DNA of 64,000 nucleotides from Nitrosovibrio sp. Nv6. GTDB lineage: Bacteria > Pseudomonadota > Gammaproteobacteria > Burkholderiales > Nitrosomonadaceae. The DNA lies in the NCBI RefSeq assembly GCF_900110495.1, contig NZ_FODX01000006.1:1-64000 (forward strand), in the 5' to 3' direction. Position numbers and translations under genes: made by a program. The notes beneath the pieces were generated by a model that saw only the letters and a program-made list of their open reading frames with translations, did no database searches and was not told where the DNA came from. Positions 1 to 64,000 of this stretch are shown here, piece by piece. The first letter of the stretch is position 1. Every line of letters begins with the position of its first letter.

Positions 1-123
1 TATCGCCACCGCCAGCATGGTGATCAGTCCAAACTTGTACCACCTTGAGTCATACCACAGCGACATGTCGTAATCCCGACCGCCCGACTTCGCCTTACTT
101 GACGTTCCTAGTGTTGTTGCCAT
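1..123 (-). CDS. amoC: Ammonia monooxygenase subunit C, 5' end only
   Basis: The reverse complement starts with ATG and reads MATTLGTSS, then [20 protein letters not shown] and LAVAI, running off the window edge. This is the highly conserved N-terminus of AmoC from betaproteobacterial ammonia oxidisers. AmoC is a multi-pass membrane subunit of the copper enzyme that oxidises ammonia to hydroxylamine; it lies in the amoCAB operon or occurs as an orphan copy. Only 41 codons are visible, so operon versus orphan copy cannot be decided here. A perfect AGGAGG (132-137) sits 8 nt before the ATG, consistent with very high expression. The gene reads leftwards out of the window. Confidence 0.95.
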
Positions 124-171
124 ATCGTTTTCCTCCTGTGACCAATACTTGAACTTGAAAATAAAAGTCAA
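124..171 (-). promoter_or_regulatory. amoC leader: strong SD and possible promoter
   Basis: On the minus strand, AGGAGG (132-137) is followed by 8 nt and the amoC ATG. Further upstream a TTGACT hexamer (166-171) could be a -35 box, but the matching -10 about 18 nt downstream (TATTGG) is weak. The SD is certain; the promoter is only suggested. The TTGACT overlaps the stop codon of the short ORF upstream. Confidence 0.35.
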
Positions 172-425
172 CATTCAGTTGGCGGAAATAATATTCCGCC
201 AGCGAATTTTAGACTTTCCTGTTTACAAAAGAGTTCCGCTTTTCTTCGATCTGGTTTTTTGCAGGTTTTGCACACCCACTCCTTAGCACCACCTGAGAAA
301 CCTTTAAACCTCCTCTCCCCGCAAAGGTTTACTCCGCTACAAGAACTACAAGAACCGATATCCTTCGATGATTGTGCTAAAGCGCGAGGACGTTTATGCT
401 TCCGGTAAAGAGCGGATAAAATCAC
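168..425 (-). CDS. Possible small cysteine-rich (zinc-ribbon-like) protein upstream of amoC
   Basis: An 85-codon frame with a GTG start, on the same strand as amoC and ending 45 nt before it. The translation has two cysteine clusters: CSSC followed by LC in the first half, and CKTC some 20 residues later. The region between and after them is basic (ERRFKGF, KKPDRR). This is the pattern of a small zinc ribbon, but I cannot assign a family. The start is uncertain because the frame stays open upstream without an ATG and the SD spacing before the GTG is poor. It may equally be a chance ORF in the long amoC leader. Confidence 0.3.
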
Positions 426-561
426 CGCCTCAGGCCAATAAACCAGTGCCCCTTCAGATTGCGAGGAACAGCAATTCTGCCGGATTCAGGTTGAGTGCAG
501 CCGAAATTTATCTACGTCGCTAAAGCGTTTTTTTGACTGTCCTTGATTATAGGAAATATTC

Positions 562-1185
562 ATGAATTTTTCAGACCGCTGCTGGTTTTTTTTTATGTTT
601 TTTTTATTTGTTTCTGTTGCCGAGGCTGGCGCGATTAGCAGTCTCAAGAATTTTATGCAGAATACGCGAACTGTCCGGGCGGCATTTTCGCAGATGGTTC
701 TCGATAAAAACGGACGTGTGGTGCAAAGAGGGGGCGGTACGATGCAATTCGAGCGCCCGGGTAAATTTCGATGGATTTACGAGAAACCGTACGAGCAACT
801 GATTGTTGGCGATGGTGACCGTATATGGTTCTACGATCATGACCTCAATCAGGTAACCGTCCGCAAGCTTGATGTCGCTATCGGCAGCAGTCCAGCCGCA
901 TTGCTCGCGGGAAGCAGCGATATCGAGAAAAGCTTTGATCTTGCTGAAATGGGCCTGGATGACGGTATCGAATGGCTTGAAGCCACACCCAAAACCAAGG
1001 AAAGTACGTTCGAATGGGTCCGCCTGGGATTTACGCCAGAAGGCATACTAAAGGCAATGGAGTTGCGCGATCATTTTGGCCAGACCACGGTGCTTACATT
1101 TTCGGAGGTGGAACGAAACCCCAAACTTCCACAGGAATTGTTCAAATTCAGTCCCCCTGAGGGGGCGGATGTGATCAGTGATTGA
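562..1185 (+). CDS. lolA: Outer-membrane lipoprotein carrier protein LolA
   Basis: A 207-residue periplasmic chaperone that accepts lipoproteins from LolCDE and hands them to LolB at the outer membrane. An N-terminal signal peptide (about residues 1-22, hydrophobic FFMFFLFVSVAEA) is followed by LolA-typical segments: RAAFSQ, the GGGTMQFERPGKFRW strand and YEKPYEQLIVGDG, then the hydrophobic-cavity beta sheet. Length is normal for the family. The ATG has AGGAAA upstream. The 3' end overlaps the GTG start of rarA by 8 bp, suggesting translational coupling; lolA-rarA-serS is a common proteobacterial order. Confidence 0.93.
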   Translation: MNFSDRCWFFFMFFLFVSVAEAGAISSLKNFMQNTRTVRAAFSQMVLDKNGRVVQRGGGTMQFERPGKFRWIYEKPYEQLIVGDGDRIWFYDHDLNQVTVRKLDVAIGSSPAALLAGSSDIEKSFDLAEMGLDDGIEWLEATPKTKESTFEWVRLGFTPEGILKAMELRDHFGQTTVLTFSEVERNPKLPQELFKFSPPEGADVISD

Positions 1186-2494
1186 CCTGTTCGAGCAGCG
1201 CGAGCCTGCCGCGCCGCTTGCGGAACGCTTGCGTCCTCATGCACTGAAAGACATTGTCGGACAGCAACACTTGCTTGGTCCCGGGAAGCCCTTGCGTCTG
1301 GCGTTTGAATCGGGCAAGCCGCATTCAATGATATTGTGGGGACCTCCTGGCACTGGCAAGACCACTCTTGCTCGGCTCATGGCATTGGCGTTTGATGCGG
1401 AGTTCATCGCGCTTTCGGCAGTGTTATCCGGGGTCAAGGATATTCGTGACGCAATTGAACGGGCGCGGGCCGTGTTGCAGCAGTCGGGACGCCACACCAT
1501 TCTGTTCGTGGATGAGGTTCATCGCTTCAATAAAGCGCAGCAGGATGCCTTTCTACCCTTTGTAGAACAGGGATTGGTGACGTTCGTTGGCGCAACTACC
1601 GAGAATCCTTCGTTTGAAGTCAATAGTGCCCTGTTATCACGGGCACAGGTTTATGTGCTAACGGCCTTATCGGAAGATGAACTCGCTATCCTGTTCGAGC
1701 GTGCAAAGAACCTGGCATTGCAAGGACTGGAGTTTACGGATGATGCCAGATCGTTATTGATCGAATATGCAGACGGTGATGCCCGGCGGCTACTCAATTT
1801 TCTTGAACAAATAAAAACCGCGGCGGTAACCGAAGGAATTACAAAAATAGGGGTGGAATATGTGCGGAGCGCGCTTTTTCGCAGCGGGCGCCGGTTTGAC
1901 AAAGGTGGAGATGAGTTTTACGACCAGATCTCGGCGCTGCATAAATCCCTGCGGGGCTCCAATCCCGATGCCACGCTTTACTGGATGTGCCGCATGCTGG
2001 ACGGAGGGGCGGACCCCCGCTATATCGCCCGGCGCCTGGTTCGAGCATCTGTGGAAGATGTCGGGTTGGCCGACCCGCGTGCGCTGCGGGTAGCCTTGGA
2101 CGCCTCCGAGACATACGAACGTCTCGGCAGTCCGGAGGGCGAACTGGCGCTGGGGCAGGCAGCGCTATATCTTGCTTGTGCGCCCAAGAGCAATTCCGCC
2201 TACGTTGCTTATAATAAAACCCGGTCTGTTATTAGTGCCGATAAGTCGCGTCGCGTACCGGAGCATTTGCGTAACGCGCCTACCCGTCTGATGAAGGAAC
2301 TGGGCTTCGGGCGAGACTATCGTTATGCTCATGACGATCCCGAGGCTTATGCCGCTGGGGAAAATTATTTTCCTGAAGGAATGCCGGCAACGAGATTTTA
2401 TGAGCCGTCAACACGAGGGTTCGAAAGTAAAATTGCGGAAAGGCTGGCGCATTTGCGCGAGATGGACAAGCAGGCGAATAAAAATTCTAAATAA
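1178..2494 (+). CDS. rarA: Replication-associated recombination protein A (MgsA/RarA AAA ATPase)
   Basis: A 438-residue AAA+ ATPase related to clamp loaders that acts at stalled replication forks. Visible motifs are [10 protein letters not shown] near residue 26, Walker [10 protein letters not shown] near residue 55, Walker [11 protein letters not shown], sensor 1 GATTENPS and the C-terminal tetramerisation region with [13 protein letters not shown]. The GTG start overlaps the end of lolA and there is no gap for another start. Length matches the family. serS follows 48 bp downstream in the same direction. Confidence 0.95.
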
Positions 2495-3907
<1,413 letters not shown>

Positions 3908-3960
3908 TAAATGAATAGTAAACCATATAAATTTTTTAATCTTAGGGGGGTTTAACTATC

Positions 3961-4761
3961 ATGGAGAAGAAATCTGGTGGCGAAGGTTCTTCTGACAAAA
4001 CCGCAGGCAAAAAGGTCGACAAAACCGTGAGTAAAACTGCAGGCAAAACCGCAAGCAAAGCAGCGGGTAAAACGCCGGGTAAAACTTCGAACAAAACGGC
4101 AGTCGCGCTGGAAGCCGAAGTGCGCAACACGATGGCTCAGGGAAGTGATGTTCGGCAGGAAGTGCGGGATCTGACAGTGAGAGCCCTGAGTACGCAAAAC
4201 CAGGATCGGGAATCGCTGAGGCACGTTATGACAGCTGTGATGAAAGGCGTACGCGAAGGAGCACAGCAAAAGCTGCAACAATCACCCTTACACACGCAAA
4301 CCGCCATGAAACCTATGCGCGATGCCGTGGCTGGATTGGATTCCGCACTGGCGCAGCTCGCCGAAGCTTCGAAACTGGCATTGGAGGAGGCTGCAGGCCG
4401 TGCGCAAAAGTTTTCAGATGAGGAGCTTACGCGGGTCCGCACCGATCTGGAAGGTGTTGAAAATCTCTTCCTGGATGTCTTGCAGGGATCCGCTTCCGCT
4501 GCTCAGGATCTGGTGAAGGAAACCTTGGGTGATCTTGTGACGCACGCGAAGCGCAACGGGACAGCTGTCGGTTCTGCGTTGCAGGATACCCTTTTGACTT
4601 TCAACCGGCAGATGACCTTGGCCGGACAAAATCAGCTTGAAGCGGGCTTACAGTTGACTCATGCCATCACCAATCTGATGCGCCAAACGGCTGCTGGCGT
4701 TCTCACGGGCATTGCAGAGCGCGTTAAACCAGAGGATAAGCCCACAGGAAATCGGAGTTGA
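3961..4761 (+). CDS. Lys/Ala-rich helical protein with KTAGK-type repeats, function unknown
   Basis: A 266-residue protein starting just after a strong AGGGGGG. Residues about 10-45 are a low-complexity tail of repeated K-T-A-G-K/K-A-A-G-K/K-T-P-G-K units, like the C-terminal tails of histone-H1-like and AlgP proteins. The rest is predicted to be almost entirely helical with regular Ala/Leu/Glu/Gln spacing, resembling phasin-like or DUF6781-type proteins of betaproteobacteria. There is no signal peptide or membrane segment. It stands alone between serS and a convergent gene. A DNA- or granule-associated role is possible but unproven. Confidence 0.7.
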   Translation: MEKKSGGEGSSDKTAGKKVDKTVSKTAGKTASKAAGKTPGKTSNKTAVALEAEVRNTMAQGSDVRQEVRDLTVRALSTQNQDRESLRHVMTAVMKGVREGAQQKLQQSPLHTQTAMKPMRDAVAGLDSALAQLAEASKLALEEAAGRAQKFSDEELTRVRTDLEGVENLFLDVLQGSASAAQDLVKETLGDLVTHAKRNGTAVGSALQDTLLTFNRQMTLAGQNQLEAGLQLTHAITNLMRQTAAGVLTGIAERVKPEDKPTGNRS

Positions 4762-4889
4762 AAGATTTTTTGGCTGGCTGCTCAGCGAAGTCCTGCCGAC
4801 AGACCCCTGGACGTCCCAATGCACGCTTGCTCTGCGGCATTTAAAGCAATTACAGGGAGCCCTGGCATTGCTCTACGCTGATATGCAAA

Positions 4890-5462
4890 TCAGATGCTGC
4901 ACCCATCTTCATCGCAGGCTCGATTTTCCGCGATTGCCGGACCTGTTTCCGGCGGGCTTGCCGATTCATCAATTTCTTCGGAAAGTAATGCGCCAATGGA
5001 AAATCCGACTGTGAGATCACTCACGTGTCCAAATTTATGCAAACGGATGCGGCCCGTTTTGTCTATCAAAATGAGGGTGGGCGTCCCCTGCATGCGGTAG
5101 GCGTGCATGGTCAGGGGAATGCCTTGTGGCTGGTCTTCATATTTATCAATACCAATCGGGAAGCGCAGCCGATATTCGTGCACAAAAACCTCGAGCGCCT
5201 CACGCCCCATCACGGCATGATGTTCGAAAACCGTGTGCAGTCCAATCACCGCTACGCGATTGGGATCAAACTCCTGATATATTTTCTGGGCCTGCGGAAT
5301 ACCGATCTGTACGCAACCCGGACAGAAGATTTGAAAGGTATGCAGCACAACCACCTTACCGCGTAATGAGGCGAGCGTAAGGGGGTGAGGTGTATTAAGC
5401 CAACCCGATGTCTGCAGTTCCGGCGCCAGGCTTGCCCTGATACTCTTGTTTGTTTCCGCCAT
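4890..5462 (-). CDS. Thioredoxin-fold protein with CPGC motif (peroxiredoxin/TlpA-like)
   Basis: A 190-residue cytoplasmic-looking protein with a thioredoxin fold: the LRGKVVVLHTFQIFCPGC strand-helix with the redox pair CxxC near residue 54, then a cis-Pro loop (QGTPTLILIDKTGRIR). This is the AhpC/TSA-Redoxin superfamily; substrate unknown. The frame is open upstream, but the ATG giving MAETNKS is chosen because it has GAGAG about 9 nt before it and matches the compact family length. The C-terminal tail carries two cysteines (RACDEDGC). It is convergent with the Lys-rich protein gene. Confidence 0.85.
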   Translation of the reverse strand: MAETNKSIRASLAPELQTSGWLNTPHPLTLASLRGKVVVLHTFQIFCPGCVQIGIPQAQKIYQEFDPNRVAVIGLHTVFEHHAVMGREALEVFVHEYRLRFPIGIDKYEDQPQGIPLTMHAYRMQGTPTLILIDKTGRIRLHKFGHVSDLTVGFSIGALLSEEIDESASPPETGPAIAENRACDEDGCSI

Positions 5463-6730
5463 TTTTATACTCTCAAAAATAATCCGTTTACTATTATAAG
5501 CGAGCGGCTGAATAAGTCCTAATAGCGGGGCGGGACGAATTTTGGCGGATGTGTGCTTAAAAACCCAAGGGCGAGGGGCGAAGGAGAGGACAGGAAACAA
5601 GGGCTAGGTTTTCTTCGTACCGGTCAAGCGGGAGGAGCCGGGGCAAATGAGTCGAAGTATTGCCCCGTCGATATTAGTTTGGCCGCAAACCGTTTTCGTC
5701 CTTAACGGTACGGCGATACCGGGAAAATTGTCCTGAAAGTAGCGGTTTCCGCTCGCGATCGCATATGTCGGCGCTTGCCGGTCGCTTGACTGGAACCGCG
5801 CCATTGCGAAACCGCCCCGTTTCCTTATGACGAGCCCAGCTTTGGGTCGTACTCCAGGTCGTATTTTGAAACTCCAAAAATGGGAGCGCCGTCATTCATG
5901 TGGCGGTAGATAATCGGAATCTGTTCCGATGCGGGTCAGAGGATCCGGCAATGACAAGTGAGTAAATTTGAGTTTGATGGCTGATAATCACCACAATGCA
6001 AATAGGGTAAAATCACCACAATTGGAAAAGGGGAAAATACCGATTTTTAGAATAAGGGCATTATTGGTACCGGCTGCCAGGATCATGTTTCGTTCTTGTA
6101 CGCCCCATTCCCGTGTGGTAGAATTTTTCCGTTTCAGTAGTGGTGTTTCGGCGACCAATTAAAGCGGATACCGGAAAATTTTGAAAAGCTGGATCAGCTT
6201 GAATGGAAAAAAGCGGAAATATAGCCGAAAGACCAGGTAATACATGGATTTAAGTGACGCTTCAAGTCATGCGTTTTGATTAAGAAGATAAGCAAAAAAC
6301 ATAAAATGGATCATGATGAAAACATATATCCATTTCGTGGGCTTCCGCTTGATTCCCGATTTGATGAACGCGGTATTAGTATCAACCAGGGAATTTATTG
6401 TTCAGGTTCGAATAATGGCGGTGCATAATTTTTTATGTTTTTAGTTGAAACCCGGAACTTATGTAAATGCCGTTATTCTTAGTGTTTGAAATTCGCATAA
6501 AGCCAGCATAAAAAACCATAGTGAAACTATAGAATAACACAATTACCGACGTTCGCAACATGGCTATTTACGCAGGACAGATCTGGTAATGAAGAGACTT
6601 GCGTCCGCCGTCTGGCGGTATCGACCTAAGCAAAAAATGATCTGGAAGCCAGTCCGTGAGGCCGGTCACACATTGTGGAATTTTAGAATTATTGGCTCGT
6701 ACTGTAATCAGTAATCAAGTGGGGGGAAAT
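5463..6730. other. 1.27-kb gene-poor region upstream of the cox operon
   Basis: I see no convincing gene here. Short frames exist (for example minus-strand 5604-5804 and 5674-5895) but none has a recognisable domain or good SD. From about 5950 onwards the sequence becomes AT-rich. The stretch includes a 12-bp direct repeat and presumably the coxB promoter, which I could not fix to a single site. An SD-like GGGGGGAAAT lies directly before the coxB ATG. Confidence 0.5.
5986..6022. repeat. 12-bp direct repeat AATCACCACAAT, two copies
   Basis: AATCACCACAAT occurs at 5986-5997 and again at 6011-6022, a 25-bp period, within the AT-rich part of the region upstream of coxB. Tandem sites on nearly the same DNA face could be a regulator-binding site or a duplication relic. 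No match to a known operator is claimed. Confidence 0.5.
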
Positions 6731-7867
6731 ATGAGCAGTAAAGCAGCAGCAAGCATAGTGGGGATGATGGCGATCGCGTTGTATTCCGGATTGGGGATGG
6801 CGGCGGCGGATCCTTACCAGTTGAATTTGCCCGAGCCGCAGACGATCATAGCCAGGCAGATATATGATCAGCACACCATGCTTTTGTGGATTTGCCTGGC
6901 GATCTTCATTGGTGTATTTGGCGTCATGTTTTATTCGGTACTCAAGCACCGCAAGTCTGTTGGTTACAAAGCGGCAAACTTCCATCACAGCACCACGGTC
7001 GAGATCATCTGGACCATCATCCCGTTCTTCATCCTGGTGGGAATGGCTTTTCCTGCCACCAAGACCATCATCGCGATGAAGGACACCTCCAGTCCTGACA
7101 TTACCATCAAGACCACCGGGTACCAGTGGAAATGGGGATATGACTATCTGACGGGAGAAGGGGAAGGGATCAGCTTCTTGAGCAACCTCGCCACGCCCCG
7201 GGCGCAGATAGAGAATGCCTCGCCCAAGGAGGAGAACTACCTGCTGGAAGTGGACAACCCCGTGGTAGTGCCTGTCGGCAAGAAGGTTCGCATCATCATC
7301 ACCGCCAACGACGTCCTGCACGCCTGGTGGGTACCGGCATTGGGCGTCAAGCAGGACGCCATCCCCGGCTACATACGCGACGCCTGGTTCACGATTGACA
7401 AGCCCGGCACCTACCGCGGGCAGTGTGCGGAGCTGTGCGGCAAGGACCACGGCTTCATGCCGATCGTGGTGGAAGCAGTGGAGCCTGAAAAATATACCCA
7501 ATGGGTGGCGGAACAGAAGAGCAAATCGGCTGCGGCAGTTGTGGATGTCAGCAAGGAATTCACGATGGACGAGTTGAAAGCCGAAGGCGAGAAAGTGTAT
7601 GCCGCCAACTGTGTTGCCTGCCATCAGGCCAATGGCAAGGGTATTCCCGGCACATTTGCCGCGCTGGACGGATCGAAGGTAGCCACGGGTCCGAAGGCAG
7701 GCCACATCGACATCGTCATGAACGGCAAGACTGGCACGGCAATGGCTGCATTCAAGCATCTGTCGGATGTACAAATCGCGGCGGTGGTCACCTACGAGCG
7801 CAATGCCTGGGGTAATGCGGCAGGCGACGTAGTGCAGCCATCGGAAATCAACGAATTCAGAAAATAG
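6731..7867 (+). CDS. coxB: Cytochrome c oxidase subunit II with fused C-terminal cytochrome c
   Basis: A 378-residue subunit II of an aa3-type heme-copper oxidase that takes electrons from cytochrome c. A signal peptide is followed by two membrane helices (roughly residues 45-70 and 90-110). The cupredoxin domain has the CuA ligands in CAELCGKDHGFM (cysteines about 232 and 236, His 240, Met 243). A class I cytochrome c domain follows, with heme motif CVACH starting near residue 294, making it caa3-like. The ATG is preceded by GGGGGGAAAT; the longer frame upstream lacks an SD. It is the first gene of the operon, 16 bp before coxA. Confidence 0.97.
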   Translation: MSSKAAASIVGMMAIALYSGLGMAAADPYQLNLPEPQTIIARQIYDQHTMLLWICLAIFIGVFGVMFYSVLKHRKSVGYKAANFHHSTTVEIIWTIIPFFILVGMAFPATKTIIAMKDTSSPDITIKTTGYQWKWGYDYLTGEGEGISFLSNLATPRAQIENASPKEENYLLEVDNPVVVPVGKKVRIIITANDVLHAWWVPALGVKQDAIPGYIRDAWFTIDKPGTYRGQCAELCGKDHGFMPIVVEAVEPEKYTQWVAEQKSKSAAAVVDVSKEFTMDELKAEGEKVYAANCVACHQANGKGIPGTFAALDGSKVATGPKAGHIDIVMNGKTGTAMAAFKHLSDVQIAAVVTYERNAWGNAAGDVVQPSEINEFRK

Positions 7868-7883
7868 CATCAAGGAGGAAACC

Positions 7884-9464
7884 ATGGCAGCAGTACACGA
7901 TCACGACGTTGCGCACGCCCACGACCATCATCCCAGCGGCATGATGCGCTGGATGATGACAACCAACCACAAAGATATAGGCACGATGTATCTGTGGTTC
8001 AGCTTCATCATGTTCCTGACGGGTGGGGTGATGGCGCTGACTATCCGCGCCGAGCTGTTCCAGCCCGGCCTGCAGATTGTCAATCCCGAGTTTTTCAATC
8101 AGCTGACCACGATGCATGGGCTGATAATGATTTTTGGCGCCATCATGCCGGCCTTTGTCGGATTTGCCAACTGGCAGATTCCGATGATGATCGGCGCTCC
8201 GGACATGGCCTTCGCCCGTATGAACAACTGGAGCTTCTGGCTGCTGCCGCCGGCGGCCCTGCTGCTGTTGAGCTCGTTCTTCGTACCGGGTGGAGCCCCT
8301 GCCGGTGGTTGGACCATTTATCCGCCGCTATCCGTGCAGATGGGCATGGGCATGGATATGGCAATCTTCGCGATCCATATCATGGGTGCTTCTTCCATCA
8401 TGGGTTCAATCAACATCATCACGACCATTCTGAACATGCGCGCGCCCGGTATGACGCTGATGAAAATGCCGATGTTCGTCTGGACCTGGCTGATCACCGC
8501 CTACCTCCTGGTGCTGGTAATGCCGGTACTGGCGGGCGCGGTCACCATGCTGCTGACCGACCGCAACTTCGGCACCAACTTCTTTAACGCAGCAGGCGGC
8601 GGCGATCCGGTGATGTTCCAGCATATTTTCTGGTTCTTCGGGCATCCGGAAGTCTACATCATGATTTTGCCGGCGTTCGGCATTGTCTCCGAAGTCATCC
8701 CGACTTTTGCGCGCAAGCCATTGTTCGGATATTCGTCGATGGTTTACGCCACTGCCTCGATTGCCATCCTGTCGTGTATCGTCTGGGCGCATCACATGTT
8801 CACCGCGGGCATGCCGGTAACCGGACAGCTCTTTTTCATGTACGCAACGATGCTCATTGCGGTGCCCACTGGGGTGAAAGTATTCAACTGGACAGCCACC
8901 ATGTGGCGCGGCTCCATGACTTTCGAGACGCCCATGCTGTTTGCCATTGGCTTTATTTTCCTGTTTACTCTTGGCGGCTTCAGCGGCGTGATATGTGCTG
9001 TTGTCCCGATAGATATTCAGGTGCAGGATACCTACTATGTGATTGCGCACTTCCACTACGTACTGGTATCGGGTGCGCTGTTCGGAATATTTAGCGGAGC
9101 TTACTACTGGCTGCCGAAATGGACCGGACACATGTATGATGAGACGCTAGGAAAAGTGCATTTCTGGCTGACCATGATCTTCTTCAACCTTACATTCTTT
9201 GTCCAGCACTTCCTGGGATTGGCGGGCATGCCGCGCCGTATTCCCGATTACGCACTGCAGTTTGCGGATTTCAACATGATTTCCAGTATCGGCGCCTTCG
9301 GCTTCGGCCTGAGCCAGTTGCTGTTCCTCTATGTTGTACTGAAATGCATCCGCGGTGGGGCAAAAGCACCTGCTAAAACCTGGGAAGGGGGCAAGACGCT
9401 GGAATGGACTCTTCCATCACCCGCGCCGTATCACTCCTTTGAAACACCCCCGGTTGTCAGGTAA
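7884..9464 (+). CDS. coxA: Cytochrome c oxidase subunit I
   Basis: Catalytic 12-helix subunit (526 residues) carrying heme a and the heme a3-CuB oxygen-reduction centre. The signature GHPEVY has His254, Glu256 and Tyr258, where the His-Tyr crosslink and D-channel glutamate of A1-type oxidases lie. HHMFTAG, and the heme ligands in DTYYVIAHFHYVL, are also visible. The N-terminus is His-rich (HDHDVAHAHDHH). SD AAGGAGG precedes the ATG. It acts in the inner membrane, pumping protons at the end of the ammonia-oxidation electron chain. Confidence 0.98.
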   Translation: MAAVHDHDVAHAHDHHPSGMMRWMMTTNHKDIGTMYLWFSFIMFLTGGVMALTIRAELFQPGLQIVNPEFFNQLTTMHGLIMIFGAIMPAFVGFANWQIPMMIGAPDMAFARMNNWSFWLLPPAALLLLSSFFVPGGAPAGGWTIYPPLSVQMGMGMDMAIFAIHIMGASSIMGSINIITTILNMRAPGMTLMKMPMFVWTWLITAYLLVLVMPVLAGAVTMLLTDRNFGTNFFNAAGGGDPVMFQHIFWFFGHPEVYIMILPAFGIVSEVIPTFARKPLFGYSSMVYATASIAILSCIVWAHHMFTAGMPVTGQLFFMYATMLIAVPTGVKVFNWTATMWRGSMTFETPMLFAIGFIFLFTLGGFSGVICAVVPIDIQVQDTYYVIAHFHYVLVSGALFGIFSGAYYWLPKWTGHMYDETLGKVHFWLTMIFFNLTFFVQHFLGLAGMPRRIPDYALQFADFNMISSIGAFGFGLSQLLFLYVVLKCIRGGAKAPAKTWEGGKTLEWTLPSPAPYHSFETPPVVR

Positions 9465-9476
9465 ACAGGGGCTGAT

Positions 9477-9581
9477 ATGAGGGATAACGCAGAGAGAAGG
9501 CGTGGTGCAATCAGGACAGCCCTCTTTCTGCTGGTGATCGTGGTCGGGATTTTCGTTGCCGTCATTGTGAAAAACTTGTGA
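9477..9581 (+). CDS. Cytochrome oxidase small assembly protein (34 aa)
   Basis: ATG at 9477 opens a 34-residue frame: a short basic N-terminus (RRRGAIRT) followed by one hydrophobic helix (LFLLVIVVGIFVAVIV) and KNL. This is the form and place, between coxA and ctaG, of the cytochrome oxidase small assembly protein of betaproteobacteria. Its TGA shares its final A with the ATG of ctaG, indicating translational coupling. It is expected to be a single-span inner-membrane protein; its exact role in assembly is not shown by the sequence. Confidence 0.8.
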   Translation: MRDNAERRRGAIRTALFLLVIVVGIFVAVIVKNL

Positions 9582-10138
9582 TGAATACAATCGAAGCCAA
9601 CTCCGTAGTAATGAAAAAGCTGCTGATTTTTACAGTAGTGATGTTTGCCTTCGGCTTTGCATTGGTCCCATTTTACGAAAAGATCTGCGAGGTCACAGGT
9701 CTCAACAACCTGTTGCAGGCGGATACACTTGCGGAGAACCCACAAGTTGACACTACCCGGTGGGTGACGGTAGAGCTCGATGCCAATATCCAGGGGCTGC
9801 CTTGGCAGTTCAAGCCCCTCCAGTCCAGCTTGCGTGTACATCCCGGCGAATTGGTGGAAGTGATGTATGAAGTCAAAAACAATTCCGACCGGGAGATCAA
9901 CGGTCAGGCAATACCCAGCTACAGCCCGCAATTGCTTGCCAAGCACCTGAAGAAACTCGAATGTTTTTGTTTCAGCAAGCAGGTATTAAAGCCGAACGAG
10001 ACGCGGCAGATGCCGGTTCAGTTCGTCATTGAGTCGGGTTTGCCAACTGACGTCAACACCGTAACCATCTCGTACACCTTTTTCGAACTGGCGGGTGCCA
10101 ACGCTGCAAATTTGGTTACCAAAACGAATCAGAGCTGA
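9581..10138 (+). CDS. ctaG: Cytochrome c oxidase assembly protein CtaG/Cox11
   Basis: A copper chaperone that delivers copper to the CuB site of subunit I. The 185-residue product has one N-terminal membrane helix (LLIFTVVMFAFGFALVPFY), the family segment FYEKICEVTGLN, and the conserved periplasmic copper-binding CFCF motif near residue 129. The start is ambiguous by one codon: GTG at 9578 or ATG at 9581; the ATG overlapping the previous TGA is chosen. It abuts the DUF2970 gene with no gap. Confidence 0.95.
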   Translation: MNTIEANSVVMKKLLIFTVVMFAFGFALVPFYEKICEVTGLNNLLQADTLAENPQVDTTRWVTVELDANIQGLPWQFKPLQSSLRVHPGELVEVMYEVKNNSDREINGQAIPSYSPQLLAKHLKKLECFCFSKQVLKPNETRQMPVQFVIESGLPTDVNTVTISYTFFELAGANAANLVTKTNQS

Positions 10139-10345
10139 ATGACATCGGCAGAAAAAAACAAGAAGGCGACGTTTTGGCAAATAGCAAAAGCAGTATCATG
10201 GGCTTTTTTCGGGGTGCGCAAGCAGAGCGATCTAGACATGGACGCGAGCAACTTAACGCCGAAGCAAGTGATAATTGGCGGTCTTATAGGTGCAACCCTC
10301 TTTGTTCTGACCTTGATATTGCTGGTTAAAGTAGTAACAAATTAG
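10139..10345 (+). CDS. DUF2970 membrane protein
   Basis: A 68-residue protein beginning directly after the ctaG stop. Residues 10-30 hold the family's FWQIAKAVSWAFFGVRK segment, followed by a short polar loop and one hydrophobic helix (IIGGLIGATLFVLTLILLVK). DUF2970 genes sit between ctaG and coxC in many betaproteobacteria, so a role in oxidase biogenesis is inferred from position only. Confidence 0.88.
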   Translation: MTSAEKNKKATFWQIAKAVSWAFFGVRKQSDLDMDASNLTPKQVIIGGLIGATLFVLTLILLVKVVTN

Positions 10346-10376
10346 AGATTAATCAATTACACGCAGGAGAAAGAGC

Positions 10377-11225
10377 ATGAGCCAGGGGAGTCACTATTAC
10401 GTTCCAGCGCCATCGACTTGGCCTATCACCGGGTCAGTAGCGCTGTTATTCATGGGTTTCGGCGCGGCATTTTCAGTCAATAAGATGCCGCTGGGCTACG
10501 GGTTGCTGGCATTTGGTTTCGCCGTACTCATTTATATGCTGTTCGGCTGGTTTGGCACTGTCGCACGGGAAAGCGAAAGCGGCAAGTTCAACCAGCAGGT
10601 GGATAAATCCTTCCGCTGGGGGATGAGCTGGTTCATCTTTTCCGAAGTCATGTTTTTTGCCGCCTTCTTCGGTGCGCTGTACTACATGCGGATATATTCT
10701 GTTCCCGAGCTTGGCGACCTGGAGCATAAATCACTATGGCCGGATTTCACGGGGGACTGGCCTACCGCGGGTCCCGGCATTACCGAAAAGTTCATGCCCA
10801 TGGGACCGTGGGGTCTCCCAGCCATCAATACCGTTCTGCTGCTGACCTCGGGGGTGACGGTTACGTGGGCGCACTGGGCGCTCAAGCTGAACAAGCGCGG
10901 ACAGCTCAAACTGGGACTGTTTCTCACATTCGCCCTGGGATTTCTCTTTGTCGGCCTGCAGGCGTATGAGTATGGCCACGCCTACTCCGACCTCAATCTC
11001 AAAATGTCCAGTGGCGCCTATGGCGCAACATTTTTCATGCTGACGGGTTTCCACGGCTTCCATGTGACGCTGGGTTCCATCATGCTGTTCGTCATCTATT
11101 GCCGTGTGCTGAAGGGACACTTCACCCCTGAGAATCACTTTGGCTTTGAGGGAGTAGCCTGGTACTGGCACTTCGTGGACGTGGTCTGGCTCGGACTGTT
11201 CATTTTCGTTTACTGGTTGATATAA
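10377..11225 (+). CDS. coxC: Cytochrome c oxidase subunit III
   Basis: A 282-residue seven-helix membrane subunit of the aa3 oxidase. Recognisable segments are the N-terminal YYVPAPSTWP, RWGMSWFIFSEVMFFAAFF with the conserved Glu, TVTWAHWAL, FFMLTGFHGFHV and WYWHFVDVVWLGLF at the C-terminus. It stabilises subunit I and its D-channel. SD GCAGGAGAAAG precedes the ATG. It ends the co-directional cox block; the convergent DUF2909 gene follows. Confidence 0.97.
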   Translation: MSQGSHYYVPAPSTWPITGSVALLFMGFGAAFSVNKMPLGYGLLAFGFAVLIYMLFGWFGTVARESESGKFNQQVDKSFRWGMSWFIFSEVMFFAAFFGALYYMRIYSVPELGDLEHKSLWPDFTGDWPTAGPGITEKFMPMGPWGLPAINTVLLLTSGVTVTWAHWALKLNKRGQLKLGLFLTFALGFLFVGLQAYEYGHAYSDLNLKMSSGAYGATFFMLTGFHGFHVTLGSIMLFVIYCRVLKGHFTPENHFGFEGVAWYWHFVDVVWLGLFIFVYWLI

Positions 11226-11237
11226 CGGCTTGCGCAC

Positions 11238-11278
11238 TCATACCGCGAATTCAGCCTATCATTGGCTTAGCGGTATGA
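11238..11278. terminator. Inverted repeat between coxC and the convergent DUF2909 gene
   Basis: TCATACCGC (11238-11246) and GCGGTATGA (11270-11278) form a perfect 9-bp inverted repeat with a small inner AGCC/GGCT stem. It lies after the coxC stop and includes the end of the convergent gene. There is no clear T run, so termination in either direction is inferred from position. Confidence 0.35.
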
Positions 11279-11453
11279 TGCCGAAATAAGTTCCGAGCAT
11301 TAACAATGCGAACAAAAGAACCGACAGTCCGATACGCAGGGTTAAGGACTTGACCGCCCGTGTTCCTTGTCCTTTGTCCTTGATCAGGTAATACATGGCG
11401 GACGCCAGGCTGGCAAGGATAAAAAACATGAATAGAGCAGCAAAGATTTTCAA
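11259..11453 (-). CDS. DUF2909 twin transmembrane protein
   Basis: A 64-residue protein with two hydrophobic helices (IFAALFMFFILASLASAMYY and LRIGLSVLLFALLMLGTYF) joined by a basic polar loop, YLIKDKGQGTRAVKSL. This is the DUF2909 family, found beside cox genes in betaproteobacteria and usually on the opposite strand, as here between coxC and surf1. The start is TTG at 11453 with AGGGA about 7 nt upstream. Function unknown; oxidase assembly is inferred from context. Confidence 0.85.
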   Translation of the reverse strand: MKIFAALFMFFILASLASAMYYLIKDKGQGTRAVKSLTLRIGLSVLLFALLMLGTYFGIIPLSQ

Positions 11454-11514
11454 GATCAGTCCCTGTAATAATGGCGTTTAGGATTAAGTTTAGCGGAGTT
11501 CTGCACACTATCCA

Positions 11515-12228
11515 ATGACTATTTTAGGCTGGCGGTTTACGCCGCGATTATGGTCAACGATAGCCGCGGCGGTTGTCATAGTGATAATGGTGCAACTTGG
11601 CAATTGGCAACTTTCCCGCGCTCGGGAAAAGGAATCACGGCAGGAGCAGCTTGATCTCCGTTCGCGGGAACCGGCCGTAGCGCTGTCAGCGGTTCCAGTC
11701 AAGCTGGAAGATTTTCAATACCGCCGGGTCGAGGTACGCGGAAAGTACGTTCCCGAGCACACGATTTATCTTGATAACAAAATATACAAGGGGTTGGTTG
11801 GCTATAACGTGATCACCCCATTGAGAATTGGAACAAGCTCAATGCATGTTTTGGTAAATCGGGGTTGGATAGTATCGGATCGGGACCGTAGCAAATTGCC
11901 GCAAATAGCTACGCCCGACGACCCGGTAGTTGTCTCGGGAGTCGCGACGACAGCGAATCAGAAAACACTGGAGCTATCAACGGAAATGATAGCTGGACAG
12001 GTTTGGGAAAATCTCGATCTTGAGCGCTATCGAAGCGCCACCGGGTTAGCAGTGCAGCCGGTAATGATATTGCAAACGGACGATGTGAAGGACGGTTTGG
12101 TGCGCGAGTGGGTGCGGCCGGGTTCGGGGTCTGGCAAGAACACGGGTTATGCCTTTCAATGGTTCGCGATGGCGCTCGCTGTATTGATTATTTATTTGGT
12201 GTTAAGTGTCAAACAAGAGCGTTCCTAA
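11515..12228 (+). CDS. surf1: SURF1 family oxidase assembly protein
   Basis: A 237-residue inner-membrane protein with one helix at each end (residues about 12-30 and 215-232) and a periplasmic domain between. SURF1 hallmarks are LGNWQLSRAREKE just after helix 1, YRRVEVRGKYVPE, GYNVITPLR, VLVNRGWI and the C-terminal NTGYAFQWFAMA. SURF1 binds heme a and helps its insertion in subunit I. The 3' end overlaps the next gene by 23 bp. Confidence 0.93.
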   Translation: MTILGWRFTPRLWSTIAAAVVIVIMVQLGNWQLSRAREKESRQEQLDLRSREPAVALSAVPVKLEDFQYRRVEVRGKYVPEHTIYLDNKIYKGLVGYNVITPLRIGTSSMHVLVNRGWIVSDRDRSKLPQIATPDDPVVVSGVATTANQKTLELSTEMIAGQVWENLDLERYRSATGLAVQPVMILQTDDVKDGLVREWVRPGSGSGKNTGYAFQWFAMALAVLIIYLVLSVKQERS

Positions 12229-12811
12229 CAAAAGCAGGCGCACGCTGATTTTAATGTTCGTACTGTTGTGCGCGCCTATTATCGCTTCTTATGCGCTGTT
12301 TTTCGGGAACGTACGACCTGGCACCGATAATTACGGCGACCTGCTCGAAGTCAAGACCTTGACGGGTACCGGATTGAACTACACTGACCAGACCATATTC
12401 CGTGTGCGTGACCTTCGAGGCAAATGGGCACTGGTGTCGGTGGATTCCGGAAAATGTGACGAGCAATGCCGCCAGAAACTGTATTACATGCGCCAGGTGC
12501 GCCTGATACAAAACGCGGAAAGGGAACGGATAGAGCGGGTATGGCTGATTGATGACGGCGAATTACCTTCGCCTGAACTCGTGAAGGAATTTGAAGGCAC
12601 GTGGTTTATCAACGCGAAGGATAGTGACCTGCTCAAGTCGATTCCAGGGAAAACTTCGCAGCGCGACCACATTTACGTTATTGATCCTATCGGAAATCTC
12701 ATGATGCGTTTCCCCAAGGATCCGGATCCGAAAAAGATGTCAAAGGATATTAAACGATTGCTCAAGGTATCCCAGTTGGAACATGCAATGGGGACCGATA
12801 AAAGGCACTGA
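12206..12811 (+). CDS. Membrane-anchored oxidase-locus protein, thioredoxin-fold-like
   Basis: A 201-residue protein with a basic N-terminus, one membrane helix (LILMFVLLCAPIIASYALFF) and a periplasmic domain. The domain resembles a degenerate SCO/thioredoxin fold: LRGKWALVSVDSGKCDEQCRQK, where a CxxxC-like pair sits at the usual redox-site position, then DHIYVIDPIGNLMMRFPKDPDPKKM. Homologous genes lie between surf1 and the heme genes in other betaproteobacteria. The start is probably the GTG at 12206 inside surf1. A redox or copper role is inference. Confidence 0.8.
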   Translation: MSNKSVPNKSRRTLILMFVLLCAPIIASYALFFGNVRPGTDNYGDLLEVKTLTGTGLNYTDQTIFRVRDLRGKWALVSVDSGKCDEQCRQKLYYMRQVRLIQNAERERIERVWLIDDGELPSPELVKEFEGTWFINAKDSDLLKSIPGKTSQRDHIYVIDPIGNLMMRFPKDPDPKKMSKDIKRLLKVSQLEHAMGTDKRH

Positions 12812-12949
12812 GGCTTGCCGAACGCAATGAAAATCTGGATATGAAAGCCGATTACCTGCAACGGCCCGCAATTTTCTGGCAGTTGCTGTAATTTTCGAAA
12901 GTCGCTAGGTGCAGGCTCATTGCCTGCGATGAATAAGGAGAGGAATGTT

Positions 12950-13846
12950 ATGACCACTACGAGTATTGCCTGGCAGCAAACTGCGTCGCGTATGCAGCAA
13001 TTTTACCGGTTAACCAAGCCGAGAGTAGTGTCCCTCATTGTTTTCACTGCCGTCATCGGCATGTTTCTTGCGGTTCCTGGTGCTGTTCCCTTAAACGCCT
13101 TGATATTCGGCACGGTGGGAATTGCTTTCGTGGCGGGCGCCGCCGCCGCGGTAAATTGCCTGGTCGAACAAAAGATCGATGCGGTGATGGCTCGTACGCG
13201 CGGCAGGCCCTTGCCACGAGGAACCGTTACATCGCCCGAGACCCTGTTTTTTCTGGCGCTGATCGGTGGAACAGGCTTGCTGATGCTTCATCAGTTGGTG
13301 AATCCACTGACCATGTGGCTGACTCTGGGGACCTTCGTTGGCTACGCAATAATCTATACGGTGATACTGAAACCCAATACTCCCCAGAACATCGTCATAG
13401 GCGGCGCTTCCGGCGCAATGCCGCCGGTACTCGGTTGGGCCGCGGTAACCGGCGAAGTTTCCGCCGACGCTCTGCTTCTGTTCCTCATAATCTTCGCGTG
13501 GACGCCTCCGCATTTCTGGGCGCTGGCACTCTACCGAAAACTGGAGTATGCGAAGGTAGGCATGCCAATGCTGCCAGTCACACACGGTGATAAATATACC
13601 CGTTTGCAGGTTTTGTTATACACGTTGATACTCATCGCCGTGACATTGATGCCTTATGCCACGCAAATGAGTGGACTCATTTATCTTGCAGGTGCGGTAG
13701 TGCTGGATGCCGTATTTCTGTACTATGCAGTAAAAATCTACCTTGATTATAGCGATGAGCTTGCGCGGAGGGCGTTTCGTTATTCCATCGTGTATTTAGC
13801 CGCGTTGTTTGCCGTGCTATTAGTAGATCATTACATCCGTTTCTAA
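12950..13846 (+). CDS. ctaB: Protoheme IX farnesyltransferase (heme O synthase)
   Basis: A UbiA-family membrane prenyltransferase that adds a farnesyl chain to heme b to make heme o. The 298-residue product has the aspartate-rich motif in [21 protein letters not shown] near residue 70, the second motif [19 protein letters not shown], and about nine membrane helices. The start at 12950 has a strong AAGGAGAGG 8 nt upstream; an ATG 30 bp earlier is less good. Heme a would need a further step by CtaA, whose gene is not in this block. Confidence 0.95.
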
Positions 13847-13850
13847 CCGG

Positions 13851-14483
13851 TTGCGTGTGAGATATAGGCCCTTTACCTTTAACACGCTGGTATTAACGGC
13901 AATAGTTTTCCTGCAGGCACTTTTTCTAACGGCCTGCAGCGATACAGCGAAGCCCAAGCCGGAATTTCTCGCGACGGATATCAGCAGCGTCAGTTTCGGC
14001 AAGGATTTTCGCCTTGCCGACCACACCGGTAAAATGCACACCTTGTCGGACTTCAAGGGCAAGGTAGTCGTATTGTTTTTCGGCTACACTCATTGCCCTG
14101 ATGTATGTCCCGCAACCATGGCCAATCTTGCCGCCGCCATGGAGAAACTCGGCCCGCAGGCCGACCGCGTACAAGTATTATTCGTAACGGTAGATCCAGA
14201 ACGCGATACCCCTGCAATCCTTCAGCAATATCTTTCGGCGTTCAATCCCGCATTCCTTGGCCTTTCCGGTAACCCGCAGGCAACGAAAGATGTAATAAAG
14301 GAATTCAAAATTGTTGCTCAAAAGCAAGCTGGAGAATCTCCCGGGCATCATACCGTGGACCATTCCACCGGAACCTATATTTTCGATACCAGCGGCAAGC
14401 TCCGGCTATATGTCACTAGTGATAAAGGCCCGGATGTTTTTGCACACGATATTGCGGAACTGCTAAAAGCATCGGAAAAGTAA
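13851..14483 (+). CDS. SCO1/SenC family copper lipoprotein
   Basis: A 210-residue membrane lipoprotein that delivers copper to, or reduces, the CuA site of subunit II. A hydrophobic signal ends in the lipobox LTAC near residue 29. The thioredoxin-fold domain has the copper pair CPDVC in GYTHCPDVCPATM, and the third ligand His in HHTVDHSTGTYIFD. The start is TTG at 13851 or, equally likely, GTG at 13857; neither has a good SD, and coupling to ctaB 4 bp upstream is likely. Confidence 0.92.
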   Translation: MRVRYRPFTFNTLVLTAIVFLQALFLTACSDTAKPKPEFLATDISSVSFGKDFRLADHTGKMHTLSDFKGKVVVLFFGYTHCPDVCPATMANLAAAMEKLGPQADRVQVLFVTVDPERDTPAILQQYLSAFNPAFLGLSGNPQATKDVIKEFKIVAQKQAGESPGHHTVDHSTGTYIFDTSGKLRLYVTSDKGPDVFAHDIAELLKASEK

Positions 14484-14591
14484 CGGCTGACAGAAGTTCG
14501 CGCCGGGGGGAAGGAAAGTAGCGATTTCTCTTGAAACCGGATTAAAGCAGAGGTCGAGCAGTTTGCACTGACCTGCATTAGCGATCCGACA

Positions 14592-15959
14592 TTAAGGAAA
14601 TAGCTTCCCGGGGTTTAGAATATTGTTTGGGTCAAATACCCGTTTGATCTGTTTCATCAGGGCCAGTGTCGCGGAATCAATCTCTTTCCCGATATACGTG
14701 CGTTTTTCGCTACCAACGCCGTGCTCCCCCGACAATGTGCCGTTGAGCCTGATCACCAGATCGAATATCTCGTTCAGGCACATCTCGGCGCGCTTCATCT
14801 CCTGCTCAACCTCGGGATTCACCAGCAAATTCACATGAATATTGCCATTGCCGGCATGACCGAAATTGACATTTGCAATACCAAACCTGGCGCTCAGGCG
14901 GCCCAATTCATCCAGAAAGACCGGTAGCGCTGAAATGGGCACAACGACATCCTCGTTGATTTTCTTTGGGGCGATATCACGTAGTAACGGAGACAGCGAT
15001 TTTCGAGCGCGCCATAAGGTCGAGGCATCCTCGGTTTTCTCCGCATGAATCAATCCCTCATTGCGGCATGCCGATAGAACCTCCGCGCATGACTCCGAAA
15101 TATAATGTTCGGGTCCATCCACTTCGATCATCAGCATGGCACAAGCATTCGCCGGCAACATGTCTGGATACCGGCTACGTATCAGACCAAGCGCGCCCGC
15201 ATCGAGGAACTCAAGCGCACTAGGGGTCTGAGGAAGCGCCATAACCTGAAGTATAGCCGCAGCACAGCTTGCGATATCCCGGTAGTGCGCTGTGAGACCA
15301 CCATAGGCTTGAGGAAGGGGAGTGAGCTTGAGCGTTGCTTCTGTAATCACCGCCAGCGTACCCTCCGAGCCTATCAAAAGCCGCGTAAGATCGTAGCCCA
15401 CCACGCCTTTGGTGGTATAGCAGCCGGTCCGGATTATTTCACCGCTTCCCAGAACCGCTTTCAATCCCAGCACATGATCACGGGTGGTGCCGTACTTCAC
15501 AGCGTGAGGACCACCTGCGGAGGTGGCCAGATTCCCCCCAATGCTCGAGTAAGCCGCGCTGGACGGATCTGGCGGCCAAAAGAAACCATAAGGCTTGGCG
15601 GCATCCTGCACCGTTTGGTTAATCACTCCTGGCTCAGCAACAATCACGCGATTGGCGGGGTCGACCGTGATAATACGCAGCATCCGTTCCAGCGATAATG
15701 CAATACCGCCCTGTTCAGGAAGACTTCCGCCCGAGGTCCCGGTACCACGTCCGCGCGGCGTAAGCGGGATATGATACTCATTACAAAGCGCGACGACTGC
15801 TTGCACTTCCAACGCGGTAACAGGAAATACCACTGCATCGGGGGGGAAAAGTTTGCGGGTATTGTCGTAAGCATAGGCATAACAGTCCACTGGGTCCGTA
15901 TAAAACCGGTCTGAGGGAAGCAGGCTGTCAAGTTGTGCGACGATAGCAGGCGACAGCAT
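14592..15959 (-). CDS. FAD-linked oxidase, GlcD/D-lactate dehydrogenase type
   Basis: A 455-residue flavoprotein of the VAO/PCMH family. The N-terminal FAD domain has TPRGRGTGTSGGSLPEQGG (near residue 85) and SSIGGNLATSAGGPHAVKYG. The C-terminal substrate-binding domain has NFGHAGNGNIHVN and SGEHGVGSEKR, which hold the residues binding the 2-hydroxy acid and a metal, and it ends with NILNPGKLFP. It could be a glycolate oxidase subunit D, useful to an autotroph making 2-phosphoglycolate, or a D-lactate dehydrogenase. No glcE or glcF is adjacent. It is convergent with the SCO gene. Confidence 0.9.
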   Translation of the reverse strand: MLSPAIVAQLDSLLPSDRFYTDPVDCYAYAYDNTRKLFPPDAVVFPVTALEVQAVVALCNEYHIPLTPRGRGTGTSGGSLPEQGGIALSLERMLRIITVDPANRVIVAEPGVINQTVQDAAKPYGFFWPPDPSSAAYSSIGGNLATSAGGPHAVKYGTTRDHVLGLKAVLGSGEIIRTGCYTTKGVVGYDLTRLLIGSEGTLAVITEATLKLTPLPQAYGGLTAHYRDIASCAAAILQVMALPQTPSALEFLDAGALGLIRSRYPDMLPANACAMLMIEVDGPEHYISESCAEVLSACRNEGLIHAEKTEDASTLWRARKSLSPLLRDIAPKKINEDVVVPISALPVFLDELGRLSARFGIANVNFGHAGNGNIHVNLLVNPEVEQEMKRAEMCLNEIFDLVIRLNGTLSGEHGVGSEKRTYIGKEIDSATLALMKQIKRVFDPNNILNPGKLFP

Positions 15960-16041
15960 CAGGAAGCTGCGCCAGCCATTGGATCAACCCTACGACTACA
16001 AGAGTGCAAACACCTGATACGGCGAAAAGCGCCCAAAACAG

Positions 16042-16629
16042 TCACTCCAGGTACTCGAAAACTTTCACCACCTTTCGAACCCCGCCTGTTGACCTCGCGA
16101 TATCCACCGCACTCTCGGCTTCATTGACCCGTACAAGCCCAAGCAGGTAGACGATCGCATCCTCCGTCACCACCTTCACGTGATTAACCTGAAATTTGCC
16201 GCCATCCATAAAACGCGCCTTGACCTTGGACGTAATCAATGCGTCATTACTACGGGAGGCAAATGAGCTCTCTCCTCCAACTGCTATCTCATTTGTAACC
16301 CCACGCACATTTTCCACGCCTCTCACCAGTTTCTCCACCTCCCTTTTCAAGGCTTCGGTTTGAGCTTCTCCGGTAAGCAGCACGTTACGGTTGAAGCTGG
16401 TGATATTGACATTAACACTTCCGCCCAGCTTTTCACGGATCCGCCGGTCGCTCTTTATCTCAATTCCTTCATCCTCCACGAACATACCGCTCGTACGCCG
16501 ATCCTGGGATACCGCCACCCCGGCACCGACACCCGACGCGACCCCACCCGCAACCAGTAGCGCGCAGCCCGAAAGGAGGGGAAACAGCAATACGAGCAAT
16601 AGCAGCCCGTTCCAATTCTTATATTGCAT
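16042..16629 (-). CDS. BON-domain outer-membrane lipoprotein (DolP/YraP-like)
   Basis: A 195-residue lipoprotein with signal peptide ending in the lipobox LSGC, a Gly-rich segment (VAGGVASGVGAGVAVSQD) and two BON domains (SVNVNITSFNRNVLLTGEA and QVNHVKVVTEDAIVYLLG). DolP-type proteins bind anionic phospholipid and support outer-membrane integrity. The start ATG at 16629 has AGGGG upstream; the longer frame lacks an SD. Position downstream of yraN, next to rsmI, is the same as for yraP in enterobacteria. Confidence 0.9.
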   Translation of the reverse strand: MQYKNWNGLLLLVLLFPLLSGCALLVAGGVASGVGAGVAVSQDRRTSGMFVEDEGIEIKSDRRIREKLGGSVNVNITSFNRNVLLTGEAQTEALKREVEKLVRGVENVRGVTNEIAVGGESSFASRSNDALITSKVKARFMDGGKFQVNHVKVVTEDAIVYLLGLVRVNEAESAVDIARSTGGVRKVVKVFEYLE

Positions 16630-16867
16630 CAGTACCCCTAACAAAACCATTATCCAATGAACACGTGATGCAGTCATCCTTCAAAAAGAATTCCGACACC
16701 AGGAAAATACAACAATACAACGCTTCGCATTTGACCAAAACACCTTTGAATTGTCAAATGTCTGAATGCATTACAATTATCTAAAAATGCAGATCTCTCA
16801 TGCCACCCGCCAGCCGGGACAACAGTCTAACCCAAAACCTGAAATTACTGCCACGCCAGCTCCAGTT

Positions 16868-17206
16868 CTATTCACCAAAAGCATTTTTGATCCATTCTAC
16901 ATCCTCACCGTCATGACCTGATAACAATACCGCATCGAAGCGGCAGGGTGGCTCAAACTTGAGAGAAGCGAGATAATGCCGCGCAGCGCGCAACAACTTC
17001 CCTTGTTTCACCGACGTTATGCTGGCTGCTGCGCCACCAAAGGCGGCGTTCGTCCGCATCCGTACCTCAACGAACACTAATGTTGTCCCGTCACGCATGA
17101 TGAGATCAATCTCCCCAAAGCGACAGCGGTAGTTTCTCTGAATCAAAACAAGGTTATGATATCGAAGAAACGATTCCGCGTACCGCTCTGCCCCGCTACC
17201 ATTCAA
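16868..17206 (-). CDS. yraN: UPF0102 endonuclease-like protein YraN
   Basis: A 112-residue protein of the Holliday-junction-resolvase/RecB nuclease fold. The conserved core is NYRCRFGEIDLIMRDGTTLVFVEVRMR, with the acidic metal ligands Glu-x-Asp and the E-V-R/K triad; RFDAVLL closes the fold. The start is TTG at 17206, preceded by GGAG 8 nt upstream; no ATG or GTG is available in frame. It is divergent from rsmI, the usual arrangement. Its cellular role is not established. Confidence 0.9.
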   Translation of the reverse strand: MNGSGAERYAESFLRYHNLVLIQRNYRCRFGEIDLIMRDGTTLVFVEVRMRTNAAFGGAAASITSVKQGKLLRAARHYLASLKFEPPCRFDAVLLSGHDGEDVEWIKNAFGE

Positions 17207-17326
17207 AATGAGCGCTCCAGTAATATGTTTACCCGCACTAATCGGATATCAGCACGTATGCGGATAAACCGGCAATAACTTTCTTACAATGCGCCTGACC
17301 CCGCTCATTAGCCAAACACCTCATCA

Positions 17327-18205
17327 ATGCATTTCCCCAAAATAATAATATCACCGGGCATGTTATACGTCGTTGCCACGCCAATAGGGAATTTGCGTGA
17401 CATCACTCTGCGGGCGCTTGATGTACTTGCGGCGGTAGACGTCATTGCTGCGGAGGATACTCGAACCACAGGGCATTTGCTCACCCATTATTCGATACAA
17501 AGAAAGATGGTTGCCTTGCATCGGCACAATGAAAGCACTACAGCAAAAAAAATCGTGGGTTTACTTTCACGCGGACAAGCTGTAGCGCTTGTTACCGATG
17601 CCGGTACACCGGGAATCTCCGACCCTGGCGGAATTCTGGTAAAACAGGTACGGGAACAGGGCTATAACGTGGTTCCGATTCCAGGTGTGAACGCGGCAGT
17701 ATGTGCGCTTTCAGTAGCAGGTACCACCGAGCCGCATTTTCTGTTTTATGGTTTTCTTCCTGCCAGTGCCGGATTACGCCGACGCGAGCTGCAAAGTTTA
17801 AAATCCCATCCTTATACCCTGGTATTTTATGAAGCGCCCCACCGCATTCTCGAGTGTATTTCCGATCTAGCTGAGGTGTTAGGCGTACATCGCCAAATCA
17901 CGATCGCGAGAGAGCTGACAAAGTTGTTCGAGACAATTCACACCTGTGCCACCGGCGAAGCGCTGGCGTGGCTCCAGGCTGACTCAAACCGGCAGAAGGG
18001 CGAGTTCGTGTTATTACTATCGGGAGCGGAAGCGCGGGGCCAAGGCGAACTGAGTGACCTGGCCCAGCGGACACTGGCAGTGTTACTGCAAGAGTTGCCG
18101 TTAAGACAGGCAGCTAAGCTCGCCGCAGAAATCAGCGGGGAAAGCAAAAATATGCTTTATTCCCTGGCACTAGCCCTACAGAGCGAAACTACTCCGAGAA
18201 AATAG
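17327..18205 (+). CDS. rsmI: 16S rRNA 2'-O-ribose C1402 methyltransferase RsmI
   Basis: A 292-residue tetrapyrrole-methylase-fold enzyme that methylates C1402 in the ribosomal decoding centre using SAM. Signature segments are LYVVATPIGNLRDITLRAL, AAEDTRTTGHLL, VTDAGTPGISDPG, GFLPASAGLRRREL and FYEAPHR. Length is normal. ATG at 17327 is preferred to the internal ATG at 17360, since E. coli RsmI also has about a dozen residues before LYIVPTPIGN. Confidence 0.95.
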   Translation: MHFPKIIISPGMLYVVATPIGNLRDITLRALDVLAAVDVIAAEDTRTTGHLLTHYSIQRKMVALHRHNESTTAKKIVGLLSRGQAVALVTDAGTPGISDPGGILVKQVREQGYNVVPIPGVNAAVCALSVAGTTEPHFLFYGFLPASAGLRRRELQSLKSHPYTLVFYEAPHRILECISDLAEVLGVHRQITIARELTKLFETIHTCATGEALAWLQADSNRQKGEFVLLLSGAEARGQGELSDLAQRTLAVLLQELPLRQAAKLAAEISGESKNMLYSLALALQSETTPRK

Positions 18206-18456
18206 CCAGCCAATCCTTATCTGGACTGCGGAATCCGAAAGCGCCATGGAAGGCTCATCATAAACAAACCCAAAACTCGGGTGATTCCTTGTCAGAAATC
18301 CCGGGAAAAAGAAGCCCGCAAGCATCGCGACTGATGAGTACTGGCGCAAGCATGGGGCAGCGACTATAATCACCCCGTCGCAGGGTGACAATTTGATCGG
18401 TTCTTGCGAACGTGGGTAGTCCCCACGGACATTTAAATTTTTTGGAGAGATTGACT

Positions 18457-18696
18457 ATGAAAACACCTGCTACCTTTTATCACGCTGGCTGTCCTGTATG
18501 TGTCGAGGCCGAGCATCAGATTGCTGATGCGCTGGATCCCGACCGTTACGAGGTTGAGCTCGTAAATCTCGGCGAGCAAAAGGATAGAATCGCAGCTGCT
18601 GAAGCGGCTGGCGTCAAGTCGGTTCCCGCAATTGTTATCAATGGAGCACCTTTCCACATAAACTTCGGCGCCCCAATGTCGGCATTGAAGTCCTAA
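18457..18696 (+). CDS. Small thioredoxin/glutaredoxin-like protein with CPVC
   Basis: A 79-residue single-domain protein: MKTPATFYHAGCPVCVEAE places the redox pair CxxC at residues 12 and 15, and VKSVPAIVINGAPFHIN supplies the cis-Pro loop. It is the length of a minimal glutaredoxin or archaeal-type thioredoxin. SD GGAGAG (18444-18449) precedes the ATG; the frame extends upstream without an SD. It stands alone, followed by a strong hairpin. Partner unknown. Confidence 0.85.
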   Translation: MKTPATFYHAGCPVCVEAEHQIADALDPDRYEVELVNLGEQKDRIAAAEAAGVKSVPAIVINGAPFHINFGAPMSALKS

Positions 18697-18705
18697 TTGC
18701 GGCGG

Positions 18706-18730
18706 AATGGCGGGCGGACCGCCCGCCATT
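18706..18730 (+). terminator. Strong GC-rich hairpin after the glutaredoxin-like gene
   Basis: AATGGCGGGCGG (18706-18717) and CCGCCCGCCATT (18719-18730) are perfect inverted copies around a single base, starting 9 nt after the stop codon. There is no T run, so it could be a terminator of the L-shaped type or an mRNA-stabilising hairpin. The stretch 18731-19022 beyond it holds nothing I recognise. Confidence 0.55.
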
Positions 18731-19022
18731 CATCCTCATGTCCATCGCAACCTCTGTGACGCCCCTGATACCATCCCCAAATGCAGTCCCTATAACCTGA
18801 ACAGTACTCCCACTTCTTTTTTCCTCCTCCCCTCTCAAGAGCGCTTGGCTCGCCCGCCGACGAAGCTGCTGATAGTCTGACGAGAATCACCCCAGTGGCA
18901 TGGCTGAATCCGCCAGAGCCAACTCACTGGCCAGCTCATTGGCATGTGGGCAAAACACATAGTTAGCCTCTATACTGAATACCGTCTGCCCTATTGACCA
19001 ACGATTTATGCGGGAGGAACCA

Positions 19023-19475
19023 GTGGAACTCATTTTATGGCGTCATGCGGAAGCCGAGGATGGTTTGCCGGACAGTGCACGAAGACTTACGGAGAAGGGA
19101 TTAAAGCAAGCCCAGTCAATGGCTGAATGGCTTAAACCGAGATTGCCAAAAAACACGCGAATCATAGCCAGCCCAACCATGCGCACCCGGCAGACTGCAG
19201 AAGCACTTGATGATGATTTTGAAACCGTCAAGGAAATCGGACCTGCCGTGTCGGCGAAAGCGATTCTCTCCGCAGCCGACTGGCCAAATGCCAAAGGCGC
19301 AGTTGTGGTGGTAGGCCATCAACCCACACTAGGGGAAGTCGCAGCCCGGCTCATGTCCTGCGATCCCATGGAGTGGAACATCCGCAAGGGTGCGGTATGG
19401 TGGTTCAGTTACAAAAAGAAGGAAGGTATCGCGGAAACAGTTTTGCGAACTAGCATATCTCCAGACATGTTGTGA
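19023..19475 (+). CDS. sixA: Phosphohistidine phosphatase SixA-like
   Basis: A 150-residue histidine-phosphatase-superfamily protein. The catalytic RHG-type motif appears as LWRHAEAED at the N-terminus, followed by ASPTMRTRQTAEAL (second Arg) and VVVVGHQPTLGEVAARL (second catalytic His). SixA removes phosphate from phosphohistidine, for instance on HPr/NPr or ArcB domains. The GTG at 19023 is preferred because GGGAGG lies 5-6 nt before it; the ATG at 19008 would put that SD inside the gene. Confidence 0.88.
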   Translation: MELILWRHAEAEDGLPDSARRLTEKGLKQAQSMAEWLKPRLPKNTRIIASPTMRTRQTAEALDDDFETVKEIGPAVSAKAILSAADWPNAKGAVVVVGHQPTLGEVAARLMSCDPMEWNIRKGAVWWFSYKKKEGIAETVLRTSISPDML

Positions 19476-19495
19476 TACTCATCCGTAGTTCGAAA

Positions 19496-22039
19496 TCAGG
19501 CATTCCACGGCAATTTCGTTGACCCAATCGAATTCCATCGATCCCACGCGCCATAATGGCTTTTGATCGGGCCTACAGGCAGTGCAAGCAGAACCAATAG
19601 TAATCCTGCGATAATGCTTGCCGCAGAACCCATATCAGAATAGCCCGTCAACACCAGGGGAGCAGGAATCAGCCACATCCCAAACATGATGTTGGCAAAG
19701 CGCAACGGACGGCCCACTTCACTCAACGCCATAATCGAGAATGTGACGACGAGCGAGCCGATCAGGTGGTCGCTATTCGCGGCCGCCCCGGTGGCATCGA
19801 AGGTGACGCGGGAAAACATCAGCGCAACGCCAATGATAACGCTGGCCGTCATATTCCACGTAAAGCGGACACCAGCTCCCATTATCTCGCGCAGCACCGC
19901 CATCGGGGGTCCTTCAAAGTTACTGGAATAATCCGGGCTTCCGCCTTCTATCGTGTCTCCATGCCACAATACATGCCACCATGATTTGCCATTCTTATGC
20001 CGGTCTTTGAGGAACTGCAGCGTCGCCAGAATCTCATCGAACGAATACGGAATCTGTAGCAGCATCGCTACCGCGGCGATCAGGCATAACGTGCACCACG
20101 TACCTATTACAATCGGCTGGATGATGATGAAGTAGATACTTACTACGCCCAGCGGCACAATCAATACTCCGAATAACAGCACCATCCAGGGCATAGTGCG
20201 CCAGCGCCGTTTGTCGCCGATCAGGCCGGTCAGAATTTCCATTACATAGACGGTTGCACCCAGGCCGGCATCCGCTACCGGCCATGCCTCGGATACCTCG
20301 GAAGTAACGATGCGCGCGGTGCCGTCGCCAAAGAATGGATCCCAGACATTTTCGATATGGCCCAATTGAAACGCGGCCATATAGCGCGAAAGAAATAAGC
20401 CCACAAACGCCAGCGCTACAATCGGAATACGATTGGTCATCCCCGAGGGGCTGTAGCTCCAACCGGGCGGTGTGTCGGGACCGCTCATCCGGGCGATGGC
20501 GCCGATACCGGGCGGAGGTGATACCACCACTGCCAACAAAATAACGAGCGCGCCTATCAGGGTATCGTTTGCATAGACTGCCGCACTAGGCGTCCAGAAA
20601 AAAAGCGGCGCAAACAACAACCAGATACCGAGAATGGCTGTAACCCAGCGTGCCCAGCCATTGTCACGCGACACCGATAGAAAGCCGAATAGCACGATCA
20701 GCAAGCCCGTGACGACATCACTGGCCGTCATCCAGGTGGCTGACAATGGAAGGCCGCGTTGAGTAGGCGTAACGAGATCCTCGGCTACCATCCACGATTC
20801 GGTTAGCCCAAAAATAAATGGACTCGATATCAGCCACAATCCCAGCGCGACGTTGGCAAAGTGGCACCAAACGGTTTGCCTGTGCTCGTGCCGTTCCTGC
20901 TGGTTGTTTTGAGCAATAAGGGTCGCGCTGGGAAGATGGCTTTTTTCCATTTCTTCCAGCCATAGCGGCATCGCTATTTTATTGCGCTTGTACCATGCGG
21001 CAGGGCTTTGTTTCAGATTACCGACCATTTTCGGCAGTGTTTCGCGCAGCGTATGACTGGGGCTCCAGTTCAGCACCTTCTTCGCCCGGGAAATATCCAG
21101 TTCGAAATGATCGTCGGACAACGCTACCATGAACGGTTTGACGAAAGGTTCAACCCCTCGATCAATGGTGTCCGGAACAACGTCTTCAATTTTGTTCTGC
21201 AACCAGGCACCCGCAACCGCCACTGTTTTTGGAACCTGATGAGTAGCCCACGGTTGGCCATGAATCAGCTGCCCCATCAAATTCTGCAGGCCTTCATAGC
21301 TTTCCGTGGTCGGCTCGCCTATCAACAGTGTAGTTTCCTCTGGTAACTGCGAGCGTCGCTCCACTGTTTCGCGAAATGCGCGCGCTACGTCATCCAGGTG
21401 TACAAAGGATTGACCATGAGACGGATTGCCGGGAAATACATGGCTCTGCAGTTGGCGCTCATAGATACGTTGAATCTGAGTACTCAGGGATGGCACTTCA
21501 CCCCAGTCCGTATAGACGCCTGCCAGGCGAAATATCACGAACGGAATACGTCCGTGGTGCGCGCGAACCTCGTTTTCCGCCGCCACCTTGGATTCCGGAT
21601 ATGGCCATTTTGGTTCAAGAGGCCCTTCTTCGCTGATGGGCAAGCCCGGTTCCGAAGGCGCATGCACCAGCATGGTGCTGGCATATATGAACTGCTCGAC
21701 GTCAAATGCCTGCAGCGCTTCCAATAGCCGCCGGGTCCCCTGCACATTCACCTCTTCATACAGGGGATTCGGTTCATCCGAGAAATCGTAAAAGGCAGCC
21801 AGATGAATGACGGATGCAATGCGTTGTCCATAGCGCTGCCGCAACTGTTCGCATGCGGTTGCCATTGCCTCATCGGACGATATGTCCACGGTAATGCAGT
21901 TCAATGCGCTATCGCATTTCTGCTCGAAACCGACGATCCTATAATCCTCGCCCAGTGCCGACGCAATGCCTTTACCGATTCTGCCTTCCGAGCCGGTAAT
22001 GAGGACAAGTGGCTTTTTCGCAGATATGCGATTTTTCAT
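19496..22039 (-). CDS. Four-part fusion: SDR epimerase, SPW repeat, VKOR-like, SPW repeat
   Basis: A long protein (847 residues from this ATG; the frame stays open to 22117). Residues 1-320 are an extended short-chain dehydrogenase with NAD motif TGSEGRIGKG and a YPESK active site. After a linker come SPW-type membrane helices (VALGLWLISSPFIFG, TAILGIWLLFAPLFFW). A vitamin-K-epoxide-reductase-like domain follows with WCTLC, the VKOR quinone-site CxxC. A last SPW-like set (FGMWLIPAPLVLTGY) ends it. The N-terminal cysteine pair of VKOR is missing: the loop reads ENVWDPFFGDG. Function unknown; membrane quinone or redox chemistry linked to a nucleotide-sugar-like reductase is speculation. The start is uncertain. 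Confidence 0.85.
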   Translation of the reverse strand: MKNRISAKKPLVLITGSEGRIGKGIASALGEDYRIVGFEQKCDSALNCITVDISSDEAMATACEQLRQRYGQRIASVIHLAAFYDFSDEPNPLYEEVNVQGTRRLLEALQAFDVEQFIYASTMLVHAPSEPGLPISEEGPLEPKWPYPESKVAAENEVRAHHGRIPFVIFRLAGVYTDWGEVPSLSTQIQRIYERQLQSHVFPGNPSHGQSFVHLDDVARAFRETVERRSQLPEETTLLIGEPTTESYEGLQNLMGQLIHGQPWATHQVPKTVAVAGAWLQNKIEDVVPDTIDRGVEPFVKPFMVALSDDHFELDISRAKKVLNWSPSHTLRETLPKMVGNLKQSPAAWYKRNKIAMPLWLEEMEKSHLPSATLIAQNNQQERHEHRQTVWCHFANVALGLWLISSPFIFGLTESWMVAEDLVTPTQRGLPLSATWMTASDVVTGLLIVLFGFLSVSRDNGWARWVTAILGIWLLFAPLFFWTPSAAVYANDTLIGALVILLAVVVSPPPGIGAIARMSGPDTPPGWSYSPSGMTNRIPIVALAFVGLFLSRYMAAFQLGHIENVWDPFFGDGTARIVTSEVSEAWPVADAGLGATVYVMEILTGLIGDKRRWRTMPWMVLLFGVLIVPLGVVSIYFIIIQPIVIGTWCTLCLIAAVAMLLQIPYSFDEILATLQFLKDRHKNGKSWWHVLWHGDTIEGGSPDYSSNFEGPPMAVLREIMGAGVRFTWNMTASVIIGVALMFSRVTFDATGAAANSDHLIGSLVVTFSIMALSEVGRPLRFANIMFGMWLIPAPLVLTGYSDMGSAASIIAGLLLVLLALPVGPIKSHYGAWDRWNSIGSTKLPWNA

Positions 22040-22270
22040 TTCATCGCCGGAGTGATGGGAGCGAGCCATGCAGCGGTCCTGTTCGGCCACCTCTGTCCGC
22101 CACTGCCCTATCTCCATGCTCGTCCAGGTTCAGCCAACCGCGGGCGTAGCTGCCTCCCTATTCATAAATTATGCACAGGGAGCAAAGGTGCCAATTCCCT
22201 CTCGCGTTAGAACGGGCAGACGTCGGGAATCATGAGCAGGCTCTTTAACAGTTAGAGCCGTGCTGTGTAT

Positions 22271-22783
22271 TTAGCTGATGCGTCCTGAATCCATTTTGGT
22301 CGTCTGGCGCTTGGTGTAGGGCGTCTCGTCATACGGTATGTCGGGTGTGTCCTTAGGCTGTGCAGGTTGTCCAGAGGATTCCTTATAGGACTTGGTTCCA
22401 TAATAAGAATGAATCGTGGTCTGCCAAGTGGGATCCGCCATATCCGGCCAATTATCCTTGTCGAATCCGGGGGCGGATTCCAGCCGCTCCTTATCAACGT
22501 CAAGTATGAAACGCTTTTTCGCAGTATCCAGCTTCAGCGCATTCCAGGGCACAGCGAAGAGCTTGCCGCCCATGCCCATCAATCCGCCGAAAGACAACAC
22601 CGCATAGGCAATCTTACCGTTGTTCATATCCAGCATGATTTCCTTGATATCGCCGAGGTCTTCGTCTTTTTGATTGTAAACATCCTCTCCCATGAGCGTG
22701 TCGGCACCCATCAGCCGGGGGCCAGGCCCCTTCTCGTCATAGCCTTTGTACATCCCATACGTATCGCGATCTTCGTAGCTCAT
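22271..22783 (-). CDS. PRC-barrel domain protein
   Basis: A 170-residue soluble protein. Residues about 24-105 form a PRC barrel: LMGADTLMGEDVYNQKDEDLG, IKEIMLDMNNGKIAYAVLSFGG, KLFAVPWNALKLD and RFILDVDKERLESAPGF. The C-terminus is polar and disordered-looking. Such stand-alone PRC-barrel proteins are common and often stress-induced; no specific partner is visible. The ATG has GGAGG upstream. It reads in the same direction as the fusion gene downstream, about 230 bp away. Confidence 0.9.
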   Translation of the reverse strand: MSYEDRDTYGMYKGYDEKGPGPRLMGADTLMGEDVYNQKDEDLGDIKEIMLDMNNGKIAYAVLSFGGLMGMGGKLFAVPWNALKLDTAKKRFILDVDKERLESAPGFDKDNWPDMADPTWQTTIHSYYGTKSYKESSGQPAQPKDTPDIPYDETPYTKRQTTKMDSGRIS

Positions 22784-23035
22784 GTTTGCCTCCTAGTGAT
22801 TAGCGATGATTTTCAATCAATGTATCGGTGGATTTCCAGGCACCGCAATGATTAAAGGATAGGGGAGAGAATCATTTTGATCGGTACGGTAAGTCACACA
22901 AAGAAATTTTGTTATTGATCGGCCGGAGGAAATCTTTCTGCTATAAGGTGTAGGGCCATGGCAAGAATGACGTGTCGTTTCCTGCAAAATGTGCCCGGTT
23001 CTCTCGTGGAGACGCTGAATGAACCCTTTGCGTTG

Positions 23036-23275
23036 TCAGCATCCGGGTCGTGTACAATGCGGAAACGCTGTCGGTGCTGTCAGGGCTCGATTGGCGGCAG
23101 GCACGGTTTCCATAAGCGTGCGCAGGTACATTAACCCTTTAAACTCTTCAAAGACCCCTTTAACAAAGTCTTCAATTACCGCTTGTCTGCCTTGTTTAGC
23201 GTAAAGAAAGGTTTCCCGTAACTCGTGCCGTCCATTACTTAACGTTATGACTTTCTTAGTTCCCGCTATCGTCAC
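23036..23275 (-). CDS. Possible small hypothetical protein upstream of kup
   Basis: A 79-residue frame with GTG start and GCGGAG about 11 nt before it, divergent from kup. The N-terminal part has a plausible coding composition (ELRETFLYAKQGRQ, then EDFVKGVFEEFKGLM, amphipathic), but the C-terminus is not protein-like. I recognise no family. It occupies the only candidate coding stretch in the 525-bp gap 22784-23308; it may be a chance ORF. Confidence 0.3.
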   Translation of the reverse strand: MTIAGTKKVITLSNGRHELRETFLYAKQGRQAVIEDFVKGVFEEFKGLMYLRTLMETVPAANRALTAPTAFPHCTRPGC

Positions 23276-23308
23276 ACCAGGTCATCTCCGCGTCCGGATA
23301 CATCAATC

Positions 23309-25207
23309 ATGACCAGCCAAAGCACGGAACGCAAAAGCCCTGCTGGTCATCAATCCCTGGGCTTGCTGAGCCTCGCCGCGCTGGGTGTCGTCTATGGAGA
23401 TATCGGTACAAGCCCCTTATACGTCATGAAAACCGTTTTCGACCCGATCCATGGGCTTGTTGTCAGCGAGGGCAATGTGATCGGTGTGATCTCTCTCATT
23501 TTTTGGGCACTCGTGATTGTGGTGTCGCTCAAGTACATAACATTGATCCTGCGCGCGGACAATAATGGAGAGGGCGGTATTATGGCGCTGCTGTCGCTTG
23601 CCAGTTCCTCGGTGGCGAACCGGCCGCGCCTGCGCAATATCCTGTTTCTCATTGGCGCATTTGGCGCGGCACTATTCTTCGGGGATGGTGTTATTACACC
23701 GGCGATCTCGGTTTTGAGCGCGGTGGAAGGCCTGGAGGTAGCAACGCCGCTGCTCAAGCCATATGTACTGCCAATAACATTGACTGTGCTGATTGCGCTT
23801 TTCATGCTGCAACAACGGGGTACAGGGGGAATCGGTGCGATGTTCGGTCCGATAACGCTGATATGGTTCACCACCCTGGGGTTCGTCGGCCTGGTGAATA
23901 TCAGTCTCGCACCACAGATATTGGTGGCGTTCAGCCCTTTACATGCCGTATCGTTTTGCCTGAACAATGGTTGGCTTGCATTTATCGCGTTTGGAGCTGT
24001 AGTGCTGGCGGTTACGGGCGGAGAGGCGCTCTATGCCGACATGGGGCATTTTGGTGCGAAACCCATTCGATTGGCGTGGTATGGATGCGTCCTTCCCGCG
24101 CTCACGTTGAATTATCTCGGCCAAGGGGCGCTCCTGCTCTCGAACCCATCAGCAATCTCCAATCCCTTTTTTCTGTTGTTTCCCTCCTGGGCGCTTTACG
24201 CTGCCGTCGGGTTGGCGACGGTGGCGACCGTAATCGCATCGCAAGCGGTTATTTCCGGCGTCTTTTCGATGACCAAGCAAGCCATTCAGTTGGGATTCTT
24301 GCCGCGGATGCAAATCAAGCATACATCCGACCGCAAGATCGGCCAGATATATATCCCTTTCGTCAATTGGGCTTTGCTGGCGGCGGTAATTATGGCGGTA
24401 CTGGGATTCGGCTCGTCATCCAGTCTCGCCTCTGCCTATGGGGTCGCTGTTACCACGACGATGGTGATTGAAACCATACTGACCTTTTTTGTAATTCGCT
24501 ACGCCTGGAACTACCCCTTCTTCCTGTGCCTGTTGGCGACGGGATTTTTCCTGTTGATCGACACGACTTTTTTTGCCGCCACCATGCTGAAAATCGCGCA
24601 GGGGGGATGGTTTCCGCTCGCGATCGGAGGGGTAGTCTTCTTTGTCATGTCCACGTGGAATCGGGGGCGTCAAATTCTGGTTGAGCATTTGCGCTCGGCG
24701 GCAATCCCGCTCCAGCCATTCCTGGAATCACTAATGGCGCATCCGCCGGCGCGCGTCGCCGGCACATCGGTTTTTTTGACCGCGGATCCGGATGGCGTAC
24801 CCCATGCGCTACTACATAATCTCGCACATAACCAGGTCCTGCATGAGCGCGTCGTGATTCTCACCGTGATGTACATCGAAACCCCGCGGATACTCAAAGA
24901 ACATCGAATATCCGTGAAGCCATTGGTCGACAACTGCTACCAGGTTACGGTGCGATATGGTTTCAAAGACGAGCCCAATCTGCCCTATGCGCTTGAATTG
25001 TGCGAACCATATGGACTTGTGTTCGAGCCGCTTCAAACATCGTACTTTCTCAGCCGCGACATCGTCGTACCCAGTCCAGGCGCCGGCATGGGTTTGTGGC
25101 GGGAACGTATCTTTGCCGCAATGGCACGTAATGCAAGCAACGCTGCCGAATATTTCAAATTACCGGCAAATCGTGTCCTTGAACTCGGCGCGCGGGTAGA
25201 GATATGA
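23309..25207 (+). CDS. kup: Low-affinity potassium transporter Kup
   Basis: A 632-residue KUP/HAK/KT-family potassium-proton symporter. The N-terminus has the hallmark [16 protein letters not shown], followed by about twelve membrane helices, with [33 protein letters not shown] and [13 protein letters not shown]. The last 180 residues are the cytoplasmic domain. Length is normal. It is monocistronic, with a tRNA gene on the other strand downstream. Confidence 0.96.
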
Positions 25208-25312
25208 CCTTATTTTCCTATTCCACGAACCGTCAGGCCATTCACGTCATTCAGCTGAATAACGGGTACGGCACAGTAGGGTGTGAAATGGATGTAACCC
25301 ACTTATTGAGAT

Positions 25313-25389
25313 TGGCGCGCCCAACACGATTCGAACGTGTGACCCCCGCCTTCGGAGGGCGGTACTCTATCCAGCTGAGCTATGGGCGC
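25313..25389 (-). tRNA. tRNA-Arg (anticodon CCG)
   Basis: The reverse complement folds into a 77-nt cloverleaf: acceptor GCGCCCA paired with TGGGCGC, D arm AGCTCAGCTGGATAGAGT, anticodon stem CCGCC/GGCGG with loop CTCCGAA (anticodon CCG, reading CGG), and T loop TTCGAAT. CCA is encoded. It lies between kup and the cytochrome c5 gene. Confidence 0.95.
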
Positions 25390-25528
25390 AATATAGATGA
25401 GATAGGAGTGTTTATTGAATTTGCCGCTAGGATAACGTTTTTTCTCCCCCCAGTCCAACCTAAACAAATCGCTTTTGCTTGAATACGCGAACCTATACAA
25501 TAATGATTTTTTTACTTGCGGAGTTATT

Positions 25529-26104
25529 GTGAGCGGCAGTGAAGATGATGGGCATTCCTCGGCTATAAAGACACCTAAACAATTAGTTACGGTCATCGTG
25601 GCCGCGTTTGTGTTTCCGGTTATGATTCTTTGGCTATTGGGCAAGTTTATTACCGGAGATGCTCCCATAGATCCAAATAGCCGTGCTTTTTCTGACGAAG
25701 CCGTTGCGCAGCGTTTGGAGCCGGTGGGTAAATTGGTGCTCGCGGGTGATTCTTCTCACGGTGACGTGCAACTGGAAGCTGGATCCGGTCCGGTAGCGGA
25801 TGCCGCATCGGCGTCCGTGGCTGCTTCCGCCGCTGCGTCGGTGGCAGATGCGGGAGACCCGATAGAGAAAGCGAAGGCAATTTATACCGCCAGTTGCGCC
25901 GCCTGTCACACTACCGGTGCGGCAGGCGCACCCAAGCTTGGGGACAATTCGGCTTGGGCGCCGCGCATCAAGGCCGGCAACGAGACGCTCTACACGAGCG
26001 CACTCAAGGGCAAAAACGCAATGCCGCCCAAAGGCGGGAACGCCAGCCTATCGGACGCCGAAGTCAAAGCGGTAGTCGATTATATGGTGAGCCAGTCAAA
26101 ATAA
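25529..26104 (+). CDS. Membrane-anchored cytochrome c5-type protein
   Basis: A 191-residue class I c-type cytochrome. An N-terminal membrane helix (LVTVIVAAFVFPVMILWLLG) is followed by a periplasmic region, an Ala/Ser-rich flexible linker (ASASVAASAAASVADAG), then a heme domain with CAACH near residue 126 and the axial Met in KNAMPPKGG. This layout is the cytochrome c5 family, electron carriers to terminal oxidases. The start is GTG at 25529 with GCGGAG 5 nt upstream. It is separate from the cox locus. Confidence 0.9.
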   Translation: MSGSEDDGHSSAIKTPKQLVTVIVAAFVFPVMILWLLGKFITGDAPIDPNSRAFSDEAVAQRLEPVGKLVLAGDSSHGDVQLEAGSGPVADAASASVAASAAASVADAGDPIEKAKAIYTASCAACHTTGAAGAPKLGDNSAWAPRIKAGNETLYTSALKGKNAMPPKGGNASLSDAEVKAVVDYMVSQSK

Positions 26105-26237
26105 TTCGGCGCGGGTAGTGGAACGGGTGTAACAGGGCGATAGGGGGTTCCGTATCGCCCTTGTTTTTGGCAAGGATGTCTTCGCTAATATACGGCTATA
26201 CGATTGCATTAATCTCTGGTTAACTCTCCTTCAATCC

Positions 26238-27065
26238 ATGGCCACATTCGCAATCGGTGACTTGCAAGGCTGTTATCAGGAATTCAGGGAGCTTCTTGAC
26301 CTGATTCATTTCGACCGTGCAAAAGACAGGCTGTGGCTCGTCGGGGACCTCGTCAACCGTGGTCCTGATTCGCTGGCTATATTGCGTTTTGTGAGGGACT
26401 TGGACGAAGCAGCAGTAATGGTACTGGGAAACCATGATCTGCATCTGCTCATGGTCGCTGAAGGATGCAGCGAACTGCATCGGAACGACACCCTGCAGGA
26501 TATCCTCGATGCACCCGACAGGGACGAGCTGCTCTATTGGTTGCGTCAGCAGAAGCTGTTGCATGTGGCGGGGAATTACGTGATGGTACACGCGGGCTTG
26601 CTGCCATCCTGGACCGTCGAGCAAGCCTCTCTGCTGTCAAAAATAGTGGAGACGGCGTTGCGCAGGACGGACTTCCACGAACTTTGCGCCAACATGTATG
26701 GAAACCAGCCCGACCATTGGGACGATAGTCTGGAAGGCTACGAGCGCCTGCGAGTGATCATCAACGCCATGACACGAATGCGTGTCTGCACCCCTGATGG
26801 AAAAATGGATTTTTCTCACAAGGGTCTGGTGCAGGACATTCCGGCCGGTTATCTACCATGGTTCGAGACACCAAATCGCGCCAGCCGGGAGGCCACCATT
26901 GTTTGCGGGCATTGGTCGGCGCTGGGTCTGCAAGTCCGGGATAACCTGATAGCATTGGACACGGGTTGCTTGTGGGGCGGGAGCCTTACCGCTATTCGTC
27001 TGGAAGATCGGAAGGTTTTTCAGGTGTCTTGTGCGGCAGAGGAAGAGACAAGGCGCTGGCAATAG
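26238..27065 (+). CDS. apaH: Bis(5'-nucleosyl)-tetraphosphatase, symmetrical
   Basis: A 275-residue metallophosphatase that cleaves Ap4A to two ADP and also decaps Np4-RNA. Phosphoesterase motifs are clear: GDLQGCY near the N-terminus, LVGDLVNRGPDSL, VLGNHDLHLL, and VHAGLLPSW with later CGHWSALGL and ALDTGCLWGGSLTAI. The 3' end overlaps the convergent acyltransferase gene by 74 bp. Elsewhere apaH often sits in an rsmA operon; here it is alone. Confidence 0.95.
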   Translation: MATFAIGDLQGCYQEFRELLDLIHFDRAKDRLWLVGDLVNRGPDSLAILRFVRDLDEAAVMVLGNHDLHLLMVAEGCSELHRNDTLQDILDAPDRDELLYWLRQQKLLHVAGNYVMVHAGLLPSWTVEQASLLSKIVETALRRTDFHELCANMYGNQPDHWDDSLEGYERLRVIINAMTRMRVCTPDGKMDFSHKGLVQDIPAGYLPWFETPNRASREATIVCGHWSALGLQVRDNLIALDTGCLWGGSLTAIRLEDRKVFQVSCAAEEETRRWQ

Positions 27066-27810
27066 CCTGCTCCGCGCCCCGTGCAAGTTCTCGCCGGTTT
27101 TTTCCGCTACTGTCAATCGGATCGGCGAAGATCAGTTCTACATCGATCCTGGGTTGCCGCAATACCCGGCGCAATGATTCCAGCAGAGAAATATTGACTA
27201 GCGGCGCCGCTTTACTGATTTCACCCGACATGCCGGTATAACGTATTGCGACGGGGTACAGCCTGGCTGAAACGGTTATCGCGGATTGCAGCAGTGACGC
27301 ATGGAAATGCCGAAGCGCGTTGCCGTCGCCGGTAGTGCCCTCAGGAAATAGCGCAACCCGATCCCCAATTTTTAACGCATCGGCGATATCCTCATTTATT
27401 CTGGCCGTATCGCGGCGCTTGGTGCGCTCTATAAACAACGTACCGACGTTACGGCTCAACCAGCCGAACAGTGGCCAGCCGCGAATTTCAGCCTTGGCTA
27501 CGAAACGGGCGGGACATACTGTTATCAGCGAGTAAACATCCAGCCATGAGACATGATTGGCGGCTAGCATCACCGGTCGTGCTTCCATCGGTGGCGGAGT
27601 GCCATGATAACGTAATCTGATACAAAGAATCGCAAGTAGTCGCGCTGACCATTTCTGGGCCATACGCCTTTGCGCTGGCTGACCGAGATGCGGATAAGCT
27701 GCGGACTGAATCAAGCCCGAAATAATATGCAACAACAAGCGGACGGAGCGAAAAACCTGCGTCAGTCGACTATTGATTTCATTTTTCATGTCATTATTAT
27801 TATGCATCAA
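26992..27810 (-). CDS. Lysophospholipid acyltransferase (PlsC family)
   Basis: A 272-residue 1-acylglycerol-3-phosphate O-acyltransferase-like membrane enzyme. The acyltransferase motif NHVSWLDVY (HxxxxD) is near residue 87, followed by GTLFIER and LFPEGTTGDGN. One N-terminal membrane segment is present. It could make phosphatidate or, as OlsA-type enzymes do, acylate ornithine lipids; no olsB is near. The last 24 codons overlap apaH on the opposite strand and lie outside the catalytic domain. Confidence 0.9.
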   Translation of the reverse strand: MMHNNNDMKNEINSRLTQVFRSVRLLLHIISGLIQSAAYPHLGQPAQRRMAQKWSARLLAILCIRLRYHGTPPPMEARPVMLAANHVSWLDVYSLITVCPARFVAKAEIRGWPLFGWLSRNVGTLFIERTKRRDTARINEDIADALKIGDRVALFPEGTTGDGNALRHFHASLLQSAITVSARLYPVAIRYTGMSGEISKAAPLVNISLLESLRRVLRQPRIDVELIFADPIDSSGKNRRELARGAEQAIASALSLPLPHKTPEKPSDLPDE

Positions 27811-28025
27811 TAATGACAGTACCTCGACATGGCATCAGGCGCTCTTTCCGGCGAAACTCCCCATGAATCCCCTCCTCGAACTCATCCCCGATGGAATCGC
27901 CGCGCTTTGGTTTAATCCGTTTATGGTTTAACCCGCGTTGAGGCCCAATTCCTCCCGGACGCCGTCGCTTGTACTCTCTATTCCTGAAATCCGGGGGTCA
28001 TCCAGAGCCCCCTGCTATTTTCCGA

Positions 28026-28487
28026 CTAGTGCGAGACGCGTGAGACCCCACCGCCTCCCAGAATCCTTACACGCTCGCCGGGTTTGAATTCCTCATCGGC
28101 TTCCTGGGTTATGGATACCAGAGAGCCGTTGTCCAGTTTGACGGTGATCTCCAGCCCAGTCCTGCTTGTAACACCTTGTTCCAGCGCCTGCCCCACCAGG
28201 CCGCCGCCGAGTGCGCCAAGAACAGCGGCAATGGCGCCCAGCCTGCCGCTAGCAGCGGTGCTGGCGCCTATCCCGCCGGCGACACCGCCGGCTACCGCCC
28301 CGATACCACTGCGGGTACCCTCGATCTTTACTTCCCGCACACTTTCCACTACCCCGGTACGCACGCTTTGTTCCTGACGGGCCTGACCGCGAGTGTAGTC
28401 GCTGCCCGACGACCCCGCTGCACAGCCAGTCAAAATAGCTACCGATGAGCATATAAGCGCTATCGCAAAGATATTCATCCGGTTCAT
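28026..28487 (-). CDS. Glycine-zipper 2TM lipoprotein (SlyB/PcpY-like)
   Basis: A 153-residue outer-membrane lipoprotein. The signal ends in the lipobox LTGC (near residue 22); residues about 60-105 are a glycine zipper (GAVAGGVAGGIGASTAASG, then LGALGGGLVGQALEQG), followed by a small beta domain (EITVKLDNGSLVSITQE) with the family's F-KPGERVRIL ending. Related SlyB proteins stabilise the outer membrane. The start ATG at 28487 has GCGAGGG upstream and lies 10 nt after the kinase gene, so it is probably the last gene of the gcv operon. Confidence 0.88.
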   Translation of the reverse strand: MNRMNIFAIALICSSVAILTGCAAGSSGSDYTRGQARQEQSVRTGVVESVREVKIEGTRSGIGAVAGGVAGGIGASTAASGRLGAIAAVLGALGGGLVGQALEQGVTSRTGLEITVKLDNGSLVSITQEADEEFKPGERVRILGGGGVSRVSH

Positions 28488-28497
28488 TGCGCCCTCG

Positions 28498-29433
28498 CTA
28501 GAGAATGCGGCTGCCGAAATTTTCAAAATATCGCTGGTCTATTTCATCCCGCGTGAACTTGTGATTTTGCCCGCCCCGCTCCGCAATTTTAAGGGCTCCC
28601 ATAAGGGAACCGAGCTGCCCGGTGCTCTGCCAATCCATTCCGTTGGTAATTCCGTACAGCAACCCTGCGCGATAAGCATCGCCGCAACCTGTCGGATCGA
28701 TCAGCTTATCCGGTTTAACGCTTGGAATCTCGATCTGTTGACCATCAGTGTAAACTACCGACCCCTCGGCGCCTTTTGTGACAATCAATCCTTTTACAAG
28801 TTTTGCCAGCGCTTCCAGCGTGCGTCCGGTGCGCTCATGCAGTAGTTGACCTTCGTAGTCGTTCACCGCGATGTAATCCGCCTTGCGGATAAAATCCAGC
28901 AGCTCTTCACCGTTGAACATGGGCAACCCTTGTCCGGGATCGAACATAAAGGGAACTCCCGCCTCGTGAAATTCGCGTGCATGCTGCACCATGCCATCCC
29001 TTCCGTCCGGTGCAACAATGCCGAGGCTTACCTTTTTTGCATCAACTACGTGATTCTCATGCGAATAATTCATCGCACCAGGGTGAAAGGCGGTGATCTG
29101 GTTATCTGATAGATCAGTAGTGATGAATGCCTGTGCGGTAAACGTGCCCTGTACCTGACGAATATGGGTCTGCGCAATATCCAGACTCGCCAGACGGGAT
29201 GCGTAAGGCTGATAGTCATCGCCAACGGTGGCCATGATAAGCGGCTCGCCGCCTATCATTTGCAAGTTGTAGGCAATATTGCCAGCACAGCCGCCAAACT
29301 CCCGGCGCATATCCGGTACCAGAAAAGCGACGTTCAGGATATGAATTTGTTCCGGCAGGATGTGGTTCTTGAAATGGTCTTTGAACACCATGATGGTGTC
29401 GTAAGCAATGGAGCCGCAAATGAGTGTATGCAT
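28498..29433 (-). CDS. PfkB-family carbohydrate/nucleoside kinase
   Basis: A 311-residue ribokinase-fold kinase. Visible are the N-terminal CGSIAYDTIM, the glycine pair in EFGGCAGNIAYNL, the ATP-side strand LIVTKGAEGSVVY, and the catalytic anion-hole motif DPTGCGDAYRAGLLYG with the base Asp. Overall it resembles the adenosine-kinase-like branch common beside gcvP in betaproteobacteria; the substrate is not determined. It follows gcvPB by 62 bp on the same strand. Confidence 0.9.
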   Translation of the reverse strand: MHTLICGSIAYDTIMVFKDHFKNHILPEQIHILNVAFLVPDMRREFGGCAGNIAYNLQMIGGEPLIMATVGDDYQPYASRLASLDIAQTHIRQVQGTFTAQAFITTDLSDNQITAFHPGAMNYSHENHVVDAKKVSLGIVAPDGRDGMVQHAREFHEAGVPFMFDPGQGLPMFNGEELLDFIRKADYIAVNDYEGQLLHERTGRTLEALAKLVKGLIVTKGAEGSVVYTDGQQIEIPSVKPDKLIDPTGCGDAYRAGLLYGITNGMDWQSTGQLGSLMGALKIAERGGQNHKFTRDEIDQRYFENFGSRIL

Positions 29434-29495
29434 GGGCCTGCCAAGGGATTAGAGAAAGTTTTTCAACTTTTGAATCAGAAGCTGTCTGGACACGT

Positions 29496-30941
29496 TCAAA
29501 CCTGTTTCCAGGTCAAGTCCAGCTCGCGCGCGGCTTTTACATCGTCCAGCCTGCGTACGGGAGTGGTATGGGGCGCGTTTTTAACCAATTCCGGCTGATT
29601 GTGGGCTTCTTCCATGATTTCCTTCATGGCCGCCACAAACGCATCCAGCGTTTCCCTGGATTCGGTTTCAGCGGGTTCGATCAGCATGCATTCAGGTACC
29701 AGAAGCGGAAAATAAATAGTAGGGGCGTGGTAACCCTTGTCCAGCAGCCGCTTGGCCACGTTCATCGCAGTGATGCCCGTTTTTTCCTTGAGTTCTTTCA
29801 GCGTCACGATAAATTCATGGCTGGCGCGACGGGTCGGATAGGCGATCTCAAAGCCCGCCTTGCTCATTTCCGCCATCAGGTAATTGGCATTAAGCGCAGC
29901 GAATTCGGCTACGCGGTGCATGCCTTCCGCCCCCAGCAGACGCACGTAGACATAGGCCCGGAGCAGTACACCCGCGTTACCCATATGCGCCGAAAGTCTG
30001 CCGATCGTTTGCGGGATATCCTTTTCCGTCAGCCAGCGATACATTCCGTTGTCGGATCCCACTACCGGCACAGGCATGAAAGGCAATAAACGCGGCGCGA
30101 CTCCTACCGGCGCCGACCCTGGGCCCCCGCCGCCATGGGGGGTGGAAAAAGTCTTGTGGAGGTTGATATGAATGACATCAAAACCCATATCGCCCGGCTT
30201 CACCTTGCCGAGTATGGCGTTCAGGTTTGCGCCATCGTAATACAGCAGCCCGCCCGCCTCGTGGACGAGTTTGCTCATCTCGGCGACGTTCTTTTCGAAC
30301 ACGCCAAGTGTCGAGGGGTTGGTCAGCATCAGTCCCGCCGTTTGCGGCCCAACGGCTGCTTTCAGCGCTTCCATGTCCACGTCGCCTTCCTTGTCGGTGG
30401 CTATCTCCACCACCTTGTAGCCGCACATTACCGCTGTGGCTGGATTGGTTCCGTGCGCAGCATCGGGGACGATGATTTCGGTGCGAGCGGAGTCGCCGCG
30501 AGATTCATGATAAGCGCGTATCATCGCGATGCCGATCAGTTCGCCCTGCGCACCCGCCATCGGCGTAAGGCATACTCCCGCCATGCCGGTTACATCTTTC
30601 AGGATTTCCTGCAACTCGTACATGCATGCCAGAAATCCCTGACCGGTACTTTCCGGCGCCCGCGGGTGCCGCGCCAGAAATTGAGGCAGCATGGCAAGCG
30701 AATTGCACGCCCGGGGGTTGTACTTCATCGTGCAGGAGCCAAGCGGATAAAACTGCGTGTCTATCGAAAAATTCTTTTGCGATAGCCGCGTGTAATGACG
30801 CACCGCATCCATTTCGGATACTTCCGGCAATAGTGGCGGTACTTTACGCATCAGGTTCTGCGGAATGCCAACTATTTCCGCAGCGGCTGGGGATTGAGAA
30901 TAATTGCGCCGCCCCGGGCGTGAATGTTCAAATATCAGCAT
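29496..30941 (-). CDS. gcvPB: Glycine dehydrogenase (decarboxylating) subunit 2
   Basis: A 481-residue PLP enzyme subunit; with GcvPA it decarboxylates glycine and passes the aminomethyl group to lipoyl-GcvH. PLP-domain hallmarks are [31 protein letters not shown] and the PLP lysine in [18 protein letters not shown]. The split two-subunit P protein is seen in many bacteria. The frame is open far upstream, but ATG at 30941 giving [12 protein letters not shown] matches family N-termini. It is separated from gcvPA by tpx. Confidence 0.95.
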
Positions 30942-31032
30942 GGTTAAATCCGAGTGTTTACGATCAGTGTTTTTTTTGGGGAAGCAGGTTGGGGGAATCG
31001 GATGACCTGTGTCTTTTTTGCGCTGGGCACCC

Positions 31033-31530
31033 TTAGGATTGCAGCGCAGCCAAGGCCGCATCGTAGTTGGGTTCATCCTTGATTTCGGGTACGAGTTCGG
31101 CATGAATTATTTTATCGTTCTCATCCAGTACCACGACAGCGCGGGCAGTGATGCCGGCCAACGGACCGTCGGCGATGGCAACGCCATAATTTTTCATGAA
31201 TTCAGACCCTCGCATGGTGGAAAGTGTCACAACCTTATCCAATCCCTCGATGTCGCAGAAGCGGCTCATCGCAAACGGCAGGTCAGCGGCGATTATCAGC
31301 ACCACCGTATTGTCCATGTTGCTGGCCTTTTCGTTGAATTTGCGGGTCGACATTGCACAGACCGGGGTATCCAGGCTGGGAACGATGTTGAGCACCTTTT
31401 TCCTGCCCGCAAAATCGGCCAGCGTGACGTCTTTCAAGTCCTTGTTCACCAGCGAGAATTCTGGCGCTTTATCGCCCACCTTTGGAAAGGTTCCTTCAAT
31501 TTTGATGGGATTGCCGGCGAGAGTGACCAT
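31033..31530 (-). CDS. tpx: Thiol peroxidase Tpx (atypical 2-Cys peroxiredoxin)
   Basis: A 165-residue periplasmic or cytosolic peroxidase that reduces lipid and organic hydroperoxides with thioredoxin. The peroxidatic Cys is in [13 protein letters not shown] (about residue 60) and the resolving Cys in [11 protein letters not shown] (about residue 94); both are conserved. SD AAGGAG lies before the ATG. It is embedded between gcvPA (60 bp upstream) and gcvPB (91 bp downstream) on the same strand, so it is probably co-transcribed with the glycine-cleavage genes. Confidence 0.95.
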
Positions 31531-31590
31531 GCTATTTCTCCTTAATTGAGAGTGAATAATTCCGAGTGGTTGAGAATCGACTAAATTGAA

Positions 31591-32949
31591 TTACGAATTT
31601 TCGAGGACGCCGCGCAATTGGCCAGCGTACTTATCCAAATCCTCTGATGTTTTCGTTTCCGTCGCGCATACCAGCATTGCATGGCCAAGTTCCGGATAAT
31701 ACCCTTCCAGATCCAGTCCGCCCAGTATTCCCCGGGATTCCAGTGCATGCATGATTTCCCCGGCCGGCGCCGGCAGTGAAACGACTATTTCGTGAAACAA
31801 CGATCCGTTGAAAAGTCTTTTCACCCCCTTTAGCGTTTCCAGTTTTTCCAGCAGGCTCAATGTGTTTGCATGGGACTGCGCGGCAGTTCGGCGCAAACCT
31901 TCCGGGCCCATGAGCGCGAGATAAATAGTTGCCGCAGTGACCATCAGCCCTTGATTTGTACAGATGTTCGAAGTGGCTTTGGAGCGTCGGATGTGCTGTT
32001 CGCGTGCCTGAAGGGTAAGTACAAAACCACTCCTGCCATCCTGATCCGTGGTGCGCCCAATGATGCGGCCGGGCATCTGGCGCACCAATGCCTGCTTGCA
32101 GGCCATGAAACCGAAATAGGGTCCGCCGCTTGAAAGGGGAATTCCAAGTGGCTGGCCTTCGCCCACTGCTACATCCGCGCCCTTTTCGCCCCACTCCCCC
32201 GGCGGGGTGAGTATTGCGAGCGCCATGGGGTTGACCACGCCTATGGCCAATGCATTTTTGCTGTGCGCCCAGTCGGTGAGCGTATCAACCTCTTCGAGCA
32301 CGCCAAAAAAATTGGGTTGGGGAATGACCAGCGCGGCAAATTCTTCCTTGCCAAACTCATCCAGCGCTTCAGCCAGGGTCTGACCGGATGCCTTGCAATA
32401 AGGTAGTTCAACGACATCAATACCCTGATTCCTGACAATGGCGCGCACTACGCTGCGATAAACAGGGTGAACGGTCGACGGTATCAGAATACGGCGCGAG
32501 GACTTATGCGAGCGTACCGCCATCAATGCAGCTTCCGCCAAGGCGGATGCGCCGTCGTACATGCTGGCGTTGGACACATCCATTCCGGTGAGCGACGCCA
32601 TTATCGTCTGGTATTCGTAGAGCAGTTGCAGCGTGCCCTGGCTGGCTTCCGCCTGGTAGGGGGTATACGAGGAGTAGAATTCGCCGCGAGTGGCTATTTG
32701 CCATACAGCAGCCGGGATATGGTGTTCATAGGCGCCGGCACCGATGAAGTTGAGATAGCGTCCGTCGGTCTCAGCCCGTTCCAGCATGAGCCGTGATATT
32801 TCCATCTCGCTCAAGCCGGGGGGAACCCCTTTCAGGCCGCCGCTTTTCAAGGCAGGCGGAATTTCATCGAACAGGTTATCTATGCTGTTTGCGCCGATGC
32901 TCGCAAGCATCGTTTGTACATCTTCTTGAGTATGTGGAATGAACGGCAT
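31591..32949 (-). CDS. gcvPA: Glycine dehydrogenase (decarboxylating) subunit 1
   Basis: A 452-residue partner of GcvPB, with fold-type-I transaminase architecture but without the PLP lysine. It starts [19 protein letters not shown], typical for the family, followed by [37 protein letters not shown] and [18 protein letters not shown]. The C-terminus is normal. The gene follows gcvH by about 100 bp on the same strand. Confidence 0.95.
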
Positions 32950-33053
32950 GGGTGTGTGTTCCGCGATTCGTCTGGTAATGAAGTGAAGCCTGAATAATGA
33001 AAATATAAGGCTGAAAGTGTTAGCTGCGCGCTTCGTTTTCCATCGCCTGCAAT

Positions 33054-33446
33054 TTATTGGTTTTCTTCGCTTTCGAGTATTTTCTGATACGCTGCATAAT
33101 CGAGCAGGTTAGCCAGATCTGCCGCATTTACGGATTTCAGCTTGAAAAGCCAGGCTGCATAGGCATCCTGATTGATTTTCTCGGGGGCCGATTCCAGATC
33201 GGGATTGACGGCAGCCACTTCTCCCGCGATGGGTGCATATACGTCGGCAGCCGCCTTCACTGATTCGACGACGGCGCATTCCTCTCCCTGTTTGAGTTTG
33301 CGACCCACCTTGGGAGTTTCCACGAATACCATGTCACCCAGCAACTCCTGGGCATGCTGGGTAATACCTATGGTCGCTGTGCCGTCGTCTTCAAGCCTCA
33401 CCCATTCGTGGGATTTGGTGTACTTCAGATCGTTTGGAATACTCAT
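33054..33446 (-). CDS. gcvH: Glycine cleavage system H protein
   Basis: A 130-residue lipoyl carrier that shuttles the aminomethyl group between P, T and L proteins. The lipoylated Lys lies in [14 protein letters not shown] (about residue 65); [22 protein letters not shown] at the N-terminus and [18 protein letters not shown] after the lipoyl site are canonical. It sits between gcvT and gcvPA with short gaps. Confidence 0.97.
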
Positions 33447-33488
33447 GTTTTGCTCCAGAATTAAATGACAGTTACTTCACTGCCCATA

Positions 33489-34595
33489 TCAAACCAAAAT
33501 TTTGCCGTTTCGCACGAAGGGATATTTCACCACTTTCGCTCTCAACATCTTGTCCCGCACCACTACCTGTACCTCATCTTCAGGAGATGCATTCAGAGGT
33601 AGCCGCGCGAGTGCGATGGACTGGTTAAGCGTCGGAGAAAAGCCTCCGCTGGTAATTTCGCCTTCGTCTCCGTGTTCGCCTTGGCCTGCCTTCGCATCGT
33701 ACTGTATAACGATCTTCTGATGGCTTCGTAATACTCCCCGATCCAATAAAATCAGGCCAATCAGTTGCCGCGTCACAGGTTTTTCAAGAAGTGCCTGCTT
33801 GCCGATAAATTCCCGATCACTTTTCAAATCAATTGTCCAGCCCAACCCGGATTCTAACGGATTGGTAGTTTCATCCATATCCTGGCCGTAAAGATTCATT
33901 CCGGCTTCAAGCCGTAGCGTATCGCGCGCACCCAGTCCCGCGGGCGCGACGCCCGCGGCATGGAGCGCGTTCCAGAAATCTGCGGCATCAACTGCCGGCA
34001 GCATTATCTCAAACCCGTCCTCGCCAGTGTAGCCGGTACGTGCAATGAAATACTTGTCAAAAAAAGTTGCCTGAAACAGCTTGAGATTCTCTGTTTCAGC
34101 CTGAGACCCCGCAATGACTTGCCAAACCTTGGCACGGGCGTTAGGTCCCTGCACGGCGATCATGGCGAGATCACGGCGCGGGATAATTTCCAGGCCGGGA
34201 GCGATTTTATCTCGCTGGGCCTGCATCCACGCCAGGTCCTTTTCGGCGGTGCCGGCATTGACGACCGTACGGAAATGCGATTCCGCAAGAAAATAGATGA
34301 TGAGATCATCTATTACGCCTCCCTCGGGATTGAGCATGCAGGAATAGAGTGCCTTGCCGGGCTGTGTCAGTTTGTCCACGTTGTTGGCGACGAGCCGACG
34401 CAAGAAATCACGCGCAGCCTCGCCCTTGATATCGAGGGCCAGCATGTGCGAAACGTCGAACATGCCCGCATCACTGCGCACCCTGTGATGTTCATCAAGT
34501 TGGGAGCCGTAATGCAAAGGCATATCCCAGCCGCCGAAATCGACCATCTTGGCGTTCATGTCGCGGTGGGTTTGATTAAGAGTGGTTGCTTTCAA
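33489..34595 (-). CDS. gcvT: Glycine cleavage T protein (aminomethyltransferase), TTG start
   Basis: A 368-residue tetrahydrofolate-dependent aminomethyltransferase that forms methylene-THF and ammonia from aminomethyl-GcvH. Family segments are [42 protein letters not shown], and [12 protein letters not shown]. The frame extends to an ATG at 34637, but that ATG lies within the loop and stem of an intrinsic terminator. The first usable start after the terminator is TTG at 34595, with GAGG (34605-34608) 9 nt upstream; it gives [17 protein letters not shown], like other GcvT N-termini. It is the first gene of the riboswitch-controlled operon. Confidence 0.93.
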
Positions 34596-34608
34596 AGATC
34601 GATACCTC

Positions 34609-34647
34609 AAAAAAAAGGGTGAAGTCATATGCGACATGACTTCACCC
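34609..34647 (-). terminator. Intrinsic terminator: expression platform of the glycine riboswitch
   Basis: On the minus strand, GGGTGAAGTCAT pairs perfectly with ATGACTTCACCC (12 bp, 34617-34647) around a 7-nt loop, followed at once by eight T residues (34616-34609). It directly abuts the 3' end of the second glycine aptamer. In known glycine ON switches, ligand binding prevents such a terminator from forming. Confidence 0.93.
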
Positions 34648-34648
34648 C

Positions 34649-34851
34649 TCTGTCCTTGTTACCTGAGAGATTACGGAATATGTGCTCCTCCATTCCGTCT
34701 GCCCCTTCGGTGGCCAACTCCATGTTGGCACTCTCCAGATTGCCCTTTCGCAAGCGGTTCTCAAGGATCAAGGCTGACATGATCTACGCCTGAGCGATTC
34801 CGGGGGGTTGCGCCTTCGGCGGCGCCACTGAAAATTGGCGCGCTCTTCCGC
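34649..34851 (-). promoter_or_regulatory. Tandem glycine riboswitch controlling gcvT-gcvH-gcvPA-tpx-gcvPB
   Basis: Read on the minus strand, aptamer I begins GCGGAAGAGCGC near 34851 and has GCCGAAGGCGC and CGCTCAGGC. Aptamer II runs from TCTGGAGAGTGCC (5' end near 34739), through CACCGAAGGGGC, to CTCTCAGGTAACAAGGACAGA's equivalent near 34649. These are the conserved elements of the gcvT RNA motif, two aptamers in tandem. Glycine binding should raise expression of the glycine-cleavage genes downstream. Confidence 0.93.
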
Positions 34852-35096
34852 TTGGATATAAATGGCAGATACGAACTATACTCCAGCAATCGGGATCAAG
34901 ACAAGGTGTATCACATCCTGAACTGTCCTCGCATTAGATTCCAATATTAATCGATCAAGGAATTTTGAACTTATAGTGGTATCTTATCCAAGCCCAGCAG
35001 GATTTTGACTCGAATTTTTCTGCTACTTGTCTGAACGAGTAAAGCGATTTGACGCTGTGATAACACCGGCGGGCTTTCCGAACGCGTGAGGTAATA

Positions 35097-36674
35097 ATGT
35101 ATTTTGGCCACTTTGGGCTTTCCGAGCCGCCCTTTGCCCATTCATCAACTACCGAATTTTTTTACGAAGGGTCCAACCGGGGCGCGACGCTGGATGCGCT
35201 CATCTATGTGCTCACACACGGTGAGGGAGTTGAAGGCGTTATCCAGGTCACAGGCGATGCCGGCAGCGGCAAAACCACGTTATGCCGGTCGTTGATGAAG
35301 CGATTGCCTGCACAGATGCAAACCATTTATGTCGCCAAGCCCGATTTGTCGCGAGAAGAATTTCTCCGTTCAATTGCAGACCAATTGAATTTCGGGGTCG
35401 CCGAAAGTTGCGCTGCCGCTGCGCGGTCCACACATGCGATAGAAGAACTGCAACGCGCGCTGGCCGAAAAATATACCGCTAGCAGGCAAGTAGTGTTACT
35501 CATGGATGAGGCCCATGCCATGTCTGCGGAGGCGCTCGAAGATGCATTGACGCTATACGACCTTGAATCGTCCTGTCACAAGTTGCTCCAGATTGTCCTG
35601 TTTGGGCAGCCCGAACTTAAAGATACGCTGGGTTTGCCGCAGATACGCAAGTTCAAGAATCGCTTCACTCATCACTTTGTCTTGCAGCCATTCAATGCTA
35701 AAGCGGTTGCGGAATATCTGATGTCCCGCCTACGTGACGCGGGCTACCGTGGCCCTGGTATATTTTCTGCCGAAGCCATACGAATGATTGCCAGGGCTTC
35801 CAGCGGACTCATCCGCCGGGTGGATATTCTTGCTGATAAGTCCATGCTGGCTGCGTCCCGTGCTAATGCTCGTGAAATAAAAGCGCAGCATGTTAAAGCA
35901 GCCTTTGAGGATGACGCAATCACGACCCGTTTCCACTGGCGGGACAGGCTGGATCTGTTGAACTATCGCCCAGTCAGTACACGCATCATATTTTCCACCT
36001 TAGCTGCAGGGATGCTGAGCGTGCTGGGCTGGCAGGCACTTTATTCCTCCCCAACGGAGGTTGCCTCTATTGCCGCTTCGGCGCCGCTTGAAGCACACCT
36101 GCCAGTGCGGGCTTCGATCACCGCGCCTGCTCCAGTCCCAGCTCCAGTGTATCCCGCGAGAACTCCCTCCTCAGTTTCGGTAGCGGCCTCTACGCCTCCC
36201 GCGCCCCCCTCCATATCTTCCAAACCTTCCATATCTTCCCAGTCTCTTGAAAATGCGGTGGAAATGTCAACTTTCCCTCAAAACCAGCCGGGTGCCGCGG
36301 CAGAGCAGCCGAGGAGTGCTAAATCGAGTATCGCCGGGGTAAAGTTGGCAGAGTATGCGTTGTTGGCGCAGCGGGTTGGGGAAACAAGGAAAGCCGTCGC
36401 TGCGGCGGATCCGGATTTCTATACAATTCACCTCTTTGCCACTGATAATGTCCAGCCAGACCGGATGGAGCGATTTCTGGCACGGGCTCAGGGTGTCGTT
36501 GATCTATCCGATCTCTATGTGCATCCGGTAACTGACGGAGACCAGGCCAAGTTCAGAGTCACCTACGGTATTTACTCCAGTCGCGATGAAGCCACTGCGG
36601 CAGTGGCCGAACTTCCACAGAAATATCAAAGCGCTTTTCACGCTGAACTGTATACTTTGAGCGAACTACGCTGA
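35097..36674 (+). CDS. ExeA/GspA-like AAA ATPase with membrane helix and SPOR-like C-terminus
   Basis: A 525-residue protein. Residues 1-280 are an ExeA-type ATPase: MYFGHFGLSEPPF at the start, Walker A GDAGSGKTT near residue 54, Walker B VVLLMDEAH and sensor FGQPELKDTL. One membrane helix follows (FSTLAAGMLSVLGWQALY, near 305), then a Pro/Ala/Ser-rich periplasmic linker and a C-terminal SPOR-like domain (FYTIHLFATDN, RFRVTYGIYSSRDEATAAV-type sequence). This layout couples cytoplasmic ATP use to peptidoglycan, as in secretion or pilus assembly. Related ATPases occur in PEP-CTERM/exosortase loci. No secretion genes adjoin it. Confidence 0.85.
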   Translation: MYFGHFGLSEPPFAHSSTTEFFYEGSNRGATLDALIYVLTHGEGVEGVIQVTGDAGSGKTTLCRSLMKRLPAQMQTIYVAKPDLSREEFLRSIADQLNFGVAESCAAAARSTHAIEELQRALAEKYTASRQVVLLMDEAHAMSAEALEDALTLYDLESSCHKLLQIVLFGQPELKDTLGLPQIRKFKNRFTHHFVLQPFNAKAVAEYLMSRLRDAGYRGPGIFSAEAIRMIARASSGLIRRVDILADKSMLAASRANAREIKAQHVKAAFEDDAITTRFHWRDRLDLLNYRPVSTRIIFSTLAAGMLSVLGWQALYSSPTEVASIAASAPLEAHLPVRASITAPAPVPAPVYPARTPSSVSVAASTPPAPPSISSKPSISSQSLENAVEMSTFPQNQPGAAAEQPRSAKSSIAGVKLAEYALLAQRVGETRKAVAAADPDFYTIHLFATDNVQPDRMERFLARAQGVVDLSDLYVHPVTDGDQAKFRVTYGIYSSRDEATAAVAELPQKYQSAFHAELYTLSELR

Positions 36675-36742
36675 TCCTTCATCGCATAGCTTTCCGCTTT
36701 AGCGGGTTACCGTAGCATGTAATCCAAACCCATGATGTTACA

Positions 36743-38077
36743 ATGGTCACTGTCCGTCAACCTCGACCTCCACCCTATTCCATGCCGGCGCCTCATCTTG
36801 ATACTGCCCTGAGCGGCCCAATCCTTGATCTGGAGAGATGCATCATCGATGCCATGCCCTCGATTGAGCACTGGCTGCGCAACGAGTGGCAGAAGCATTC
36901 CGTGCCGTTTTACTGCTCTGTGGATTTACGCAACAGTGGATTCAAGCTGGCGCCCGTGGACACGAATCTGTTTCCCGGGGGATTCAATAATCTCAACCCG
37001 GAATTCATGCCGTTGTGCGTACAGGCGATGATGGCGGCGGTTGAGAAAATATGTGCCGGTGCTCGAAGTGTACTGTTGATTCCCGAAAATCATACCCGCA
37101 ATATTTTTTACCTGCAAAATCTGGCAACGTTGCAAGCCATTATGCGGCATGCGGGCATAGAAATTCGCATCGGTACTCTGCTGCCCGAGATCACCACCGC
37201 CACAACGGTCAGCCTTCCCGACGGTGGCAAGCTTACGCTGGAGCTGGTTCAACGCAAAGGCGATCATCTGCTTGTAGAAGACTTTGATCCGTGCGTCGTA
37301 CTCCTCAATAACGATCTCTCAACCGGCATTCCCCCGATCCTGCAAAATCTCGAACAGACTGTCATTCCGCCTCTCCATGGGGGATGGGCGACGCGTCGAA
37401 AATCGCAGCATTTCGCCGCCTACGATAATGTGGCTCAACAGTTTGCCGGCCTGATCGGCATCGATCCGTGGCTCATCAATCCCTATTTTGCCGCCTGTGG
37501 AAAAATTAATTTTCGTGAAAAAAAAGGGGAAGACTGCGTCGCGAACACCGTAGACGAAATCCTGCGCGACATCCGGGAAAAATATGTGCAATATGGGGTC
37601 AAGGAAGACCCTTTCGTCATTGTTAAAGCCGATGCGGGTACTTATGGCATGGGTATCATGACGGTAAAGGACGGCGCCGAAGTCCGCGCGCTTAACCGTA
37701 AACAGCGTAATAAAATGGCAGTGGTGAAAGAGGGCCTGCAGGTGACCGAAGTCATGGTGCAGGAAGGGGTATACACTTTCGAGCGAGTTAATGAAGCAGT
37801 CGCGGAGCCTGTCATTTACATGATCGATCGTTACGTGGTTGGCGGATTTTACCGCGTGCACACCGGGCGCGGCATTGACGAGAACCTCAACGCGCCTGGT
37901 ATGCAATTCGTACCGCTGGCGTTTGAAGACACCTGTCTGTTGCCAGACCGCGAAGCAGGGCCAGGCTGCAGCACCAACCGATTTTATGCTTATGGCGTGA
38001 TTGCCCGGCTGGCGTTGCTGGCGGCTGCGCAAGAGCTGGAGAAAAGCGAAGGGCGCATTGCGGCCGCTGTTGCCTAG
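36743..38077 (+). CDS. gshA: Glutamate-cysteine ligase
   Basis: First step of glutathione synthesis, joining glutamate and cysteine with ATP. The 444-residue product belongs to the betaproteobacterial GshA type, distinct from the E. coli enzyme. It has PVDTNLFPGGFNNL near residue 72, LIPENHTRN, and a grasp-like C-terminal half with FVIVKADAGTYGMGIMTVKDG. It precedes gshB by about 120 bp. The frame's ATG at 36743 adds a few residues before the conserved region; the exact start is not fixed by an SD. Confidence 0.93.
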   Translation: MVTVRQPRPPPYSMPAPHLDTALSGPILDLERCIIDAMPSIEHWLRNEWQKHSVPFYCSVDLRNSGFKLAPVDTNLFPGGFNNLNPEFMPLCVQAMMAAVEKICAGARSVLLIPENHTRNIFYLQNLATLQAIMRHAGIEIRIGTLLPEITTATTVSLPDGGKLTLELVQRKGDHLLVEDFDPCVVLLNNDLSTGIPPILQNLEQTVIPPLHGGWATRRKSQHFAAYDNVAQQFAGLIGIDPWLINPYFAACGKINFREKKGEDCVANTVDEILRDIREKYVQYGVKEDPFVIVKADAGTYGMGIMTVKDGAEVRALNRKQRNKMAVVKEGLQVTEVMVQEGVYTFERVNEAVAEPVIYMIDRYVVGGFYRVHTGRGIDENLNAPGMQFVPLAFEDTCLLPDREAGPGCSTNRFYAYGVIARLALLAAAQELEKSEGRIAAAVA

Positions 38078-38195
38078 CAACAAATCCGACTCATGCGGCG
38101 CTGACAAATACTGTACAGGCTGTCTAATCTGAAACATCCCGCTCTTTACGATGTCTTGTACGCGAGCAGCGTGCGTAACCGAGGGTTCATGATTC

Positions 38196-39173
38196 ATGAA
38201 GCTCGCTTTTATACTCGACCACCTCGATTCAATCAAAACATATAAAGACTCAAGCTTTGCCATGATGCGTGAGGCTGCTTCCCGTGGCCATAGGTTGTTC
38301 TCCCTGCAACAGGGCGACTTGGCCTGGAAAGGAGGTGAGACGATCGGTTTTGCGCGTGTGCTGGAGTTGGCGGGCGATGCCGATGGCGCGGATAGCGGGG
38401 ATAAGGACCGCCGCTGGTATCGGACAGAAGACCCGGAGGAAATTCCGTTACAGGAATTTGACGTTGTGCTGATGCGCAAGGACCCTCCATTCGACATGGA
38501 GTATGTCTACAGTACCTATTTGCTGGAGCTGGCAGAAAGCCACGGTGCGCATGTAATCAATAGCGCGCGCGCGGTGCGGGATCATAACGAGAAGCTCGCC
38601 ATAGCGAAGTTTCCTCAATATACCGTGCCTACCCTAGTCACAAGGCAGGAACACCTGATTCGCGATTTTCTTGCCGAACACCGCGATCTCATCCTGAAAC
38701 CCCTGGATGGCATGGGGGGAGCGAGTATATTTCGCATCCACCGCGACGATCACAATTTAGGCGTGATAATAGAAACCCTGACGCATTACGGCACACGTAC
38801 CATTATGGCTCAGCGGTATATTCCCGAAATCATTCAGGGTGACAAACGCATCCTGCTGATCGCTGGAGAGCCAGTACCCTATACGCTTGCACGCATTCCC
38901 AAACCAGGGGAATCGCGCGGCAATCTTACCGCAGGCGCTACCGGGTTAGCACAGCCTTTGACCCGGCGCGACCGTGAAATCGCGGAAGCGCTGGGGCCCG
39001 CATTATATGACAAGGGTTTAATGCTGGTTGGGTTGGACGTGATCGGTGACTACCTCACCGAGATCAATGTCACCAGTCCCACGGGCATGAGGGAAATTGC
39101 CGATCAGACCGGCTTCAACGTGGCTGGAATGATGGTGGATGCGCTTGAAGAGAGTGCCACTAAAAATCTTTGA
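38196..39173 (+). CDS. gshB: Glutathione synthetase
   Basis: An ATP-grasp enzyme joining gamma-glutamylcysteine to glycine. The 325-residue product shows MKLAFILDHLDSIKTYKDSS, VLMRKDPPFDMEYVY, LILKPLDGMGGASIFR (ATP-binding Lys and Gly loop), and the metal-binding EINVTSPTGMREI. All are standard for bacterial GshB. It is paired with gshA upstream and, after a gap of about 270 bp with nothing recognisable, followed by PTS genes. Confidence 0.96.
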   Translation: MKLAFILDHLDSIKTYKDSSFAMMREAASRGHRLFSLQQGDLAWKGGETIGFARVLELAGDADGADSGDKDRRWYRTEDPEEIPLQEFDVVLMRKDPPFDMEYVYSTYLLELAESHGAHVINSARAVRDHNEKLAIAKFPQYTVPTLVTRQEHLIRDFLAEHRDLILKPLDGMGGASIFRIHRDDHNLGVIIETLTHYGTRTIMAQRYIPEIIQGDKRILLIAGEPVPYTLARIPKPGESRGNLTAGATGLAQPLTRRDREIAEALGPALYDKGLMLVGLDVIGDYLTEINVTSPTGMREIADQTGFNVAGMMVDALEESATKNL

Positions 39174-39440
39174 GCAAGGTACTGCGCCAGAGACCCAATA
39201 AGATATTTCATTCCGATTCTTGTCTGCCCAGCCTGGACTTACGTTAGGCCGATTCTCTGTATTGTATTTTTGTGTGGCGCTGTTTGCCGAGCTATCCTCG
39301 CGAAAACCTGAAGCCATTCGTAGAAGTCTTTGAAGTCTTCCGTCGAAGACGCGATTGCCAAAGGACGTCGCTCAGCCGCACGAGGCCGACAATGCTAGAA
39401 TGCTTTTCCATCCTCTGATAATCAAATATGGCAGCAGACC

Positions 39441-39845
39441 ATGATTGGAATTTTAATTATCTCGCACGGTAATCTGGGCGATAGCCTTATCCATTGCGCT
39501 AATCACGTGATGGGGAGGAAGTCGCCGTATTTGACGCATCTGAGTATTACCATTCAGGACGACCCTGATGTTGTCATGCCGAGGGCGCTCGAGCTGGTCA
39601 GAGAACTGGACCAGGGCGATGGCGTACTGGTGTTGAGTGACATCTGCGGTGCAACGCCGTGCAATATAGCCAGTCGGCTGATTAGCTCGGGAAAGGTGGA
39701 GTGTCTCGCTGGCGTTAATCTGCCAATGCTGATACGGGCGCTTACCTATCGCAATGAATCACTTGGGGTAGTTGGGGAAAAAGCATTGGCAGGCGGCAAG
39801 GAAGGCGTCATGCGTCTGGATCCAGGACTGCAAAATGCAATATAG
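39441..39845 (+). CDS. PTS EIIA component, mannose family
   Basis: A 134-residue EIIA-Man domain protein. The phosphorylated His is in ILIISHGNLGDSLI (residue 9); LVLSDICGATPCNIASRLI is also typical. No EIIB/EIIC permease is encoded nearby, so it is likely regulatory rather than for sugar uptake. It overlaps ptsH by 8 bp, and gshB-EIIA-ptsH-ptsI is a conserved order in betaproteobacteria. Confidence 0.9.
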   Translation: MIGILIISHGNLGDSLIHCANHVMGRKSPYLTHLSITIQDDPDVVMPRALELVRELDQGDGVLVLSDICGATPCNIASRLISSGKVECLAGVNLPMLIRALTYRNESLGVVGEKALAGGKEGVMRLDPGLQNAI

Positions 39846-40104
39846 AGAAGTCAAGATTCTGAACAAATTGGGAATGCATGCCCGTGCTTCCGCAAAGCTT
39901 ACCCAATTGGCCGGCCGATACCGCAGCGAAGTATGGTTGTCACGAAATGAGCGGAAAGTCAATGCAAAAAGCATTATGGGAGTCATGATGCTGGCGGCGA
40001 ATCAGGGCGTCACCCTGGGCATTGAAACAACGGGCGCGGACGAGGCAGAAGCGATGCAGGCCCTGGTAAACCTGATCGAGAATCGGTTCGGAGAAAGCGA
40101 GTGA
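39838..40104 (+). CDS. ptsH: HPr phosphocarrier protein
   Basis: An 88-residue HPr with the phosphorylated His15 in LNKLGMHARASAKL and the regulatory Ser46 region in AKSIMGVMMLAA, which HPr kinase would modify. The ATG at 39838 lies inside the EIIA gene, giving an 8-bp overlap; its own 3' end overlaps ptsI by 4 bp (GTGA). It accepts phosphate from EI and passes it to EIIA. Confidence 0.95.
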   Translation, partial: QYREVKILNKLGMHARASAKLTQLAGRYRSEVWLSRNERKVNAKSIMGVMMLAANQGVTLGIETTGADEAEAMQALVNLIENRFGESE

Positions 40105-41828
40105 GCTTTGTGTTGCACGGTGTGGGGGTTTCCGGCGGCATTGCGATAGGACACGCTCATCTTGCATCCCATGCCGCGCTGGAGGTGGCGCATCACACCG
40201 TGCCGCAGGATCAGGTCAGCAATGAGATCTCCCGCCTCGACACGGCATTCACAGCAGTTCGTGAAGAGCTTGAGGCATTGCATGCCTCCGTTGTCAGTGG
40301 CCCCGCAGCCGCAGAATATGGCGCATTTCTCGATCTGCATCGGATGATTCTGGACGATCCCACGCTTTCCACCGCGGCAAAAACCTATATTGCTCAAAAC
40401 CAGTGTAACGCTGAATGGGCTATCACCCAGCAGATGGACGTATTGATGGCGCAGTTCGAGGAGATTGAGGATGCATATCTCCGTGAACGAAAAACCGATG
40501 TCATTCAAGTGGTGGAAAGAGTACTGAAAGCTTTGCTGGGCCACCCCGGTTATGTTCCAGCCCCGCTAAAGCACGATGGGGACAGTATTCTGGTTGCCCA
40601 TGATTTAAGTCCCGCCGATGTGCTGCAGTATAAACAGCACTGGTTTACCGCGTTTCTCACCGACTTGGGCGGTTTGACTTCACACACCGCTATCGTCGCG
40701 CGCAGTCTCAATATTCCCTCTATCGTGGCCCTGCATCATGCGCGCCAGCTCATTCGTGATAACGATGTGCTGATCGTGGACGGCAGCCAGGGTGTAGTAA
40801 TAGTCGATCCTGACGAGCATGTGCTGTCTGAGTATCGGCTGCGCCAGAGCCAGCTCGAATTGGAAAAACAGAAGCTGAAGCGCATCAAGACAATTGCTGC
40901 GACGACGCTGGACGGCACGACGATAGAATTGCACGCCAACATCGAACTGCCTCAGGATGTTGAACAGGTAAAAGAAAACGGAGCGACCGGCATCGGCCTG
41001 TTCCGCAGTGAGTTCCTGTTTCTCAATCGCGATACGCTGCCCGACGAGGACGAACAGTTTGAAGCATATCGTACCGTGGCCCGAAAAATGCGGGGACTGC
41101 CGGTAACGATACGCACATTCGATCTGGGCGCCGACAAGAATCTTGACCACGCAAAGCGAGTGGCAGCCAATCCGGCGCTGGGATTGCGCGCCATCCGGCT
41201 GAGTCTGGCTGAACCGCAAATGTTCAATACCCAGTTGCGCGCGATTCTGCGCGCTTCCCGTTATGGCCAGATTCATATTCTGGTGCCGATGCTCTCCAGT
41301 GTTTCCGAAATCACGCAGACATTGCATTTTGTCGAAAACGCCAAACAAAGCTTGCGCAACGAAAAAATTCCTTTCGACGAGAAAATACAAGTGGGAGGAA
41401 TGATTGAGATCCCTGCCGCTGCGCTGTGCCTCGATATTTTCATGCGCAAGCTGGATTTCCTGTCAATCGGCACCAACGATCTGATTCAGTACACCCTGGC
41501 GATAGACCGTGCCGATGACTCTGTGGCACACCTCTATGACTCGTTGCATCCGGCGGTGTTGCGACTGGTGGCTCATATCATACGCAGCGCCAACCGGACC
41601 GGGATACCGGTGTCGGTATGCGGCGAAATTGCCGGGGATCTGGTGTTCACCCGGCTTCTACTCGGTTTTGGGCTCAGGTCATTTTCCATGCATCCCGCGC
41701 AACTGCTGACTGTGAAAAGAGAGGTATTGAGAAGTAACCTGCCTGATATCATACCGCTCACGCAAAAAATACTTAAAGCCGACGATCCGGATAGAATTCA
41801 TGCGTTATTGATGAAGCTGAATGGCTGA
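40101..41828 (+). CDS. ptsI: Phosphoenolpyruvate-protein phosphotransferase (EI)
   Basis: A 575-residue enzyme I that starts the PTS phosphorelay from PEP. The phosphorylated His lies in LGGLTSHTAIVARSLNIP (about residue 193); the PEP-binding domain has GIGLFRSEFLF, RTFDLGADKN, GGMIEIPAAAL and FLSIGTNDLIQYTLAIDR, and the active-site Cys is in VSVCGEIAGD. The start GTG overlaps ptsH. Together with HPr and EIIA it forms a complete relay without a visible permease. Confidence 0.96.
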   Translation: MSFVLHGVGVSGGIAIGHAHLASHAALEVAHHTVPQDQVSNEISRLDTAFTAVREELEALHASVVSGPAAAEYGAFLDLHRMILDDPTLSTAAKTYIAQNQCNAEWAITQQMDVLMAQFEEIEDAYLRERKTDVIQVVERVLKALLGHPGYVPAPLKHDGDSILVAHDLSPADVLQYKQHWFTAFLTDLGGLTSHTAIVARSLNIPSIVALHHARQLIRDNDVLIVDGSQGVVIVDPDEHVLSEYRLRQSQLELEKQKLKRIKTIAATTLDGTTIELHANIELPQDVEQVKENGATGIGLFRSEFLFLNRDTLPDEDEQFEAYRTVARKMRGLPVTIRTFDLGADKNLDHAKRVAANPALGLRAIRLSLAEPQMFNTQLRAILRASRYGQIHILVPMLSSVSEITQTLHFVENAKQSLRNEKIPFDEKIQVGGMIEIPAAALCLDIFMRKLDFLSIGTNDLIQYTLAIDRADDSVAHLYDSLHPAVLRLVAHIIRSANRTGIPVSVCGEIAGDLVFTRLLLGFGLRSFSMHPAQLLTVKREVLRSNLPDIIPLTQKILKADDPDRIHALLMKLNG

Positions 41829-42075
41829 CGTTTTTGTATGAGGACTAATGAGCAACGATGCGCAGTTGGATTTTCAGAGGTGTGTTTGACTATAATTGCC
41901 GGTTACGGATTGCATTCATCGCGCCCGAAGATACAACCGCCAAGTCACGCAGGATCTTTTTATACGCGAATACGCGAGATAAGGGAGATCAAAATTGCTG
42001 TTTATCTTTTACATGTATTTGCAGTTCATTAGTTATAAATCATCCTTCTGATCTCCTGACGGTTTTTTCACGTTA

Positions 42076-43203
42076 ATGCAAGATTCTGATTCAATTAGTA
42101 TCGTCGCGCCGCAAATTGCGCGTTTCGACACGCCCTTGCATTTAAAGAGCGGGACAGCGCTCGACAATTACGAGTTGGTATATGAAACCTACGGCGAACT
42201 CAACGCCGCCAGATCCAACGCTGTACTGATTTGCCACGCACTTTCAGGTAATCATCATCTCGCTGGCTTCTACGCGGACAATCCAAAGAGCGGAGGCTGG
42301 TGGAATAACATGATCGGCGCCGGCAAATCCATCGATACCAAAAAATTCTTTGTCATAGGAGTGAACAACCTTGGCGGTTGCCACGGTTCCACCGGACCTG
42401 CCAGCATCAATGCAAAAACCGGCAAATGCTACGGTCCGGATTTTCCGGTAGTGACGGTAGAAGACTGGGTGCAAACACAGGTAAGGCTGGCGGACTACCT
42501 CGGCATCGATCAATTCGCAGCAGTGGCGGGCGGCAGCCTTGGTGGAATGCAGGCCCTGCAATGGACGCTCGATTTTCCGGAAAGGGTGCGCCACGCACTG
42601 ATCATCGCCGCTGCAGCCAAGTTAACCGCGCAAAACATCGCTTTCAATGATGTTGCACGCCAGGCGATCATTACCGATCAGGATTTTCACGGCGGGGATT
42701 ACTATTCGCACGGCGTAGTGCCACGGCGGGGGTTACGGCTTGCCCGCATGCTGGGGCATATCACCTATCTGTCGGATGATGCGATGGCGGCGAAGTTCGG
42801 ACGGGAACTGCGTAACGGCGCACTCGCGTTCGGTTACGACGTTGAGTTCGAAATAGAGTCGTACCTGCGCTATCAGGGAGACAAATTCGCCGACCAGTTC
42901 GATGCGAATACCTATTTGCTGATGACCAAGGCACTGGATTATTTTGATCCCGCATACCAGCACAACAACGATTTGAGCGCGGCATTCCGCGCCGCCAAGG
43001 CAAATTACCTGGTGTTGTCTTTTACTACCGACTGGCGTTTTTCGCCCGAACGCTCGCGCGCCATTGTCAGAGCATTGCTGGATAACGAACTGAATGTCAG
43101 TTATGCGGAAATCACGTCCAGCCATGGACATGATTCCTTTCTGATGGAAGATCGTCATTATCACAAGCTGGTTCGCGCTTATATGGACAACATTGTTATA
43201 TAA
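42076..43203 (+). CDS. metX: Homoserine O-acyltransferase MetX
   Basis: A 375-residue alpha/beta hydrolase that acylates homoserine in methionine synthesis. The nucleophile elbow is [14 protein letters not shown] (Ser about 151); the catalytic Asp and His are in [13 protein letters not shown] and [21 protein letters not shown] and [12 protein letters not shown] are family markers. MetX from betaproteobacteria is often succinyl- rather than acetyl-specific; this sequence alone does not settle it. It forms a functional pair with metW, separated here by a HugZ-like gene. Confidence 0.95.
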
Positions 43204-43363
43204 GAAGACAGAGATAATCGTATGGAATGGATCCTTGAAAAATCGGCCATTAAGCGGTTAAATTATCCATTGTTTATGCGGATCGCCGCCATGACTTGCG
43301 TCCTCGGCAGATAAATGAGCATCGCCCGAAGCTTTATTTCCAGATACGCCTTACCGGAGTTCC

Positions 43364-44059
43364 ATGAATAGTGCGTGTGCAGCTCGTCGGTTGTTACGAG
43401 CCCATCGCTATGGCGCGTTATGTGCCCTGTCGAAGAAGTTCAACGGCCATCCATTCGGCTCAATGACGTCGTATATGGTGGATCACGACGGCAGCCCGCT
43501 CATCCTTATCAGCACATTGGCGGAGCATACCAAGAATATCCAGCACGATCCTCGCGTCAGCCTCATTACATACAGCCAGGACGACTCGGATATCCAGTCA
43601 CAAGCGCGCATCACGGTGGTGGGCGAGGCACAACCGGCAATGGATAAACAGCAGATCGGTACGCGCTATCTGCGCTATTTTCCGGAGGCACAAAGCTACC
43701 TCGTCATGAGCGATTTTTCTTTCTACCGCATCAGGCCGCTGACGCTGCGTTACATTGGCGGCTTCGGCAAAATCCATTGGGTTTCGGCAGCCAGCTATCT
43801 GGTAGCGCCCTATCCATTGATCGAACAGGAGGACGGCGTCATCACACACATGAACACGGATCATCGCGACACTATGCGCCGCTACTGCCGGCACGTTCAT
43901 CAACGGGATACGCTGAACGTGGAAATGCTGGGTATCGACTGTGACGGTTTCGATGTGCGTGCCGATGACCGGATATTGCGTTTCGATTTTACGGAGAGGG
44001 TTCTGGATGCGCAGCAGGCCAGACGTGCATTAGTGGAAATGGCGCGAAGCGCAGGATAA
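43364..44059 (+). CDS. HugZ-like FMN-binding split-barrel protein with DUF2470
   Basis: A 231-residue protein. The N-terminal 150 residues are a pyridoxamine-phosphate-oxidase-like split barrel (ALCALSKKFNGHPFGSMTSYM, LILISTLAEHTKNIQHDPRVSL), and the C-terminal 75 residues are a DUF2470-type domain (HMNTDHRDTMRRYCRH with several His). This is the arrangement of HugZ heme oxygenases and related proteins. The heme-binding His cannot be confirmed. SD CGGAG precedes the ATG. It lies between metX and metW with about 160 bp on each side. Confidence 0.85.
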   Translation: MNSACAARRLLRAHRYGALCALSKKFNGHPFGSMTSYMVDHDGSPLILISTLAEHTKNIQHDPRVSLITYSQDDSDIQSQARITVVGEAQPAMDKQQIGTRYLRYFPEAQSYLVMSDFSFYRIRPLTLRYIGGFGKIHWVSAASYLVAPYPLIEQEDGVITHMNTDHRDTMRRYCRHVHQRDTLNVEMLGIDCDGFDVRADDRILRFDFTERVLDAQQARRALVEMARSAG

Positions 44060-44223
44060 TCCTCCTACCACCGATGTGATCAGGGTGACTACACTCTGCG
44101 TGTAACTAATTAGACGCTACAATATTCGGAATTCTGTCACTCCCTTCGCCTGACGAGAACCGTTTGATGCCATTTGGCCCGAACCTATAAACAACATTTT
44201 TTGATGCGGGATTCATAACTCCT

Positions 44224-44856
44224 GTGAATACTGAAGACGTGGCTGACATTACTGCCCCATCCGTTGCCTACACGCATAGGCCCGATTTTGCCGTCATTGC
44301 TGCATGGGTAAAACCGGGCGCGAAAGTGCTTGATCTCGGCTGTGGGGATGGCTCGCTTATATGTTTTTTGCGCGACGCACGCAACATCCGCGGCTATGGC
44401 GTGGAAATTGACGATACCAATGTTCTGGCTTGTTTCAATAATGGGGTAAACGTAATACAGAGCGATCTGGAATCGGGGCTGCAAAGTTTCGAATCGGGAT
44501 CATTCGATTATGTGGTTCTCTCGCAAACGTTGCAGGCAGTAAAAAATACGGAGAACATCGTCAAGGAAATGCTGCGGGTGAGCAAAGAAGGCATCGTGTC
44601 ATTCCCGAATTTCGGGTACTGGAAAAATCGCCTGCAGGTTTTATCGGGCAACATGCCTGTTTCGGAAGCGCTGCCCTATCAATGGTTCGACACGCCTAAC
44701 ATTCACAACTGTACGTTGGGTGATTTTGAGGAATTCTGCAGCCAGCATGGCGCACGCATTCTCGAACGCAGTGTAATGAGTGGAAATCATCAGATCACAT
44801 TTATGCCTAATTTGCTGGGAATGCTGGCGTTTTACCGGTTTGAACAGCAGAAATAG
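44224..44856 (+). CDS. metW: Methionine biosynthesis protein MetW
   Basis: A 210-residue SAM-methyltransferase-fold protein: the SAM motif VLDLGCGDGSLICFL is near residue 40, followed by GVEID and the family's FPNFGYWKNRLQVLSGNMPVSE region. MetW associates with MetX and is needed for its full activity in several proteobacteria. The start is GTG at 44224. The adjacent ampG gene is convergent. Confidence 0.93.
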   Translation: MNTEDVADITAPSVAYTHRPDFAVIAAWVKPGAKVLDLGCGDGSLICFLRDARNIRGYGVEIDDTNVLACFNNGVNVIQSDLESGLQSFESGSFDYVVLSQTLQAVKNTENIVKEMLRVSKEGIVSFPNFGYWKNRLQVLSGNMPVSEALPYQWFDTPNIHNCTLGDFEEFCSQHGARILERSVMSGNHQITFMPNLLGMLAFYRFEQQK

Positions 44857-44877
44857 CGGCAGAAATACTTATCAGTA

Positions 44878-46266
44878 TCACTTCAAACGCGCAGAGGACT
44901 CGGCAGTTTCGAATTTCGCCCGTCCGGCCAGCCATACCAGAATTAAAACCGGCAGGCCGAGTAACGCCGTGCCGGTAAAGAAGCTGGCATAACCGTACGC
45001 ATCGACGAAGTCGCCGCTGAATCCGGCGATGAATTTTGGCAGCAACAACATCACTGAGCTGAACAGCGCGTACTGCGTAGCGGAATAGGCCGAGTTGGTG
45101 AGACCGGAAAGATAAGCGATAAAAGCTGAAGAGGCGATGCCGCCGGACAGATTATCGGCTGAGATGGTAAATATCAATCCGGTGACGTCGTGCCCGCGCC
45201 CTGTCAGCCAGACAAAAAGCAGATTAGTCGCCGCCGACAATACTGCTCCCAGAAAAAGCGTACGCATGATACCGATTTTCGCCGTCAGCACCCCTCCTAT
45301 GGCTGCGCCGACGATCGTCATGATGACCCCATAAACCTTGGAAACCGTTGCCACTTCGTCCTTTGTGTAACCCATGTCGACATAAAAAGGGTTGCTCATC
45401 ACGCCCATTACGACATCCGAGATGCGGTAAACGGCGATTAACGCCAGAATCAGCAAAGCCTGCCCGCCATGGCGCACAATAAAGTCACGGAAAGGCGCTA
45501 CCATTGCTCCATACAGCCAGGCGAACAGCTGTTCGAGTTTGCTGTTCAGATGCCAGTGAGCGATGGTTTTCCGGGCGCGGTCCTCATTCTCGGAGATGAG
45601 ACGAGTGACTGGAACTTCCGGCTCGCGGATAATCAGGGTGGTAACAATCCCGACCCCCATGCAGGCAGCCATCGTCAGGTAGGCAATACGCCAAGGCGCG
45701 TGCTCGTAAGTCACCTCTGAAAGATCTGCGGCCGCAGCGATCCACAAAGCACCAGCGGAAGCCAGAATCATCGCCAGGCGATAACCCGCCTGGTAAGTGG
45801 CGGCCATGGCGCCCTGTAGCCTCGGTGCGACGGCTTCGATCCGATAGGCGTCCAGGGCGATATCCTGAGTGGCGGAAGCGAAAGCAACAGCCAGGGCGAA
45901 GAAGACCATATGCGCCAGGTTCTCGAGTGGGTCGGTGCTGGCTATACCGACCAGCGCGACGGCAATGGCGACTTGCGATAGCAAAAGCCACGCACGCCGC
46001 CGGCCAAGCAATCGCGTTAATAACGGCAACGGCAGGCGATCCACCAGCGGAGACCACATCCATTTGAAACCATAAGCCAGACCGATCCAGCTCAAGTGGC
46101 CGATAGTGGAACGGTCGATTCCGGCTTCCCGCAGCCAGAATGAAAGCGTGCCCATTACCAGCAACAGGGGCAAACCGGCAGAGAAGCCCAGTGACAGCAT
46201 TCCCAGCACCCTGGGATGCGTATATATGCGAAAAGCATGCAGCCAGCTGGATAGGGTGGCTGACAT
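44878..46266 (-). CDS. ampG: MFS transporter, AmpG muropeptide permease type
   Basis: A 462-residue major-facilitator protein with about 12-14 membrane helices. AmpG-typical segments are LGFSAGLPLLLVMGTLSFWLREAGID, SWIGLAYGFKWMWSPLVDRL, and ATQDIALDAYRIE. It imports GlcNAc-anhydroMurNAc-peptides for cell-wall recycling. The gene ends 21 bp from metW, tail to tail. Confidence 0.92.
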   Translation of the reverse strand: MSATLSSWLHAFRIYTHPRVLGMLSLGFSAGLPLLLVMGTLSFWLREAGIDRSTIGHLSWIGLAYGFKWMWSPLVDRLPLPLLTRLLGRRRAWLLLSQVAIAVALVGIASTDPLENLAHMVFFALAVAFASATQDIALDAYRIEAVAPRLQGAMAATYQAGYRLAMILASAGALWIAAAADLSEVTYEHAPWRIAYLTMAACMGVGIVTTLIIREPEVPVTRLISENEDRARKTIAHWHLNSKLEQLFAWLYGAMVAPFRDFIVRHGGQALLILALIAVYRISDVVMGVMSNPFYVDMGYTKDEVATVSKVYGVIMTIVGAAIGGVLTAKIGIMRTLFLGAVLSAATNLLFVWLTGRGHDVTGLIFTISADNLSGGIASSAFIAYLSGLTNSAYSATQYALFSSVMLLLPKFIAGFSGDFVDAYGYASFFTGTALLGLPVLILVWLAGRAKFETAESSARLK

Positions 46267-46339
46267 TATTCCAGACCCGGCATTCGGACAGGACGTGGTC
46301 TCCCAATCGGTTTTGAGCGGTCAACCGTCGGGATCGGAA

Positions 46340-47113
46340 TCATAAATTGTAGTCGTAGTCGATAATAAGCGGCGAATGATCAGAGAAACGTTCGGTCTTG
46401 TAAATCGAAACCGCGTTGGCTTTGGCAGCAATTCCCGGCGTGGCAATCTGATAGTCGATGCGCCAACCGACATTTTTCGCCCAAGCCTGTCCTCGATTTG
46501 ACCACCAGGTATATTGCTCAGGCTCTACATTGATTTGCCTGAATACGTCTACAAACCCAAGCTCTTGAAAAACGCCGGTAAGCCAGGTGCGTTCTTCAGG
46601 AAGAAAGCCGGAATTCTTCTGGTTGGATCGCCAGTTTTTCAGATCGATTTCCTTATGGGCAATGTTCCAGTCACCACATAAAATAATCTCACTGCCGCAA
46701 TCAGCCAGTTTTTTAAGCATGGGGAAAAATCGCTCCATGAAAAAGAATTTGGCAGCCTGCCGATGCTCACCGCTCGATCCCGAAGGAAAATAGATCGATA
46801 TCACACTCAAATGGCCAAAGTCCAGGCGTAGAAAGCGTCCTTCCGCATCAATCTCAGGAATGCCTAACCCCTCGATGACATTGTCCGGCTCATGCCGGCT
46901 ATAGATACCCACACCGCTGTATCCTCTTTTTTCAGCACAGTGAAAATAACCATGGTAGCTATCAGGCGCGAGGATTTCCCCAGTAATGTCGCTGGTTTGT
47001 GCTTTCAGTTCCTGCACGCATACCAGATCCGCGTCCTGCATTTTCAGCCATTGAAAAAAACCCTTGCTTGCGGCGGAGCGCACGCCGTTCAGGTTAAGCG
47101 TTATAATTCGCAC
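46340..47113 (-). CDS. xth: Exodeoxyribonuclease III
   Basis: A 257-residue AP endonuclease/3' exonuclease of base excision repair. Motifs are ITLNLNGVRSAASKGFFQWL, VQELKAQ, the active-site Tyr region YSGVGIYSR, GDWNIAHKEID and the C-terminal SDHSPLIIDY. The open frame runs to 47329, but the true N-terminus (VRIITLNLNG) begins at the GTG at 47113. The divergent pyrE probably starts only 24 bp away, so both promoters must lie within the other gene's leader or coding region. Confidence 0.93.
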   Translation of the reverse strand: MRIITLNLNGVRSAASKGFFQWLKMQDADLVCVQELKAQTSDITGEILAPDSYHGYFHCAEKRGYSGVGIYSRHEPDNVIEGLGIPEIDAEGRFLRLDFGHLSVISIYFPSGSSGEHRQAAKFFFMERFFPMLKKLADCGSEIILCGDWNIAHKEIDLKNWRSNQKNSGFLPEERTWLTGVFQELGFVDVFRQINVEPEQYTWWSNRGQAWAKNVGWRIDYQIATPGIAAKANAVSIYKTERFSDHSPLIIDYDYNL

Positions 47114-47137
47114 GTCTATTTTTTCCGATTTGTCATA

Positions 47138-47794
47138 GTGATATCCGATTTCCGGCAGGAGTTCATTGAATTTGCCATCAGCCGTAACGTATTGTGCTTT
47201 GGTGAATTCAAAACTAAAGCAGGGCGAATGTCGCCATATTTTTTTAACGCCGGGCTGTTCAATGATGGGGATTCTCTGAGGAAGCTGGGTCAATTTTACG
47301 CCAAAGCGATTCTTGCTGCCCATCTTCAATTTGACATGCTATTTGGCCCTGCTTACAAAGGCATTCCGCTGGTGAGTTGTATTGCCATTGCGCTGGCCGA
47401 GCGTGGATATAACTACCCTTTCTGCTTCAACCGCAAGGAGTCGAAAGATCATGGCGAAGGCGGAAACCTCGTGGGCGCGCCGCTTGCAGGACGCGTGCTG
47501 ATCGCGGACGATGTGATTTCCGCAGGTACTTCCGTGCGTGAGTCTGTTGGCCATATTCAGGCTGCTGGCGCTACGCCGGCAGGTGTGATTATCGCGCTTG
47601 ATCGGATGGAGCGTGGAAACGGGACGCTTTCGGCGGTGCAAGAAGTTTATTGTGCTTATGGAATTCGCGTCGCGAGCATCGTCAACCTGGACGAAATTAC
47701 AACTTATCTGCGGACCAGAAAAGACCAGGCGCACAATCTGCGCAAGGTTGAAGAATACCGCGCACGATATGGCATAGCTGATCAGACAGCCTAG
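47138..47794 (+). CDS. pyrE: Orotate phosphoribosyltransferase
   Basis: A 218-residue enzyme of pyrimidine synthesis joining orotate and PRPP. It has FGEFKTKAGRMSPYFFNAG near residue 25, FGPAYKGIPL, YPFCFNRKESKDHGEGG and the PRPP-binding VLIADDVISAGTSV. GTG at 47138 (giving ISDFRQEFIEFA) fits family N-termini; the frame is open further upstream. Its stop overlaps that of the next, convergent gene by 3 bp. Confidence 0.94.
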   Translation: MISDFRQEFIEFAISRNVLCFGEFKTKAGRMSPYFFNAGLFNDGDSLRKLGQFYAKAILAAHLQFDMLFGPAYKGIPLVSCIAIALAERGYNYPFCFNRKESKDHGEGGNLVGAPLAGRVLIADDVISAGTSVRESVGHIQAAGATPAGVIIALDRMERGNGTLSAVQEVYCAYGIRVASIVNLDEITTYLRTRKDQAHNLRKVEEYRARYGIADQTA

Positions 47795-48306
47795 TTGCTT
47801 GATGGATGTTCAGCAGGGGGCTGATTCAGAGGTTCATATGGCATTTCCTCCGGCGGGGTTGGCAGCATGATTTCTCCCTTCGAGTCGAAGCGCCTTCCGC
47901 CGATGGGCCCCATTCCGCCCAGTCGGCCGTGCAGCTGGTAGTCAGCCTTGGTACGGTCGCCAGTTGCGAAGTCGAATGCGTGACGAATCATTGCCGTTGC
48001 GGGTACGGTAACCGGAACGGTAATGACCGTTTCTCCAAAGCGCGGAACAACACCGCGCTGGGCGCTCACGCCGCTCGCGAAACTCATCCCCCGTAAATCC
48101 AGATCAAGCGCGATACCATCGTAATCAAGTGGTTTTTCGCTATGATTCTGAATCCTGAGGTGTACTGCGAAGCGCGCCTCCATGCCTTTTCCCTCCAGAG
48201 GCTCAAGTCCAGCGACGGAAATCCGAAGCGGATCCTGCCGCTCCAATGCCGCACATCCGGAAAGGAGGAGAAACAACGCCGAGACAAGCAATATGAGGTG
48301 GTTCAT
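47791..48306 (-). CDS. LEA type 2 (WHy-domain) lipoprotein
   Basis: A 171-residue lipoprotein. The signal ends at the lipobox LSGC (near residue 18); the remaining domain reads ISVAGLEPLEGKGMEARFAVHLRIQN, then LDYDGIALDLDLRG and VPVTVPA, the beta sandwich of LEA-2/WHy proteins. A Pro-rich tail ends it. In bacteria such proteins are exported and of unclear, possibly desiccation-related, role. It overlaps the pyrE stop. Confidence 0.85.
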   Translation of the reverse strand: MNHLILLVSALFLLLSGCAALERQDPLRISVAGLEPLEGKGMEARFAVHLRIQNHSEKPLDYDGIALDLDLRGMSFASGVSAQRGVVPRFGETVITVPVTVPATAMIRHAFDFATGDRTKADYQLHGRLGGMGPIGGRRFDSKGEIMLPTPPEEMPYEPLNQPPAEHPSSN

Positions 48307-48385
48307 AGGTTACCAGCGCTACAAACCGAAATCATAACTCGAATAGTTCATGGTTTGACGCATTTGCGCTTATTTTTTGCCTGAT

Positions 48386-48523
48386 ATGAAGAAGCAGCTG
48401 ATCGAGTATTATTTTTTAAGGGTGCGTTTCCCAAGGAACGCCTTGCTCGAGGAGCAAATTGCTGAAGGACGCGTTGCCCGGGGAGCGGAAAGCATACTGG
48501 AGACTACCCCTGCCGGTATCTAA
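48386..48523 (+). CDS. Possible 45-aa small protein upstream of rnpB
   Basis: ATG at 48386 opens a 45-codon frame (MKKQLIEYYFLRVRF, PRNALLEEQIAEGRVARGAE, SILETTPAGI) with plausible codon use and an amphipathic helix in the middle. It has no clear SD and no family I recognise. It is the only candidate in the 360-bp stretch between the LEA-2 gene and the RNase P RNA; it may be chance. Confidence 0.3.
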   Translation: MKKQLIEYYFLRVRFPRNALLEEQIAEGRVARGAESILETTPAGI

Positions 48524-48629
48524 CCAGCAGGTTTGGATCGTTTATTACCTGCTGAACGACAGCTCATACTCCCATACATGTTTCAGCTCGAGTCCGCAGA
48601 TAAGACGTCACATGTTCGAACGGCTGAGT

Positions 48630-48659
48630 TTGCTCCGTTCGCCCAGGTTAGGGTATTAT
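48630..48659 (+). promoter_or_regulatory. Sigma-70-type promoter of rnpB
   Basis: TTGCTC (48630-48635) and TATTAT (48654-48659), spaced 18 bp, lie with the -10 ending 7 nt before the inferred 5' end of the RNase P RNA at 48667. The fit of distance to the RNA end supports the assignment. Confidence 0.55.
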
Positions 48660-48666
48660 TCATATC

Positions 48667-48972
48667 GAAGCTGGCTAGACAGTCGCTGCTTGCCTTTCAG
48701 CAATGAAAGGCAAGGGGAGGAAAGTCCGGGCTCCACAGAGCAGGATGCCGGTTAATGACCGGCCGCCGCGAGGTGAGGAATAGGGCCACAGAGACGAGCG
48801 TATTAAGTTACGGTGAAACGCGGTAACCTCCATCCGGAGCAAGACCAAATAGGCAGGCTATGATGCTGCTCGCTGAGCCTGCGGGTAGGTCGCTTGAGCG
48901 CGCGGGCAACCGCGCGTCTAGAGGAATGATTGTCCAAGACAGAACCCGGCTTATCGGCCAGCTTCCTTTGTT
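48667..48972 (+). ncRNA. rnpB: RNase P RNA, bacterial class A
   Basis: The catalytic RNA that removes the 5' leader of pre-tRNA. The ends pair perfectly as P1: GAAGCTGG (48667-48674) with CCAGCTTC (48958-48965). Conserved blocks are present in order: GAGGAAAGTCCGGGCTCCACAG, AATAGGGCCACAGAGACGAG, GTGAAACGCGGTAACCTCC, AATAGGCAGGC, GCTGAGCCTGCGGGTAG, TAGAGGAATGATTGTC, and AGAACCCGGCTTATCGGCC. A T-rich tail follows, so the 3' end is approximate. ORFs drawn across it on either strand are spurious. Confidence 0.95.
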
Positions 48973-49164
48973 TTTGAACCTGATACACGGGAACATACCG
49001 GAACACGGCGAAAATGCGGCGTCAGCAGGAGTTGAAGCCGCGGAAAGGATAACAGAATTTGAAGAAATACTCTGCTTCCTCCCGACCGGTTTGTTATACA
49101 ATCGGCGATTGCTCGCGCGGGTGCGAGGCGCCTGATCAATTTGCGGATTTGAAACGGAGATATT

Positions 49165-49761
49165 ATGAAGAGAATTTTTGGGTGGGCTGCGGGGCTGGCA
49201 TGGGCTACGCTGGTAGCGCTGGTAGCGTTGCCGGCTCATGCGCAACTCATGCTCGCCCATGAAGGCCATCATTCAGGTGACTGTGCCATCAAGTCAGGAG
49301 CTTTTCCCGTAGCTTTCAGTGCTTATGAAAAACCCAAGGGCGACCTTCCGCCCACTCATGCGTATTGCGATCATGTTCCGGAAACGGGCGAGTTGTATTT
49401 CACGGTGGATTTGACCGATCTCGATTCTCGCGAAATCCCCATAGCGCTGCGTCTTGTCATGGAAGGGCATGGAGAAGGTGGGCATGAGATTATGTCCGTA
49501 CCAGCTAAACCTTATCCATCGGGAAGTATTACATTTTCGGTGAATCTGGAGGAACTCGGTCAATACGCCCTGCTACTGGAGACGGAGAAAGCGGGTAAAA
49601 TGACCACAGCGGTACGGATTCCGATACATGTAGGTGGCGGCGGTGGCCATGATGGACATGGTTCAGGCTTTGGCATGACAGAAATTGCTTTGTTGCTGGG
49701 CATAGGGGGGGCTGCCGCTTTCTTCCTGTTGCGCCGCCGAACGAGCGCGAAGATGTCCTGA
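49165..49761 (+). CDS. Exported His/Gly-rich protein with C-terminal membrane anchor, unknown
   Basis: A 198-residue protein with a clear signal peptide ending AHA (near residue 26). The mature part begins MLAHEGHHSGDC and contains about 80 residues of beta-rich sequence (ELYFTVDLTDLDSREIPIAL). The C-terminal part has a Gly/His linker (GGGGGHDGHGSG), one hydrophobic helix (ALLLGIGGAAAFFLLRR) and a basic end, so the domain would face the periplasm. His, Asp and Met content hints at metal, perhaps copper, binding. No family recognised. It follows rnpB at about 190 bp. Confidence 0.75.
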   Translation: MKRIFGWAAGLAWATLVALVALPAHAQLMLAHEGHHSGDCAIKSGAFPVAFSAYEKPKGDLPPTHAYCDHVPETGELYFTVDLTDLDSREIPIALRLVMEGHGEGGHEIMSVPAKPYPSGSITFSVNLEELGQYALLLETEKAGKMTTAVRIPIHVGGGGGHDGHGSGFGMTEIALLLGIGGAAAFFLLRRRTSAKMS

Positions 49762-49810
49762 CTGGTTAATTCGATCTCTCTGTTCAGTTATAACACTCGT
49801 TCAATAGTTG

Positions 49811-49849
49811 CGTCCTGTCAAGCCGGTAGACTACTGGTTTGACAGGACG
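49811..49849. terminator. Long hairpin downstream of the His-rich protein gene
   Basis: CGTCCTGTCAA (49811-49821) and TTGACAGGACG (49839-49849) are perfect inverted copies; the interior also pairs (CCGGTAG with CTACTGG, one G-T pair), giving a nearly uninterrupted 18-bp stem. It starts 50 bp after the stop codon. There is no T run. It may terminate or protect the transcript. The rest of 49850-50090 holds nothing I recognise. Confidence 0.55.
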
Positions 49850-50090
49850 TAAATATTGGACTCCCGTAGGGCATCAATAACCTATCCCTTGGAATAGCCA
49901 TCCTTCGATTCATGACGAAGGCGGTAGTTGTCACCTGCCGATCTATTCGGGCGGAGTCTTCCTATCTGAGATATTCGAATCTCATGTACGGGAACCACTA
50001 TCAAAGTAGAGGGAGAGGGGTCAAACACAGACTTTCACGGATTTTTCAGAGATCGCTGTCAATCCTCCACAGGAATAAAATTTCCTGATG

Positions 50091-51278
50091 TTATTGGAAA
50101 ATAGTTTTGCGTAGCTCGGAAAAAGCGTTGCCCACATAGTCCATCTGTTCACTGCTGTGGGCTGCGCTAACGCTGCAACGCACCAATGAATTTCCTTCGG
50201 GCGCGGCAGGCGGTACGACCAGATTGACATAGATGCCGTGTTCAAGCAGACCCCTCCATAGCGCCAGCGCCTGCTGCGGCGTGTCAAGTATGGTTGCGAT
50301 AACGGGACTGGGCTCCGGACCAAGCCGATAGCCGAGCTTATCGAGCCGGGAATATAGTTTATGTACATTCTGCCAGAGCTGCCGGCGTAATCCGGTACCG
50401 CCCCGCAGTAACCTGAGCGCCGCCCGTGTCGATGCAATGGTAGCCGGTGTAGGCGACGCGGTGAATATATACGGGCGGCTGACATAGCGTAATTGATCAA
50501 GTTGTGGATGTTTGCTCACACAATAGCCACCGATACCGCCCAGACTTTTACTGAAAGTACCGGTGATGAAATCAACTTCGCCAACAAGTCCCGTTTCTTC
50601 CACCAGACCCTGGCCTGTCTTACCCAGCACCCCGAGGGAATGCGCTTCGTCCAGAAGAAGTGTGCTGCCGTAAGTGTCTTTTAATTTAACGACATCAGCC
50701 AGCGGCGCTCGATCGCCCAGCATGCTGTAAATGCCTTCAACAATGATGAGCGTGGAACGAGAGCGATCTCCCAAACGCCGAAGGCGCTTTTCCAGATCGA
50801 CCATATCATTATGTCTGAACCTGATAATCTCGGCGCCACTTAAGCGGCATCCATCATAAATACTTGCGTGGGAGTCGCCATCAATAAGAACAACGTCACC
50901 AGCGCCCGCCAAGCCAGAGATCGTGGCGAGATTGGCTTGATAACCGGTTGTGAATACGATGCAGGAATGGCATTGGTAAAAATCTGCAAACTCCTGCTCA
51001 AGGGCGCGGTGACCACTGTAACTGCCGTTGGCCATGCGTGATCCCGTCGTGCCTGTGCCCTCGCTATCGATCGCCGCATGGGCTGCCTGCAGGCATTCGG
51101 GCGCGAATGTGAGCCCCAGATAGTTGTTCGTACCGAGGAATAGTATGCGGCGTTCGCCAATTTTTGCCTCGGTGGAAGAATAAACTGCATCTATGGGCGT
51201 ACCAAAAACCTCAACGTCTTCAGGTAACAGGGCTTTTCGCGCCGCCGCAACGGCATCAAGCTTATCTAGCAAACTCAT
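50091..51278 (-). CDS. Alpha-oxoamine synthase, serine palmitoyltransferase-like
   Basis: A 395-residue PLP enzyme that condenses an amino acid with an acyl thioester. The PLP lysine is in GTFSKSLGGIGGY (about residue 241), and LLLDEAHSLGVLG holds the PLP-binding Asp and His. The region GTGTTGSRMANGSYSGH-ALE is of the type found in serine palmitoyltransferases rather than BioF (which has GGGGSR) or Kbl. Its direct contact with an ACP gene (next stop and start adjacent) also favours a lipid role, with serine and an acyl-ACP as inferred substrates giving 3-oxosphinganine. BioF or a CqsA-like synthase remain alternatives. Confidence 0.85.
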   Translation of the reverse strand: MSLLDKLDAVAAARKALLPEDVEVFGTPIDAVYSSTEAKIGERRILFLGTNNYLGLTFAPECLQAAHAAIDSEGTGTTGSRMANGSYSGHRALEQEFADFYQCHSCIVFTTGYQANLATISGLAGAGDVVLIDGDSHASIYDGCRLSGAEIIRFRHNDMVDLEKRLRRLGDRSRSTLIIVEGIYSMLGDRAPLADVVKLKDTYGSTLLLDEAHSLGVLGKTGQGLVEETGLVGEVDFITGTFSKSLGGIGGYCVSKHPQLDQLRYVSRPYIFTASPTPATIASTRAALRLLRGGTGLRRQLWQNVHKLYSRLDKLGYRLGPEPSPVIATILDTPQQALALWRGLLEHGIYVNLVVPPAAPEGNSLVRCSVSAAHSSEQMDYVGNAFSELRKTIFQ

Positions 51279-51530
51279 TTATTTTGCAGTTCTTATCTGA
51301 TGAATTAACGTCGCGAGCTCGTGAACAGTCTGAACATCCGCAAGCGCATTGATTGGCACGGAAATATCAAACTCATCCTCGATTTCCATGATCAAATTCA
51401 ATAACTTGACGGAGTCGATTGCAAGCTGATTAATAAGATCCGTGTCCGGTGTAATTTCTACATCAGGACCGGTAAATTGCTTGAGATGGTGGCACAGTTT
51501 CTGCAGTACATCGGTGTAATCGCTCGCCAT
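51279..51530 (-). CDS. Acyl carrier protein of the sphingolipid-like cluster
   Basis: An 83-residue ACP. The phosphopantetheine Ser is in LAIDSVKLLNLIMEIEDEF (about residue 39), a normal DS-x-x-x-L site, followed by acidic helix 2 and DVQTVHELATLI. It differs from a housekeeping AcpP in its longer N-terminus and being outside a fab operon. It abuts the oxoamine synthase gene exactly (51279/51278), so it is probably the acyl donor for that enzyme. Confidence 0.92.
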   Translation of the reverse strand: MASDYTDVLQKLCHHLKQFTGPDVEITPDTDLINQLAIDSVKLLNLIMEIEDEFDISVPINALADVQTVHELATLIHQIRTAK

Positions 51531-51572
51531 GGCTTGGTTCTGATTTGATTTGACGGGTTAAAATTATATTGC

Positions 51573-52487
51573 TTATATTGCTTCAGGCAAGGCATCACGC
51601 AGTTGAACGGAAGGTTGCCAGTTGGGAAGCGCCCGGGTCAGAGGCGTAATATCGCACACCCAGTTGGGATGGCGTAACTCCCTGACCTTCCCCGGCGTCA
51701 GCATTGGGGAATATCGCAGTAACCGGGCCAACCACAAATTAATGGTGGCGATCACCGAAACAAGTGCTCCTGGAAAGAAAATGCAATGCACAGGCCGTTG
51801 CCAGACCCCTTGTGCAATGTCCGCCACGGATTGACTATCGTAGCCCCCCGGCATTCCGTCATCGAGCTCATAAAGTCCTCGCACAGGCGTCTCGCTGGAA
51901 AGCCAGCAGATAATAGCCGTGACCAAATCATCGACGTGCAGTAAACCAAAGCGCATCGCACGCGGCCCGACCATTGGTAATATCCCGCGTTGGGTCACTC
52001 TGAAGAGGGGGCTCATTTCCTTATCGCCTGGACCATAAACCGCAGTCGGGCGAAAAACTGCACATGCCATTTTGTCCGAGCAGTCGCTCAACACCTGCTC
52101 AGCCATGCGCTTACTGGTTGCATACCAGGAAAGCTCCGGTTGTCTTGCAGCAAGGGAGGATATAAGGAGAAAACGAGGCGGCGAACTTTGCTCCATCGAG
52201 GCGCGCGCCAGATTTTCCGTACCGCCAACATTGGTATGAACGAAATCATCAAGAGAACTGCCCCGGACCTGGCCGGCGCAATGCACGACGGCAACAGTAT
52301 CTTTGACAAGTCGCCGCAATGCATCGACGTCGTCCAGATCGCCTTCGATCCATTGCGTAAACTCATCATCTACGCGTGGGCGCCTGGTCAAGGCCCTGAC
52401 CTTCCACCCTTCCTTGATCAGTGACTGTAAAAGCGCACGACCAATAAAGCCGGTGGCGCCAGTCACGGCCACCAATGACTGCGACAT
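51573..52487 (-). CDS. NAD-dependent epimerase/reductase (ceramide-reductase-like)
   Basis: A 304-residue extended SDR. The Rossmann motif VTGATGFIGRALL is at the N-terminus, VVHCAGQVRG follows, and the catalytic Tyr and Lys are in WYATSKRMAEQ; VFRPTAVYGPGD is typical of extended SDRs. In Caulobacter a gene of this family (CerR) reduces the 3-oxo group of the ceramide precursor and lies beside spt and its ACP. That role here is inferred from the cluster. It lies 42 bp before the ACP gene and 7 bp after the ligase gene. Confidence 0.88.
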   Translation of the reverse strand: MSQSLVAVTGATGFIGRALLQSLIKEGWKVRALTRRPRVDDEFTQWIEGDLDDVDALRRLVKDTVAVVHCAGQVRGSSLDDFVHTNVGGTENLARASMEQSSPPRFLLISSLAARQPELSWYATSKRMAEQVLSDCSDKMACAVFRPTAVYGPGDKEMSPLFRVTQRGILPMVGPRAMRFGLLHVDDLVTAIICWLSSETPVRGLYELDDGMPGGYDSQSVADIAQGVWQRPVHCIFFPGALVSVIATINLWLARLLRYSPMLTPGKVRELRHPNWVCDITPLTRALPNWQPSVQLRDALPEAI

Positions 52488-52494
52488 CTCCCGA

Positions 52495-54354
52495 TTATAT
52501 GTCCCCAGACTCGGCTGATAGCTGGTCTGTCAGGTTGGTTCGCTGTATGAACCCCTGGCGTGCCGCAAAACGCGATAATTTCCCGGAGGAGGTCCGAGGC
52601 AACGTATGCGGAGGAACCAATTCAACCAGGCAATTAACGCCGAACGCCATGTACACAAGCCGCTGCAATCTGCTGGTGAGAGATTGCCGATCTGTTACTG
52701 ACGTTAGGCGACATTCGATAACCAGAACAATCGTCGTAGCGTCATTAGCGTCAGTTATGCCAAAAGCGGATGCTTCCCGGGTCCTCACCTCAGGCTGCTG
52801 CTCGGCAAGTTCTTCTATATCCTGAGCGCGAATGTTCCGTCCGTTGACAATTATTACATCGGTGCGGCGGCCAGTAACATAAAGCTCGCCATCAAAAAGG
52901 AATCCCAGATCGCCCGTATCCAACCAATTGCCAGGCTGGAGCGTTTTCCGGGTATCTTCCGGATTATTAAAGTAACCCGTCATAATACTGCTACCTTGCA
53001 CCAGAACGCTGCCAACCCTTAAATCCGGCAACTCCTGCCCGGCATCATCGACCACCTTGACTGTATGTCCGGGCAAGGCGCGGCCGCAATTTACAAATTC
53101 GCTATATTTCCTGCCATCCGCCTGTAATCGAATTGCCATCTTTTTATCAACCAGGGTTCCTGCATCAACTCGCAGGCTCTGAAAACCCTGACCAACTTGA
53201 GAAAAAGTGACCGCAAGTGTCGATTCGGCCAGCCCGTAGCAGGGGAGGAAGGCCCGTGCATCAAATCCCGCAGGTGCGAATTTTTCCGCAAAATTCCTCA
53301 GGGTATCGGGTCGGATCATTTCGGCGCCGACGCCAGCGGCGCGCCAGCTGCTAAGATCAAGATCTTCCAGGTCGGAATCGCGAACCCGCAGGGTGCAGAG
53401 TTTAAGACCAAATGGCTGACTAAACGCCACAGTAGCGCGATTCCTGCTAATCAGCCGCAACCATTGAAGTGGTCTGATCGCGAAATCCCGTGTTGCCAGA
53501 TAATCAACAGAAACCTGTGCCACCATGGGGGCCATCACCATGCCAACCAGGCCCATGTCGTGATAAAACGGCAGCCAGGACGCGCAACGGTCACCCGCGT
53601 GAATTTCCAATCCATGGCGAACAATTCCCTGCAGATTGCTCATCAATGCGCGTTCTGTAATGATCACTCCGCGCGGAACACGGGTGCTCCCGGAGGTAAA
53701 TTGGAGATAGGCGATTTCATCAGGATGATTCAGCGGCAGGGTCGCATCTGGAAGCGGGAAATTACCGAGTTGCTCCGGAGTACCGACCCAGCGCAATTGC
53801 TGCGACCCCTCGGCAGCTTCTTCGAGGAAGTTAATATAATCCACATTGGCGACTGCGGCACTCGCCTGGCCGGCTTCAAGCATGCCGCGAAGCTGTTGAA
53901 CATACACCGCATGACTGCCGAGATTGACCGGGACGGGCATTGCAAAAGGAATCAGTCCCGCGAACCGGCATGCAAAAAATAATTCGACAAACTCCGGGGT
54001 GGTATCGGCAATAATTGCCACACGATCGCCACTGGTCAGACCAATGCCGAGCAGCCGTTGCGCCGAGATACGGGCATTTTGCCTTAGCGCTTGATAGGGA
54101 AGGACTGAGCGTAGATTGCCTCTGGCATCGTAAAAATTATATCCAGCAGTCCCCGCTGCCGCATATTCCAATGCAGCGGTCAAGGTTTCAAAGTCAGCCA
54201 ATCTCTGAATTTGAGTGTTATGAGTCGGTGTTGGGGTTATTGCTATCGGTGACTCGTTTAATAACCGAGGATCAAACGCTTGCGTTAGCGGAGCGTTCAA
54301 CTTCGCTATTGTTGAACTCAAGGTCTTCCCCTCCAAATTAATGGTGCTAGTCAT
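52495..54354 (-). CDS. Fatty-acyl-AMP ligase (FAAL-like) of the sphingolipid-like cluster
   Basis: A 619-residue adenylate-forming enzyme. Motifs: FTSGSTRVPRGVIITE (A3), PCYGLAESTLAVTF (A5), LDTGDLGFL (A7) and VTGRRTDVIIVNGRNIRAQDIEE (A8), where the asparagine-containing RN-type sequence is like FAALs that load acyl-AMP onto ACP instead of CoA. The N-terminal LTAALEYAAAGTAGYNFYDARG is also FAAL-like. It is the first gene of the four-gene block and probably loads the ACP. ATG at 54354 is chosen, but it lacks a clear SD; a GTG at 54492 is possible. Confidence 0.88.
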   Translation of the reverse strand: MTSTINLEGKTLSSTIAKLNAPLTQAFDPRLLNESPIAITPTPTHNTQIQRLADFETLTAALEYAAAGTAGYNFYDARGNLRSVLPYQALRQNARISAQRLLGIGLTSGDRVAIIADTTPEFVELFFACRFAGLIPFAMPVPVNLGSHAVYVQQLRGMLEAGQASAAVANVDYINFLEEAAEGSQQLRWVGTPEQLGNFPLPDATLPLNHPDEIAYLQFTSGSTRVPRGVIITERALMSNLQGIVRHGLEIHAGDRCASWLPFYHDMGLVGMVMAPMVAQVSVDYLATRDFAIRPLQWLRLISRNRATVAFSQPFGLKLCTLRVRDSDLEDLDLSSWRAAGVGAEMIRPDTLRNFAEKFAPAGFDARAFLPCYGLAESTLAVTFSQVGQGFQSLRVDAGTLVDKKMAIRLQADGRKYSEFVNCGRALPGHTVKVVDDAGQELPDLRVGSVLVQGSSIMTGYFNNPEDTRKTLQPGNWLDTGDLGFLFDGELYVTGRRTDVIIVNGRNIRAQDIEELAEQQPEVRTREASAFGITDANDATTIVLVIECRLTSVTDRQSLTSRLQRLVYMAFGVNCLVELVPPHTLPRTSSGKLSRFAARQGFIQRTNLTDQLSAESGDI

Positions 54355-54963
54355 CTTTTTGTAATGTAAAGGATTCCGATCGGAAACATTATTCTCGTTG
54401 CAATTATCCGCTGATGGCTGAATCGAGGCGCTCAGCTTGAAAATCAAATTATTAAAGCAAAAATCCCACGTACCGCCCCCTAAAACCGACACGTGTTAAT
54501 TTAATCAATTAACGAGCTCCTATTATAGCTACCTGTCGGAGCACCGCGACCTATATATACGGGGTAAAAACACCAAACACCGCCGGGCCTCCGCACGCAG
54601 ATGCCGTTTAAATAAATAATTGCAGGTTTTTCGCTCGTTTTCCAGGGCTGCAAGAGCAACAGGGTCCATTCTGTACGAGTTGGCAGCCAATATAAAGAGA
54701 TTTTGGAGAATGGAAGAGAAATGTGTAGCTTTTTTGCAACACTTGCTCGAAACCAGCGATACCAATTTTGGTCCTGCGAAGCTGACCTCAATTTATCTGG
54801 CTGCACGTGCGGCATTCTACATCAACACAAGTGCCGAATGGACGAGTAGTTTCAATCGCCAAACGAGTCCCACCCCGTAGCCAGGCGTTTTACCAAGTGT
54901 TGTTAAATGCGCCCCTATTTTGCCGCAAGGTATCGGCAACTCCGGAAACCGGAACCCAATACT
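54355..54963. other. Intergenic region upstream of the FAAL gene
   Basis: About 600 bp without a convincing gene; short frames on both strands lack motifs and SDs. On the minus strand there is a TATAAT (54522-54527) with no good -35, and an AT-rich near-palindrome TTAATT-TAATC-AATTAA (54496-54512) between it and the gene. These could be the promoter and an operator of the four-gene operon. Confidence 0.35.
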
Positions 54964-55308
54964 TCAGGCTCCAACCCATGCTTTCGCGTCCCCGTAATCA
55001 TTGAATACCCTGATGTCGGCGTCAACGAATAAATTAGACACCCACGCACTCCAGGCACGCCATTGGTTCTCGGTGATTATTGCGACCCGATTGAATTCGC
55101 TGCCGTGTTCCCGGATGAACTTGATGTCCTCCCATACGACGTCGACGGTGTAATCCACCATATCGCGCCAATCGAACAGTACGTTCAATTTGCCGTCGCC
55201 CCGCGATTTCCGGAGCACCTGCCCCTCGAATTCCTTGTAGTCAGCCAAGGTAAATTCACCGAAAACGGCAACGCTGATCAGATTATCAGTTTCCTGAATG
55301 GTAATCAT
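54964..55308 (-). CDS. SpoIIAA/STAS-like protein
   Basis: A 114-residue protein of the SpoIIAA-like (STAS/SEC14) family: MITIQETDNLISVAVFGEFT-type N-terminus, LADYKEFEG, NVLFDWRDMVDYT, and FNRVAIITENQWRAW followed by ADIRVF. Such small proteins are common and not functionally defined; a role in lipid or partner binding has been proposed for the fold. It follows the Rieske gene by 35 bp on the same strand. Confidence 0.88.
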   Translation of the reverse strand: MITIQETDNLISVAVFGEFTLADYKEFEGQVLRKSRGDGKLNVLFDWRDMVDYTVDVVWEDIKFIREHGSEFNRVAIITENQWRAWSAWVSNLFVDADIRVFNDYGDAKAWVGA

Positions 55309-55343
55309 GGTAATCCCGACAAAACGCGAATTCTACAGGCATA

Positions 55344-56450
55344 CTAATAGTCCTTGATGTGCGGTTCGATTTCCCGTCGCAAAAATTCATGGAAGTGTGC
55401 CATACCATCTTCCATCGGCGACTGATAGGGGCCGGTTTCGTTGATCCCCCGCTCAAACAGGGCCCGGCGTCCGGCGGTTATCAGCTTGCAGATTTCATCA
55501 TCCTCGACCGCGGTTTCGTGGTAGGCCGCTTGTTCTGCTTCAATAAATTCACGTTCAAACAACGCTATGTCTTCTGGATAATAAAATTCGACCACGTTTG
55601 TGCAGCGCTCTGTTCCCGCTGGAAGCACCATGCTGATAATCAATACATGAGGATACCATTCTAACATGATGTTGGGATAGTAGAGCATCCAGATCGCGCC
55701 GTGCCTTGGCGTTTTTCCCGCGGTTTGACGTAATAGTTGTTCATGCCATCTGGCGTAAACCGGCGTACCTGGTCGAGTGAGATCATTGTTTATACCTACG
55801 GTCTGTACGTTGTACCATTCTTGAAATTCCCATGCCAACCTGGTGGTATCAACGAAGTTGCCCAGCCCTGGATGATACGATTCGACGTGATAGTCTTCGA
55901 GATAAACCTCGATAAAAGTCTTCCAATTGCAAGCGTATTCTTCTATCTGAACGCATTCCAGCACATGGCCGGAAAAGTCGAAATCCTGGAGCACGCTCAA
56001 GTTCGCCAGGTCGCGTGCCACATTTCGCTTGCCTTCAAAGAGCAGGCCGTTCCAATTCTGCAATGGCGTATTGCCAAGATTGAGGCAGGGATTTTCGGAA
56101 AAATGGGGAGCACCAAGCAGTGTGCCGTGCAAATCGTATGTCCAGCGGTGTATGGGGCAAACAATGTTTCGGGTATTGCCACGGCCCTTGAGCAGCAGAG
56201 ATTGCCGGTGGCGGCAGACGTTCGACAATAGCTCAATGCCGCCTTTGTTACGCACCAGTATTTTGGCATTGCTCATCCATTCCGGCACATAATAATCACC
56301 CACCTCCGGCAGCATGATTTCATGGCCGACGTAACCGGGCCCCCGCTCAAATAAATAACGCTTTTCCAAATCGAGAATACGGGGATCGAGATACCAGTCA
56401 ATAGGCAGTTGCGTCGGCGCCAGTTGGAAAACATCAACGAGATCGGACAT
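55344..56450 (-). CDS. Rieske non-heme iron oxygenase, alpha subunit
   Basis: A 368-residue ring-hydroxylating-dioxygenase-type protein. The Rieske [2Fe-2S] ligands are in VCRHRQ and CPIHRWTYD (near residues 80-102). The catalytic domain shows the mononuclear iron site DYHVESYHPG (about residues 195-204). No reductase or beta subunit is adjacent. Similar genes lie beside xseB-ispA-dxs in other betaproteobacteria; the substrate is unknown. It is divergent from xseB. Confidence 0.9.
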   Translation of the reverse strand: MSDLVDVFQLAPTQLPIDWYLDPRILDLEKRYLFERGPGYVGHEIMLPEVGDYYVPEWMSNAKILVRNKGGIELLSNVCRHRQSLLLKGRGNTRNIVCPIHRWTYDLHGTLLGAPHFSENPCLNLGNTPLQNWNGLLFEGKRNVARDLANLSVLQDFDFSGHVLECVQIEEYACNWKTFIEVYLEDYHVESYHPGLGNFVDTTRLAWEFQEWYNVQTVGINNDLTRPGTPVYARWHEQLLRQTAGKTPRHGAIWMLYYPNIMLEWYPHVLIISMVLPAGTERCTNVVEFYYPEDIALFEREFIEAEQAAYHETAVEDDEICKLITAGRRALFERGINETGPYQSPMEDGMAHFHEFLRREIEPHIKDY

Positions 56451-56686
56451 ATCCGTTACTTTAGACCTTTTCGAGGAGTAAAAAAGATAGTTGAAATATT
56501 AAAATGCTGACCAAATGCAGCAAGAAATCCGGAAAGGGCCTGCTCTCTCCCGGAAACGCTTATAATCTCGACTAAGAGACCCTTTTTGAGGGAAAGTTTC
56601 GTGGATATAATTGACCTGACCCCGCTTATTGCGTTATTTTTGTAGCTTCCCGGCAATATACCTATTCCGTGACAGATGTGTTTATC

Positions 56687-56941
56687 ATGACAAAGCCCGC
56701 TAACCCCGTCAAATTTTCGCCGCCGGAAAGTTTTGAAGCCGCACTGGCCGAATTGGAAAGCATTGTAGTAGAAATGGAAGCAGGGCAAATGCCACTTGAG
56801 CTGTCGCTCGAAGCTCACAAACGTGGCACGGAGTTGTTACAATACTGCCAATCAAAGCTACAGAACGCACAACAACAGGTACGTCTTCTTGAGGCCGAAA
56901 CACTGAAAAATTTCTCCCCATCCGGTATCGATGACCGCTGA
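56687..56941 (+). CDS. xseB: Exodeoxyribonuclease VII small subunit
   Basis: An 84-residue helical subunit: SFEAALAELESIVVEMEAGQMPLE is the family signature, followed by LSLEAHKRGTELLQYCQSKL. It binds XseA in single-strand DNA degradation. ATG at 56687 is chosen over GTG 56669, as it fits the usual length. It overlaps ispA by 11 bp, the common operon form. Confidence 0.95.
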   Translation: MTKPANPVKFSPPESFEAALAELESIVVEMEAGQMPLELSLEAHKRGTELLQYCQSKLQNAQQQVRLLEAETLKNFSPSGIDDR

Positions 56942-57824
56942 TTTCCAGGATTGGGCGAGGAGCCGCCAGGTACGCATAGAAAATTCCCTGCAGACCCTGC
57001 TTCCCGCCGCAAATGTTGCCCCCGAGCGTCTGCACGACGCGATGCGTTACACCGTTCTCGGTGGAGGCAAGCGCGTGCGTCCGCTGCTGGCCTTTGCGGC
57101 GGGAGAGCTGAACGGGGCGGATGAGGAGCGTGTGACAATCGCTGCCGCCGCAGTAGAGCTCATACATGCCTATTCGCTGGTGCATGATGATTTGCCTTGT
57201 ATGGATAACGACGTGTTGCGGCGGGGTAAGCCGACTTGTCATGTCGAGTATGGCGAAGCCATTGCCTTGTTGGCGGGCGACAGTTTGCAAAGCCTGGCCT
57301 TTCAATTGCTGGCCGAAAACTGCCTGGCGGATAACCCGCAGATACAATTACAAATGATCAAGCGCTTGGCATACGCCTCGGGCTCGCGTGGCATGGCCGG
57401 CGGACAGGCGGTTGATCTCGCCAGCGTCGGCAAGATGTTAAGTCTGCCAGAGCTGGAATTCATGCATATTCACAAGACTGGAGCTCTTATCCGTGCTGCC
57501 GTCATGCTTGGCGCCTCTTGCGGTAGCCGCTTGTCCGAAAACCAGCTGATGAGCCTTGATCATTTCGCCAAATGCATGGGCCTTGCGTTCCAGGTAGTGG
57601 ACGATCTGCTGGATGCAGAAGCTACCACCGCGACGTTAGGCAAAACCGCCGGGAAGGACGCCGAAAATAATAAACCAACATACGTGAGCATTCTGGGAGG
57701 CGTCCAGGCACGTGAACTGGCCGAAGCGTTGCGGCGCGATGCATATCAGTCGTTGGAGCCTTTTGGTGCAATGGCGGAGCGGTTGCGGCAAGTAACCGAC
57801 TTCATCATCCAGCGGGAGTTTTAA
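56931..57824 (+). CDS. ispA: Farnesyl diphosphate synthase (polyprenyl synthetase)
   Basis: A 297-residue enzyme making geranyl and farnesyl diphosphate from IPP and DMAPP. It has GGGKRVRPLLAFAAGE, the first Asp-rich motif in LVHDDLPCMDND (with the insertion typical of type II FPP synthases), and the second, FQVVDDLLDAE. Farnesyl diphosphate feeds quinones, undecaprenyl phosphate and heme o. It overlaps xseB and precedes dxs by 49 bp. Confidence 0.96.
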   Translation: MTADFQDWARSRQVRIENSLQTLLPAANVAPERLHDAMRYTVLGGGKRVRPLLAFAAGELNGADEERVTIAAAAVELIHAYSLVHDDLPCMDNDVLRRGKPTCHVEYGEAIALLAGDSLQSLAFQLLAENCLADNPQIQLQMIKRLAYASGSRGMAGGQAVDLASVGKMLSLPELEFMHIHKTGALIRAAVMLGASCGSRLSENQLMSLDHFAKCMGLAFQVVDDLLDAEATTATLGKTAGKDAENNKPTYVSILGGVQARELAEALRRDAYQSLEPFGAMAERLRQVTDFIIQREF

Positions 57825-57873
57825 GGCCGGTATATTTCCCATGGTAAAGAATATTATTATTTTCAAGGTTTAA

Positions 57874-59718
57874 ATGTATCCACTGCTTGATACCATCACT
57901 TCCCCTTCCAAATTGCGCAAGTTGGAACGCAAGATGCTGCCGCAACTTGCCGATGAGTTGCGCCGGTTCCTGGTTGAATCTGTTTCCAAAACGGGCGGGC
58001 ACCTATCCTCCAATCTTGGCACGGTCGAGCTGACGATAGCACTACATTATGTTTTCAACACGCCGCATGACCGCGTGGTATGGGATGTAGGTCATCAGAC
58101 TTATGCCCACAAAATTCTGACCAGCCGGCGGGAGGGCATGAGCAAATTGCGAATGCAGGGCGGCATCGCGGGATTTCCACGGCGGGACGAAAGCGAATAC
58201 GACGCCTTTGGTACAGCGCACTCCAGCACTTCCATCAGTGCCGCATTGGGCATGGCGGTCGCGTCGCAGCGGGAGGGTAAAGGCCGATGCGCAGTTGCGG
58301 TGATCGGCGATGGCGCCATGAGCGCGGGGATGGCATTCGAAGCCTTGAACAACGCCGGTGCCATGAACACCAATCTGCTGGTGATTCTAAATGACAACGA
58401 CATGTCAATTTCGCGTCCGGTAGGTGCGCTCAACAATTATCTCGCAAGGCTCATGTCCGGGCGGTTTTATGCCACGGCACGCCGCGCCGGGGAAAAAATG
58501 CTGGGCGTGGTTCCGCCCGTGCTGGAACTCGCCAAGCGCGCCGAAGAGCATGTAAAAGGCATGGTAACCCCTAGTACATTGTTTGAAGAATTCGGCTTCA
58601 ACTATATCGGTCCCATTGATGGTCATGACCTTGATGTGCTGGTTGGCACCCTCAACAACATCAAACATCTTGACGGCCCCCAGTTCCTGCATATCGTAAC
58701 GCGTAAAGGCGCGGGTTATAAGGCGGCGGAGGAAGACCCGATTCTTTACCATGGGGTAACCAAGTTTAATCCCGACGCGGGAATTATCCTCAAAGCCGCC
58801 GCCAAGCCTTCCTATACGCAGATTTTTGGAGATTGGCTGTGCGATATGGCCGCATTGGATCAGCGTCTCGTAGGTATCACGCCGGCGATGCGCGAAGGCT
58901 CGGGCCTGGTGAGATTTTCCCAGGAGTATCCTGATCGTTATTTTGATGTCGGGATCGCGGAGCAGCACGCGGTCACTTTTGCCGCGGGCCTAGCTTGCGA
59001 TGGAATGAAGCCGGTAGTGGCTATCTATTCGACTTTTTTGCAACGGGCTTATGACCAATTGATCCACGACGTCGCTATCCAGAATCTCCCGGTAGTATTC
59101 GCCATCGACCGCGCAGGATTAGTCGGCGCAGATGGTCCCACTCACGCCGGCAGCTTCGATTTAACCTATCTACGCTGTATTCCGAACATTACTGTGATGG
59201 CCCCCGCTGACGAGAATGAGTGCCGTCAGATGCTCTATACCGCGTTTCAGATGGATACACCGACAGCGGTGCGATATCCTCGCGGCGCCGGGACAGGCGT
59301 AACACCGCAAAAGCAAATGGAGATGTTACCGATAGGATGTGGGGAGATTCGCCGCGAAGGAGTAAAAATCGCGCTGCTGTCGTTTGGCAGCATGCTCAAA
59401 CCCTGTCTTGAAGCGGCAGAAGAATTAAATGCTACCGTTGCGAACATGCGTTTTATCAAGCCGTTGGACAACGAACTGATCTTATCTTTAGCGGCAAACC
59501 ACGAATTGCTGGTGACGGTGGAAGAAAATACCATCATGGGCGGTGCAGGTAGCGCTGTGCTGGAATCGCTGGCAAGCAGCGGACACGCCGTTCCGCTGCT
59601 GCAATTGGGTTTGCCGGACGTTTTCATAGATCAGGGCGATACCTCTCAAATGCTGACCGATTGCGGGCTGGACAAGGCGGCCATCATGAGGGCCGTCAGA
59701 GCGAGATTCTCTGAGTAG
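57874..59718 (+). CDS. dxs: 1-deoxy-D-xylulose-5-phosphate synthase
   Basis: A 614-residue thiamine-diphosphate enzyme that starts the MEP isoprenoid pathway from pyruvate and glyceraldehyde-3-phosphate. Motifs: [34 protein letters not shown], the ThDP motif [18 protein letters not shown]-x(8)-NDN, and [17 protein letters not shown] with the catalytic Glu. The C-terminal domain is complete. It follows ispA, as in many proteobacteria. Confidence 0.97.
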
Positions 59719-59778
59719 CCGGCTCCACTCTCCGGTATACATATTTCATGCTGTGCCCCCATCAGGAAGTCAACACCC

Positions 59779-60576
59779 ATGAACGACATGAATGTTCCCA
59801 TTGCGGATGTGCAGGGCGCGTTTGATACGCGGCATATTGCGATCAATCGGGCGGGGATCAGGTCAATTCGTCATCCGGTAAAGATAATGGACAAGGGGGT
59901 CATTCAGCATACGGTTGCCGTGTTCAATATGGGTGTGTATTTACCCCATCACTTCAAAGGGGTGCACATGTCGCGTTTCGTGGAGATACTGAACGACCAC
60001 GACAGTGCAATCTCGGTAGAATCTTTTGAAAGCGTGCTACAAGCCATGATAAAGAGACTTGAAGCGGAGGCCGGCAGCATCGAGATGACGTTTCCTTATT
60101 TCATCAGCAAAACTGCGCCCGTTTCCCGAATAAAGAGTCTGCTGGATTATGAGGTAACTTTCGTCGGTCAAATTGATAGCGGAGGCTACCAGTTCACGAT
60201 GAAAGTCGTCGTGCCTGTGACCAGTCTGTGTCCGTGCTCGAAGCAGGTTTCGGCATATGGGGCTCACAATCAGCGGTCCCATATGTCAATATCAATTCGG
60301 AGCAACAGCTTTGTCTGGATCGAGGAATTGATACGGATTGCCGAAGACCAGGCGTCATGTGAGCTCTATGGATTGCTGAAACGTTCGGATGAAAAGTATG
60401 TCACCGAAAAGGCTTACGACAATCCCAAATTCGTCGAGGATGTGGTGCGCGATTTGGCGGCAGTACTCAACCGCGATACGCGCATAGACGCATACGTAGT
60501 GGAGGCGGAAAATTTTGAATCCATCCACAATCATTCGGCTTACGCGCTGATTGAACGGGATAAATTGAAGAATTGA
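59779..60576 (+). CDS. folE2: GTP cyclohydrolase I type 2 (FolE2)
   Basis: A 265-residue type IB GTP cyclohydrolase, first step of folate synthesis. The family has [22 protein letters not shown], the metal-ligand Cys in [19 protein letters not shown] and the C-terminal [12 protein letters not shown]. Unlike zinc-dependent FolE it can use other metals. It ends the xseB-ispA-dxs-folE2 block; tRNA genes follow at about 150 bp. Confidence 0.96.
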
Positions 60577-60724
60577 GCTTGTCATTAGCAGCGGTTGACG
60601 AAGGCTGCCTCGCACGCAATATTCATGGGCGAATTACCTTTTGCCGGTGGAGGTCGAGATAATCTCTTCTGAAGAAACCCAAAATTGACCTTTTCTTGAC
60701 AGGAAGGTATATTATCGCCCTTTC

Positions 60725-60801
60725 CGGGGTGTAGCGTAGCCTGGTAGCGCGCCTGGTTTGGGACCAGGATGTCGGGAGTTCAAATCTCTCCACCCCGACC
60801 A
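60725..60801 (+). tRNA. tRNA-Pro (anticodon TGG)
   Basis: A 77-nt cloverleaf with acceptor CGGGGTG/CACCCCG, D arm TAGCGTAGCCTGGTAGCGCG, anticodon stem CCTGG/CCAGG with loop TTTGGGA (TGG), T loop TTCAAAT, and encoded CCA. First of a three-tRNA cluster. Confidence 0.96.
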
Positions 60802-60836
60802 TTCATGTTAATCTGAGGCGAAATCCGATTTGAGTG

Positions 60837-60913
60837 GTGCCCGTAGCTCAACCGGATAGAGCACCAGCCTTCTAAGCTGGGGGTTACAGGTTCGATTCCT
60901 GTCGGGCACGCCA
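60837..60913 (+). tRNA. tRNA-Arg (anticodon TCT)
   Basis: A 77-nt cloverleaf with acceptor GTGCCCG/CGGGCAC, D arm AGCTCAACCGGATAGAGCA, anticodon stem CCAGC/GCTGG with loop CTTCTAA (TCT, reading AGA), T loop TTCGATT, and encoded CCA. It is 35 bp after tRNA-Pro. Confidence 0.96.
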
Positions 60914-60975
60914 TAGACTATCTTTTCTAGCGAATGGCGCCTGAGCTTCAGACGATGCATTATGGTTTCTCCGAT

Positions 60976-61051
60976 GGTGGCTGTAGCTCAGTGGTAGAGT
61001 CCCGGATTGTGATTCCGGTTGTCGTGGGTTCGATCCCCATCAGCCACCCCA
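60976..61051 (+). tRNA. tRNA-His (anticodon GTG)
   Basis: A 76-nt cloverleaf including the extra 5' G (-1) characteristic of tRNA-His. Acceptor GTGGCTG/CAGCCAC, anticodon stem CCGGA/TCCGG with loop TTGTGAT (GTG), T loop TTCGATC, discriminator C and encoded CCA. It ends the cluster. Confidence 0.96.
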
Positions 61052-61104
61052 TCAAAATCAAGGCACTAGAATACTTTTTTTGCCCCTTCCTGATTTTTCT
61101 AAAG

Positions 61105-61140
61105 GTTATCTTGGGCAATTGGAAAGTTGTCCAAGATAAC
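61105..61140. repeat. Inverted repeat at the edge of the IS3-type remnant
   Basis: GTTATCTTGG (61105-61114) and CCAAGATAAC (61131-61140) pair perfectly, and the pairing can extend inward (GCAA with TTGT). It lies at the downstream edge of the decayed transposase. It could be a remnant of the element's end or a terminator for the tRNA cluster. Confidence 0.5.
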
Positions 61141-61370
61141 AAGCCTGTTTTCCTGCCGAACTGATATAGCCGAGTCGAATGCCGCGTTTGGAGTATAGAA
61201 CCTTTCGATGTAATCGAAGATGTCTGATTGCGGGTGTAAGTTGCCATCGCTGAGGCGCTCTATCTTCGGTGTGGAGAAGAAACTTTCCATCACGGCGTGT
61301 TATCACAGTTGACGAGTTGCCGTTGCTCCCGTACCCAGCGATGAAGCGTGTTGCTTTGATCCCCAAATCC
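61141..61370 (-). pseudogene. IS3-family transposase (OrfB) C-terminal remnant, frameshifted
   Basis: On the minus strand one frame reads VMESFFSTPKIER...SDIFDYIERFYTP, matching the C-terminal DDE domain (the catalytic Glu is in MESFF) of IS3-family OrfB. Next to it, in another frame, is KRGIRLGYISSAGKQA, matching the following conserved RRHS-LGYLSPAEFE-type end. Upstream, a further frame has the remains of KGN-WDNAV with a stop. So the copy has at least two frameshifts and lacks its N-terminal half. It lies 90 bp after the tRNA genes, a common insertion site. Confidence 0.8.
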
Positions 61371-61592
61371 CTCTAAATCCCTCTAAATCCCCACTTCGCA
61401 GATGCCAGACTGACTTGCGAGCCAGACCGCCTCGCGCTTGAACTGCAAAGAAAACTGCGCTTAAAACCGCAAATTTCCTGTCCAGAAGAAATGAGGGCTG
61501 CGGCGTCGATCGTTATTACACTCGTCCCTCGTCCAACTGCCGCTGGTGTCTCGTTATTCTATAAGCTACTGAATATGAGCCTGTTTTAAGCC

Positions 61593-61608
61593 AGGCATGA
61601 ACCTTGCT
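61593..61608 (+). promoter_or_regulatory. Sigma-54-type promoter upstream of the PEP-CTERM gene
   Basis: AGGCATGAACCTTGCT matches the RpoN consensus TGGCACG-N4-TTGCW: the GG and GC cores have exact spacing and only two positions differ (A for T, T for C). A start site about 12 bp further would give a 60-nt leader before the ATG at 61681. Several PEP-CTERM genes in exosortase bacteria are known to be under sigma-54 and PrsR control, which supports this. Confidence 0.65.
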
Positions 61609-61680
61609 TGGCGTTAAAAGGATCGATGATTGTTGCAATCAGAAGTCACGAGTAACCCAAACCACGAGGAGAATAAGAAT

Positions 61681-62481
61681 ATGGTTTCCGATAAGGCTCA
61701 CGTTTTGGATAGTGCAACACCGGTAGCACGAATGAGAAAGGACGGATTGATGGAACGATTGACGTTAACAGTCGGCCGCGCCAGCCTAACCAGCATTGTT
61801 GTACTGTCTCTTCTCTTACTTGGAAAATCATCTTACGCAACAACGTTTACTGAGATTGGAGACACAGGCAATCTTCCGGGTACTGCACAGATAGCGAGTG
61901 TCGTTGGACTTCTCACAGAAATTCACGGAACATTGAGTCCGGCAGATGGAGACGCCCAGGATATGTATCTCATACATATCGCTGGCAGTGGAACTTTTTC
62001 AGCTACTACCGTGGGTGGGATAGGTTTCGACAGCGAACTATTTCTTTTCGATGCAAGTGGAAAGGGCGTATATGCAAATGATGATGTTGCTTCTAGAGAC
62101 TTCGCCCCGTCAACGCTCCCTGCTGGCAATCCACTCACACCCATTACTGCTGGAGATTACTACCTGGCAATTACACAATGCTGTTCCGCGCCAATCAGTT
62201 CGGGTGGTCAAATCTTTACGATCGCAGGGCCGAACCATCGCGCTCTAAGCGGTCCGACCGGCGCTGGAGGTGATTCACCGGTTACAGGGTACTCGGGCGG
62301 ATTTGTTCAGATTCCTACGCTGGGTGGGCCTTATCAGATATTTCTTACAGGTGCTCATTTTACAGGTACTCATGCTGCAGTCGTCTCGGAGCCACACACA
62401 TTCGCGTTAATGCTTGCCGGGTTAGGCATGATGGGTTTCATCGGGCGCCATCATCGCAAAATAAAGTCAAAACCAAGCTAG
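61681..62481 (+). CDS. PEP-CTERM sorting-domain protein, DVUA0089-like
   Basis: A 266-residue exported protein. A signal peptide-like helix lies near residues 36-53 (SLTSIVVLSLLLLG). The mature part is a beta-rich pre-peptidase-like domain: HGTLSPADGDAQDMYLIHIAG, FDSELFLFDASGKGVYANDD, and AGDYYLAITQCC. The C-terminus is an exosortase sorting signal: SEPHTFALMLAGLGMMGF followed by GRHHRK, a motif with SEP in place of PEP. It would be cut by an exosortase and sent to the cell surface or extracellular polymer. ATG at 61681 has GAGGAG 9 nt upstream; the frame's earlier TTG at 61630 is less likely. Confidence 0.88.
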   Translation: MVSDKAHVLDSATPVARMRKDGLMERLTLTVGRASLTSIVVLSLLLLGKSSYATTFTEIGDTGNLPGTAQIASVVGLLTEIHGTLSPADGDAQDMYLIHIAGSGTFSATTVGGIGFDSELFLFDASGKGVYANDDVASRDFAPSTLPAGNPLTPITAGDYYLAITQCCSAPISSGGQIFTIAGPNHRALSGPTGAGGDSPVTGYSGGFVQIPTLGGPYQIFLTGAHFTGTHAAVVSEPHTFALMLAGLGMMGFIGRHHRKIKSKPS

Positions 62482-62529
62482 CTTGGATCTAGATACTGGG
62501 CTGGGTTTTGTTGGCGATGGAAGGGAGAC

Positions 62530-62920
62530 TTCTTTAAGGAAGCGTTGAACACATCATCAGATTTGAGATAATAGCGCATCCCACTCGCGTGGCCGTCAGC
62601 CCATGGTGCTGAGGAGTATGTTCGTATCTACTCATGCAGAACTGGTTCAATCTGTGGAATCTCTCGGCAAGTCAGAAGCAGCGCAACCGCAAACTTTCCT
62701 CTATCCGGGCACGGGTGGAACAATGTATTCCGGGTGACCAAGCGACAATTTGGCTTTGTCAGAACCCAGCACTATGCATAGCGTCAGGCATATGCCCATC
62801 TCCTATCACAGTGCATCCTGTCCGGTTCAATTGGGGGCTAGTCTAGGCTTGGCGAATCTGCACTTGCTGCGCAGGCAGTTATTGGCGCCTGAGGGGCGAA
62901 ATCCATCCGCTACGCCCTAG
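62530..62920 (+). pseudogene. IS5-family transposase remnant with frame breaks
   Basis: In one frame QKQRNRKLSSIRARVEQ matches the R-VEHVF region of IS5-type transposases. The reading then shifts by one base to FRVTKRQFGFVRTQHYA, the next conserved block, and resumes in another frame as ANLHLLRRQLLAPEG before a TAG at 62918. The N-terminal two-thirds are missing or unrecognisable. With the IS3 remnant it brackets the PEP-CTERM gene. The left boundary is approximate. Confidence 0.8.
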
Positions 62921-64000
62921 GGCAACGATGAAACAGAAAAAAGGGAAACTCGGCAATAAAATATGGCCGGGAAATGAACTGTCGGTTTTCGTGCTAAATA
63001 AACAGCAGCTAGCACTTCCTTAAGCATCGGGCTTTTTTAAGTATTGAGCTTTAGTCCAATTATCTTTGCGCCTGCGCCTCTTAGGCTACAGGGACAATAT
63101 TACCCGTAGGAGTCCTATGAAGTCGTGCAAGACGCAGGTGTGCTTTGCAGCCTCACTTCAAAGATAGAATTCTCAGGCCCGCCACTTTAATAACCGCAAT
63201 AAGAACGGCATAGTCGGTTTGGCATCAGGCAGAACATCAACGTCAGCACGATTGATGAAATCCTCGCCATAGGCAATGATCGTAATCTTGTACGCGTTAA
63301 CCCACGGAAATAATATCTCTTGGTTTTTCAGGGTTACCAGCAATCAAAGGCCACTCATCAGGCATTGCCATGTCATTGATTTAGCTATAAATCATGCCTT
63401 GGCGACTTTCCCTCATGTCTGGCGGTACCATTCAATACCGTCCAATTGGAAAGATTCGTCAATCCTTTCACGCTGTCCATACAAGCAGTTCACTTCTGGG
63501 ACAACAATCTGTCAAATGTAACAAGAATTTTTCCTACCCGTGGTTCAGCCTTTGGATTGAACTGCGACCCCACTAAAGCGTCTCTTTTGAGAGACAACTA
63601 AAAGCCATAATAAACAGCACATTATCGATGCAGATAGATACTTGGTTCTTTTTTTGGAGACAATGTCGCCACGCAGTCTACCTGCTAACTCCATGGTTTT
63701 ACGCCATTATAAGAAGGTACATATGATGGCATAGTTTTTGCTTAGTTAAAAGTGAATGAGGGAAAGGATGGGATTATGGCGCAGCAGAAATTATATGTTC
63801 GCTATCGTACAGACAGTCTCCGTCGCAAAAGGAAGTATCCGATTGTGGGTCGTTATCACTCTTCATCGCAGCCAGCATCCTAAATATCTGTAAATTGTTC
63901 GTTAATTTACCTAAGTTAAGTTAGGCATCTTTGTCATCTTTCTTAATTGTAGTTGTTGTGGATTGCTGTGCTGTTTCAATAGGTTGATTGCGGAAATACT
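62921..64000. other. About 1 kb with no recognisable gene
   Basis: Short frames occur on both strands (for example plus-strand 63276-63521, minus-strand 63297-63371) but none has a domain or SD. On the minus strand around 63190-63370 two fragments in different frames (AMPDEWPLIAGNPEKPRDI, then AYKITIIAYGEDFINRADVD) read like a decayed gene I cannot name. A small basic ORF at 63776 is listed separately. Confidence 0.4.
63776..63883 (+). CDS. Possible 35-aa basic small protein
   Basis: ATG at 63776 is preceded by GAGGGAAAGGATGGG, a generous purine-rich SD region. The frame encodes MAQQKLYVRYRTDSLRR, KRKYPIVGRYHSSSQPAS: strongly basic, no cysteines, no membrane segment. I know no family. It is in a decayed region, so it may be a relic or chance. 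Confidence 0.3.
   Translation: MAQQKLYVRYRTDSLRRKRKYPIVGRYHSSSQPAS

Follow-up and report, generated by a model that had tools for sequence, protein, structure and literature searches.

A conserved four-gene cluster in Nitrosovibrio sp. Nv6 very probably belongs to the proteobacterial ceramide pathway

The four genes at 50091-54354 of the window (the whole stretch of 64,000 nucleotides analyzed here) form, with a probability of roughly 90%, an aasR-cerR-acpR-spt operon that serves the ceramide pathway of the proteobacterial ("rhodobacterial") type. Further putative genes of this pathway lie on a second contig, C9. The four open frames are all on the minus strand:

50091..51278, minus: spt, serine palmitoyltransferase (SPT, an alpha-oxoamine synthase), 395 aa (NF047599, PDB 2x8u, BL21 identity, tree)
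51279..51530, minus: acpR, specialized acyl carrier protein (ACP), 83 aa (PF00550, BL21 identity, DSVK)
51573..52487, minus: cerR (epi), extended SDR, predicted 3-oxosphinganine or oxo-ceramide reductase, 304 aa (PF01370, motifs)
52495..54354, minus: aasR, FAAL-type acyl-ACP synthetase, 619 aa from ATG (NF006624, PDB 3pbk)

A sequence-only reading of this DNA had described a ligase, an SDR, an ACP and a synthase lying head to tail on one strand, and each of these assignments held, as did the gaps of 7 bp (aasR/cerR), 42 bp (cerR/acpR) and 0 bp (acpR/spt). The start of aasR is uncertain, being either the ATG at 54354 or a GTG at 54492 (665 aa). All four genes are present and acpR directly precedes spt, which is the arrangement expected for the rhodobacterial ceramide pathway. 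The host was correctly taken for an ammonia oxidizer, as it carries an AmoA-family gene (PF02461, 403.9 bits) found in 0 of 14 control genomes, and Nitrosovibrio sp. Nv4 (97%) is the closest of the named genomes. The upstream Rieske oxygenase and SpoIIAA-like genes (54964-56450) were considered as operon members, which the data do not support: they lie near the cluster in 10 of the 45 loci from the family and in 0 of 35 outsiders, with some loci ending before this position is reached.

The synthase passed the cut-off of the NCBI equivalog model for SPT (NF047599, 590.5 bits against 500) and stayed below those of the models for BioF (325.4 of 426.45 bits), Kbl (273.3 of 493), ALAS (235.6 of 338.55) and CqsA-type enzymes (NF005526, 213.3 of 428). 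Two further SPT models were not reached (NF047603, 432.5 of 670; NF047600, 338.1 of 640). The best PDB match is the SPT 2x8u at 408 bits, and lower matches include cysteate fatty-acyltransferase (28eh, 188.8 bits) and CqsA (117.8 bits). In a tree of 70 rows that includes the SPT of E. coli BL21 and leaves out CqsA and ALAS, all 67 SPT rows are set apart from BioF, Kbl and the BioF-like paralog of the same genome (split 100/99), and the SPT clade adjoins gammaproteobacterial bins. The trees cover 22 of the 45 family loci plus the window protein, with row L178 left out. The phylogenetic check proposed at the outset thus places the synthase outside BioF and Kbl, and the CqsA or autoinducer and ALAS identities are rejected by the model cut-offs, which also exclude BioF and Kbl.

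The GTGTTGSR region that had suggested an SPT lies at residues 74-81. T77, G79, S80 and S243 are constant in 67 of 67 SPT rows, while the corresponding positions read S, G, S, G in E. coli BioF and M, S, V, G in Kbl. K244, H137, D210, H213 and R367, which we take to be the PLP lysine and active-site residues, are also identical in all 67 rows, but these letters are common to BioF and Kbl and therefore do not discriminate SPT. Membership of the SPT family suggests that serine would be the amino acid substrate. The enzymes of C. crescentus, E. coli BL21 and S. wittichii are reported to form 3-oxosphinganine from L-serine and acyl-AcpR (PMC9386255).

The other three products agree with this assignment. 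AcpR has a DSVK motif with a predicted phosphopantetheine serine, S39, and the SDR carries GATGFIG and YxxxK (YATSK) motifs. The ligase scored 870.6 bits against NF006624 for fatty acyl-AMP ligases (cut-off 600) and 544 bits against the fatty acyl-adenylate ligase 3pbk, and has TSGST and SGK motifs. The gene order is identical in E. coli BL21(DE3) (ECD_02850-02854: yghO, aasR, epi, acpR, spt), whose products share 54% (SPT, the assayed enzyme), 45% (ACP, over 65 residues), 46% (SDR, over 306 columns), 46% (FAAL, over 552 columns) and 48% (CerS, i.e., YghO) identity with those of Nv6. Unlike in Nv6, cerS and lptFG adjoin the cluster in BL21(DE3), and of the nine neighbors scanned there, some resemble thymidylate kinases or flippases and none is a DAGK_cat protein.

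The window was said to lack a ceramide synthase, so that the gene would lie elsewhere or the product would be a different lipid. The first part of this alternative applies: the whole-genome search for bCerS returned a sole match, cerS, on another contig (G000:C9:240638-241747). In a fold search, the predicted CerS model resembled tandem GNAT enzymes (5kf1, E 2.9e-15). The C9 operon with cerS further encodes a CofC-like nucleotidyltransferase, LptF2, LptG2, a ceramide-kinase-like DAGK_cat protein (CerK, L038:8387-9400) and a Tam41-like protein, X323. Compared with the PDB by sequence, CerS and X323 gave nothing at E<=0.01. The predicted X323 model matches the Tam41 CDP-DAG synthase 7ecd with Z 19.6 (2.9 A over 225), the runner-up fold having Z 7.2. 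PF09139 was found at E<=10 in 19 of 19 aligned X323 members (best 1.4e-8); the copy in this genome reached 18.1 of 24 bits, under the curated cut-off, and had no Pfam match at E<=0.001. CerK and X323 are putative counterparts of CC_1160 and CC_1161 of Caulobacter, as judged by domain and adjacency, and the two are fused in one frame in two genomes.

From these parts a route can be proposed, in which the reactions in Nv6, chain lengths, head group and transport are predictions. AasR would adenylate a free fatty acid and load it onto AcpR, and SPT would condense acyl-AcpR with L-serine to 3-oxosphinganine, which CerS would N-acylate. CerR would reduce the keto group to give dihydroceramide; whether this precedes or follows acylation is disputed in print. 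Loading of AcpR by AasR is described for Caulobacter, and CerR of that organism is reported to be located in the periplasm (PMC11087976). The C9 operon very likely provides for the assembly and export of an anionic ceramide phospholipid. CerK would phosphorylate ceramide to ceramide-1-phosphate, which the Tam41-like protein may convert with CTP to CDP-ceramide; a further enzyme would then add a glycerate-type head group, and transport toward the outer membrane would fall to LptF2/LptG2.

The cluster is highly conserved. Among loci with an SPT identity of at least 73%, 44 of 45 have the four genes in the same order and strand, the exception being a contig that starts within the SDR (L084). Of 35 more distant loci, spread over several phyla, 28 have the same arrangement; of the seven exceptions, four are cut contigs, two have no SDR (L095, L099) and one has neither SDR nor FAAL (L105). 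This conservation in near and distant loci argues that the cluster is not a chance assembly. Since spt and cerS are on different contigs in Nv6, their linkage rests on relatives. Of the 35 distant loci, as fetched, 23 contain cerS as well as spt, and in 21 of these cerS is divergent from aasR, often together with NTPx, LptF2, LptG2 or CerK. No cerS was found in four loci that are uncut beside aasR (L096, L102, L105, L112). Across 299 genomes of the phylum, SPT (E<=1e-100) was found in 22 and CerS (E<=1e-20) in 26. Every genome with SPT also has CerS, leaving four with CerS and no SPT at these cut-offs (hypergeometric 1.3e-29, a figure that ignores shared ancestry, as a single family, f82, contributes 12 of the 22 genomes with SPT). 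Within the sampled family, spt, cerS and cerK are each found in 37 of 37 genomes, and none of the three had an ortholog-level match in 24 genomes of other families.

Other readings of the cluster have to be weighed against these data. An SPT-like enzyme could use another amino acid, giving capnine or a sulfonolipid, an alanine-derived 1-deoxy-sphingoid base, or a signaling amino-ketone. The PDB matches to cysteate fatty-acyltransferase and CqsA would fit such a long-chain alpha-amino ketone lipid, but the SPT match is far higher, an SPT model is the only one of the curated models matched whose cut-off was passed, and the ceramide synthase and ceramide-kinase-like genes that accompany spt in all 37 genomes would be needless for a signaling amino-ketone. 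We consider this explanation very unlikely. It is still less probable that the cluster is a laterally acquired, intact but little-used relic in this strain. Lateral gain is consistent with the position of the SPT clade beside gammaproteobacterial bins, with the finding that of 11 SPT matches among 300 genomes of the order just two lie outside the family, and with the lack of an ortholog-level spt match in the 24 genomes sampled from the order's other families. However, spt matches are free of internal stops in all 37 family genomes at an identity of at least 74%, one of these genomes being 1.3 Mb in size (G025), and the gene order is conserved, which points to long-term selection after an old gain.

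The least probable explanation, for which we see hardly any chance, is that AasR, AcpR and the SDR serve another pathway and are next to spt by coincidence. FAAL, ACP and SDR proteins do belong to broad families, but the conserved order across several phyla speaks against coincidence, and SPTs from three further organisms are reported to favor acyl-AcpR over acyl-AcpP and acyl-CoA (PMC9386255).

The novelty implied for the pathway in an ammonia oxidizer does not survive comparison with known systems. In Nitrosomonas eutropha C91, a related ammonia oxidizer, the same four genes are given as Neut_0458-0461 (aasR, epi, acpR, spt), with cerS elsewhere in the genome as Neut_1100 (PMC9386255, PMC11324152), and an NCBI SPT equivalog exists. 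Because these genes are already in print, Nv6 adds a solid further case to a known pathway, extending a prediction made for N. eutropha, and does not represent a new kind of system. The locus CC_1152-CC_1168 of Caulobacter crescentus shares the five ceramide genes, the CofC-like nucleotidyltransferase and a second LptF/LptG, and its ceramide kinase and CDP-DAG-synthase-domain protein have putative counterparts in Nv6 (PMC11324152); its genes form one region, whereas those of Nv6 are on two contigs and were mapped by domain and gene order. Pseudomonas asuensis (L122) and Nitrospirota and gammaproteobacterial bins (L090, L093, L107, L114, L120) have the same genes with an SPT identity of 58-64%. 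There, the cerS and spt halves form one divergent locus, while they are apart in the Nitrosomonadaceae loci fetched.

Nv6 differs from N. eutropha in its head-group genes. The latter is reported to have at least 13 of 17 counterparts of CC_1152-1168, including predicted head-group and transport genes, and is predicted to make ceramide phosphoglycerate (CPG) and CPG2 (PMC11324152). With P. asuensis queries chosen by domain, the Nv6 genome gave no strong CC_1159-type CDP-alcohol phosphotransferase (best E 4.2e-5 over query 177-262) and no strong CC_1152-type nucleotidyltransferase (best E 1.7e-6 over query 10-82). Nv6 should therefore end at a single head group, with CPG and not CPG2 as its predicted, simpler product. 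The CC_1159 type is present at E<1e-100 in 25 of 37 family genomes and patchily absent in 12, Nv6 included.

New here are the presence of the pathway genes across the sampled family, this patchy absence, the two CerK-Tam41 fused frames and the cluster in Nitrospirota bins. The titles and abstract starts of the open-access matches listed contained no measured sphingolipid for ammonia oxidizers or Nitrosomonadaceae. CDP activation of ceramide is contemplated in PMC11324152, which still calls for an assay, and "CDP-ceramide" was absent among the best 25 of 84 literature matches for CDP-ceramide or Tam41. We tentatively suggest, as a possibility that we would not yet bet on, that Nitrosomonadaceae make a ceramide phospholipid family-wide via CDP-ceramide, like the CDP-diacylglycerol route, using a kinase and a Tam41-like cytidylyltransferase that are sometimes one frame. 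The head group would depend on the species, with the simple form only in 12 of 37 genomes including Nv6, and since Nitrospirota bins, some of them presumed nitrite oxidizers, have the same cluster, sphingolipids might be a shared outer-membrane trait of nitrifiers. With the Tam41-like protein that accompanies the ceramide kinase, the proposed CDP-ceramide intermediate can be tested directly. If the lipids are made, sphingolipids would be a family-wide trait of ammonia-oxidizing Nitrosomonadaceae and candidate biomarkers, and an outer-membrane trait relevant to stress, polymyxin or detergent behavior, for which phenotypes are reported in Caulobacter (PMC11324152).

Near the cerS operon, contig C9 also carries a module of a Kdo-type cytidylyltransferase, an HpcH aldolase, a 2-hydroxyacid dehydrogenase, an epimerase and a HAD phosphatase. 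This module was considered as a substitute for the CC_1159-type head-group enzyme, but all 37 family genomes carry the HpcH gene (in two pieces in G005), including those with the CC_1159 type. The module was therefore rejected in this role, and its adjacency to the cerS operon is what remains.

The window holds, at 50091-54354 on its minus strand, four genes lying head to tail and separated by 7, 42 and 0 bp, and the coordinates bear out the one-strand arrangement given by the sequence-only reading. From 5' to 3', and all within this interval, the genes are:

Within 50091-54354, minus strand: FAAL-type ligase (aasR; Pfam AMP-binding, NCBIfam NF006624)
Within 50091-54354, minus strand: extended SDR (cerR/epi; Pfam Epimerase)
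Within 50091-54354, minus strand: ACP (acpR; Pfam PP-binding)
Within 50091-54354, minus strand: alpha-oxoamine synthase (spt; Pfam Aminotran_1_2, NCBIfam NF047599)

The ligase scores 870.6 bits against the fatty acyl-AMP ligase subfamily model NF006624 (cut-off 600). Upstream of the cluster, at 54964-56450, are genes for a SpoIIAA-like protein and a Rieske ring-hydroxylating oxygenase alpha subunit, which are found near the cluster in 10 of 45 Nitrosomonadaceae loci and in none of 35 outside the family.

The synthase was proposed to be a serine palmitoyltransferase (SPT) rather than BioF, and this is supported. It exceeds the threshold of the NCBIfam equivalog NF047599, "serine palmitoyltransferase" (590.5 bits, cut-off 500), and falls under the cut-offs of the bioF, Kbl, ALAS and CqsA-type models, as well as of two other SPT models, NF047603 and NF047600. 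Its top match among solved structures is SPT 2x8u (408 bits), followed by other SPT-named entries (2jg2 and kin, 374-378 bits), with lower scores for Kbl (220), cysteate fatty-acyltransferase (189), entries named BioF alone (at most 178) and CqsA (118). The suggested phylogeny was run as a maximum likelihood tree of 70 rows, in which all 67 SPT rows are separated from E. coli BioF, Kbl and the second paralog of Nv6 itself (G000:C6:43833) with support of 100/99. Eleven positions are invariant in the 67 rows (N52, Y53, T77, G79, S80, H137, D210, H213, S243, K244 and R367), some of which are active-site positions; at T77 and S243 both BioF and Kbl carry other residues, and at G79 and S80 Kbl does. 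The window falls in a 23-row clade (100/99) of Nitrosomonadaceae and a few bins under other labels, adjoined by gammaproteobacterial-type bins (L087, L088, L091; 64-67% identity). Of the public bins L048, L084 and L087, those labelled Moraxellaceae and Bacteroidetes have spt loci of the Nitrosomonadaceae type, and the one under the label Klebsiella pneumoniae has a locus grouping with the gammaproteobacterial bins; the three are probably mislabelled or contaminated.

The cluster is a further example of an already described gene set and not a new system. E. coli BL21(DE3) has aasR, epi, acpR and spt in the window's order, with yghO (cerS) and lptFG adjoining (roles after the Fig. 9 legend of PMC9386255); identities to BL21 are 54% for SPT, 45% over 65 residues for ACP, and 46% for both SDR and FAAL. 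The SPTs of BL21, Caulobacter and S. wittichii are reported to convert labelled serine to a compound migrating as 3-oxosphinganine, with a strong preference for acyl-AcpR (PMC9386255), and AcpR is loaded specifically by AasR, according to the abstract of that paper. For N. eutropha, Neut_0458 (aasR), Neut_0459 (epi), Neut_0460 (acpR), Neut_0461 (spt) and Neut_1100 (aca) are named there, and at least 13 of 17 Caulobacter locus counterparts are reported in three regions (PMC11324152). The NCBI equivalog model (NF047599) already names such proteins. Among the matches listed, the open-access titles and abstract starts showed no ammonia oxidiser in which a sphingolipid had been measured.

The ceramide synthase is absent from the window, from which the sequence-only reading took it to lie elsewhere or the product to be a different lipid; a whole-genome search with BL21 YghO finds a single Nv6 gene (G000:C9:240638-241747, 48%). 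Its product has no Pfam match at E<=0.001 and no PDB sequence match at E<=0.01, and its AlphaFold model (mean pLDDT 86.0) resembles tandem GNAT acyltransferases (5kf1, E 2.9e-15, TM 0.62 by query length). One cerS is present in each of the 37 family genomes and in none of 24 from other families of the order. SPT is likewise found at >=74% identity in 37/37, with matches of only 28-36% in 21 of the 24 and none in three. An order-wide sample of 300 genomes gave 11 at E<=1e-90, i.e., nine family members and two of another family (f6) at 55%. In a phylum-level set of 299 genomes, the 22 with SPT (E<=1e-100) all lie within the 26 with CerS (E<=1e-20); the hypergeometric value of 1.3e-29 ignores kinship, 12 of the 22 belonging to one family.

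Downstream of cerS on contig C9 lie a MobA/CofC-like nucleotidyltransferase ("CofC-like" following the description of CC_1153 in PMC11324152), LptF and LptG paralogs, a DAGK_cat protein (CerK; 37/37 family genomes, 0/24 others) and a 323-residue protein, X323. In 35 family cerS loci fetched from 35 of the 37 genomes (G002 and G004 left out), the nucleotidyltransferase, LptG2 and CerK are matched in all, LptF2 in 34 (missing from L138) and X323 in 34 (L162 stops short of it); L154 has an altered arrangement. The fetched stretches of the 45 Nitrosomonadaceae spt loci contain no cerS. Among 35 distant spt loci, 23 include cerS, divergent from aasR in 21, and in four (L087, L090, L091, L093) the cerS side also carries LptF2, LptG2, CerK and X323. 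Of the other 12, eight are on contigs that break off within the four genes or right next to them; cerS was not found in the four not so cut (L096, L102, L105, L112). Because distant loci hold both halves together, these are most simply one ancestral cluster that was split in Nitrosomonadaceae. In Nitrosomonas sp. Nm51 (L083), the genes for CerK and X323 lie some kilobases upstream of aasR and share its strand; this was not seen in the fetched stretches of the remaining 44 family loci and is perhaps an intermediate arrangement.

Nine of the distant loci bear Nitrospirota names, one labelled NOB (nitrite-oxidiser status by label alone). Seven (L104, L107, L111, L114, L116, L120, L121) combine cerS, the nucleotidyltransferase, lptF2 and lptG2 with aasR, cerR, acpR and spt at a single locus, and L108 and L112 are without the full cerS-side set. 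In the open-access literature searched, no paper joined Nitrospira, sphingolipid and serine palmitoyltransferase.

X323 of Nv6 has no Pfam match at E<=0.001; against Pfam Tam41 it reaches E 0.0018 (18.1 bits, below the 24-bit cut-off), and all 19 aligned members match that family at E<=10 (best 1.4e-8). The model of the Nv6 protein (mean pLDDT 84.1) is closest in fold to Tam41 (7ecd), the CDP-DAG synthase of the mitochondrial type, at Z 19.6 and 2.9 A across 225 residues, with the next fold at Z 7.2. To CC_1161 of Caulobacter, which is required for the ceramide phospholipid CPG, PMC11324152 ascribes an InterPro domain of CDP-DAG synthases and a possible role in forming NDP-activated ceramide. 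Given this domain and the Tam41 fold and family match, X323 probably corresponds to CC_1161 and is predicted to act as a CTP:ceramide-1-phosphate cytidylyltransferase. CerK and X323 share one open frame in genomes of two genera (G033, L155:6508-8607, 699 aa; G013, L165:9482-11491, 669 aa), which supports their acting in consecutive steps.

CPG is tied to CC_1160 and CC_1161, and CPG2 to CC_1159, CC_1158, CC_1153 and CC_1152 (PMC11324152). With a CDP-alcohol phosphotransferase of Pseudomonas asuensis (L122; identity assigned by domain) as query, the CC_1159 type is found at E<1e-100 in 25/37 family genomes, and lies between LptG2 and CerK in 20 of the 35 cerS loci. It was not found at that threshold in the other 12, including Nv6 (99.98% complete), where the CC_1152-type nucleotidyltransferase gives weak matches alone (E>=1.7e-6). 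With CC_1159- and CC_1152-type matches weak or missing, the Nv6 lineage is predicted to form CPG and no CPG2, whereas both are predicted in print for N. eutropha (PMC11324152); this inference maps the Caulobacter gene types by domain.

A five-gene row lies beside the cerS operon:

G000:C9:231165-235352 (L038:3166-7353), plus strand: Kdo-type cytidylyltransferase, HpcH/GarL-like aldolase, 2-hydroxyacid dehydrogenase, SDR epimerase and HAD phosphatase

The aldolase is found at >=74% identity in 37/37 family genomes (in two pieces in G005), and the row resembles a CMP-activated sugar-acid module common to the family.
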